Source of the DNA: a virus
IMG/VR virus record: IMGVR_UViG_3300037847_006664
Span: 1 to 36,521 of that record
Direction: 5' to 3' (one strand)
DNA length: 36,521 bases
Shown here: piece after piece, positions 1 through 36,521 of the stretch
Position numbering within the stretch: the stretch's first letter is position 1
Layout: each line of letters starts with the position of its first letter
Notes under the pieces: model-generated
The model's input: only the letters and a program-made list of their open reading frames with translations
Told to the model about the DNA's origin: nothing
Databases searched by the model: none
Translations under genes and position numbers: made by a program

Positions 1-1082
1 TCAGTCAGTTCTCCAAGATTTTGACCACCAGGAAGTGTGGAAATTTCAGTTCCTCTACCACCTTCGCGACGAGGAAGCCAGAAATCTTCCAACATTGCCA
101 TATACTTACGGTCATCACGGATTTCTCCAGTGTCCGCATTGTATACGAGTTTGTTACGATAACGGTTCATCACATCGCGCAGATATTGTTCTGCCTTCAT
201 TTTTGGAAGGTTACCAACATCAATGTAGAAAATTCTACGCTCTGGAGCACGAGACAATCTGTAGATAACAAGACTATCTTCAACCATTCTTAATTGGTTA
301 AGTGCTTTGATTGCCTTATGCAAATAAGATAAAACTGTTTGTTTATTCCTATCTACCAGTCCTGAAGTTACATAAGTAATCGCATCTTTTGCAATTTTAA
401 TAGAACCTTTATTATTTCTACTTGGAATGATTCCACTATTTTTTGTGGAAACATTAGGATCATAGAGATAATATTCTTCAATCTCTGGTGCAGCATAACT
501 ATCTGGATTTCCAGGATCTCTACCTGCTCTTGCTACATCAAATGGAGATTGAGAGTTTGGTCCAGTCTTTTCTTGCTTACGGATCAAACGAATTTTAAGT
601 GGATCAATATATCTAATATCCTGGATTCCTGCTGATGGATCCTTAAGGTCAATTACTTTATGATAATAAACTCTTCCGTCAATATACCAAGTTCTGAAAA
701 TCTCATGACACTTCCTATCGAAGTTCATCATGGTTTTAATACTTTTAAATTCCTGTCTGATGAGATCTTTCAACTTATCAGAAGCAGGAAGATTTGATAA
801 CTCAATCTCTACTGGTGAGTCATCGAGATCTGAAACAATTGCTTCGTTAACAATATCTTCAATTGCACTATCACATTCAGGGTGCAAACACATTTCTCTG
901 TATCTGCGTACCAGATCCTGTTCAGACTTATATACACCTTCGATATCTACATATTGACCGTAGAAACCGCTGGATACATAAAAGTCTGACTTATCTTCCT
1001 CACTAGGAGGAACTGGGGAGACAATGCCTTTCGACTTCTTCTCCCCAGACTCTGGTAATTTAAAACCAAATAATTTAGCCAT
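1..1082 (-). CDS. 20: gp20 portal vertex protein (3' end outside window)
   Basis: This is the portal protein: the dodecameric ring at the special head vertex through which DNA is packaged, and on which the neck and terminase dock. The frame opens with ATG at 1080-1082 (protein begins MAKLFGFKLPESG) and stays open for 360 codons to the left edge, so the C-terminal part is missing. Around residues 275-345 it has the segments RIFYIDVGNLPKMKAEQYL and DFWLPRREGGRGTEI, the region used as the g20 marker gene for cyanomyoviruses. T4 gp20 is 524 residues, so about one third is outside the window. It follows gp19 after 31 bases, which hold a late-promoter variant (CATAAATA). No strong Shine-Dalgarno is visible. 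Identification is by recognised family sequence and by the gene order 18-19-20. Confidence 0.96.
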   Translation of the reverse strand, partial: MAKLFGFKLPESGEKKSKGIVSPVPPSEEDKSDFYVSSGFYGQYVDIEGVYKSEQDLVRRYREMCLHPECDSAIEDIVNEAIVSDLDDSPVEIELSNLPASDKLKDLIRQEFKSIKTMMNFDRKCHEIFRTWYIDGRVYYHKVIDLKDPSAGIQDIRYIDPLKIRLIRKQEKTGPNSQSPFDVARAGRDPGNPDSYAAPEIEEYYLYDPNVSTKNSGIIPSRNNKGSIKIAKDAITYVTSGLVDRNKQTVLSYLHKAIKALNQLRMVEDSLVIYRLSRAPERRIFYIDVGNLPKMKAEQYLRDVMNRYRNKLVYNADTGEIRDDRKYMAMLEDFWLPRREGGRGTEISTLPGGQNLGELT

Positions 1083-1110
1083 TAATCAATGTTTTAACTT
1101 ATTATTCTAC

Positions 1111-1118
1111 TATTTATG
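1111..1118 (-). promoter_or_regulatory. T4-type late promoter variant CATAAATA before gp20
   Basis: On the minus strand this reads CATAAATA, one base off the T4 late consensus TATAAATA, about 29 bases upstream of the gp20 start. The TAA inside the motif is the stop codon of gp19 (1114-1116). Its position just before a late gene supports function; transcription was not observed. Confidence 0.65.
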
Positions 1119-1749
1119 AACCTGTTCCAACCTGGGTTGAACCAGTGGAATCAAGAACATCTACCCACTGAACTTCCATCGTTACTGAGAATTCCTCAAT
1201 GGTATCGGAACTATCGTATGAAAGTGCAATGTCGGAAACATTAGTTGGGAATGTTCCGAGGAATCTGTATTGCTTCAGAACTGGAATCTTTGCTTCGGTT
1301 TGTGGAACTGTTCCACCAACTTGTGCTCTTCCGAGTTGCTTAACATACAGATCTTTTTGGTAAAGAGTTGGATCTGTGATACCAGCATTATCTTCATGCT
1401 TGTTGATGAGATTCATCCATCTCTCAAAAGCAGTTCTGATGCTGAAGTCAACATCATTGATAATGGTGATTGTCCAAGGATCAAAGGTTCTGTCTCCAGC
1501 AACCTTCAGATTTCTTCCTCTGAAAGGAATATTGATTGGAGCAATGTTGGATGCTGGAAGATTTGCTGCCTTGACCAGGAATCTGGTTCTATCAGTCAGT
1601 GCATCTCTGGTTGTATCCTCAGGGACAGCATCGTCGGGGAAGTACAGTTCACACTCAAATAGATTAGGTCTTGCACCTCCGCCGATCATTCTACCCTTGA
1701 ATGCATCAAGGGTCCTATCCTTGGTATTTGGAATGTTACGGTTAGCCAT
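1114..1749 (-). CDS. 19: gp19 tail tube protein
   Basis: This is the major protein of the inner, non-contractile tail tube, which stacks as hexamers inside the sheath. The 211-residue product aligns by eye with T4 gp19 (163 residues). Shared segments are ARPNLFECEL near residue 27, VAGDRTFDPWTITIINDVDF near 83-102, and GTFPTNVSDIALSYDSSDTI plus EFSVTMEVQW near the C-terminus. It is longer than T4 gp19, with an extra N-terminal stretch of about 25 residues and a longer middle loop. The ATG at 1747-1749 follows GAGGAAA, an acceptable ribosome binding site about 8 bases away. It lies between the sheath gene (40-base gap) and the portal gene, as in T4. Confidence 0.96.
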   Translation of the reverse strand: MANRNIPNTKDRTLDAFKGRMIGGGARPNLFECELYFPDDAVPEDTTRDALTDRTRFLVKAANLPASNIAPINIPFRGRNLKVAGDRTFDPWTITIINDVDFSIRTAFERWMNLINKHEDNAGITDPTLYQKDLYVKQLGRAQVGGTVPQTEAKIPVLKQYRFLGTFPTNVSDIALSYDSSDTIEEFSVTMEVQWVDVLDSTGSTQVGTGS

Positions 1750-1767
1750 TAAAAGTTTCCTCTAGTG

Positions 1768-1799
1768 AATTAAACATTATCTAAGCAAATTAAACATTA
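1768..1799. repeat. 12-bp direct repeat spanning the end of gp18
   Basis: The 12-mer AATTAAACATTA occurs at 1768-1779 and again at 1788-1799, a 20-base period. The right copy covers the last codons and stop of gp18 (the GNV-stop region). The left copy lies in the gp18-gp19 gap. It looks like a small duplication of the gene end. No function is evident. Confidence 0.6.
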
Positions 1800-4180
1800 C
1801 CGACGACTTCTTCGAAACTTACACCTGTGCGGGTAGCAACAAAGGTGAGTCCAATGAAGTTGATAGATCTTGCGGGTTTGACGAAGATGTCTGCTCTAAA
1901 CTGGTTAGAGTCAATAACATCTGGAGTATTATTAGTTTCGTCGCAGATTACGACAAACTCAGTAATACCTCTCTTCGCCTTAACATCACGAAGGAATGGT
2001 TCAACAATATTGACGAAGTTTGATCTTGTGATCACATCGTTGAATTCGAACAGTTGATCTTTTGCTGCTCTTTCGATTGAATCCTCAATAGTGAGGAACA
2101 GACGACGAACATTGATTCTGTCGAATGCAGAAGCATATGCAAGTCCTGTCTTATCACCGAAGAGAATGATTCCAGATCCTGGTTGTGCAACCACTGGATT
2201 AATTCTCTTAGGATAAATCAGATCTCTTTGTGCTTGTGATGGATTATATGCAAGTTTCACTGCACCGTTGATTGCTCCTCTAGAAGAACCTGCAGGTGAG
2301 AACCAAGAGAACTGATTGATTGAAGTTCTTGCCATCAGACCAGCAACATCACCATTCAGAGGAATGTATCTGAATTGATTATTGAATCTGTCAAAGGTGT
2401 ACTTGTATCCAGAGTCAAAGACTGCATAAGAAGATGAAGTTACACCATCGAAGAATTGGATGATATTATCTGTTTGTGTGTCGCTATTAGCAACATTTAC
2501 AACTCCTGCTCTGTGTGGTGAGATGCAGGCGATGCAATCCTTTCTGAGTGTAGCAATCTCAATCAGTTTGTTTGCTTTTGCTTGTGACTCATAAATTGTG
2601 TCGCCACCAGAGGGTCCATTAATGAGGAAGTTGATTGGATACTCAGCAGGGTTCTTGAGAACTTCGTAAGAACTTACGATATTTGCAAGTGAACAACTAA
2701 ATCCACCAGTTGCTGAATAGTTTTCACCACCTGTCAGGTTGTAGGTTTTTGCTCCGCAGAGGGCAAAAGTAGTGCCCTGTGCTGTGACACCCCAGTTTCC
2801 TGTTCCTGTTGCAGTAAAGGCATTTCCTGTTCCTGCAGTAAGACCGCCAGCCACTCCAGCTGGAGCAGCACCAGCGTAGACATACTCGGAAATACGAGCA
2901 AGAAGATCCTTGTAGTAAACTGCTTCAGTTGGGGAGGTGATTCCATCTTCAGACTTAGTAAGGAAAGTGAACTTCTCTACAATGTTGCCTGCGGTTCCTG
3001 TTACTGCACCAGTATCGTCAACAACGACAACATGAATTTCATCGTTCTTGGCACTTCTTTCAGAAGCATACTGTGATGTGCCTGGTTTTTCGGCAATAGT
3101 CTTCCAATAGACGGTTGAGTTTGTTAAACCAAGAGTTTGATCTACATACCAGTCTTTAGTGGTAGCACTAGTGAATGTTGCAATTCCTGCTCCAGCAGAA
3201 CTGACAACACGAATTTGATTTGCATTCTCTGTAGTTGTAGTTCCTCTGGTGAATGAGAACACCGCTCCATCACCAACAGTACTAATTCCAGTGATTGTTC
3301 TGTCAACAAAGATAGTGGAAACACCGATTCCAGCAACCTTGGTTCCGACTGGTACTGTTGAATTTCCTCCAGTAACAGTAATTACATCGTTAACTGCAAT
3401 GCCAGTGGTGACGATTCCAGTGATGGAAGAATCAAAAGCAGCATCAATAACACCAGCAGTGGTTGCTACACCGACTGTAGTTGAAACAGTAACACTAGTT
3501 GGTGCAGTCAGTGAAAGTTCTCCGCCCTGCTGATATTCAACTGCTACAGAAGTTCCTGCTGTAGAAACTCTATCAGTCAGTTTAACTGAGATTGTTCCAA
3601 CTCCCAGTTCAGTGATGATTCCTCTCAGATAACCATCATAGGTTGAAGTTGATCCAGAACCTGCATTTACTCTACCGTCAATTGCTTGGGTGACGCCCAT
3701 TCCAACGGTAAGACCAGAAGTGCTAACACCACTGATAGTTTGGTCTGCATATCCATCAATGATGCAGACTTTGAGGTTATTTGCCCATCTACCTGGGTTT
3801 TTGGAAGCATATGCCCAACCAGTAGCACTGCTATGGTTGTTTACATAGTCTTCGTAAGATTTAATTTTTACTGATCCTGTTCCTGCGCTATTAGCGTTAT
3901 TCAGAGTAGCACCATCAGTTCTGAGAACTCTGAGGATACCGCCATATGACAGGTATGAAGACGCACTTAACCAGTAGTCATACTGCGCGTCTGTTGATAA
4001 TGGCTTACCGAAAGTCTTGAGAAGATCTTGCTCAGTTTCAATGAGGATGGGTACATCAATTGGTCCCATCTCAAAAGGACCTGCAATTGCGCCCACTTGC
4101 TCATTTGCAGCATCCACTCTACCAATAGTCAAATCAACTTCTCTTACCTTGACGCCTGGGGATACTAAGTTAAGCGACAT
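1790..4180 (-). CDS. 18: gp18 contractile tail sheath protein
   Basis: This is the sheath subunit that surrounds the gp19 tube and contracts during DNA injection. It has 796 residues against 659 in T4. The N-terminus (SPGVKVREVDLT, residues 8-19; then GPFEMGPIDVPI near 34-45) and the SYLSYGGILRVLR segment near 75-87 are typical of phage sheath proteins. The C-terminal part (GLAYASAFDRINVRRLFLTI, then the end ...GVSFEEVVGNV) is the conserved tube-contacting and C-arm region. Extra length lies mainly at residues 148-340, a Thr/Ser/Gly/Val-rich stretch with repeated GVST and GIST turns that interrupts the conserved core and is probably a surface-exposed insertion. ATG at 4178-4180 is preceded by GAGG about 9 bases upstream, and a late-promoter variant lies 38 bases further up. 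Confidence 0.97.
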   Translation of the reverse strand: MSLNLVSPGVKVREVDLTIGRVDAANEQVGAIAGPFEMGPIDVPILIETEQDLLKTFGKPLSTDAQYDYWLSASSYLSYGGILRVLRTDGATLNNANSAGTGSVKIKSYEDYVNNHSSATGWAYASKNPGRWANNLKVCIIDGYADQTISGVSTSGLTVGMGVTQAIDGRVNAGSGSTSTYDGYLRGIITELGVGTISVKLTDRVSTAGTSVAVEYQQGGELSLTAPTSVTVSTTVGVATTAGVIDAAFDSSITGIVTTGIAVNDVITVTGGNSTVPVGTKVAGIGVSTIFVDRTITGISTVGDGAVFSFTRGTTTTENANQIRVVSSAGAGIATFTSATTKDWYVDQTLGLTNSTVYWKTIAEKPGTSQYASERSAKNDEIHVVVVDDTGAVTGTAGNIVEKFTFLTKSEDGITSPTEAVYYKDLLARISEYVYAGAAPAGVAGGLTAGTGNAFTATGTGNWGVTAQGTTFALCGAKTYNLTGGENYSATGGFSCSLANIVSSYEVLKNPAEYPINFLINGPSGGDTIYESQAKANKLIEIATLRKDCIACISPHRAGVVNVANSDTQTDNIIQFFDGVTSSSYAVFDSGYKYTFDRFNNQFRYIPLNGDVAGLMARTSINQFSWFSPAGSSRGAINGAVKLAYNPSQAQRDLIYPKRINPVVAQPGSGIILFGDKTGLAYASAFDRINVRRLFLTIEDSIERAAKDQLFEFNDVITRSNFVNIVEPFLRDVKAKRGITEFVVICDETNNTPDVIDSNQFRADIFVKPARSINFIGLTFVATRTGVSFEEVVGNV

Positions 4181-4217
4181 GTCTTTGCCTCGACAGAAGA
4201 TTCATTTTTACTAAAAC

Positions 4218-4225
4218 TATTTAGA
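4218..4225 (-). promoter_or_regulatory. T4-type late promoter variant TCTAAATA before gp18
   Basis: On the minus strand this reads TCTAAATA, one mismatch to TATAAATA, 38 bases upstream of the gp18 ATG. It lies in the 86-base gap between the zinc-finger gene and gp18, the longest gene-free stretch between full genes in the window. The same variant precedes gp15, which makes chance less likely. The gap also holds a short palindrome (ACTCCAGGAGT), but I see no terminator. Confidence 0.6.
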
Positions 4226-4266
4226 ATTTTGAACTCCTGGAGTGGGAAAACAGTGCATGAACAAAT

Positions 4267-4491
4267 TTACCAGTCAGGATATTGCCATTGACCATTATCT
4301 ACTTGTCTATTTTTAGTTACTCTTTTTTTGGTACACTCTTTGCATTCGTATGAATATGAAGATGGAAACATACCTCTATCTTTTCTTACAAGGTAAAATC
4401 CATCAATTAAATCTTTGGTCTCGCCACAACTTCGACACTTCCTTTTCTTGAACAGTAAGTGTTCTAAACTAAACTGCTCGTCAAAATCCAT
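4267..4491 (-). CDS. Small zinc-finger-like protein between gp17 and gp18
   Basis: A 74-residue basic protein of unknown function. It has two Cys pairs, CRSC (residues 19-22, within KKRKCRSCGETKD) and CKEC (around residue 51, within YECKECTKKR). This spacing suits one treble-clef or ribbon zinc site that may bind nucleic acid. I chose the ATG at 4489-4491 over an upstream GTG at 4506 because its A overlaps the TGA of the gp17 frame (TGATG), which points to translational coupling, and because GGGAG lies about 8 bases upstream. Similar small proteins are found next to gp17 in cyanomyoviruses. A role in packaging or late regulation would be inference from position only. Confidence 0.8.
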   Translation of the reverse strand: MDFDEQFSLEHLLFKKRKCRSCGETKDLIDGFYLVRKDRGMFPSSYSYECKECTKKRVTKNRQVDNGQWQYPDW

Positions 4492-4790
4492 CAGTGATAC
4501 TCCCACATGTATGATCTATCACCATATTCATCTGTATGCCAAAGATCACCATCTGCATCTACAAAAGAAGTATCATCCAATCCGTCAGACATAAACCCAA
4601 ATGGTGCCATGTCTTGTTCGATTTGATTCTTCTGCTCTTCGTATAATCTCTTTCGAACATCCTGATCAGTCAGTTCCTTAAAGTAATCCTGCTGAACTAA
4701 CCAAGCATAGATGACAAGACACATTGCAAGGTCATCATTACAACCTTCCTCTGCTTCGAATGATCTGTTCTTTTGAATGAATGTAGTCAG
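4491..4790 (-). pseudogene. 17: gp17 large terminase, detached C-terminal piece (frame-shifted)
   Basis: This frame is the C-terminal end of the same terminase gene, out of frame with the 5' part. Homology begins at the CTG codon 4788-4790 (LTTFIQKNRSFEAEEG) and runs to TGA at 4491-4493, 99 codons. It holds EEGCNDDLAMCLVIYAW, which matches T4 gp17 EEGYHDDLVMSLVIFGW; one of these aspartates is the third metal-binding nuclease residue (T4 D542). It then continues through the acidic tail LYEEQKNQIEQDMAPFGF and DRSYMWEYH. The only internal ATG that could start a separate peptide is at 4722-4724 and would begin after the catalytic aspartate. I read the whole as one broken gene, not as a second gene. 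The break could be a consensus or assembly error. Confidence 0.85.
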
Positions 4791-6051
4791 TTTTACTCAT
4801 CTTGACACCAAGTTGAGTCTTTTTACCTGAAAATCCTTGTCCCACAACTTGACCTGCTCTACCTCTCATAGAACACATCAATAAGTTCTGATATTCGAGA
4901 TCATATTGGAGAATACTTGCAACCTGATCTCCAATATCATTCACTTCACATAAAATGAATGCACTATTATAACTCTTTGCTACTTCCCAAATAATATTGG
5001 GGAACAGCATGGGTTTTATTTCATTGTTTCTATATTTTGCTACTACCTTATGTGGAAATTCTGTGATGTCTACAACTACAAACGCAGAATAGTCTTCACT
5101 GACTCCTCGGGCAACATCAACAGTTACCACATAATCATGTGCTTCTTCTGAAGGTTTATAGACATCTAATCCTGCATTTCTAGTTATTGGATTATCATAC
5201 ACTAATGTTCTGAGTTTACTTGGTGCAATTAAGGTATCAACAGATCCTAAGAATTCGCACTCAAACTCAACTTTGAATTGTTGTTCTGATGTGTTGGCAA
5301 TAGTGGTTTCTTTCCACTCTTCATCTCTACCAGGAACTTCGGACCAATGAACATCAGTTGGAATATATTCATTTTTACGCTTCTCCGCATCATGCCACAT
5401 GCGGTAGAAGTGATTCATACCATGTGGCGTAGATACGATAATTACTTTCGTGTTTTTACCAGAAGTAATAGTAGGATAAACAGATGCAAAGAACGAGTCA
5501 GCAACATGATTTGGGACGAACGCGAACTCGTCGAGAAAGAGGATGTTAAACGACATACCTCGGACAGCACTCGCAGATGTAGAAGCTGCCAATATTTTAC
5601 TGCCATTCTCTAACTCCAAAGAACCCTTGTTCCAGGATATAATACCCTGTTGCATCCATTTTGGCAAGTTTTCGTAAGCAGTCTGTAACCTACCAAGTAG
5701 TTCTCTTGCAGTCGCTGCCTTGTTTGCCAAAATACCAATATTTACACTATCATTAAAAACAGCATAATGCAAAAGATAAGATACCACGGTTGTAGACTTT
5801 CCAGTCTGTCGTGGCATCTTGCAGATATTGAATCTATTGTTATGGAAATTATTGATAAGTTTTTCTTGGAAATGATAAGGATGGAATTGTGTCAATCCCT
5901 CATCGAGAGAAACAATCTTGATATAATTGTTTGCAAAATATACAGGATCTTGTTTGCATTTGATAAATTCAGCAATCTGTTCTTGCGTAAACTCAATAGG
6001 AGTATTCGCTTTCTTCAGATTGGGATTTCCAAGATAAACATTATCAGTCAT
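4738..6051 (-). CDS. 17: gp17 large terminase, ATPase and partial nuclease (truncated by frameshift deletion)
   Basis: Large terminase subunit: the ATP-driven motor and nuclease that packages concatemeric DNA through the portal. The reading frame gives 437 residues, against 610 in T4. The Walker A-type P-loop is MPRQTGKS at 79-86, Walker B is ILFLDEF at 170-176 (D174, E175), and the coupling motif is VSTPHG at 206-211. The nuclease domain starts near 300, with D312 in VDVARG and E369 in LCEVND as likely metal ligands. After KKTQLGVKMSKT (410-421) the expected sequence stops and 16 unrelated residues follow to TAA at 4738. Comparison with T4 shows about 28 codons missing, with the rest of the gene continuing in another frame (4491-4790). 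The deletion length must be 3n+2. The gene starts 3 bases after the 57-residue gene. As written it cannot make a complete terminase. Confidence 0.93.
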   Translation of the reverse strand: MTDNVYLGNPNLKKANTPIEFTQEQIAEFIKCKQDPVYFANNYIKIVSLDEGLTQFHPYHFQEKLINNFHNNRFNICKMPRQTGKSTTVVSYLLHYAVFNDSVNIGILANKAATARELLGRLQTAYENLPKWMQQGIISWNKGSLELENGSKILAASTSASAVRGMSFNILFLDEFAFVPNHVADSFFASVYPTITSGKNTKVIIVSTPHGMNHFYRMWHDAEKRKNEYIPTDVHWSEVPGRDEEWKETTIANTSEQQFKVEFECEFLGSVDTLIAPSKLRTLVYDNPITRNAGLDVYKPSEEAHDYVVTVDVARGVSEDYSAFVVVDITEFPHKVVAKYRNNEIKPMLFPNIIWEVAKSYNSAFILCEVNDIGDQVASILQYDLEYQNLLMCSMRGRAGQVVGQGFSGKKTQLGVKMSKTDYIHSKEQIIRSRGRL

Positions 6052-6054
6052 AAT

Positions 6055-6228
6055 TTACATTGTTCCTAACGACGCTACAGTTTCTTGTGTTTTTAGATAT
6101 AATTTAGCGTAGCACTTTGCTACATCCCTCAGATCTTCTACCCTTGTTACACCATCAATTTCTCTAGCAATTTTGGTGTACTCAAAACTTTTATTTAAGT
6201 TTTCAAGTTTGATATCTTCTGGGTTCAT
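6055..6228 (-). CDS. Small protein of unknown function before gp17 (57 aa)
   Basis: A 57-residue charged, probably helical protein (MNPEDIKLENLNKSFEYTKI... to ...KTQETVASLGTM). I do not recognise a family. A longer reading frame extends upstream to 6294, but the start at 6226-6228 is preceded by AGGAGG with a 5-6 base spacer, the strongest Shine-Dalgarno in the window, so the shorter form is preferred. The gene begins inside the end of the 321-residue gene (26-base overlap) and ends 3 bases before gp17, so it is probably translated with them. Its place between the terminase genes suggests a packaging accessory role, but nothing in the sequence shows this. Confidence 0.8.
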   Translation of the reverse strand: MNPEDIKLENLNKSFEYTKIAREIDGVTRVEDLRDVAKCYAKLYLKTQETVASLGTM

Positions 6229-7168
6229 TTTTTCCTCCTGCAAAGAGTAGCGGTAAAGTTGGATCTCTAAAAACTGGATTAAATGTAAGGACAATAGCGT
6301 TTGGATAAACTTTTCTAATTTCCTTTACAACTTCATCCTTTGATGGTCTTACAAAATTAGGGAAGAACATCTGTACATTCAGAGTCTTACCTCTCCAATT
6401 AAGGAGTATAGTATAAGTTCTACCTCTTTCCTGTACTCTAAGATACGCTTCTTTTACGCTTTTCTTTTTCTTGTCAGTGGATACATATGTTGGCTTTGCG
6501 GCACCAGTCTTATTTGGTTGATTTGGATCTGCTGCTCTTTTTCTTCTTTGAGCGGACTTACGCTCTTTTTCAGTCATTGATGCTCTTTTAGCAGAAGAAA
6601 CACATTTTGGTGTTGACTTTTGACCTGGTTGACGAGCACAAGGTTTTCCTGATACTACTTGTACCCAACCTGGTTTACCACCTTTTGATTTTGATTTACC
6701 AAACCAAGCACGAAGACCTTCTTCATTAATTATTTCTTCTCTCCAGTTTGAATGTTCAACATCTTCATACGCTGAGTTTGCTGGATGAATAATAGATTTA
6801 TTGAAGTTCTTTAATGTGAACATCTCCCACATCTTTGGTCCATAACTACATTCTTCCTTAAACTCATCCTTTCCACAGAGTTGACAGAATCTTTTTTCTT
6901 GCATTGATTCTTTCATTGCTTGTTTTCGGATGGTAGCGTAGTAAACTTTAATGCCTTCTTCTTTACCGTACTGTCTGATCATGTTTTTCTTCATGTCAGA
7001 ATCATCATACTTTTTCTTTAAATTTGTGTCCCTTCTTTTTTGTACAGCAGTCATAACTGCTTCTGACACTTTCTTTTTTCTGCCCTGACAATGAGCCTTC
7101 TGCGAAAATCCTTTTGGATTATCACAGTTAATAGACTTCTTGTATTTGTCAGACCATTTCTTTTTCAT
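6203..7168 (-). CDS. DUF5872-type basic protein between terminase subunits (321 aa)
   Basis: A strongly basic protein of unknown function with three recognisable parts. Residues 5-33 hold KSINCDNPKGFSQKAHCQGR, a Cys-containing phage motif. Residues 92-110 have a CQLC pair and C107 that could bind metal. Residues 150-235 match the DUF5872-type element of marine phages (LRAWFGKSKSKGGKPGWVQV, SGKPCARQPGQ, CVSSAKRASMT, RKRAADPNQPNKTGAAKPTY). The C-terminal 80 residues look like a separate small alpha/beta domain (GRTYTILLNWRGKTLNVQMF then VKEIRKVYPNA). The start ATG overlaps the gp16 stop by 4 bases. Basic charge and position between gp16 and gp17 would fit DNA binding or packaging, but that is inference. 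Confidence 0.85.
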   Translation of the reverse strand: MKKKWSDKYKKSINCDNPKGFSQKAHCQGRKKKVSEAVMTAVQKRRDTNLKKKYDDSDMKKNMIRQYGKEEGIKVYYATIRKQAMKESMQEKRFCQLCGKDEFKEECSYGPKMWEMFTLKNFNKSIIHPANSAYEDVEHSNWREEIINEEGLRAWFGKSKSKGGKPGWVQVVSGKPCARQPGQKSTPKCVSSAKRASMTEKERKSAQRRKRAADPNQPNKTGAAKPTYVSTDKKKKSVKEAYLRVQERGRTYTILLNWRGKTLNVQMFFPNFVRPSKDEVVKEIRKVYPNAIVLTFNPVFRDPTLPLLFAGGKNEPRRYQT

Positions 7169-7581
7169 TCTTTCTTAAACCCGTCTTTCAGAAGTTTCTG
7201 CAATTCTGCTGTTGATCCAACAAACAGTGCATTGTTTACGGTCGTAGGTGAAGATGACTTCTCTTCTTTATTTAGATCCTTCATCTTCTGCTGCAAATCA
7301 ATCAGTTTATCTGATACATCACCGACACTTTTAATCAGTTGACCTACAACTTCATACGATCTTGGTTGTTGACCCTCTTGTGCTAATTCAAGAATACCAT
7401 TAATTGCTTCTTGTCCTTTTTCAATTAAAGAATATAAGTTACCACGAGTATACTCATAATCTTTGATATGGTCTTCTTGTTTATTGATTTGCTTAAGTTG
7501 TTGTTTAGTTTCCTTTACAATTTCTCCCGCTTGAACTTCAATGTCCAACGAATCACTTATCTCGTCAAATTTTTCATTCAT
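7165..7581 (-). CDS. 16: gp16 small terminase subunit
   Basis: Small terminase subunit, which recognises or loads DNA and regulates the gp17 ATPase and nuclease. The 138-residue product is mostly helical with coiled-coil character (residues 18-40, ETKQQLKQINKQEDHIKDYE, and 95-110). It has the family core DYEYTRGNLYSLIEKGQEAI (residues 40-59) and QQPRSYEVVGQLIKSV (72-87), which match the T4 gp16 central oligomerisation region; T4 gp16 is 164 residues. The gene overlaps the end of gp15 and the start of the next gene by 4 bases each (ATGA type), which suggests coupled translation. Assignment rests on the central motif and on gene order 15-16. Confidence 0.9.
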   Translation of the reverse strand: MNEKFDEISDSLDIEVQAGEIVKETKQQLKQINKQEDHIKDYEYTRGNLYSLIEKGQEAINGILELAQEGQQPRSYEVVGQLIKSVGDVSDKLIDLQQKMKDLNKEEKSSSPTTVNNALFVGSTAELQKLLKDGFKKE

Positions 7582-8630
7582 ACATCTGTACCCTTAGTTG
7601 GACTATAAGTTCTACCATCACCAAAATCAAATCTCTCCTCACTAAATCCGAAGTCATCTCCGACTTCAATTAGAGCATCATCTGCAGCATTTACAGCGTC
7701 CACTGGAGTTGCTTGAATGTGGGAATCTGCAATCGTTCCATCTTCTCCTCTTCTAACAAGGAGAACATCATTAGTAATTTTTTTAATAAACATCAATTCG
7801 TTCTCAATTGCTATGTAAGTATCAACTGAGAGATTTGCTGCATTAGCAACCGTAAACTGAGTCTGTGTTGCATTAATATCTTCAGATAGACTTGTTACGC
7901 CATCATCATTATAATCTTTGAGTGCTCTTGGTTCTGCAATATATCTGACTTCTCTCTTAGGTGCCTTGATGTTTGTATTTGTATGATAATCGACCTGAAC
8001 TTTCTTGATAAGTGCAGTATTATTATCTGCAATAGGACCGAACAGATATGTTTTTGCAGTAAAATCTAGAGTGTGAATAATAACTCTTTTTTCTTCAAAT
8101 CCAGAATCATAATTATCGTCAAAATTAATTCCATCAAGAACCATTGGAACATCTCTCTTTTCCCCAATGGAGTCAACTAAGTCAATAGTTACATTGAATG
8201 ATGGTTGGAATACAGGAAGAATCTGCTCAATAATTTGCATTGAATCTTCATTGTATTGAGTCATGATTGATAATCTAAATCCCAAATTATATGGAACTGG
8301 CATGAATACTTTTCTTGCCGATTTAGATCCATCTTTCGTAAATGCTTTAAATGTTTGCATTGTTGAAATTTTTCTGGAATTATCATATGAGATACTTACC
8401 AGTTCAAATGCAAGTCTTGGAAGAGTAATCGAAACTCTTTTTCTGGGATCTGGTTTTTGTTCTAATCTTGCCAGAAACTTCTCAGTTGGACCATAAGCAA
8501 TGGGAACCTTCATAGTTGAGTAGTTAGACCCATCCTGCTTGGTGTGTCTTATCTCAACAGTATTGAAGAGAGTACCGAAAGCAATAATAGTCTTTCGTAT
8601 AATCTCGTGATAATGATATGTTCCTAACAT
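7578..8630 (-). CDS. 15: gp15 tail completion / sheath terminator protein
   Basis: In T4, gp15 forms the hexameric ring that caps the tail tube and sheath and joins tail to neck. The 350-residue product aligns with T4 gp15 (272 residues): N-terminal small aromatic start (MLGTYHYHEIIRKT), KVPIAYGPTEKFLARL near 41-56, ITLPRLAFELVSISYDN near 68-84, and SIMTQYNEDSMQIIEQILPV then FQPSFNV near 121-147. Residues 245-313 are an extra module with IENELMFIKKI and VRRGEDGTIADSHI, seen also in the giant baseplate proteins here. The protein ends with an acidic tail (IEVGDDFGFSEERFDFGDGR). A late-promoter variant lies 26 bases upstream of the ATG. Confidence 0.93.
   Translation of the reverse strand: MLGTYHYHEIIRKTIIAFGTLFNTVEIRHTKQDGSNYSTMKVPIAYGPTEKFLARLEQKPDPRKRVSITLPRLAFELVSISYDNSRKISTMQTFKAFTKDGSKSARKVFMPVPYNLGFRLSIMTQYNEDSMQIIEQILPVFQPSFNVTIDLVDSIGEKRDVPMVLDGINFDDNYDSGFEEKRVIIHTLDFTAKTYLFGPIADNNTALIKKVQVDYHTNTNIKAPKREVRYIAEPRALKDYNDDGVTSLSEDINATQTQFTVANAANLSVDTYIAIENELMFIKKITNDVLLVRRGEDGTIADSHIQATPVDAVNAADDALIEVGDDFGFSEERFDFGDGRTYSPTKGTDV
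7692..7898 (-). repeat. IxxE/RGxxGT module inside gp15
   Basis: Residues 245-313 of gp15 carry a beta-type module with the pattern 'tTl-V...(I)xIExE-I-xI......LxVxRGxxGTxAxxH..G..V' (here YIAIENELMFIKK and LLVRRGEDGTIADSH). Related copies are in the gp7-type protein (residues about 70-124, 304-360, 1503-1558, 2630-2701) and near the end of the 2410-residue protein. It lies where gp15 is longer than T4 gp15. Fold and function are unknown. Confidence 0.65.
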
Positions 8631-8655
8631 GATGTTATGGTTTGCCTATACTAAC

Positions 8656-8663
8656 TATTTAGA
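8656..8663 (-). promoter_or_regulatory. T4-type late promoter variant TCTAAATA before gp15
   Basis: On the minus strand this reads TCTAAATA, 26 bases upstream of the gp15 ATG. The TAA in the motif (8659-8661) is the stop codon of gp14. It is identical to the variant before gp18. Confidence 0.6.
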
Positions 8664-10083
8664 ACTCGCCAAATGGGTTCCTTTCACTAAAATCTAAGAT
8701 TTCATCAGCAGCATTTTCAACTTCTATATTATCTGCATATTCATCATATTCATCCTGATCAGATATAGTCTTAATCTTGCGAGCAGCATCTGATCCGTTT
8801 TGAGTTGTTCCAATACCAACTACAATTTCATCCAAAGCAAAATTGCTGGATGTATTGGTAACTTGGAGGATACCAGTGTCTGAATCCCAATTCGCCACAT
8901 GCGCTGTAGTGCCCGTAGAAACGCCTCTGACGAGTTCTCCATACAAATAGTTATCTGTATTAATTCCAGTCGCTGGGGCGCTTATAGTGACATTTGGTTG
9001 CAGTGTATAACCAATACCAGCGTTGGTGTAATTAATCGCTGTAACAACTCCAACCGTATTGAGCACCGCCACAGCAGTCGCTCTCGTTCCATTTGGATCT
9101 GCAGGAGCACCAACAGTTACTGATGGAGTTGATCCATATCCAACACCAGCGTTAGTAATAGTAAATGGACTCAAAGATCCAGATGAAATAATTGCAGTAG
9201 CAGCAGCACCAGTTCCATATTGATTCTGACTACGAATGGTAACTGTTGGTGGTGCTGTATATCCAAATCCAGGATTTACGATATCAATTCTTTCAATTGA
9301 TTGCTCAAGTTGACCAGGAATATTAGTCATAACAGCAACAGCAGTTGCATTGATGCCTCTGCTTGGAGCAGTAGATATTCCGATTAGTGGTCTAGTTGTG
9401 TATCCAGTTCCATCATTGATCAAATCAATGGAAGATATAGATTGACCAGTTTGTAAAGTACTTAATGTCTTAGCAACAACAGCAGTTGCTGCAGCTGCAG
9501 TTGCCCCGAGACCCACCATGGTGAGTTTTGTTGTGTAGATAAAGTCAGATGCTGCCTGATCGACCACTTCGATTCCAGTATCGATATTTTCATCGAGAGC
9601 AGCATCAAATACTTCACAACTCAACTGATAAACATATAACTTATTCAGTTGATAGAAAGGTTTCTTTGCTTCAACATATTTGATTTCAAATAGAGTATTA
9701 TCAAGAGGAAAATAAATTAAATCTCCCTCTTGTGGTCTAGAAGTCAATGAAACATTTTCTCCAGCAAGGAATGGACTAATGAAGTCTTCATACCTCTCTT
9801 TGGATATGATAAATGTTACTTGATCTGTAGACTGTACACCAAACTTGGATAAAATATCTCCACCACCTTGAAATCCTTCATAGTTAGAAAGATATGCTTC
9901 CAATCTAAATGAATCATCAAACTCAGATGCTATAGTTTCATTTAAGATAGAATCCTTGTTAATTATCTTTCTTGGAAGATAAAGAACATCTTGTCCATAT
10001 ATTTTTAACTGCTCGTTGATCAGATCTTGAACAAGTCTTTGTTCGCTATTTGATCCTTGTAAAAAGTAAGAATTTAATGGCAT
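8659..10083 (-). CDS. 14: gp14 neck protein with inserted repeat domain
   Basis: In T4, gp14 forms with gp13 the neck that seals the filled head and receives the tail. The N-terminal 180 residues align closely with T4 gp14: YGQDVLYLPRKII (29-41), FRLEAYLSNYEGFQGGGDIL (59-78), FGVQSTDQVTFII (81-93) and EGDLIYFPLDNTLFEIKYVE (119-138) followed by KKPFYQLNKL (140-149). The C-terminus ...NPFGEF resembles the T4 end DPFNNDDF. T4 gp14 is only 256 residues; the 474 here come from an insertion at about 190-430, with four GxGY-P repeats (215-372) and a second beta module (VRGVSTGTTAHVANWDSDTG, 385-404). The start lies 6 bases after the gp13 stop, with AGGTTGATGAATT before the ATG. Confidence 0.94.
   Translation of the reverse strand: MPLNSYFLQGSNSEQRLVQDLINEQLKIYGQDVLYLPRKIINKDSILNETIASEFDDSFRLEAYLSNYEGFQGGGDILSKFGVQSTDQVTFIISKERYEDFISPFLAGENVSLTSRPQEGDLIYFPLDNTLFEIKYVEAKKPFYQLNKLYVYQLSCEVFDAALDENIDTGIEVVDQAASDFIYTTKLTMVGLGATAAAATAVVAKTLSTLQTGQSISSIDLINDGTGYTTRPLIGISTAPSRGINATAVAVMTNIPGQLEQSIERIDIVNPGFGYTAPPTVTIRSQNQYGTGAAATAIISSGSLSPFTITNAGVGYGSTPSVTVGAPADPNGTRATAVAVLNTVGVVTAINYTNAGIGYTLQPNVTISAPATGINTDNYLYGELVRGVSTGTTAHVANWDSDTGILQVTNTSSNFALDEIVVGIGTTQNGSDAARKIKTISDQDEYDEYADNIEVENAADEILDFSERNPFGEF
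8968..9441 (-). repeat. Four tandem GxGY-P protein repeats inserted in gp14
   Basis: gp14 residues 215-372 hold four units of about 40-47 residues, each with the core 'INxGxGYxxxPxVxI....G.xATAvA'. The cores are NDGTGYTTRPLIGIS (223-237), NPGFGYTAPPTVTIR (270-284), NAGVGYGSTPSVTVG (311-325) and NAGIGYTLQPNVTIS (354-368). They sit between the two segments that align with T4 gp14. Similar units are in gp7, gp8 and the 2410-residue protein. They probably form beta structure on the particle surface. Confidence 0.85.
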
Positions 10084-10089
10084 AATTCA

Positions 10090-10905
10090 TCAACCTATCA
10101 AGTCAAGAGGTGGCATTTCGTAGGTATCCCTGAGTTCCTTATCTAACTCCTCTAATTCACCCACTGCATCATCAAAGAGTTGCCTTCCGTTCAACTGAAC
10201 TCCACCTGGGAGAGATACACCATTGAATTTAATTAAGTTCTGTCCCCACTGCCTCTTAATCAATGCAGTAGTGTATTTCTTCAACCACCAGTCATTATAT
10301 ACTTTAGTTGCATCTGATGGATCAACTAATCTGTAGCAATCGAGAACAATAAACTGATCATCACTCATGCTACCAAAGTCGATATCAAGGTATAAACGAC
10401 TTTGCTTCTTGTTAAATCTTAGTTGCACATCTGGAGTAATAATTCTACTCAAGTCTTCCAGATATGTCTTTGTCATTGTATAATTTAAAAGATCAAGTGC
10501 TCCGTAGTAATAAAGGTCATTCAGGAACAGTTGATATTTAATATTGAACAATCCGCTAGAAATAGTGCTATTGTCCATTTTGAATACTTTTTCAACACCT
10601 AAAACATGATCAGGGAGTTGAAGGAAGTTTTGTCCCTCTGTCCAATCAACAGAAGTTACACCAACAGTTGATGTTGCTGTGGTGGTAGTGATTCCAGTCT
10701 TTAGTGTTTCTTTTTCAGCAGCAGTAATTTTATGCTTTAAATATACTCTCTGAATTCCATCGAAGTGGTAATCTTGAAAATGTTGAATCGCATCATCCAC
10801 CAAATCATCAATCTGGTCATCGTCTACATTAATTTCCAAGACAGGGTAACCCAGTCTCCTAAGACAATAATCAATTAGTTCTTGCCTGGTACTGGGTTTA
10901 CTCAT
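10090..10905 (-). CDS. 13: gp13 neck protein
   Basis: In T4, gp13 is a head-completion and neck protein that joins gp14 to close the portal after packaging. The 271-residue product (T4: 309) begins with SKPSTRQELIDYCLRRLGYP, followed by VLEINVDDDQIDDLVDDAIQ and HFQDYHFDGIQRVYLKH, the strongly conserved N-terminus of cyanophage gp13. The middle holds NFLQLPDHVLGVEKVF (92-107) and the C-terminus has TALIKRQWGQNLIKFNGVSL near 213-232. A short Thr-rich stretch (70-85) looks like a small insertion. The start overlaps the stop of the 62-residue gene by 4 bases, and a weak late-promoter-like motif lies 22 bases upstream. Assignment rests on sequence and on its place before gp14. Confidence 0.92.
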   Translation of the reverse strand: MSKPSTRQELIDYCLRRLGYPVLEINVDDDQIDDLVDDAIQHFQDYHFDGIQRVYLKHKITAAEKETLKTGITTTTATSTVGVTSVDWTEGQNFLQLPDHVLGVEKVFKMDNSTISSGLFNIKYQLFLNDLYYYGALDLLNYTMTKTYLEDLSRIITPDVQLRFNKKQSRLYLDIDFGSMSDDQFIVLDCYRLVDPSDATKVYNDWWLKKYTTALIKRQWGQNLIKFNGVSLPGGVQLNGRQLFDDAVGELEELDKELRDTYEMPPLDLIG

Positions 10906-11090
10906 TCTTCGATACCTGCTTCCTGGTATTTATCTGGTGGTATTTGATTGAACTTCTTCTGCAACTCAAGATACTCTTTGTTTAGAGATTCGAGTTTAGA
11001 TTCTAATAGAATATTCTGATTCATTAATGAAGAAATTTTAGAATGATAATTTCTAATCAAAATATTCACATCAACATCACTATTATTCAT
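10902..11090 (-). CDS. Small coiled-coil protein before gp13 (62 aa)
   Basis: A 62-residue protein of unknown function. Residues 10-48 have a heptad-like pattern of Leu, Ile and Met (LIRNYHSKISSLMNQNILLE, then LESLNKEYLELQKKFNQIP), which predicts one long coiled-coil helix. It ends in an acidic tail (AGIEE). The stop overlaps the gp13 start (ATGA), and it begins 4 bases after the fibre-like gene, so it is part of the same transcript and probably translationally coupled to gp13. It could be an assembly factor or minor neck component; I cannot tell which. Confidence 0.8.
   Translation of the reverse strand: MNNSDVDVNILIRNYHSKISSLMNQNILLESKLESLNKEYLELQKKFNQIPPDKYQEAGIEE
10927..10934 (-). promoter_or_regulatory. 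Weak candidate late promoter GATAAATA before gp13
   Basis: On the minus strand this reads GATAAATA, one mismatch to the late consensus, 22 bases upstream of the gp13 start but inside the 62-residue gene, where it encodes part of PDKYQEAG. Coding need alone could explain it. Confidence 0.35.
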
Positions 11091-11094
11091 AAGT

Positions 11095-12699
11095 CTAGAA
11101 AGTTCCTCCGTCTAATGTATCAGTCCACATTGGTTTGCTGGTGTAGACCACAGTTCTTGAACTTGGTGTAATGGAAATACTAGCGCCATTTACAACCAGG
11201 TCATTAGTTGTGTCAAATGTTCCTTGTTCACCAATGATTGTTAAAGTAGTTCCTGCAGTGATCGAAGTCTTACAGACACCATATGCAGAACTGTTATTTT
11301 GCTGAGTGATTTGAGCACCAGCAGCGATTGTTGCTCCTGAAGGTAATGCAAGAGTAACTTCAGTGACAGCAGTCAGAATCTGTGTAGAAGTTCTGGTGCT
11401 TGTTGCTGTGCCAGGACCATCAGTAGATGATTGCAGACCGTTAGCATCGAAGAATACGACGCCATGAGTTGCAAAATCATTGGTCTGATAGTAGATACCC
11501 TTGATATCAAGGAAACCTCTAGTACCAGATACAACACTGTTGGTTACAGTTGCATCAGGAATATATGTCCATGCTCTAGCAATGGCAGAACTTCCTTCTC
11601 CAGTGCTGTCGTTGTAACCAAAGAATCCAGTTTTGTTATTTGCAACACCAGATCCAGTGTTATAGTCGAATGAAATACCACGGTCTGTATTGGTATCGAA
11701 TCCGTGAGTGATTGTTACTTGAGTTGCTGTTGAAATACCAGGAGCAACTGTAGTACCAGTGAAGGTTACAACCTTACTTGATGTATTATAAGAAGCAACT
11801 GTACCAATACCAGAAGCATCAATGCCAGTTACTGCAATTTGGTCTCCAGTGTTAATTCCAACAACTGAATCCAGTTTAATTGTAGATATACCGACCGCAA
11901 CAGTTGCTAAAACTGTTCTTGTGCTGGTTACATCTCCAATGTTAAAGATGGAATCGTTGACAGTAACATTATTTGAGTTAACGGTAGTTGTCGTACCATC
12001 AACTTGCAGATCACCTTTAACAACAACTGTACCTTCGTTACTCAGACCATCGGGATATGGGTCAATATAAAGAGTATTTCCACTTCCTGATGTTGTCTGG
12101 ATTACATTGGATGAAATTCCAACAGAACCAAATGTTACTGGATTATTAAATGTAACATTTACACCAGTTCCAAAGTTCCAATCGGCACCTGTGACGAGAA
12201 CTTTATCTGTACCATTTTCATCATATTCAATTTTGGCATCTTTATCATTACCAAAACTGAGATATGTATCATCAGCAATATTTACTTCACCAGTTCCATT
12301 AGTGACAAACTTAATATCACCATTAGAGTCGTTTGAATATATTGTGTTTCCATCAAGAGTCAGGTTATCAACTGACCACTGATCTACTCTTGGTAATCTG
12401 GCGACATTTCCTGTTCCTCCAGGATTACCAGAATTTCTAGTGTCCAGGACTGCAACAAATCCATTATCTGGAGTTGTTGGGTTGTCTTGACTCGCAACCA
12501 GTCCTGGTGCAATGCTTAGTAAGTCTGTGTAGTATCGACCACCAACTACCTGTGCGTTCTGTGCATTATCACCAGCAAAAAGTCTTCCGCCTTTATTGCC
12601 GTAAGTACCTACACCAACTGTAAGTCCAAGTTCACCAAAATTAAGACTAGCGGGAGCAACTACGCCCGTAGATCTTTTTACTCGTATAATGCTTGCCAT
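11095..12699 (-). CDS. Fibre-like virion structural protein (534 aa)
   Basis: A 534-residue beta-rich protein of the sort found as a structural protein in cyanomyoviruses, in the slot where T4 has wac and fibre genes. The N-terminus IIRVKRSTGVVAPASLNFGE (residues 4-23), with GGRLFAGDN and GGRYYTDLLSIAPGL after it, looks like a phage fibre attachment domain. The middle has LxLDGNTIYSNDSNGDIKF and GDLQVDGTTTTVNSNNVTVN, a repeated beta-helix style found in tail fibres. The C-terminus ends WTDTLDGGTF, like the INGGNF end of the neighbouring 75-residue protein. No peptidase or chaperone domain is visible. It is likely a fibre, whisker or baseplate appendage; receptor binding is possible but not shown. 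Confidence 0.82.
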   Translation of the reverse strand: MASIIRVKRSTGVVAPASLNFGELGLTVGVGTYGNKGGRLFAGDNAQNAQVVGGRYYTDLLSIAPGLVASQDNPTTPDNGFVAVLDTRNSGNPGGTGNVARLPRVDQWSVDNLTLDGNTIYSNDSNGDIKFVTNGTGEVNIADDTYLSFGNDKDAKIEYDENGTDKVLVTGADWNFGTGVNVTFNNPVTFGSVGISSNVIQTTSGSGNTLYIDPYPDGLSNEGTVVVKGDLQVDGTTTTVNSNNVTVNDSIFNIGDVTSTRTVLATVAVGISTIKLDSVVGINTGDQIAVTGIDASGIGTVASYNTSSKVVTFTGTTVAPGISTATQVTITHGFDTNTDRGISFDYNTGSGVANNKTGFFGYNDSTGEGSSAIARAWTYIPDATVTNSVVSGTRGFLDIKGIYYQTNDFATHGVVFFDANGLQSSTDGPGTATSTRTSTQILTAVTEVTLALPSGATIAAGAQITQQNNSSAYGVCKTSITAGTTLTIIGEQGTFDTTNDLVVNGASISITPSSRTVVYTSKPMWTDTLDGGTF

Positions 12700-12702
12700 G
12701 GC

Positions 12703-12930
12703 TTAGAAATTTCCTCCATTGATGTCCAAATTCTGGGTCGCTCCAGGCGTTAGTTCTAATGTTGCTTCCCACTTTGATGTAGTAGAATTATAAACAAGAA
12801 CCATTCCGTTCTGTACACCACCTGAAATATCAACATCACTTAATGATCCTAATGTTCCGCCTCCACCAGAGAATGAAGAAAGAACTTTAACAGCATTTTG
12901 TGATCCAACTCTTACTTTGATGTCTGCCAT
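12703..12930 (-). CDS. Small fibre-motif protein (75 aa)
   Basis: A 75-residue protein with the motif LSDVDISGGVQNGMVLVYNS then TTSKWEAT (residues about 29-57), a short element widely found in phage tail fibres, where it often links or starts a fibre shaft. The N-terminus (MADIKVRVGSQNAVKVL) is basic-hydrophobic and followed by a Gly-rich turn (SGGGGTLG). It ends NLDINGGNF, resembling the end of the downstream 534-residue protein. The two genes are 3 bases apart. It may be a small fibre-adaptor subunit; this is inference from motif and context. Confidence 0.78.
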   Translation of the reverse strand: MADIKVRVGSQNAVKVLSSFSGGGGTLGSLSDVDISGGVQNGMVLVYNSTTSKWEATLELTPGATQNLDINGGNF

Positions 12931-12935
12931 ATGTT

Positions 12936-13274
12936 TTAACTTGTGGTAACTCCAGCAGTAACAATCGCACTACCTTCAACTACTCTAGTTTTAATAGAAC
13001 CATCACTAATCAGAACATCATATACATATCTACCAGGTTTTAATCCGTTAGTCACAGTTGATCCTAGAGAAATTCTCAATTGTCCCTGTGTGGGAGAGGG
13101 AAACGATACGGCAAATGATGCAGTTGTTGATAATGATGATGGGTGCTTCTTCATGAGAGAAGAACCAGTATAATTTGTTAAATCAAGAGGGGCATTTCCA
13201 GAGTCTTCAAGATTGAATGTCTGAATAAAATCAGTACCAACATCGATTACAATATTGCTTACATATGCTGCCAT
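12936..13274 (-). CDS. Small virion structural protein, probably beta-sandwich (112 aa)
   Basis: A 112-residue protein seen in cyanomyoviruses as a hypothetical or structural protein. The pattern is of alternating beta strands: VIDVGTDFIQTFNLEDSG (9-26), PLDLTNYTGSSLMKK (29-43), FAVSFPSPTQGQLRISLGS (54-72), and GLKPGRYVYDVLISDGSIKT (77-96) then RVVEGSAIVTAG (97-108). This fits an Ig-like or fibre-associated sandwich, with no catalytic residues visible. It is the first gene after a perfect late promoter (TATAAATA) located 31 bases upstream, so it heads a transcription unit with the 75- and 534-residue genes. The function is not known. Confidence 0.8.
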   Translation of the reverse strand: MAAYVSNIVIDVGTDFIQTFNLEDSGNAPLDLTNYTGSSLMKKHPSSLSTTASFAVSFPSPTQGQLRISLGSTVTNGLKPGRYVYDVLISDGSIKTRVVEGSAIVTAGVTTS

Positions 13275-13304
13275 TACTACAATCAGTTGGGATCTATCTC
13301 TAGG

Positions 13305-13312
13305 TATTTATA
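13305..13312 (-). promoter_or_regulatory. T4-type late promoter TATAAATA, exact consensus
   Basis: An exact TATAAATA on the minus strand, 31 bases upstream of the 112-residue gene and 2 bases after the end of the 74-residue gene, in a true intergenic gap. It would start a unit that continues into the fibre-like genes and gp13. Confidence 0.85.
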
Positions 13313-13314
13313 AA

Positions 13315-13539
13315 TCATTTTTTCACAATAGATTGGAGGAGTTCCTTTATCTCTTCTAAATCAGATTTCATTGTCTTTACATCATCTTTGAGTTTTTTCA
13401 TTTCCATCTTTTCCTTGTACTTTGACTCGGAAAGTTTCATAAATTTGTCAAATTCGGTTTGATTCTGATTTACGATAGCATTAGACCTCACATCCCTAAC
13501 TAGGGATGTGTCTGAGTCTACTTTCAAATAATTATTCAT
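13315..13539 (-). CDS. Small coiled-coil protein (74 aa)
   Basis: A 74-residue protein of unknown function. Residues 28-73 are highly charged with a heptad pattern (FDKFMKLSESKYKEKMEMKK, then VKTMKSDLEEIKELLQSIVK), predicting a C-terminal coiled coil. The N-terminus has VDSDTSLVRDVRSNAIVN. It begins 8 bases inside the end of the 2410-residue gene and ends just before an exact late promoter. A perfect inverted repeat (13489-13510) lies within its codons 10-17. It may be a small scaffold or trimerisation factor for a neighbouring fibre protein, but nothing shows this directly. Confidence 0.8.
   Translation of the reverse strand: MNNYLKVDSDTSLVRDVRSNAIVNQNQTEFDKFMKLSESKYKEKMEMKKLKDDVKTMKSDLEEIKELLQSIVKK
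13489..13510 (-). promoter_or_regulatory. Perfect 22-bp inverted repeat / hairpin
   Basis: The arms CACATCCCTA and TAGGGATGTG are perfectly complementary around a 2-base centre. In RNA this gives a 9-bp GC-containing stem with an AGUU loop. It lies 22 bases downstream of the 2410-residue gene stop and near the 5' end of the 74-residue gene. There is no U-run, so it is not a standard terminator. It could slow ribosomes, set an RNA end, or bind a protein. Confidence 0.6.
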
Positions 13540-16500
13540 CTGTTGAGAATGATCTGAGGGCGATTGCTCTGAAGTCCTTAAGTCTAGGTGCCTGTGCTTG
13601 GTTTGTAGATGTCATGATCACTTTAATCATGAATCCATTGAACTGAGGAGTATTTTCAGCAGTAAACTTGTACTCACTAAATCCATTTTCAGTTTCATTT
13701 GGATTTACAACCTTATCGGAGGAACCATCAGAATTGAACGGAATGTATGCTTGTGATGCATCATTCATATCTTTTCTAAACAATTTGTAGAACACACGGA
13801 TGTCAGCATCTGCTTCTCTATGTGCATCAAACTGTACAAAGAGTGAGTTTGAAGTAAATTCAAGTTCAATCTTTTTAGTTTCATAGATTCCAGCGTTAGG
13901 ATCAGCACCAGGAGTTCTGACTCTTGCGTCAGTTTCATAGTCTGAAACCTTACTATTGACAAGGTTACTAACTGCAATAATATTTGTTGTCTCTAAATCT
14001 AGCAGAGGAGATACATCTGGGTTTGATGTCTGCATCAAGAACTCAAGAGCAAATGATTTTTCACCACCAAGCAATCCAGATTCATTTACTTTGGAAGCAA
14101 CAATTCTTGGACTATCGAGGCGATTCAGTTTGTTAAGAGTCACTGGTTCATAACCCAAATCTTGGAATGATGCTTCGGAACCACTAATACTTGTTCCAGA
14201 TGTAGTCTTAATTCTTGCAGAAACAGTTGTTCCTGAAGGATTGACCATGTTGAATGATGGATTAATATATTCGAATGGAATGTTCTGAGAAACCTGAACA
14301 TTATTACCACCACCAACTCTAGTTGTTCCAAATGACTTACTAGTATCAGTAAGTTTTACATGATAACTATTGAATGTCTTTTCTCTAGGATCAATATTGT
14401 GCTCTTTGTTGATCTTCAGCAGTGATACTGAATTGAACTCATATTTGAACACATTTGTATTTCTAGCATGATTAGATTTGATACTAGAATCTACAACTCT
14501 ACTTGCAACTGTGATATCATTGCTACTAATAGTATTGTAAGAAATAATTTCCTTATTAATCAGCAAGTAACCAGTATTTGCGGCACCGACTGGTGATCCT
14601 TCAAATGTAGCAAACGCAGAACCATCAGCAACTTTGATAATAGTTGTATCATTATCAACTGCTGCAGTAAGTGTAGTTGGTTTTACATCACTTTGTACAT
14701 CATAGACTCTAAGTTTATTTGTACTTGCGTGCATACCATGATTATGGTGATCAAAGAGCATTGTTACACCATCTCTGATTGCATCATTAGTGACTGCTGT
14801 AGGAGCAAGCATATCAGCACCAACTCCTGCACTATTAAAGTAAGTGTATGCAACACCAGCGGAGATATTAGAGTCAACATCATCAACGATAAGTAAGTTT
14901 GTTGTTGATACAATTCCAACTGTTACTCTTACTCCAGATCCAGTTGCACCAATTGGATTGGCGAGAAGAAGATCTCCAACTGCATATCCAGATCCAGCAG
15001 AGGTAACATTGATTGAAGTGACTGCACCGCTACCAACTACGACTGTAGCAACAACAGAACTTCCAACTCCAGTCAGTGGTGTAAATTCAACTCCAGTGAA
15101 TGTTCCGTCTGTAAGTCCAATTCCAGCAGAAGTAAGTGTGAGCGAACTTGCATTTAAACCAAGTGGTCCACCAACTGATACAATTTTACCGCTATTTGCA
15201 CCCTGTCTGATTTCATTACCAGCAACAAATGTTGTGGTTGTATCGGCAATCGAAACTCTCTGTCTCTTAGAATATGCTGTGACTGGGTTGTTCTTTCTGA
15301 TTCTTCCAAGTGGAAGTTCACTATTGTAGAAGATAACAGAAGAGGCAGTATTAGTTACAAACTTCGCTTTATTGAGTGTAAACTTAAGGTCTTCCAACTG
15401 ACTTGGTGTCCAAGTAGACTGGTTTTGAGACTTGAACAGAGATCCAAGATATGGTTGTCTATTATAAACCGCTTTGAGAAGAAGATCTTCCTCACCCATT
15501 CGAGTGATGAATGTCAAGTACTTCTCTGTTGGTGCGATCAGAACCAGAGCATATTCATATCCTGCCTGAAGATAAACAGGAGAGTTGAACTTAAAGTTAG
15601 TTGCAACACTACCATCATCAGAAGTCAATACATCTGATGGTTCAATATTTACTTGACCAAATGGAACAACAGTTGTTGTTGGAGTACCATCTCTCATAGT
15701 TCTAATTTGAACCGTTACTGGAATAGTATTGTCTTTGGTCTTAAAGAACAGATCTCCACCAGTAATAAAGACACCATCAGACTTATTATCAGTATCGACT
15801 AAGAATGATTGAGCAAGAGGATCATACCATCCACCGAAAGTAGTTTGATTTTCGGTGATAGTTTCTCTTGTAAGTTCTTGAGTGACTCTTGAAATTGGTT
15901 GGTCTGTACCAATTTGTCTTCTTTCTACTTCTGGTGTTTTAATAGAGAGAGTTTGCTCTTGAACATTTCTAGCATATCCAGTTGCAACATAATCAGTTTC
16001 TGCAGAACTTTCACCTGGATCAAGTCTAGCAGGATTAGAAGCAACTGTTGTCAATCTGATTGTATTTGTTCCAGTTGTAAACTTAGGATTTGAAGCAATC
16101 TTAGGATCTGGAATATGAAGTGAGAATCTAAGTTCACCTTTTTCATCTGTAATCAGTTCTGTTCCTGTTACTCTTGCTTCAGCAGTGCCACTTAAGTTGA
16201 CAAGAGACATTCCAGTCTTAACATATCCAAGATGGTCTGGTGTAACTTGACTTGCAAGTCCAGGAAGATCGATGTTTATTTGTGTCGAAGTTCCAGAATA
16301 AGAGGAAGATGTATTTGGTAATTTTTTCGTTGGTGCATTGAATGGACCTTCTTCATGGTCATGATCAGCAAGACGCAATCTGATACTTGGTGCCCCAGCA
16401 ATATATCCACCAACATTATCAACAATGTCACCAGTTTGGAATGATCCTCTAACCATTTCAACTTTCAATTGTTTTGGAATTGCATATTCATTCATGTCAA

Positions 16501-19500
16501 CATTTTCCATGAAGACATAATACCTTGTATTTGCTTTCAATCTCTTAGCAACAACTTCAAGATTTCTTGAACGACAATTGTGAACAACATCAACACCTAC
16601 AACTCTTTCGCCAAGACTAATTCTTTCTTCACCAGCAGAAAGTTGGAATCCAAAAGTTCTTTCGATTCCAGTTGTATTGATGGTTTGAAGTCTTTCACGA
16701 TCAAGAGTTACTCTATCAGTTGTAACTTGACGGATACCTGGTCCTCGTTCTGTCCTGCTGCTAATTCTTTGCCTGTTTAATATGGTATCTGTTACTTCTT
16801 CCTCAATAACTTCACGACCAGTCCATGTCTGTTCTGCAGAATTCCAGAAACTTGCAGACATACCACCATTCTCACGATCTTCAATACCGAGAAGATCTGC
16901 CATTCCGTTGAATACGGAATCAACTCTAACAATATCTGGAGTTGGAAGAACAACTTCTTCAATCCAAAAATCTGAAGCAGGATTCAGTTCAATAGCACCA
17001 GCAAAAAGTGCAATATGGAATGGATTGAGGTTTTCGGTCCTTGTTGCCAGGGGTTGATCAACAAAAGTTACTTCTTCAAATGCAAGAGTCAATCCAGAAC
17101 CATTTCTGGTAATATTACTATCAGCAAAATCTTCTGCCCAACGATAATCTGCATTTACTGGATCTGCTGCTGTAGAAACAGTTTCAAACTGAAGTGCAAC
17201 ATTTCTCTCAGTAGATCTTGGACGACATTCTCCACGAGTCATGTCAATGTCAAAGAATGAATCACCTTCTAAATTGTGAGAACTATGATTTCTAAAATTA
17301 TCTACAAAGAATCCAGATTTAAATTTATCTAATCCTGTGCTTGGATCTTTGATTGAGAGATTCTTCGTATCAGTCTCAAGTAATGAGAGTGTTGTATAGT
17401 TTTCAAGGGTCTTTACTCTATGCTCAAGTCCACCAATGTCTCTCATAGTAAATCTCTTATGAGAAATCATTCTCAGTTGAGAATCAAAGGTTGCATTAAT
17501 CATATAAGGTTGCATTGAGATTACACCAACCTCAAATCCCTCACTATTTGCAACAGGTGCTTTTGGATACTCAGAAGGTTCTCCATTCTTAAGTTCAAAC
17601 GCTCCTTCTTTGGTGAGATAAAGTCTATCTGTTCTTCCAAGGTAATATTCATAATCAAGTACAATCGTTTTGTCTGTTACTGCAGGTTCTGACTTTGTGC
17701 TTGTAAAAGTTCTAGATTCAAAACTGAATGGAGAATCTGCAGAAGAAAGCGAATATGCATCTACTCTTGGTCTCAAATCAATGAAATCCGATGCTCTTTG
17801 ATCAATGACAAATGGAATCTGTTTAGCATAATCAAGAGAATTGTAACTATTAACAGACTCTACAGTTCCTGTGCTTTCATCTGTTGAGAAGAAGTCAAAG
17901 ATAATTCTAATTTTTCTTGTTGGTTCTGGAGCGTCAGCCTTTCTAGTGATTCTTGCAAAATCACAAAACTCTTCTCTATGTCCATCATCAAAAATATAAT
18001 TAGAAGTGATGTTTCTATCACCAATATTAACTGTATTAAGAATTGCGGTAATTCCAGACTCACTCAATGAAATTTGTTCCTCTAATTCAAATCTCTTATC
18101 ATTTTCATATACAAAGTCTAACTGTGTGCCGCTGACAATACTTACAACCTTAGCAACTGCTCCAGAAGAAGATCCAATAAATGTTTCTCCGATAATTACA
18201 TTATTAGTAAATGTATCACTCTGAGATGAAACAATAATCGAAGGCAGATCTGGATTTGCAGTATCATTCGACTCAAATATTCCTAAAATTCTAAGAGCGT
18301 CAGGAACATTTAAAGAAATCGTGTCATCCTGAACTCTGGTTCCATATACTGCACTATATGTAAGTCCATCATTGAAAGTTGTAGATCCAATACCTGATCC
18401 CGCTTTATGAGATCTATCTACGATGAGATCAGAACATCTAGTAACAGTTTTTACCTTCGATGTTAATTTGGTTCTCTTTGCAGTTATAGTTAATGTTGCA
18501 TTTCCAGTTCTAGACAGATTAATAATAGTAATCTGTTTCAGATCTGCACTAATAGTTACTTGAGAACTTCTGATAAGTTCCTTATGTCCAGTTTCCCAAG
18601 TTAAAATATAATTAGTTTCAGTATATGGCTCTAAAATTAAATCATTATCTCCAAGATCATTTACATTGAAGGAGAAAGTAGTTCCTGTTACATTTGCAGT
18701 AATTTGCTTTCTTACAATATAGTTACTATCAAGTAAATTTATAGATGATACAAATGGATTTTGTAAATTGATAATTTTTCCTGCATCGTCTGCTTTTTCC
18801 AATACAGGAACAACAACTCTTGCATCAGTTGGAGATGATCCTGTTACTGCACCAACATTAACACCTGCTTCTGTGTTAGTGGCAGCAACAACTACTGTGG
18901 CACCATTATTTGCAAAACTTGCAACTCTATTGAATACTGGTGTAGTTAGTGATGGAACTCCATATGCAATAATATCACCGACTTTGAGATATGCACGGAA
19001 ATCACTTATACTTGCTCCTGTGATATTTCCATTTGCATTGATATCCAATTCTGTACCAGTTGGGAATACAAACTTGTCCTTAGTTAATGCCAAGTTTGCA
19101 GCAAAAGTAGATACACCAACAGTTCTACCAACTGACTTTACATCAGAAATATCATGATCTGTAATTACTGTGATATTTCTACCAGCATCCAGTCCATCAA
19201 TTTCAATTGGTTCATTAAGTTGGAATTGTCCACTTACATCTCTCAGTTTGAATGTGGTTGAATTGGATACTGCATCAACAGTGATTCCAGTCGCTCCACT
19301 GAACTTTCCTTTTACATGTGCAGCGTTTTGTGCTGTTAGTGCAAACCCAACAGTAATGTTTGTAAATGTTTGAATGTCGAAAAGTTTTAAATCATATCTA
19401 GATGTTCCCACACCTGAGATAACTTTTTGACTAAAATCGTAAACTCTTGCATTACCAATTTGATTACCAGAAGTAGGCAATCCAGTAGCAGGAAGTCTTT

Positions 19501-20764
19501 GGTCTCTTAACTCTACAAAATATGACATTCCGAGAGTTGGAGAACCGTAAACATTCTCAACTTGAACATTGTTTCCAATTCTAACTGGAACTCCAACATT
19601 CTCTTTTGATCTAGTAGTTCTTGGTTTTACAACATCGATTGAAGATGTTGAAACTTTATCAATTTCATATCCCCTTACATATGCTTTACCAGGAGATATT
19701 TGAAGTGTAAAGATATCATCAGATGGAGTATTACCATTCTGAGTCAGTTGAGTTGGAAGGTATATACCATTATTGCCAATTCTATCATTTAAAGATTCTT
19801 TGATGTCAATAGAGAATGGTCTAATGTAATAATCTCCAGACTCATCATATGTTCTTCTTGCTAATTCATCTTTGAAGATGTTATAATCTGTTTTATTAAC
19901 AATTTTTTCTACAACTCCATTGTCAACACGGAGAAGTTCTACAAAATTGACATCATTATTATCATTTAATGATTTTTTAGTTAAAGATGCAGAGAGTTTA
20001 AATCTATCAGCTCCAGGAGCAGACTCGTTTGAAAATCCTTGTGCATTATCATAAAGATCAGGATACTCTGAAGAAGCTGTTACAATTTCTTCTTTGATGA
20101 GGAGACCAACTTTATACGATGGTGTATCAGAGTATTGATCAAGGACAACAGTAGATGTAGGTGCTTTTACAAAGTAACCTCTAACAAAAAATACTCCTTC
20201 ACTTAAAGACGCAGAAGAACCAGTTTTTGTTGACTCAGAAACAATACACCTAGCAAATAAATTATTTGCTGCAATCGTAGTAGATGAGAAATTAATATCA
20301 GATAAAGTGATCAGATTTTCACCATCTTGGAATGTCTTTGATACACCATCCGTTCCAGAACCACTATACTTAACATATAAAGTATCAAACCCCTCTTCAG
20401 ATTCGACTGTAGTCAGTCTGTTTACTACAGTTGCTCTTACTCCAGAAGTCTCTCCTTCAATTTCAATCTTGTTATCGGCAAGATATTTTGTATAGGATGA
20501 AACAGGAATATCTAAGAAAGTTGGATCAATTCTTACTGCAAAGTAACTGTTATCATAAAAAATTCCACCTGGAATAACTACAGATCCTTCTTTAAAGAAG
20601 TGTTGTCCAAACTTTTCAATCTGTCCCTGAAGAATAGATTGAAGTGTAGTTAATTCCCTAGACTGGATTGGGTATCCAGGCTTGAACAGAACCTTATTAT
20701 AGTTCTTGTCTTCATTAAAATCATCAAAATATGGAGAGACATTTAAATTGGTGTTCTGGGTCAT
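13532..20764 (-). CDS. Giant DUF4815-type virion protein in the gp9-gp12 slot (2410 aa)
   Basis: A 2410-residue structural protein. The N-terminus NVSPYFDDFNEDKNYNKVLF (8-27) followed by KPGYPIQSRELTTLQSILQG and QIEKFGQHFFKEGSVV is the DUF4815-type domain of large cyanophage and related marine phage virion proteins. Near 1385-1430 comes SRNLEVVAKRLKANTRYYVF. Near 1645-1760 is GWYDPLAQSFLVDTD, then GGDLFFKTKDNTIPVTVQIR and a sandwich ending TRMGEEDLL. Residues about 1885-1955 contain a GxGY module and about 2030-2105 an IxxE-type module. The C-terminus has FNGFMIKVIMTSTNQAQAPR. In T4 this slot holds genes 9, 10, 11 and 12, so it may take over baseplate-periphery and fibre-attachment roles, but I see no T4 homology to prove it. 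Start is 4 bases after the gp8 stop. Confidence 0.88.
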   Translation of the reverse strand: MTQNTNLNVSPYFDDFNEDKNYNKVLFKPGYPIQSRELTTLQSILQGQIEKFGQHFFKEGSVVIPGGIFYDNSYFAVRIDPTFLDIPVSSYTKYLADNKIEIEGETSGVRATVVNRLTTVESEEGFDTLYVKYSGSGTDGVSKTFQDGENLITLSDINFSSTTIAANNLFARCIVSESTKTGSSASLSEGVFFVRGYFVKAPTSTVVLDQYSDTPSYKVGLLIKEEIVTASSEYPDLYDNAQGFSNESAPGADRFKLSASLTKKSLNDNNDVNFVELLRVDNGVVEKIVNKTDYNIFKDELARRTYDESGDYYIRPFSIDIKESLNDRIGNNGIYLPTQLTQNGNTPSDDIFTLQISPGKAYVRGYEIDKVSTSSIDVVKPRTTRSKENVGVPVRIGNNVQVENVYGSPTLGMSYFVELRDQRLPATGLPTSGNQIGNARVYDFSQKVISGVGTSRYDLKLFDIQTFTNITVGFALTAQNAAHVKGKFSGATGITVDAVSNSTTFKLRDVSGQFQLNEPIEIDGLDAGRNITVITDHDISDVKSVGRTVGVSTFAANLALTKDKFVFPTGTELDINANGNITGASISDFRAYLKVGDIIAYGVPSLTTPVFNRVASFANNGATVVVAATNTEAGVNVGAVTGSSPTDARVVVPVLEKADDAGKIINLQNPFVSSINLLDSNYIVRKQITANVTGTTFSFNVNDLGDNDLILEPYTETNYILTWETGHKELIRSSQVTISADLKQITIINLSRTGNATLTITAKRTKLTSKVKTVTRCSDLIVDRSHKAGSGIGSTTFNDGLTYSAVYGTRVQDDTISLNVPDALRILGIFESNDTANPDLPSIIVSSQSDTFTNNVIIGETFIGSSSGAVAKVVSIVSGTQLDFVYENDKRFELEEQISLSESGITAILNTVNIGDRNITSNYIFDDGHREEFCDFARITRKADAPEPTRKIRIIFDFFSTDESTGTVESVNSYNSLDYAKQIPFVIDQRASDFIDLRPRVDAYSLSSADSPFSFESRTFTSTKSEPAVTDKTIVLDYEYYLGRTDRLYLTKEGAFELKNGEPSEYPKAPVANSEGFEVGVISMQPYMINATFDSQLRMISHKRFTMRDIGGLEHRVKTLENYTTLSLLETDTKNLSIKDPSTGLDKFKSGFFVDNFRNHSSHNLEGDSFFDIDMTRGECRPRSTERNVALQFETVSTAADPVNADYRWAEDFADSNITRNGSGLTLAFEEVTFVDQPLATRTENLNPFHIALFAGAIELNPASDFWIEEVVLPTPDIVRVDSVFNGMADLLGIEDRENGGMSASFWNSAEQTWTGREVIEEEVTDTILNRQRISSRTERGPGIRQVTTDRVTLDRERLQTINTTGIERTFGFQLSAGEERISLGERVVGVDVVHNCRSRNLEVVAKRLKANTRYYVFMENVDMNEYAIPKQLKVEMVRGSFQTGDIVDNVGGYIAGAPSIRLRLADHDHEEGPFNAPTKKLPNTSSSYSGTSTQINIDLPGLASQVTPDHLGYVKTGMSLVNLSGTAEARVTGTELITDEKGELRFSLHIPDPKIASNPKFTTGTNTIRLTTVASNPARLDPGESSAETDYVATGYARNVQEQTLSIKTPEVERRQIGTDQPISRVTQELTRETITENQTTFGGWYDPLAQSFLVDTDNKSDGVFITGGDLFFKTKDNTIPVTVQIRTMRDGTPTTTVVPFGQVNIEPSDVLTSDDGSVATNFKFNSPVYLQAGYEYALVLIAPTEKYLTFITRMGEEDLLLKAVYNRQPYLGSLFKSQNQSTWTPSQLEDLKFTLNKAKFVTNTASSVIFYNSELPLGRIRKNNPVTAYSKRQRVSIADTTTTFVAGNEIRQGANSGKIVSVGGPLGLNASSLTLTSAGIGLTDGTFTGVEFTPLTGVGSSVVATVVVGSGAVTSINVTSAGSGYAVGDLLLANPIGATGSGVRVTVGIVSTTNLLIVDDVDSNISAGVAYTYFNSAGVGADMLAPTAVTNDAIRDGVTMLFDHHNHGMHASTNKLRVYDVQSDVKPTTLTAAVDNDTTIIKVADGSAFATFEGSPVGAANTGYLLINKEIISYNTISSNDITVASRVVDSSIKSNHARNTNVFKYEFNSVSLLKINKEHNIDPREKTFNSYHVKLTDTSKSFGTTRVGGGNNVQVSQNIPFEYINPSFNMVNPSGTTVSARIKTTSGTSISGSEASFQDLGYEPVTLNKLNRLDSPRIVASKVNESGLLGGEKSFALEFLMQTSNPDVSPLLDLETTNIIAVSNLVNSKVSDYETDARVRTPGADPNAGIYETKKIELEFTSNSLFVQFDAHREADADIRVFYKLFRKDMNDASQAYIPFNSDGSSDKVVNPNETENGFSEYKFTAENTPQFNGFMIKVIMTSTNQAQAPRLKDFRAIALRSFSTDE
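14900..15110 (-). repeat. GxGY module in the 2410-residue protein
   Basis: The encoded segment VEFTPLTGVGSSVVATVVVG then VTSINVTSAGSGYAVGDLLL has the same core (INVTxAGSGY, hydrophobic, GxTGSGxRV) as the units in gp14, gp8 and gp7. An IxxE-type copy (YLLINKEIISYNTI ... ASRVVDSSIKSNHARNTNVF) follows about 200 bases downstream, at 14440-14680. Confidence 0.6.
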
Positions 20765-20768
20765 GTTC

Positions 20769-22337
20769 TTAGAACTCTACTACGATTTTTACTTCTTCTT
20801 TTTGTGATGAGGACCTTGTAATTGGTGCTCTATTGTCAATGTAAATAATTTCACCTGAATATCTTTCAACATCTGGATTTGCTTTTCCTAAGTTAAAAGT
20901 TTGTCCCAGTTCAATAATTTTTCCACCAACAGTTGTGGTATTTTGATTGTCAAATGTAATATCAGGTATCAATGCATTTCCACTTACTGTTGTACAAGTA
21001 ATTGTATTTGCAGTTCCAACGAAATCAAAAAGTCTGAATCCATTGTTTGCGATTGTTGATAGTCCAACTGGTTGATAGTATTTTAATACTCCAGTATTTC
21101 TATTCCATGATGCAACATAACCAACCGCAGTAGAACCAACACCAACTGTTTGTCTTATCTCTGCATTTACTGGATATACAGTGTCAGATGTATGTCCAGC
21201 ACCGACTGGTTTCAGTTTTAATGCACCAAGATTTGTTGCGGTAGAAGTATTTATTAACTGTGTCTGACTTCCATGTACACGAGGATTTTTGACTAAACCA
21301 ACTCTTGAGAAGGTATTTCCAATCACATAATCAGGATCTGCATCATACTTTGAATAAACCATAACTCTGTATGCACCAAGTTCACGGTAAACATCATTTC
21401 CATGACCACCTTTTGGTGGTACTGGCACTTCAAATACTGCTCCAGAACCAGATGTTACTGGAGTTGATCCACCTGATATAGTGCTAAAGTTTAATAACGC
21501 TTTTGTATATCCTGTACCACCACTTGTAACTGTAACCGAAGTTACCTCTCCACCAGTAATCGTAACTGAGGCAAGTCCACCACTACCATCACCAAGAATT
21601 GGAACATTGGAAACTGTTCCTGTGGTTGCACCACCTTGCAGAACATATCCAGACCCTCTAGACTTAATTACAACAGTTTCAATCTTTCCATCAATTGAAG
21701 CACCTTTAACTGCTGCTGTAGTGACATCTCCCCAATTTCCTGGAACTGGAATATATTTCTCTGTGGTAAATTTGATGATGTCTGCTGGAGAAATTGTAAA
21801 CAGGTATTTCCACAAGTAACCATCCGCACCATTGCCTGCAACCTGTGGAACTGTATCTACAAAATTTGGTTCGTTTAATGATTTTTGACCAGTTGGGTAA
21901 TCTGGATTTGCTCCATTATTCAAGCAAAGATAAACTTTGAATTCGGAGTTTACAACATAAAATCGAGACTCATACAGAGTTTTTGAACTTGTTTGTGGTG
22001 CTGCATTATAAACATCATAATTATTTCTATACATGTCATAAGTGACACCTGAAGTCCAATCAACTCTAGGTACTACTCTTGCAACATCATTTGTCGTAAC
22101 TCTTTTCAAAAAGAGCATAGAATCATGATATGAATCCTCTTGCTCAAAGGAATCCTTTGGTTCTGGAGGATTTGTTGACCAATCACTCGTTCCATAATTA
22201 CCAATTGCAGTATTATTTGGATTTGGATGACCCAAGAAAGTGTAATAATAATTAGCGGTCGTACCAATACCCGTCAAACTTTTTGAAAAAGTTTCCGCAT
22301 TCAATATTCTAAATTGATCAGTGATTATGGCAGGCAT
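20769..22337 (-). CDS. 8: gp8 baseplate wedge protein
   Basis: In T4, gp8 is a dimeric component of each baseplate wedge (with gp10, gp7, gp6, gp53 and gp25). The 522-residue product aligns with T4 gp8 (334 residues) at several places: ARVVPRVDWTSGVTYDMYRN (86-105), then CLNNGANPD with DGYLWKYLFTISP (172-184) and EKYIPVPGNW (193-202). The C-terminus SGEIIYIDNRAPITRSSSQK matches the T4 end SGEMIYMENRPPI. Extra length is mainly residues 216-303, a GxGY repeat module with SRGSGYVLQGG and TSGGTGYTKALLNF, inserted between conserved parts. An exact late promoter (TATAAATA) lies 19 bases upstream of the ATG; no Shine-Dalgarno is visible in the short leader. Confidence 0.95.
   Translation of the reverse strand: MPAIITDQFRILNAETFSKSLTGIGTTANYYYTFLGHPNPNNTAIGNYGTSDWSTNPPEPKDSFEQEDSYHDSMLFLKRVTTNDVARVVPRVDWTSGVTYDMYRNNYDVYNAAPQTSSKTLYESRFYVVNSEFKVYLCLNNGANPDYPTGQKSLNEPNFVDTVPQVAGNGADGYLWKYLFTISPADIIKFTTEKYIPVPGNWGDVTTAAVKGASIDGKIETVVIKSRGSGYVLQGGATTGTVSNVPILGDGSGGLASVTITGGEVTSVTVTSGGTGYTKALLNFSTISGGSTPVTSGSGAVFEVPVPPKGGHGNDVYRELGAYRVMVYSKYDADPDYVIGNTFSRVGLVKNPRVHGSQTQLINTSTATNLGALKLKPVGAGHTSDTVYPVNAEIRQTVGVGSTAVGYVASWNRNTGVLKYYQPVGLSTIANNGFRLFDFVGTANTITCTTVSGNALIPDITFDNQNTTTVGGKIIELGQTFNLGKANPDVERYSGEIIYIDNRAPITRSSSQKEEVKIVVEF
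21429..21692 (-). repeat. GxGY module inserted in gp8
   Basis: gp8 residues 216-303 contain two units (VVIKSRGSGYVLQGG ... GGLASVTITGGEVTSVTV and TSGGTGYTKALLNFSTISGG), located where T4 gp8 has no counterpart. They match the repeats in gp14 and the gp7-type protein. Confidence 0.75.
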
Positions 22338-22355
22338 GTCGAGCGTTTTTTTGAT

Positions 22356-22363
22356 TATTTATA
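22356..22363 (-). promoter_or_regulatory. T4-type late promoter TATAAATA before gp8, exact consensus
   Basis: An exact TATAAATA on the minus strand, in the 32-base gap between the 3417-residue gene and gp8. By T4 geometry transcription would start roughly 6 bases downstream, leaving a leader of only about a dozen bases before the gp8 ATG. Confidence 0.85.
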
Positions 22364-22369
22364 CTGAAT

Positions 22370-25300
22370 TTAGTAAGCTACTCTTAATTGCAGGAGTCTT
22401 GACACATGTGCTGATGTTTCAATACCAGCGATTCCATTTTGATTATAGAAAGTAAATGACTTAGCAGTAGATACTGATCTAGTTCCTGTATTTATGGCAC
22501 CCCAACTATATGTTCCAAAAGTTGCAGAATTTGGTTGATTTGCAGTATTAATTCCTGTAAGAGAATTGACATTAGCAGATACACGAATTGTTGAAGATCC
22601 AATAGAAGTAACTTTACTTGCATAGTAAACATTATCAATGAAACTATTACCTATAGCAACAACAGAATTCACATCTCCAATAATTGATGTAACTCCTGCA
22701 CCAAGAGTAGTATTTCTAATTACAAAATAATCTCCAACAGCAATTCCTGGTTTAGAAACTTTACCTGCAGGGGCAGCACTATCATAAATCACATCACTTG
22801 GTCGTAAGTCGAATTCAATCATCGGTGTTGTAGTGTTAATGCCACTGGTACTAGCACCAATACTGGTAATCACACCATAATCACCAGAATAAGTAACATT
22901 CTTAAATTCTTCCACAACCACTGTAGTTCCAACACCAACTACTCTAATATCATTCAATGTTTGTCCAAGATTATCTACATTCTGGAATGCCCAAGAATCA
23001 TTGATGTACATCTTAGTTGAAGTCTCATCAAAAGGAGCAATAAGATTACTTGCTGGGAAATATTGTGGTTCAAGATAATCTCTTTCTTTGGAGATAACAA
23101 TACCATCAATAATTAAGTCAGAAGTCTGTTTAGTCCATTCTACAGGTCTCTTAAATGTGGAATCAGTTACAATGCCAACACCACCATATGTTTCAGTCTC
23201 TACAGTATCAGAAGCAATCAATTCATAAATGATTCTCTGATTTTGTGAAGAAATTCTATCTTGCTGTTGTAGTCTAAGTCTATCACCAGGTTTGATTGAT
23301 TCATCAACATCAATTTCTCTGAAGTCAGCAGAAGAACCAGTATAGAAGTAAATTCTAAAATTACTTCCAGGTTTTGGTGCTTCTTTAAATTCTAATCGTG
23401 TACCACTTGTAAACACATAATCAACATTTGGTTTTTGTAAGACATCATTTAAGAATATCAACAGATTGTTAGCAAGTATGATTCCAGAACCCTGTTTTGC
23501 TACAATACTGTAGTATTCTTTGTTTACAGTTGTTCTAGTAAGTAAGAATGATTTTCTAAAACCATTGAATTGATTGCTGAAATCATCCAGTTCAAGAAGT
23601 TGACCAAATGTCCATCCAGCAAACTTATCTTGATACTTATTGACAACAGTAACTACAAAATTACTTGTTCCAATTCCTACTGTATTGAATGGAATACCAG
23701 TGAGTGAAAGAACATCACCAACTTCATAACCTGATCCACGATCTGACATATTGAAGTTTACAATACTTCCACCAGTACCAACTACAACATCCATTTTGGC
23801 ACCAGATCCATTGCCACCAACAAGACCTAGATTTCTATATGGGGCAGGGGCCTCAACTGTAACTAATGGTGGGTTTGATGCACTATATCCAGAACCTCCT
23901 GCAGCAACAGTAAATCCAGTTATAACACCATTTGCCACAGTTGCAATTACTGAAGCACCCACACCAACGCCAAGAGTGTCAGCGATAGAAACTCTAGGAG
24001 CACTTATGTACCCAGATCCACCTGTAGAAACTCCAACAGATTGGACGGCACCACTGGAAACAGTTGCAAATCCAACTGCTTGTCTTGGAATTTGATATCC
24101 ACTACCAATACCAACTGAGAACTCGTTGATAATACCACCTTTTGGAAGATCACCATTTGGTCCAGTTCCAGTGAAGTCAATAGTTTGACCAACACCAGTT
24201 ATCTGATAATCTGAATTTTGAATAGATCCAACATCACCAAAGAATGGTTTTTGGAAAATATTGTCAATGAGAATAGCACCAAAACTAGAGTTAATTCCTG
24301 TAACTGTTTGTCCATTTAATTTGAGATCAAATGTATCAGTAGAACCATCAAACTGCTCAGAAATATCATCGAGGATTACATTATTAGTATAATCTAGTCT
24401 ATAATATGCTCTACCAGCAAATGTAGATTTGGTGGTTAAACTTCCAATTCCAGTTGGACCATATGGAACATCAGTGAAGTAAAGTTTTCCATGATCAATT
24501 CTATAGTCTCCAGAAAGAACTGTGGTTGCAGCACCTACAGTATGTGCAGCGGCAACTGTTCCCATTTGACCACGAATGACAGCAAGTCTGTTTGTTAATC
24601 CAACTCCTACTAACTGAACTTTAAGTATCTCATCTTCAATCTTGATAAGAGACTTACCTTTGATATTTGAGATATCATTTACTGTTACTGTGGTTGAACC
24701 AATTCCCACTGCTTGTGAGAGACCAATACTAACATCCTTTCTGGCAACAGGACTTTGAATTATATTATCAACTGTGATAATTGCTCTAGAGGTTGCAACA
24801 TCACTTGGAACTGCAAAACTATGTGTAGATCCAATTCCTGTTATTGAATCGAAATCAACAGATGTTCCTGCAGTAGCCTCAGATGATCCTATTGCAAGTT
24901 TGAATTGATCATCAGTAATCTTAATAGCAAAAACTTCACTTGGTAATTTATCAGTTGCAGCAATGCCAATTCCTGGAGAACTTGTAGTATTGATTCCAAT
25001 AGTTGTGCCAGTATTCTGTGAATTATTGGTTGGAGAATATACAAGTCTTTCTCCAGTATTGAAATTATGTCGAGGGATTGTTATTGTATTTGTTGATGTA
25101 TCAATTGCTGCTGGGTCAAAGGTATGATAGAAAAGAGTATCCCCACCAGTAAAGACAGAGAATGTGGACATACCCACTATTCCACCACCAATACTAGTTG
25201 TATATCCAGTAAACTGAGAACTGATATCATCAATCAGTAATACCTTGTTTGTAATTGATTCGTTGTAATCGGTGATCACCTTAGAATCAAATATAATAAA

Positions 25301-28300
25301 CTTAGACAAGTTTGATACATTTGTATCTTCAGACGCAAGATCATAGAACATTCTGGTATGTACAGATGCACTACTTGGAATTACAACATCAAGATCAAGT
25401 TGAGTATCTGTAATACTCATTCCGACTCTGGTTCCAGCACCATTAAGGACTTGAAGATCTGAGAAATTTTTGTAACCAGAAGTGTGATCCAAACTATTGA
25501 CAGACTCTTTCCAATGCTCATATGCAACTTCACCACGAATACTGTATGAGAATCTTTGATAATAGTCACTATCGTGAATATTTTGTAAAGAGGAATTTAA
25601 TTTACCAATATCGTCTTTCCATTCACTTGCATCTTCTACTGTGCTTCCAACATTTACATCAAAATCAAACTCAAATACATCTTCAACAGTTGCTTTAAAG
25701 TTTCCAACCTGTCCTCTAATAATATCTCCTTTCTTGAAGGATTTTGAAACATTTTTAACCTTTAATGTTTGAGTTTGTGCATCCCATCCATTTGAAGCAA
25801 CAGATCCAAATACTTCTCCACTATTCAGAATAATTTTTTCATTTTCTAAGAATTGAATCTTTTCAAACTCTGGAGTAAATACCGCCAATTCATCTGCTTT
25901 GATAACTCTACCAAATGAATTTGTTGCATCAAATGATCCTCCAGTAGATCCAATTCCTGCAATAGAATACGATACACTTTCTGTTCCAGATACAGTGTTA
26001 ATTCCAGTTACAGTAAAGTAACTATAGTCATAATCACTGGAATTATATCCATCTGCAGTATTTGTGATTTTTATATTTTCAACGAAAATTTTATCATTGA
26101 TTGCAAATGGGAATGGATTTGCTGTAGTAAATCCAGCATTAGGTGCTCTAAGAGAAAGAGTATTTGTTCCCAAACTAGAAACAGCATTAGTTACTCTAAC
26201 GCCATTGGAATTAACTATTGGAACAATTCTAAGATCTTCGCTCAGATTACTATCATTGGAGATAATTTCAACATTAAACACTGAACTACTTTGAAGAGTT
26301 GTTCTAGTCTGAATATTTGTGTTTCCGATAGCAACTACAATTGGAGCAGATGTGTAATTTCTTCCTCCTGTATTGATTCCAATGCTCTTCAGAGTTGAAA
26401 CATTTTTTAATTTGAGAACTACATTTGAATCTGCTTTTGGTGTTAAGGTTTTATCTTCTAAGAATTCAATTCCTTGCTGAATTACCTTATCATCAGAAAT
26501 TTGACCAATATCTGTAGCATTTACCTTTAAGATAGCAGCAGATCCAGTAGTTGATGCGATTGATGTTACAACTGGAAGTTCTTTTAAATCTTTTCCAGAA
26601 TTGACAACCTTGACAGAATGAATTCCACCTTTCTCAAAAGTAGAACTTGTAGAATAAAATGCACTACTAAATCCTGCAGCAGTATATGAGGTTGTTTCTG
26701 CACTTCCAACTAAAGTAAAGTCAAATGTAGTAGATCCAACTGATGTGATTCTATGCTTTTTGCTATACCTGGACTCAACTACAGAAATATTTGAATATAA
26801 ATTTACATCGGTATCAGCAGATGTTGGGTAAGTATTTGTATACTTTATTCCATCACCTTCAATTCTGTAAAATAGTTCTTTTGGAAGATCATTTGAAACA
26901 TCAATACTAATTACTGTGGATGTATTTGAATCTCCAAATGTTCCTATTTTTTTAATTGAACTAGACTCATATCTAGATTCAAATTTATTATCCGTATAGA
27001 AGTTAATATCATAGTCGATAAGACTTGCATCTGAGGCAGCAATAGAAACTTTTCCACCTCTGTAAAACTCTAGTCTTGGATTGATCTTAGATATTTCATG
27101 TGTTCCATGACCTTGATTTGAGATTATAATATTTTCATATGGGAACTTAGAAACATCTAATTTATTATCAGCTAATTTGATCTTATCATCAGAAATTTTA
27201 ATTACATAATACTCTCTATTATTTTGTAGTGGAGTTGCTATACCAACAGAGTTTGTATAGATTACAATGTCACCAGTCTCAAAATCATGTCTCTCAATAG
27301 TAATTTCTGATGTTGATCCAACAGCAACTGCAGTAGAAGCAAAAGATACTGGATTAACTACAAGTTTCTTTGCTACATTATTGAACTTAAATGCATATTC
27401 TTGTGTTCTACTAGGAGTTACATTTAATCTAACTTCATCCTTTTGCTTTAATGTATGTTGAGTATCAAGAACAACTTGTGCAGATACTTTTTTAGCAACA
27501 GCAGTAAGATTTTCCTTCTGCACCTCAAATGAATGATTGTTACCATTTACACTCGTAAAGTAAATGTAAGCGGAGGTAGAAATTCCAGACTTAGTTGTTG
27601 AAATACCAATAAAATCTTTTGCAAATTTTACCGTATATAAAGATGATGCAACATCATCAAGCAAGAAAGTACTACTAAGATCAAAATTTGGAGATGCAAA
27701 GACAGATCCACCAGCAGAAACATATTCTACTTTGTCACCAGTATTAAATCTGTGATTTGGAAGATATATTGCTCTAGGAGGAACGGAAACTGTAATATCT
27801 GTGCTACCAGCAACTCCAACAACTACTGAACTATATGTTGTTCCGATTCCAACAGAATTTGGTGCATCAAATGTCTGCTTGTGTCCAAAATCAATATTTT
27901 TGTTTTCTAATTTGGTTTCAAATTCAAATGTAAAGAGTGTTGGAGTCTTACTTACTGCAACACCATTATTATGTGCAGTTGCTGCAGTATTATTATGTGA
28001 TCTGGTAACTTTATATTTGTTATTGACTGTATCAACATTAGTAATCAACATTTGTTCATTACCAATTGTGATTACATCACCCTTACTAAATTTGCGGGTG
28101 ATTGTAGGTTCTGATATTTGAATTGATGTAGAAAGACCTGTGACAGTAGTTGCAGCAATACCAGCAGAAAGAGTGGAAGAAACTGTACTTACACCAACGG
28201 TTCTAAATCCTTCAATATTTTTGTAGAGTGATGAAGAAATACCAGAAATTTCTACAATATCAGAATCGACAAATCCATGAGGTAGTGTAGAAATACCAGT

Positions 28301-31300
28301 TATCTTATTATCTTTTACTGATAAAGCTATATTTTCAACTACATTATCAGTTGTTGTTATTGAGTTAATATTTCTTCCGAGAATTTCTTGAATTTCGGCA
28401 TCAATAGATGTGTCAGAAAGATTAACCTGTTCTCCAACTTTGTAATTTTTTCCAGAATTTTCTACAGTAACAGAATTAATTTTAGAACTCTTTACTGAAG
28501 ATACTTCAATGATAGAATTGGATTGTAATATTTCAGAAAGGAAAGGATAATCTCTAGAAGGATCATCTAATCCTAATTGTGTCACAACTCTCTTATACTC
28601 GCCACTATTCAGATGTTCATCTAATTGATTAACTGATAAGTCATAATTAAATTCATCAGAGTGATTGTAATGGGATTTAGTGATATATGGATATGCAAGA
28701 TTTCCATTAACATCTAATGTTGAGAAATATGCATATGTTCCATTTGGAAAATCTGAGTTTACAAGATATCTACCATTATATTCATCAAGATCACCACTTG
28801 CTTTATAGACATAATCTTGTGCAAAATATCCATTAGCGAAACCAGGTGGTCTTAAATCAGGTGTTGTGACTACATCTACCTCATAACTTGAATATATTTT
28901 CTTAACACCACCAGTTCCAGTATTATCAGGAATTGCTTTTCCATTTCCATATGGACCATAGATTGGGTTTCCATCATATGCCCAACCAATGATTGGTGAA
29001 TGTGAAAGACCAGTGGTTTTTTCTGCTAGTGCTCCTCCACCTTGAGTGACAATATTGTCACTAAGTAGATTTCTATAAAATTTACCTGGATAGAATGAAA
29101 CTAATTTATTTTGTCTTGATGATGAAATTGATTTAGTTTGAACCAAATCTTTATATAAAACATTACTCAGAATATTTGAATATCTTTCAATATTATTAAT
29201 TTTCCATTCGTGAACTTCAGAATTTAATTTTACATCCTTTCCTGTTGGAATAACTTCAACAACTGTATCATCGTCATACCCACTTCCGCCATCAATGATA
29301 GTAATTGCAGTAATTACACCATTAACAGTGGTTGCAGTTAGTTCTGCAAGTCTTCCCTTTCCAACAACTCTTACAGTTGGTGGTGTAGTATATTCAGATC
29401 CTCCATCTGCAATATAAACACTTTGAATTTTTCCTGCAGACACTAAAGGTCTAATGTCAGCATCTTTTCCTGTAAGAACTTTTACTTGTGGAGTCTTATT
29501 GTAATTTACAATGTCACTCGAACCATATCCAACTCCACCAGAGCGTATGAAGACACTTTCTAAACTACCACGCACAACTGGAGTTCCAGTCGCATTGTAA
29601 TATGATGGAACACTGGTAGTTTCGCCAACAGATACTAATCCATTTATTGAAACTACAATATCAGGATATTTGAAAGTGTGTGTCCCAACTCCAACACTAG
29701 AAAGATCAGCATAAACTTGATTATCATAATTTACACTAGTAATACTTGACGCTGTTCCTGCTTCGCTTAGTTTAAATCTATGATCATCTAATACAGTTAC
29801 TTTATAATATGATGATGCTGTTAATCCTGTTATAGAAGTTCCATCTACAGAATATACTACATTATCACCATTTTTGAATTTATGATTTCTTGCATAGATG
29901 TAATTATTTTCTACATTCACTCCAACAAAAGAAGAGAAAATATCTTTTTGATCTGAAGGAGGCCAAGCAATACCATCAACAACTACCTTTTTGTTTGAAA
30001 AGTCATTGCTACTTTGATTTACAACGATTTTATCAATTACTTTTCTAATTTGTCTTGATCTCAATGTGTGGTCTTGATTACCAAAGGCATTGAAATCAAT
30101 CAGATTAGTTTTTGCCAAAGCATCTGCTCTTGAAATAGCAAGAGAGTATGATGTATTATCATGCTTTGCAACAAAATAAGTTGCTCCAGATGATAATCTA
30201 TCAGTAGAAAAACCAACTGCAGTGCTACCAATACCAACTGGTGTTCCAGTTGCAACATATGTAACTTCTTCGCCATCTAAGAATCTATGTTCACTTGTGG
30301 TCGTTACTTTGTCAGTTAAAAGATTTACATTAAAATCTGTAAATGATGATGAATGAGTAAATCCTCTCATTCTTGCTTCACATATAGATGATGTTCCATT
30401 TCCACCAGAAATAGTTACAGATGGTGTTTCAATATAATTGAAACCAGGATTTGTTAATACAATGCCTTCAATTTTTCCTTCAAAGTTTCCATGGACCACT
30501 GATCCAGATCCAACAGTATCTGCAACAGAAACTTGTGGTGCATTTATAATATCAAATCCAGATCCCGCGTCTAAAATATTAACCTGTTCAACTTGACCAT
30601 AAAAAATTGCATCTGATGAAATTGGTGAATCAAACTCAACACCATTCAATGCCACACCTACAGCACCTGTAATATCTTTATGATTTGTTGCTGGTTTTGG
30701 TGTCTTATTGATCTTTTTAAAATTATTTTGATTGATCAATGAAGAACCATATAAAGATGATGGGGTTATGTTTGTTTGATCGCTGTAAACTTTTTCTCCA
30801 TTCAAAAATCCATGTGCATTGATATTGATTGCATTAGTAGCATATACTTTGTTCTCAATAGCAGATGGACTAAGTGCTAATCTAATATTATTATTATCAA
30901 CTACATGCACATAGTAAGTTCCTGTTGTAATTCCAACAGATGCTGCTTTAGCACGATTTGTGGTATCAATAGATTCATATGAAGGATATCCAGAGAAGGC
31001 AACATATGTATTTTTATTTTTATCTACAAAGGAATTTTGAATATTCGATAATACATTTCCACTCAAAAGATTTGTAGAAGCAAAATTTAATTTTTTCTTG
31101 ACAATATATGGAACACCATTTTGTAATGTTCCAGAACCAATCTGAAACTCAAGTGAATTATTGACAGAAGTTACTTGAGCATCTAATACAACTGGACCTC
31201 TAGTTTCTTTTAAGAGGATATCGACTTTATCACCAACATGCAAATAATGATCAACTTCTGTAGTAAGGGCATTAGAAGCGGGTACTACAGAAGTAACATT

Positions 31301-32623
31301 TGTGAATGTAATATTGTTGTAGAACCAGGTATTGAATTTTTTATCATCTTGATCCGTTTTTTCGCCCAGATGCTTTACACCAACTCTATCTCCACTGGAA
31401 AATAATTTAGTGGTGTCAGAATTTTTAGCGGATCCTAAAATGGATCCCACAATTCGCATTCTTACTGGTTTTGATAAATCGTTATCCTCGAAACCATAAA
31501 GATATACACCATCAATGATTGGACTATTCTCTACTAATGTGGTTGAGAGTCCTACACAATTGAAAAATTGATTACTAGACTTTCCGCTGTAAGTTACTTC
31601 TGCATATGATCCAAGATTTGTTAAATTATAAAAACTTCCAGATTCTGGAAATCCAATCGTAGAATCTACAGTCAATGTAGTATTGCTACTATTGGTTCCC
31701 AATACTTTAGTTCTCTTGCTTACAGATAATGGATTAGTAATTGATCCATTAGATAAGAATAATTTGTAATATATTTTATTTCCTAAAGAAACTTGAGTAA
31801 CTCTAGAAACCGTTGCTTTTGATGTTGGATTTGTAAGAGAATTCTCTAAAACAGTGGTAGCAGCAAGTTTTGATGGATCCCCGTCGATCTGTTCAACTAT
31901 AATATTATCAGTAATCGACCAATCTGCAGAAGATGCTAAAATGGTGTTGTCAAATGGTTTTATGACATCAATAGTTTTTCCAAAAAGAACACTGAACAAA
32001 ATTTTCAGTGAAGAATCGGTTCCCTTTGAACTATAAAAATCTCTTGCTCTAGAAAGAATATTGTCTACATTAACACCTGTAAATTGTCTCTCTTCGAATC
32101 CAGGTAAAAATTGAGATTTATACTTTCTGTAAAATTCTTGTAAGAATACTAAACTAAGATTTTGAACAACAGAATCTACATCATGACTATCTGTTGAAGT
32201 AGAATTGAAATTTAAGAATTCTGGTTGAAGTTCACCTTCAATCCTATCAATTCCACTAAATCCTCTAATACAACCTGTAAAACTAGTATTTGTCTTTCCA
32301 GTATATGTAATGATCTCATTATTAATTTTAATCAATCCGTAAGTGTTTGGAAAACCTGCGGTTGATGATACATTAATCACATCATCAAGGTCTAAAACCT
32401 CTTGCGTTACTGTTACTGGTACAGCAGCATATGTAAGTCTGGAAAATGACCCAATATCCTTTAAATCGCCAATACGACCAGCAAGATCACTAGTTCCATA
32501 TTCATGTTCTTCAGAAATGTAGTACTGTTGCAAAAATTCTTTGAACAGGGGACTTTCTGCCTGAATGAATTCTGGAATCTGGCTATCCAGAATGCTAGAG
32601 ATTTTTACCTTTTTATCTAACAT
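22370..32623 (-). CDS. 7: Giant gp7-type baseplate wedge protein (3417 aa)
   Basis: In T4, gp7 (1032 residues) initiates wedge assembly. The N-terminal 230 residues here match the C-terminal region of T4 gp7: SPLFKEFLQQYY (24-35) against SNFEAFCEAYIQYL, and ILSRARDFYSSKGTDSSLKI then LFSVLFGKTIDVI (189-221) against the T4 FESRSYDFYSTKGIEASYKF region. The remaining 3200 residues are a mosaic of beta modules: IxxE/RGxxGT copies (70-124, 304-360, 1503-1558, 2630-2701), GxGY repeats (675-746, 1022-1130, 2860-2978 and single units), a YHYH-like domain (about 1203-1325) and FLNDVLQKPNVDYVFTSGTR (about 3050). The C-terminus has SFTFYNQNGIAGIETSAHVS. It lies between gp6 (3-base gap) and gp8. Gene name rests on N-terminal similarity and synteny. 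Confidence 0.88.
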   Translation of the reverse strand: MLDKKVKISSILDSQIPEFIQAESPLFKEFLQQYYISEEHEYGTSDLAGRIGDLKDIGSFSRLTYAAVPVTVTQEVLDLDDVINVSSTAGFPNTYGLIKINNEIITYTGKTNTSFTGCIRGFSGIDRIEGELQPEFLNFNSTSTDSHDVDSVVQNLSLVFLQEFYRKYKSQFLPGFEERQFTGVNVDNILSRARDFYSSKGTDSSLKILFSVLFGKTIDVIKPFDNTILASSADWSITDNIIVEQIDGDPSKLAATTVLENSLTNPTSKATVSRVTQVSLGNKIYYKLFLSNGSITNPLSVSKRTKVLGTNSSNTTLTVDSTIGFPESGSFYNLTNLGSYAEVTYSGKSSNQFFNCVGLSTTLVENSPIIDGVYLYGFEDNDLSKPVRMRIVGSILGSAKNSDTTKLFSSGDRVGVKHLGEKTDQDDKKFNTWFYNNITFTNVTSVVPASNALTTEVDHYLHVGDKVDILLKETRGPVVLDAQVTSVNNSLEFQIGSGTLQNGVPYIVKKKLNFASTNLLSGNVLSNIQNSFVDKNKNTYVAFSGYPSYESIDTTNRAKAASVGITTGTYYVHVVDNNNIRLALSPSAIENKVYATNAININAHGFLNGEKVYSDQTNITPSSLYGSSLINQNNFKKINKTPKPATNHKDITGAVGVALNGVEFDSPISSDAIFYGQVEQVNILDAGSGFDIINAPQVSVADTVGSGSVVHGNFEGKIEGIVLTNPGFNYIETPSVTISGGNGTSSICEARMRGFTHSSSFTDFNVNLLTDKVTTTSEHRFLDGEEVTYVATGTPVGIGSTAVGFSTDRLSSGATYFVAKHDNTSYSLAISRADALAKTNLIDFNAFGNQDHTLRSRQIRKVIDKIVVNQSSNDFSNKKVVVDGIAWPPSDQKDIFSSFVGVNVENNYIYARNHKFKNGDNVVYSVDGTSITGLTASSYYKVTVLDDHRFKLSEAGTASSITSVNYDNQVYADLSSVGVGTHTFKYPDIVVSINGLVSVGETTSVPSYYNATGTPVVRGSLESVFIRSGGVGYGSSDIVNYNKTPQVKVLTGKDADIRPLVSAGKIQSVYIADGGSEYTTPPTVRVVGKGRLAELTATTVNGVITAITIIDGGSGYDDDTVVEVIPTGKDVKLNSEVHEWKINNIERYSNILSNVLYKDLVQTKSISSSRQNKLVSFYPGKFYRNLLSDNIVTQGGGALAEKTTGLSHSPIIGWAYDGNPIYGPYGNGKAIPDNTGTGGVKKIYSSYEVDVVTTPDLRPPGFANGYFAQDYVYKASGDLDEYNGRYLVNSDFPNGTYAYFSTLDVNGNLAYPYITKSHYNHSDEFNYDLSVNQLDEHLNSGEYKRVVTQLGLDDPSRDYPFLSEILQSNSIIEVSSVKSSKINSVTVENSGKNYKVGEQVNLSDTSIDAEIQEILGRNINSITTTDNVVENIALSVKDNKITGISTLPHGFVDSDIVEISGISSSLYKNIEGFRTVGVSTVSSTLSAGIAATTVTGLSTSIQISEPTITRKFSKGDVITIGNEQMLITNVDTVNNKYKVTRSHNNTAATAHNNGVAVSKTPTLFTFEFETKLENKNIDFGHKQTFDAPNSVGIGTTYSSVVVGVAGSTDITVSVPPRAIYLPNHRFNTGDKVEYVSAGGSVFASPNFDLSSTFLLDDVASSLYTVKFAKDFIGISTTKSGISTSAYIYFTSVNGNNHSFEVQKENLTAVAKKVSAQVVLDTQHTLKQKDEVRLNVTPSRTQEYAFKFNNVAKKLVVNPVSFASTAVAVGSTSEITIERHDFETGDIVIYTNSVGIATPLQNNREYYVIKISDDKIKLADNKLDVSKFPYENIIISNQGHGTHEISKINPRLEFYRGGKVSIAASDASLIDYDINFYTDNKFESRYESSSIKKIGTFGDSNTSTVISIDVSNDLPKELFYRIEGDGIKYTNTYPTSADTDVNLYSNISVVESRYSKKHRITSVGSTTFDFTLVGSAETTSYTAAGFSSAFYSTSSTFEKGGIHSVKVVNSGKDLKELPVVTSIASTTGSAAILKVNATDIGQISDDKVIQQGIEFLEDKTLTPKADSNVVLKLKNVSTLKSIGINTGGRNYTSAPIVVAIGNTNIQTRTTLQSSSVFNVEIISNDSNLSEDLRIVPIVNSNGVRVTNAVSSLGTNTLSLRAPNAGFTTANPFPFAINDKIFVENIKITNTADGYNSSDYDYSYFTVTGINTVSGTESVSYSIAGIGSTGGSFDATNSFGRVIKADELAVFTPEFEKIQFLENEKIILNSGEVFGSVASNGWDAQTQTLKVKNVSKSFKKGDIIRGQVGNFKATVEDVFEFDFDVNVGSTVEDASEWKDDIGKLNSSLQNIHDSDYYQRFSYSIRGEVAYEHWKESVNSLDHTSGYKNFSDLQVLNGAGTRVGMSITDTQLDLDVVIPSSASVHTRMFYDLASEDTNVSNLSKFIIFDSKVITDYNESITNKVLLIDDISSQFTGYTTSIGGGIVGMSTFSVFTGGDTLFYHTFDPAAIDTSTNTITIPRHNFNTGERLVYSPTNNSQNTGTTIGINTTSSPGIGIAATDKLPSEVFAIKITDDQFKLAIGSSEATAGTSVDFDSITGIGSTHSFAVPSDVATSRAIITVDNIIQSPVARKDVSIGLSQAVGIGSTTVTVNDISNIKGKSLIKIEDEILKVQLVGVGLTNRLAVIRGQMGTVAAAHTVGAATTVLSGDYRIDHGKLYFTDVPYGPTGIGSLTTKSTFAGRAYYRLDYTNNVILDDISEQFDGSTDTFDLKLNGQTVTGINSSFGAILIDNIFQKPFFGDVGSIQNSDYQITGVGQTIDFTGTGPNGDLPKGGIINEFSVGIGSGYQIPRQAVGFATVSSGAVQSVGVSTGGSGYISAPRVSIADTLGVGVGASVIATVANGVITGFTVAAGGSGYSASNPPLVTVEAPAPYRNLGLVGGNGSGAKMDVVVGTGGSIVNFNMSDRGSGYEVGDVLSLTGIPFNTVGIGTSNFVVTVVNKYQDKFAGWTFGQLLELDDFSNQFNGFRKSFLLTRTTVNKEYYSIVAKQGSGIILANNLLIFLNDVLQKPNVDYVFTSGTRLEFKEAPKPGSNFRIYFYTGSSADFREIDVDESIKPGDRLRLQQQDRISSQNQRIIYELIASDTVETETYGGVGIVTDSTFKRPVEWTKQTSDLIIDGIVISKERDYLEPQYFPASNLIAPFDETSTKMYINDSWAFQNVDNLGQTLNDIRVVGVGTTVVVEEFKNVTYSGDYGVITSIGASTSGINTTTPMIEFDLRPSDVIYDSAAPAGKVSKPGIAVGDYFVIRNTTLGAGVTSIIGDVNSVVAIGNSFIDNVYYASKVTSIGSSTIRVSANVNSLTGINTANQPNSATFGTYSWGAINTGTRSVSTAKSFTFYNQNGIAGIETSAHVSRLLQLRVAY
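23690..24045 (-). repeat. GxGY triple repeat near the C-terminus of the gp7-type protein
   Basis: Three units: STGGSGYISAPRVSIADTLG, VAAGGSGYSASNPPLVTVEA and MSDRGSGYEVGDVLSLTG, spaced about 40-50 residues apart with alternating GA/AT/V-rich strands (ASVIATVANGVITGF). Same core as in gp14. Confidence 0.8.
24520..24735 (-). repeat. IxxE/RGxxGT module, copy in gp7-type protein
   Basis: The encoded segment VGIGSTTVTVNDISNIKGKS, LIKIEDEILKVQLVG and LAVIRGQMGTVAAAHTVGAA is the clearest copy of the module found also in gp15 (IENELMFI, VRRGEDGTIADSH). Further copies in this protein are at 32252-32416, about 31545-31715 and about 27950-28115. Confidence 0.7.
28650..29018 (-). other. YHYH-like domain within the gp7-type protein
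   Basis: Residues about 1203-1325 read LSHSPIIGWAYDGNPIYGPY ... LDEYNGRYLVNSDFPNGTYA ... YPYITKSHYN. This follows the YHYH domain pattern (GxAYDGxPIYGPxG, then LDExNGR and PxGTYxYxxT near the end). The domain occurs in secreted and surface proteins of marine bacteria and eukaryotes and is of unknown function. In this copy the PNGTYHY motif reads PNGTYAY. Confidence 0.75.
29235..29560 (-). repeat. GxGY repeat cluster in the gp7-type protein
   Basis: Units: FIRSGGVGYGSSDIVNY, YIADGGSEYTTPPTVRVVGK and IIDGGSGYDDDTVVEVIPTG, with intervening strands of the type SAGKIQSVYI and TVNGVITAITI. A similar pair is at 30385-30600 (LDAGSGFDIINAPQVSVADT and LTNPGFNYIETPSVTISGGN). Confidence 0.75.
32252..32416 (-). 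repeat. IxxE-type module inserted in the gp7-homologous N-terminus
   Basis: Residues 70-124 of the gp7-type protein (VSSTAGFPNTYGLIKINNEI, ITYTGKTNTSFTGCIRGFSG) interrupt the segment that aligns with the T4 gp7 C-terminal region. This is the 'GFPxxGxIxIxxEIxxYTGK' form of the module. Confidence 0.65.
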
Positions 32624-32626
32624 TTC

Positions 32627-34510
32627 TTATCGTGTATATTTTGTGTTGCTAATGAAACTTGATGGTGGATTGTAAGATACTCCAGATCTATTTGATCCAG
32701 AAGAAATCAAATCTTCTTTAAGTGTTAATACACTTTTTCCTGTAGTATCTAGGACGATATAAAGATTCTCTTTTGCGATGATATCATTCGATTCTGGAGT
32801 CACTTCAATTTCAATTCTATTTTCCAGAACAGTGGATGTGATTGTCACTGGATAGATGATAATTTCACCTTTAATGTAGTCAATTTTACCAACATCTTCA
32901 TTAACATACTTAACAACTCCATCAACTAAGGTGAAGAATTGGACAACACCTGTTTTGCCACCAGGATCTGGTAAATCTGTCAGATATACTGTTCCTTCAA
33001 CTCCATCGAGAGTAAATCCAGTGGATCTAATATTGAAACCTTCCAAATCAGCATGGAACTGGTTGGCATAGCAAAGTTCATAATTTGCAAGAGCATTGTA
33101 TGCAGGAACCATGTTCCTTCTCATTATAAGTTTTGTGATGTTCGATGTAATTGCTCTATCAACTTGGTCAATTTGTGAGAGAAGTTTACTATACTTCAAT
33201 CTTCCACCAAACGAATTGATATCTGACGATCTGGAATAGTTCTCAATTGACTTTACAATTCTGCTGTACAAATCATCTGAACTACTAATGAAACTTGGAT
33301 CATATGAAACCGTTGAATCATACTCAACATACAAATATTTCAGATCTAAGAATTCTTGTTTGATTCCAGCAATTGTGTATTGCTTCAAATCATTTTTGAT
33401 TGAATCTTTTGCAACATCTGAAAGGAATTCACCATTTTTTGGTTTGACTGTGATGAAAACTTTTCCATATTGTGGTGGATCAAGTTCTTCACCACCATAT
33501 GCACTTACAGAATCAATATTTGGATATAAGAAAGGTATCAGACTAGCGTAATCATTCGCTGTAACCGCTCTGTACTGCGATGCATAGACCCTAGGAGCAA
33601 GATACTTGATGCTATCAATACTTTCTATGTCATCACCGTTTTCTGCCGCTTGTAGGGTCGTTATAGCGGAGATGCCAGTAGATACTTTGTACTCATTTCC
33701 CGCCTTAGAGTAAGTGAGAGCACCAGAAAAAGTGAAGTTTCTAGCACCATCTGCTGATGCTCCATTACTCACAAGATATGTTACCTCAATGGTTGAACCA
33801 TTTTCAGGTTTTTTGCCTAAAATGTTGTCTCCGAAGAGAATTTGGTATCTTTCGTCGTCAATTTCCTGTGTAAGGAACAATCTAGTTGTTGGACTTACAT
33901 TAAAAATGTTTGAATATGGCGAATATTCTTCTGTTGCCGTGCCAGTTACCGAAACACGAATCGTAGAAGTGTCAATATTTCGATTTGGGAGGAGATATTT
34001 TGCATCTGGTTGAGAATCATCAACTACGAAGGTCTTTTTCAGTAAATTTCCTTCATAAATTTTGATTCCTGAGAAAGCAGCGATACCATTTGTGTCTGGA
34101 GTGACTGTAATATCGTCTGGAATCGAAAAAATGTAGTTTGAGTTCTCTGCTCCACCTAATGCAACAACACCTTTCCTTAATTTTACCGATCTTGCATCAA
34201 ATCCACTCAAATCTACGGTGAAAGTGATGTCTGCGGTTGCTGATTTCGTCGATCTTGGAACATATCCGATGTTTCTCGCTAATGAAACGACATTCTCACG
34301 CAATGTTGCGCTATCAATGAACGATTCATTGACTGCCATGCTAGTATTGTAGGCAGTAATGTAAGAATTATATGCTAATGTGTCAATCAGAACAGAAAAA
34401 TTCGACCCTTCAAAGTCAAAATCCGTGAAGTTACTGTTCGCTCTCAGATATTCCTTAATCTGAGATCGTAAATCATTGAAATCGAGGTTAGTAAACTGAT
34501 TGAATGACAT
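32627..34510 (-). CDS. 6: gp6 baseplate wedge protein
   Basis: In T4, gp6 forms the continuous ring that holds the baseplate wedges together and drives the baseplate shape change (baseplate J family). The 627-residue product is close to the T4 length (660). The N-terminus NFTDFDFEGSNFSVLIDTLA (26-45), NTSMAVNESFIDSATLREN (53-71) and VVSLARNIGYVPRSTKSA (72-89) is the hallmark gp6 segment. The middle contains YQILFGDNILGKKPENGSTI near 222-241 and the YASQYRAVTANDYASLIPFL region near 310-330, typical of baseplate J-like proteins. The start overlaps the gp25 stop (TAATG) and the stop lies 3 bases before the giant gene. I see no large insertion of the repeat modules found in its neighbours. Confidence 0.96.
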   Translation of the reverse strand: MSFNQFTNLDFNDLRSQIKEYLRANSNFTDFDFEGSNFSVLIDTLAYNSYITAYNTSMAVNESFIDSATLRENVVSLARNIGYVPRSTKSATADITFTVDLSGFDARSVKLRKGVVALGGAENSNYIFSIPDDITVTPDTNGIAAFSGIKIYEGNLLKKTFVVDDSQPDAKYLLPNRNIDTSTIRVSVTGTATEEYSPYSNIFNVSPTTRLFLTQEIDDERYQILFGDNILGKKPENGSTIEVTYLVSNGASADGARNFTFSGALTYSKAGNEYKVSTGISAITTLQAAENGDDIESIDSIKYLAPRVYASQYRAVTANDYASLIPFLYPNIDSVSAYGGEELDPPQYGKVFITVKPKNGEFLSDVAKDSIKNDLKQYTIAGIKQEFLDLKYLYVEYDSTVSYDPSFISSSDDLYSRIVKSIENYSRSSDINSFGGRLKYSKLLSQIDQVDRAITSNITKLIMRRNMVPAYNALANYELCYANQFHADLEGFNIRSTGFTLDGVEGTVYLTDLPDPGGKTGVVQFFTLVDGVVKYVNEDVGKIDYIKGEIIIYPVTITSTVLENRIEIEVTPESNDIIAKENLYIVLDTTGKSVLTLKEDLISSGSNRSGVSYNPPSSFISNTKYTR

Positions 34511-34911
34511 TATAGTCTAGATGGTTGTAAGATAAACTCTACATTCTGTGTAGGGATGGGTAATCCAGTGATGTCATATTCAATCTGAACTAATACAGTG
34601 TTTGTGTCAGGTCCAGATTCCACATAAACATTGGTCAGTTTGATCCTAGGTTCAAAGTTTTCCAATAATGTTATGATTTCTTCCCTTACTTCATCACCAA
34701 CATACCCATTATTAAGTTCAAAAAGTGTATTGTAAATGGATGTGCCCAGTAAATCGTTGAAAAACCTCTCATCGAGACGAGTTTGAACTAAATTTACTAC
34801 GGATTTCTTGATCGCATCCTCATTTTTCAAGACAGTTACATCATTTGTGATTGGATGTCTCTTAAATGCAAGACTTATATCTCTAAATCCGCGAGAAATC
34901 TGTACGGTCAT
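34510..34911 (-). CDS. 25: gp25 baseplate wedge protein (lysozyme-like fold)
   Basis: A small baseplate wedge protein of the GPW/gp25 family. In T4 it contacts gp6 and nucleates sheath assembly. The 133 residues match the T4 length (132). Family features: ALFKRHP-type N-terminus (here ISLAFKRHPITNDVTVLKNE), the KKSVVNLVQTRLDERFFNDL segment (31-50) with LGTSIYNTLFEL after it, IITLLENFEPRIKLTNVYVE (79-98), and the C-terminal strand VLVQIEYDITGLPIPTQNVE. It heads the baseplate block directly before gp6, an order seen in cyanophages but not in T4, where gene 25 is in another cluster. A late-promoter variant lies about 45 bases upstream. Confidence 0.95.
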   Translation of the reverse strand: MTVQISRGFRDISLAFKRHPITNDVTVLKNEDAIKKSVVNLVQTRLDERFFNDLLGTSIYNTLFELNNGYVGDEVREEIITLLENFEPRIKLTNVYVESGPDTNTVLVQIEYDITGLPIPTQNVEFILQPSRL

Positions 34912-34954
34912 CCATTTAAATACACTTTAACATACTATCTATAATGGTTTTCAG

Positions 34955-34962
34955 TATTTATT
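34955..34962 (-). promoter_or_regulatory. Late promoter variant AATAAATA before gp25
   Basis: On the minus strand this reads AATAAATA, one mismatch to the late consensus, 43 bases upstream of gp25 in the 56-base gap after the 73-residue gene. It would serve the 25-6-7 baseplate block. Confidence 0.6.
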
Positions 34963-34967
34963 TGTAA

Positions 34968-35189
34968 TCAATATCGATTTGGAATGTCCTTATACTCCTC
35001 TGGAGAGAAAATCTCACCTTCAGAAAGGTTTTCAGTGCGTTTTGCTTTATGATGCATCACTTCATTCAGTTCCATTTCTTCTGGATCTTCTGTTTTATGA
35101 GGCAAAGACCAATAATCTGTCATCAAACTCGTTGTTCCCCACATTGCTTTCATGTAATTGGTGTCTCGGTCTACAGGTGAATTACCCAT
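34968..35189 (-). CDS. Small protein of unknown function before gp25 (73 aa)
   Basis: A 73-residue soluble, acidic protein (MGNSPVDRDTNYMKAMWGTT, then EDPEEMELNEVMHHKAKRTE, ending EEYKDIPNRY). I recognise no domain. The ATG is preceded by AGGAGACAA, a strong Shine-Dalgarno with a 5-base spacer, which supports this start. It overlaps the end of the 243-residue gene by 8 bases, so the two are probably coupled. A shadow frame of equal length on the other strand (34979-35200) has no such signal. Its place before the baseplate genes does not define a role. Confidence 0.75.
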   Translation of the reverse strand: MGNSPVDRDTNYMKAMWGTTSLMTDYWSLPHKTEDPEEMELNEVMHHKAKRTENLSEGEIFSPEEYKDIPNRY

Positions 35190-35913
35190 TTGTCTCCTGA
35201 TCAGTTGAATCAGAACTTTTTAAGGGGTTGCCATCCCTTGAATCGTATTTATTTTGCGGGTATTCTTCCCTCTCCCCAGGTGTTGTCCAGAAATAATCAT
35301 CACAATCACCTAAACGACCCCAAGATACACCATTCTCTACTTGATAGAACTCAGTAGAAACTTTAAAGTCAGGTATCTTGGGGTCTTCTGGAGTTAATGA
35401 GATGTCATAGATGCGACATCTGTTGTTTGGATACAGTGCATACTGACCATTGTACAGTTCAATCAAGTTAAATGACTTGTGTTCACTTGGAAGTTCACTG
35501 GTTGAATAGTCAATAATGTCTGGATCACCGTGATAATTGTCTAAGGTGCAAATATATTCACCTTTCATTGTACCAAAGTGTCGAGTGCGTATCTCCCACT
35601 CCATTGACCCTACATGCTGCTTACACAGTGTAGTGACATCATGGTCCATACAGTTCCAAAACTGCAGGTTAGGGAGGTCTAGATCGGGGTCTGGTGTCTC
35701 TGGTTCTGATACAAAGGCAGAAATCGGCAACTTATCAAACATTGCCGCATAATCTGGTAGATATGTTTCAAAGTAAAAGGCACGGCCTGGAAGACTTTTG
35801 GCAGCGATCCATATGCCTTTTACAAATTCACCATGTCCATACTCGTGATCACAAAGATATTCTTTACGAACCCAAGTATGAACTGCTGGTAAGTTAGTGA
35901 TCAGTCTTGACAT
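35182..35913 (-). CDS. Conserved phage protein of unknown function (243 aa)
   Basis: A 243-residue protein resembling conserved hypothetical proteins of cyanomyoviruses (start MSRLITNLPAVHTWVRKEYL, then CDHEYGHGEFVKGIWIAAKS). Residues 1-165 look like a folded domain rich in aromatics (LPGRAFYFETYLPDYAAMFD, LDLPNLQFWNCMDHDVTTLC, WEIRTRHFGTMKGEYICTLD). The C-terminal 40 residues are polar and probably disordered. The combination of HEYGHG and CMDH might suggest metal binding, but HEYGH is not the HExxH zinc-protease motif in a helical context that I can support. No Shine-Dalgarno precedes the ATG; instead a perfect hairpin ends 2 bases before it (35916-35939). Confidence 0.82.
   Translation of the reverse strand: MSRLITNLPAVHTWVRKEYLCDHEYGHGEFVKGIWIAAKSLPGRAFYFETYLPDYAAMFDKLPISAFVSEPETPDPDLDLPNLQFWNCMDHDVTTLCKQHVGSMEWEIRTRHFGTMKGEYICTLDNYHGDPDIIDYSTSELPSEHKSFNLIELYNGQYALYPNNRCRIYDISLTPEDPKIPDFKVSTEFYQVENGVSWGRLGDCDDYFWTTPGEREEYPQNKYDSRDGNPLKSSDSTDQETNG
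35246..35253 (-). promoter_or_regulatory. Weak candidate late promoter AATAAATA upstream of the 73-aa gene
   Basis: On the minus strand this reads AATAAATA, 57 bases upstream of the 73-residue gene but within the coding sequence of the 243-residue gene (encoding QNKYDS). Listed with low confidence because such strings arise by chance in AT-rich coding DNA. Confidence 0.3.
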
Positions 35914-35915
35914 AT

Positions 35916-35939
35916 CATAGTTTACAAAACTAAACTATG
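35916..35939 (-). promoter_or_regulatory. Perfect 9-bp hairpin immediately before the 243-aa gene
   Basis: On the minus strand CATAGTTTA and TAAACTATG pair perfectly around a GTTTTG loop. It fills the 28-base gap between the 48-residue gene and the ATG at 35911-35913, and covers the place where a ribosome binding site would be. There is no U-run. A role in controlling translation or processing is possible. Confidence 0.6.
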
Positions 35940-35941
35940 TA

Positions 35942-36088
35942 TCAACGACCTTGCCCACGATAACGCTTCTTTGCACCATTACGAGAAGATGCAGCGTACT
36001 TGGTGTGCTGTCCTGAACCTTGACGAGTCTTTTTGGGGGTAGACTCGATCATGTTCCCACCAATCAGAGACTTTTTAATCTTTGCCAT
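35942..36088 (-). CDS. Small basic conserved protein (48 aa)
   Basis: A 48-residue, Lys/Arg/Gly-rich protein (MAKIKKSLIGGNMIESTPKK, then TRQGSGQHTKYAASSRNGAK, ending KRYRGQGR). Short proteins with this same pattern occur in many cyanomyoviruses; their function is unknown, and RNA or DNA binding is a guess from the charge. The frame extends to a GTG at 36142, but I prefer the ATG at 36086-36088, where the conserved MAK start lies. No strong ribosome binding site precedes it. An extended -10 promoter-like element lies about 73 bases upstream, and a pair of 10-bp direct repeats sits in the leader. Confidence 0.8.
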   Translation of the reverse strand: MAKIKKSLIGGNMIESTPKKTRQGSGQHTKYAASSRNGAKKRYRGQGR

Positions 36089-36102
36089 AATTTGTTTTTT
36101 TC

Positions 36103-36131
36103 GCGGATTTTTTTGGAACGGGCGGATTTTT
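36103..36131. repeat. 10-bp direct repeats in the leader of the 48-aa gene
   Basis: GCGGATTTTT occurs at 36103-36112 and 36122-36131, a 19-base period, between the promoter-like element and the ATG of the small basic protein. This is nearly two helical turns, as for a repeated protein-binding site, but could be chance in a T-rich leader. Confidence 0.5.
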
Positions 36132-36160
36132 CGGGTCTCCACCCATTAGACCACCATAGC

Positions 36161-36166
36161 ATTATA
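36161..36166 (-). promoter_or_regulatory. Possible sigma70-type extended -10 promoter
   Basis: On the minus strand TGTTATAAT gives an exact -10 hexamer TATAAT with an upstream TG one base away (extended -10). I see no good -35 box at the usual distance. It lies in the gap after the glycosyltransferase-like gene and would drive the 48-residue protein from host polymerase. Confidence 0.45.
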
Positions 36167-36179
36167 ACATACCCAAACA

Positions 36180-36521
36180 TCAGATAACGCGCATTTTTTC
36201 ATGCCCCACGCGGATTTGAGGATCACACCAGATCTCATAACCCTTCTCAATCGCATCCAGACAGAAACTCACATCCTCTCCACACATATCTTGGACCTCC
36301 CCTGATTCGAAGGTTTGCATCTTCGGAGCGAACCACGGATAAGGCAGACTCTCAAAGACTCCATGCTTAATCAGAACCCAGCCAAAACCAGTGTAATCAA
36401 CCGTGAATGGTTTCTTACGCTTGCTGATCGACTCCAAGGTCTCATGATTCATCACACCGCCATTCTGACGGAAATCGCCTTCCTCTAACCAGTGGGCGAC
36501 AGAAGTCGTGCGTCCATCCTC
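36180..36521 (-). CDS. Glycosyltransferase-like protein (5' end outside window)
   Basis: The frame is open from the right edge to TGA at 36180-36182, 113 residues, so only the C-terminal part is present. The segment SVAHWLEEGDFRQNGGVMNH (from the edge), then PFTVDYTGFGWVLIKHGVFE and LPYPWFAPKM, CGEDVSFCLDAIEKGYEIWC and DPQIRVGHEK resembles the C-terminal half of phage glycosyltransferase family 2-like proteins. The GEDVSFC element is where these enzymes usually have their catalytic-base region, and xVGH is a typical final motif. An internal ATG or GTG near 36455 is not the real start because homology continues upstream. It might modify DNA, virion or host sugars; the substrate is unknown. Confidence 0.75.
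   Translation of the reverse strand, partial: EDGRTTSVAHWLEEGDFRQNGGVMNHETLESISKRKKPFTVDYTGFGWVLIKHGVFESLPYPWFAPKMQTFESGEVQDMCGEDVSFCLDAIEKGYEIWCDPQIRVGHEKMRVI

Follow-up and report, generated by a model that had tools for sequence, protein, structure and literature searches.

A small beta-barrel module, optional in the tail terminator gp15 of T4-like cyanophages, and its probable relatives in two giant proteins of the same gene block

The window, that is, the whole stretch of DNA analysed here, comprises 36,521 bases of a virus record and carries a T4-like cyanophage structural-gene block on the minus strand. This block encodes gp25, gp6, a gp7-type protein of 3417 aa, gp8, a DUF4815/VrlC-type protein of 2410 aa, gp13, gp14, gp15, gp16, gp17, sheath, tube and portal, some of these names having been assigned from gene order. 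The gp15 gene (7578-8630, minus strand) encodes 350 aa and, judged by this protein, the nearest annotated relatives are T4-like phages of Synechococcus and Prochlorococcus. Two other features of the block deserve mention. The frame of gp17, the terminase large subunit (4480-6051, minus strand), stops prematurely at 4738, and the C-terminal portion resumes in another frame just downstream, the Terminase_6C match covering only positions 2-82 of 155; this interruption is a frameshift or a sequence error. Between gp17 and the sheath gene, a short open frame (4200-4490, minus strand) contains CxxC...CxxC pairs and is zinc-ribbon-like.

Three parts can be distinguished in gp15. Residues 1-244 (7899-8630, minus strand) form a tail terminator core of the T4 gp15 type, which matches Pfam PF16724 over residues 5-245 (E 8e-82; 274.5 bits, against a curated cut-off of 25) and T4 gp15 itself by sequence up to residue 220. 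In the AlphaFold model this core is moderately confident (mean pLDDT 68) and adopts the terminator fold, with a Z of 15.9 to T4 gp15 (4huh) and of 8-12 to other tail terminators. At the opposite end lies a conserved C-terminal tail (DDALIEVGDDFGFSEE...; residues 315-350 plus the stop, 7578-7688, minus strand), in which D325, D326, F327, G328, F329 and E331 are invariant among 40 aligned module-bearing gp15s; the tail, with its DDFGF motif, is also present in gp15s that lack the module. The segment in between, residues 245-314 (7689-7898, minus strand), is the beta-barrel module, which an earlier note on this DNA had placed at residues 245-313 and positions 7692-7898, within one codon of these boundaries. 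It constitutes an exact insert: P-SSM2 gp15 reads KDYNEDS-VIDQYDDPLIPPGDDFGF, whereas the window gp15 reads KDYNDDG-[module]-AADDALIEVGDDFGF. T4 gp15 (272 aa), aligned directly, gave no match to the module, in agreement with the claim that it lacks this segment. As judged from these alignments, the gp15 barrel is a discrete and dispensable unit set between the T4-gp15 core and the conserved tail, and the insert explains the greater length of the window gp15 with respect to that of T4.

It had also been proposed that the gp15 segment matches residues 2630-2701 of the gp7-type protein, and that looser copies exist near residues 70-124, 304-360 and 1503-1558 of the latter and in the 2410-residue protein. 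Pairwise comparison of gp15 with gp7 2635-2697 gave E values of 1e-4 to 1.6e-3, with the remaining pairs worse, and was on its own not strong enough to settle the matter for most copies. The main profile was seeded with gp15 modules from 11 further viral contigs, free of window sequences, and iterated on a set that excluded the window proteins and a contig with a gp15 identical to that of the window; the window was scored last. Under these conditions gp15 scored 117 bits at iteration 1 and 105 at iteration 5. In the gp7-type protein, the C-terminal copy (residues 2634-2703; 24515-24724, minus strand) rose from 15 to 45 bits over 2635-2702, and the middle copy (residues 1494-1560; 27944-28144, minus strand) from 13 to 34 bits over 1484-1558. 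The N-terminal copy (residues 69-128; 32240-32419, minus strand) was detected over 71-155 from iteration 2 (6 bits) and reached 26 bits at iteration 5, or 71.5 bits with a subfamily profile devoid of window sequences. The copy in the 2410-aa protein, which has a longer loop (residues 2029-2109; 14438-14680, minus strand), went from 9 to 27 bits over 2030-2108 (range 9 to 33 bits). The best scores in 100 shuffled window proteomes were 4-7 bits, and no reversed decoy fell below E 3 in the second, inclusive iteration.

This general profile did not recover the copy near 304-360. It was found by a narrower profile, made from the gp7 N-terminal subfamily and likewise without window sequences, at 313-357 (31553-31687, minus strand) with 17.5 bits and E 2.4e-6, against a best of 10.6 bits in 100 shuffled proteomes; it is a diverged partial copy that lacks the RG..GT..H part, and it lies at the same place in the gp7 of P-SSM2 (321-366) and S-SM2 (325-382). 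The copy in the 2410-aa protein likewise occupies the same site in S-SM2, P-SSM4, P-SSM2, syn9, S-SCSM2R and S-SSM7. When the gp15-only and gp7-only family alignments were compared with HHalign, they matched over the whole module with a probability of 97.3% and E 1.8e-11. All the copies listed in the earlier note have thus been recovered, and its further claim that the module differs from the GxGY type is borne out, since it behaves as one domain family and does not overlap the GxGY stretches. Across the 225-226 distinct copies compared, E278 and R294 (gp15 numbering) are universal, while G298 is kept in 87% and T299 in 80%, with the proviso that these copies were selected by profile, a procedure that favours conserved columns such as these four. 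As a separate observation, the gp7-type protein also contains a YHYH domain (PF14240, E 1.4e-21) at residues 1199-1306 (28706-29029, minus strand).

AlphaFold predicts a six-stranded barrel for gp7 2620-2733, with a pLDDT of 84-93 over the module (model residues 11-90), and the same six-strand pattern at residues 246-313 of full gp15, with a pLDDT of 86-94 over 241-310 and 75 for 311-320. The input alignment for gp15 held no gp7 copies, and the two models are independent. Both display the same strand order and spacing, and the barrel is of the insertion-domain type of about 70-100 residues. When searched separately, the two models retrieved the same set of solved structures, matched over the same segments, at Z about 9-10.7. 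These include residues ~59-155 of the capsid of Vibrio phage VP1 (9in6_M, Z 10.3-10.7), ~423-640 of the JBD30 hub (8rk3_b, Z 9.9-10.1), 103-186 of the tail tube of phage Mystique (9n71_A) and 8-105 of the GP4 tail fibre (8jov_1), an entry for which a literature search gave no relevant paper. Fold matches were also obtained to the Chi hub (8vjh_A, Z 9.5 with VIA-align, the 8vjh alignments having high rmsd values of 8.8-21.4) and to the tailspikes LKA1 (4ru4_B, Z 9.3) and K1 lyase (7w1d, Z 8.1). A Z over 8 was taken to separate a match from the common-fold background, and 8rk3_b, 9in6_M, 8vjh_A and 4ru4_B lie above it. Profiles and models together argue that the gp15, gp7-type and 2410-aa copies are, with high probability, homologous and share the barrel fold.

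The relationship extends to other phages. A profile built from 12 gp15 modules and one gp7 copy (A1) finds the tail hub/tip protein of phage Chi (8vjh_A) by sequence, with E 2.5e-5. A wider profile (A2) finds 8vjh at 1.5e-11 and JBD30 8rk3_o 500-556 at 0.006; because one siphophage hub copy is part of A2, the PDB matches of that profile are not fully independent, whereas the A1 match is. A copy of the module is also carried by a Pseudomonas siphophage central tail hub. The Chi and JBD30 hubs resemble the module both in sequence, the profile match including the E...RG...T...H pattern, and in fold (Z 9.5-10.1), but there the barrel is an insert in the trimeric tail hub of a siphophage, at the tip. 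Domain VI of the JBD30 hub has been reported to be a small beta-barrel of six strands, in contact with domain VII and stabilising the baseplate (PMC11445458); by position and fold, this domain probably corresponds to the 8rk3_o 500-556 match. The tailspikes LKA1 gp49, KP34gp57, AP22 gp54 and K1 lyase also have a six-stranded barrel inserted into another domain. In sequence, the K1-specific depolymerase 9k4a was the only spike matched by A2 (8e-4, 35 residues); the LKA1 spike barrels were not recovered in this way and are matched by fold only. The tailspike barrel completes a polysaccharide-cleaving cleft, whereas gp15 lacks a beta-helix and is not known to have enzyme activity; an enzymatic role of the module was set aside, as it matched no catalytic family. 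The I-domain of the P22 coat protein has been likened by others to the LKA1 barrel and reported to stabilise contacts between subunits (PMC5701251), a likeness known from that publication and concerning a capsid rather than a tail protein.

Nineteen PHROG whole-protein families match the module set, and most of those with an assigned function are proteins of the tail, baseplate, fibre or virion. When the module was scanned against Pfam and NCBIfam, no shared family emerged: isolated members hit unrelated families, and no such hit was common to two copies. The barrel belongs to a known kind, called the 'insertion' or small barrel domain in phage tail hubs and tailspikes, for which no Pfam or NCBIfam model was found. 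It appears in the structural literature one structure at a time, as domain VI, insertion domain or oligosaccharide-binding domain, and the E...RG..GT pattern, together with the profile seeds, provides a sequence handle for it. Our literature search found no description of the barrel at an optional location in the neck.

The module is present in 139 and absent from 103 of 242 distinct gp15s, numbers that reflect a collection gathered with four chosen queries and a few reference phages rather than prevalence. In the closest pair of opposite state, gp15 L328 carries the module and L295 does not, their cores being 86% identical; since relatives this close manage without the barrel, it would be unnecessary for the basic terminator function. 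On the core tree, which cannot distinguish gain from loss, the module state switches at least 5 times, and well-supported branches require 2 of these switches. The identical insertion site and the clustering of the gp15 modules are suggestive of an old insertion that was later lost several times, or of exchanges of the gene's 3' end. Such closely related pairs with and without the insert offer a natural experiment on an accessory barrel at the neck-tail joint. In the Synechococcus phage S-SKS1 (L195, 1501-2194), gp15 is unannotated and tblastn finds it in three pieces.

Our reading of these data, to which we assign a probability of about 0.7, is that a portable six-stranded barrel of ~70 residues is an optional insert in gp15, has its other copies at fixed sites of the gp7-type and 2410-aa proteins, and plays an accessory role where the neck meets the tail. 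It has been described that the C-terminus of T4 gp14 packs on gp15 residues 203-245 in the assembled virion (PMC12270204). The barrel would begin right after the equivalent segment and, if the window gp15 is hexameric as in T4, six barrels would ring the neck-tail joint. From there they might reinforce or decorate the interfaces that gp15, gp14 and the upper end of the sheath form with one another, in a manner comparable to the support that the JBD30 hub barrel gives to its neighbours. Since no solved gp15 or neck from a T4-like cyanophage came to light, the position and contacts of the barrel in the virion are inferred, and the odds that its role in gp15 is structural, a proposal made by analogy, are roughly even. 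A link with gp14 length might be expected if the module bound gp14; among six reference phages, no such pattern appears, gp14 measuring 470 aa (P-SSM2), 390 (syn9) and 270 (DSL-LC02) alongside module-less gp15s, and 308 (P-SSM4), 481 (S-SM2) and 762 (S-SSM7) alongside module-bearing ones.

The main competing explanation is that the barrel binds carbohydrates, either host or environmental glycans, and would make the neck sticky when carried by gp15. Barrels of RcGTA that resemble the LKA1 gp49 insertion domain have been named oligosaccharide-binding (PMC7296036), although this name rests on fold similarity, and the spikes KP34gp57 and LKA1 have their sugar cleft lined by the inserted barrel (PMC5701251, PMC10653864), although binding is there shared with the beta-helix. 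A binding surface would also be expected to vary, whereas the universal E278 and R294 look like a structural requirement, and the neck lies far away from the end that meets the receptor. By analogy with the spikes, carbohydrate binding by the gp15 barrel is conceivable but rather improbable.

A different question is how the copies came to lie in several genes. The earlier note held that domains had been passed between the genes of this virion; what stands is that three proteins of one genome carry members of one family, at five or more sites. A recent shuffling within this genome would also fit the repeated changes of module state in gp15 (about 5, at least 2 of them forced). Against it, a tree of 68 module copies requires 8 host-gene changes, near the minimum of 5 and far from the mean of 35 obtained with shuffled labels, although with few columns and low support this tree leaves room for old exchanges among genes. 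The groups formed by gp15, the gp7 C-terminal site, the gp7 N-terminal site and the 2410-aa protein stay largely intact across many phages, and the window gp15 copy is nearest to the gp15 copies of other phages and not to this phage's own gp7 copies; gp15 and gp7 copies are only about 26% identical in sequence. Recent exchange is thus unlikely. Because the copies cluster by gene and site and not by genome, the spread of the module, as read from its sequences, is ancient and not private to this virion. Convergence of unrelated small barrels on a common fold, for which it can be said that F1-ATPase N-terminal barrels also match at Z 7-7.5 (set aside as relatives, being fold-level background at Z about 7.5), is very improbable, given that sequence profiles join the phage copies with scores well beyond those of shuffles and decoys, and that these copies share an E...R-G...T pattern, a likeness in sequence that extends to the siphophage hubs.

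A wider and much more tentative view can be entertained, according to which this unnamed family might be a general docking barrel of tailed-phage virions, used at both ends of the tail in one particle. Under that view gp15 would offer a naturally switchable site, with a ring of neck barrels present or absent in close relatives.

Repeated accretion of domains in the neck may extend beyond gp15, because gp14 also varies in length among cyanophages, from 270 to 762 aa. In the window, gp14 (8659-10083, minus strand) has 474 aa versus 256 in T4; its match to the T4 neck-protein family is limited to residues 11-159, and GxGY repeats occur in the rest, at 225, 272, 313 and 356. The longest is the gp14 of S-SSM7 (L084, 34704-36992).
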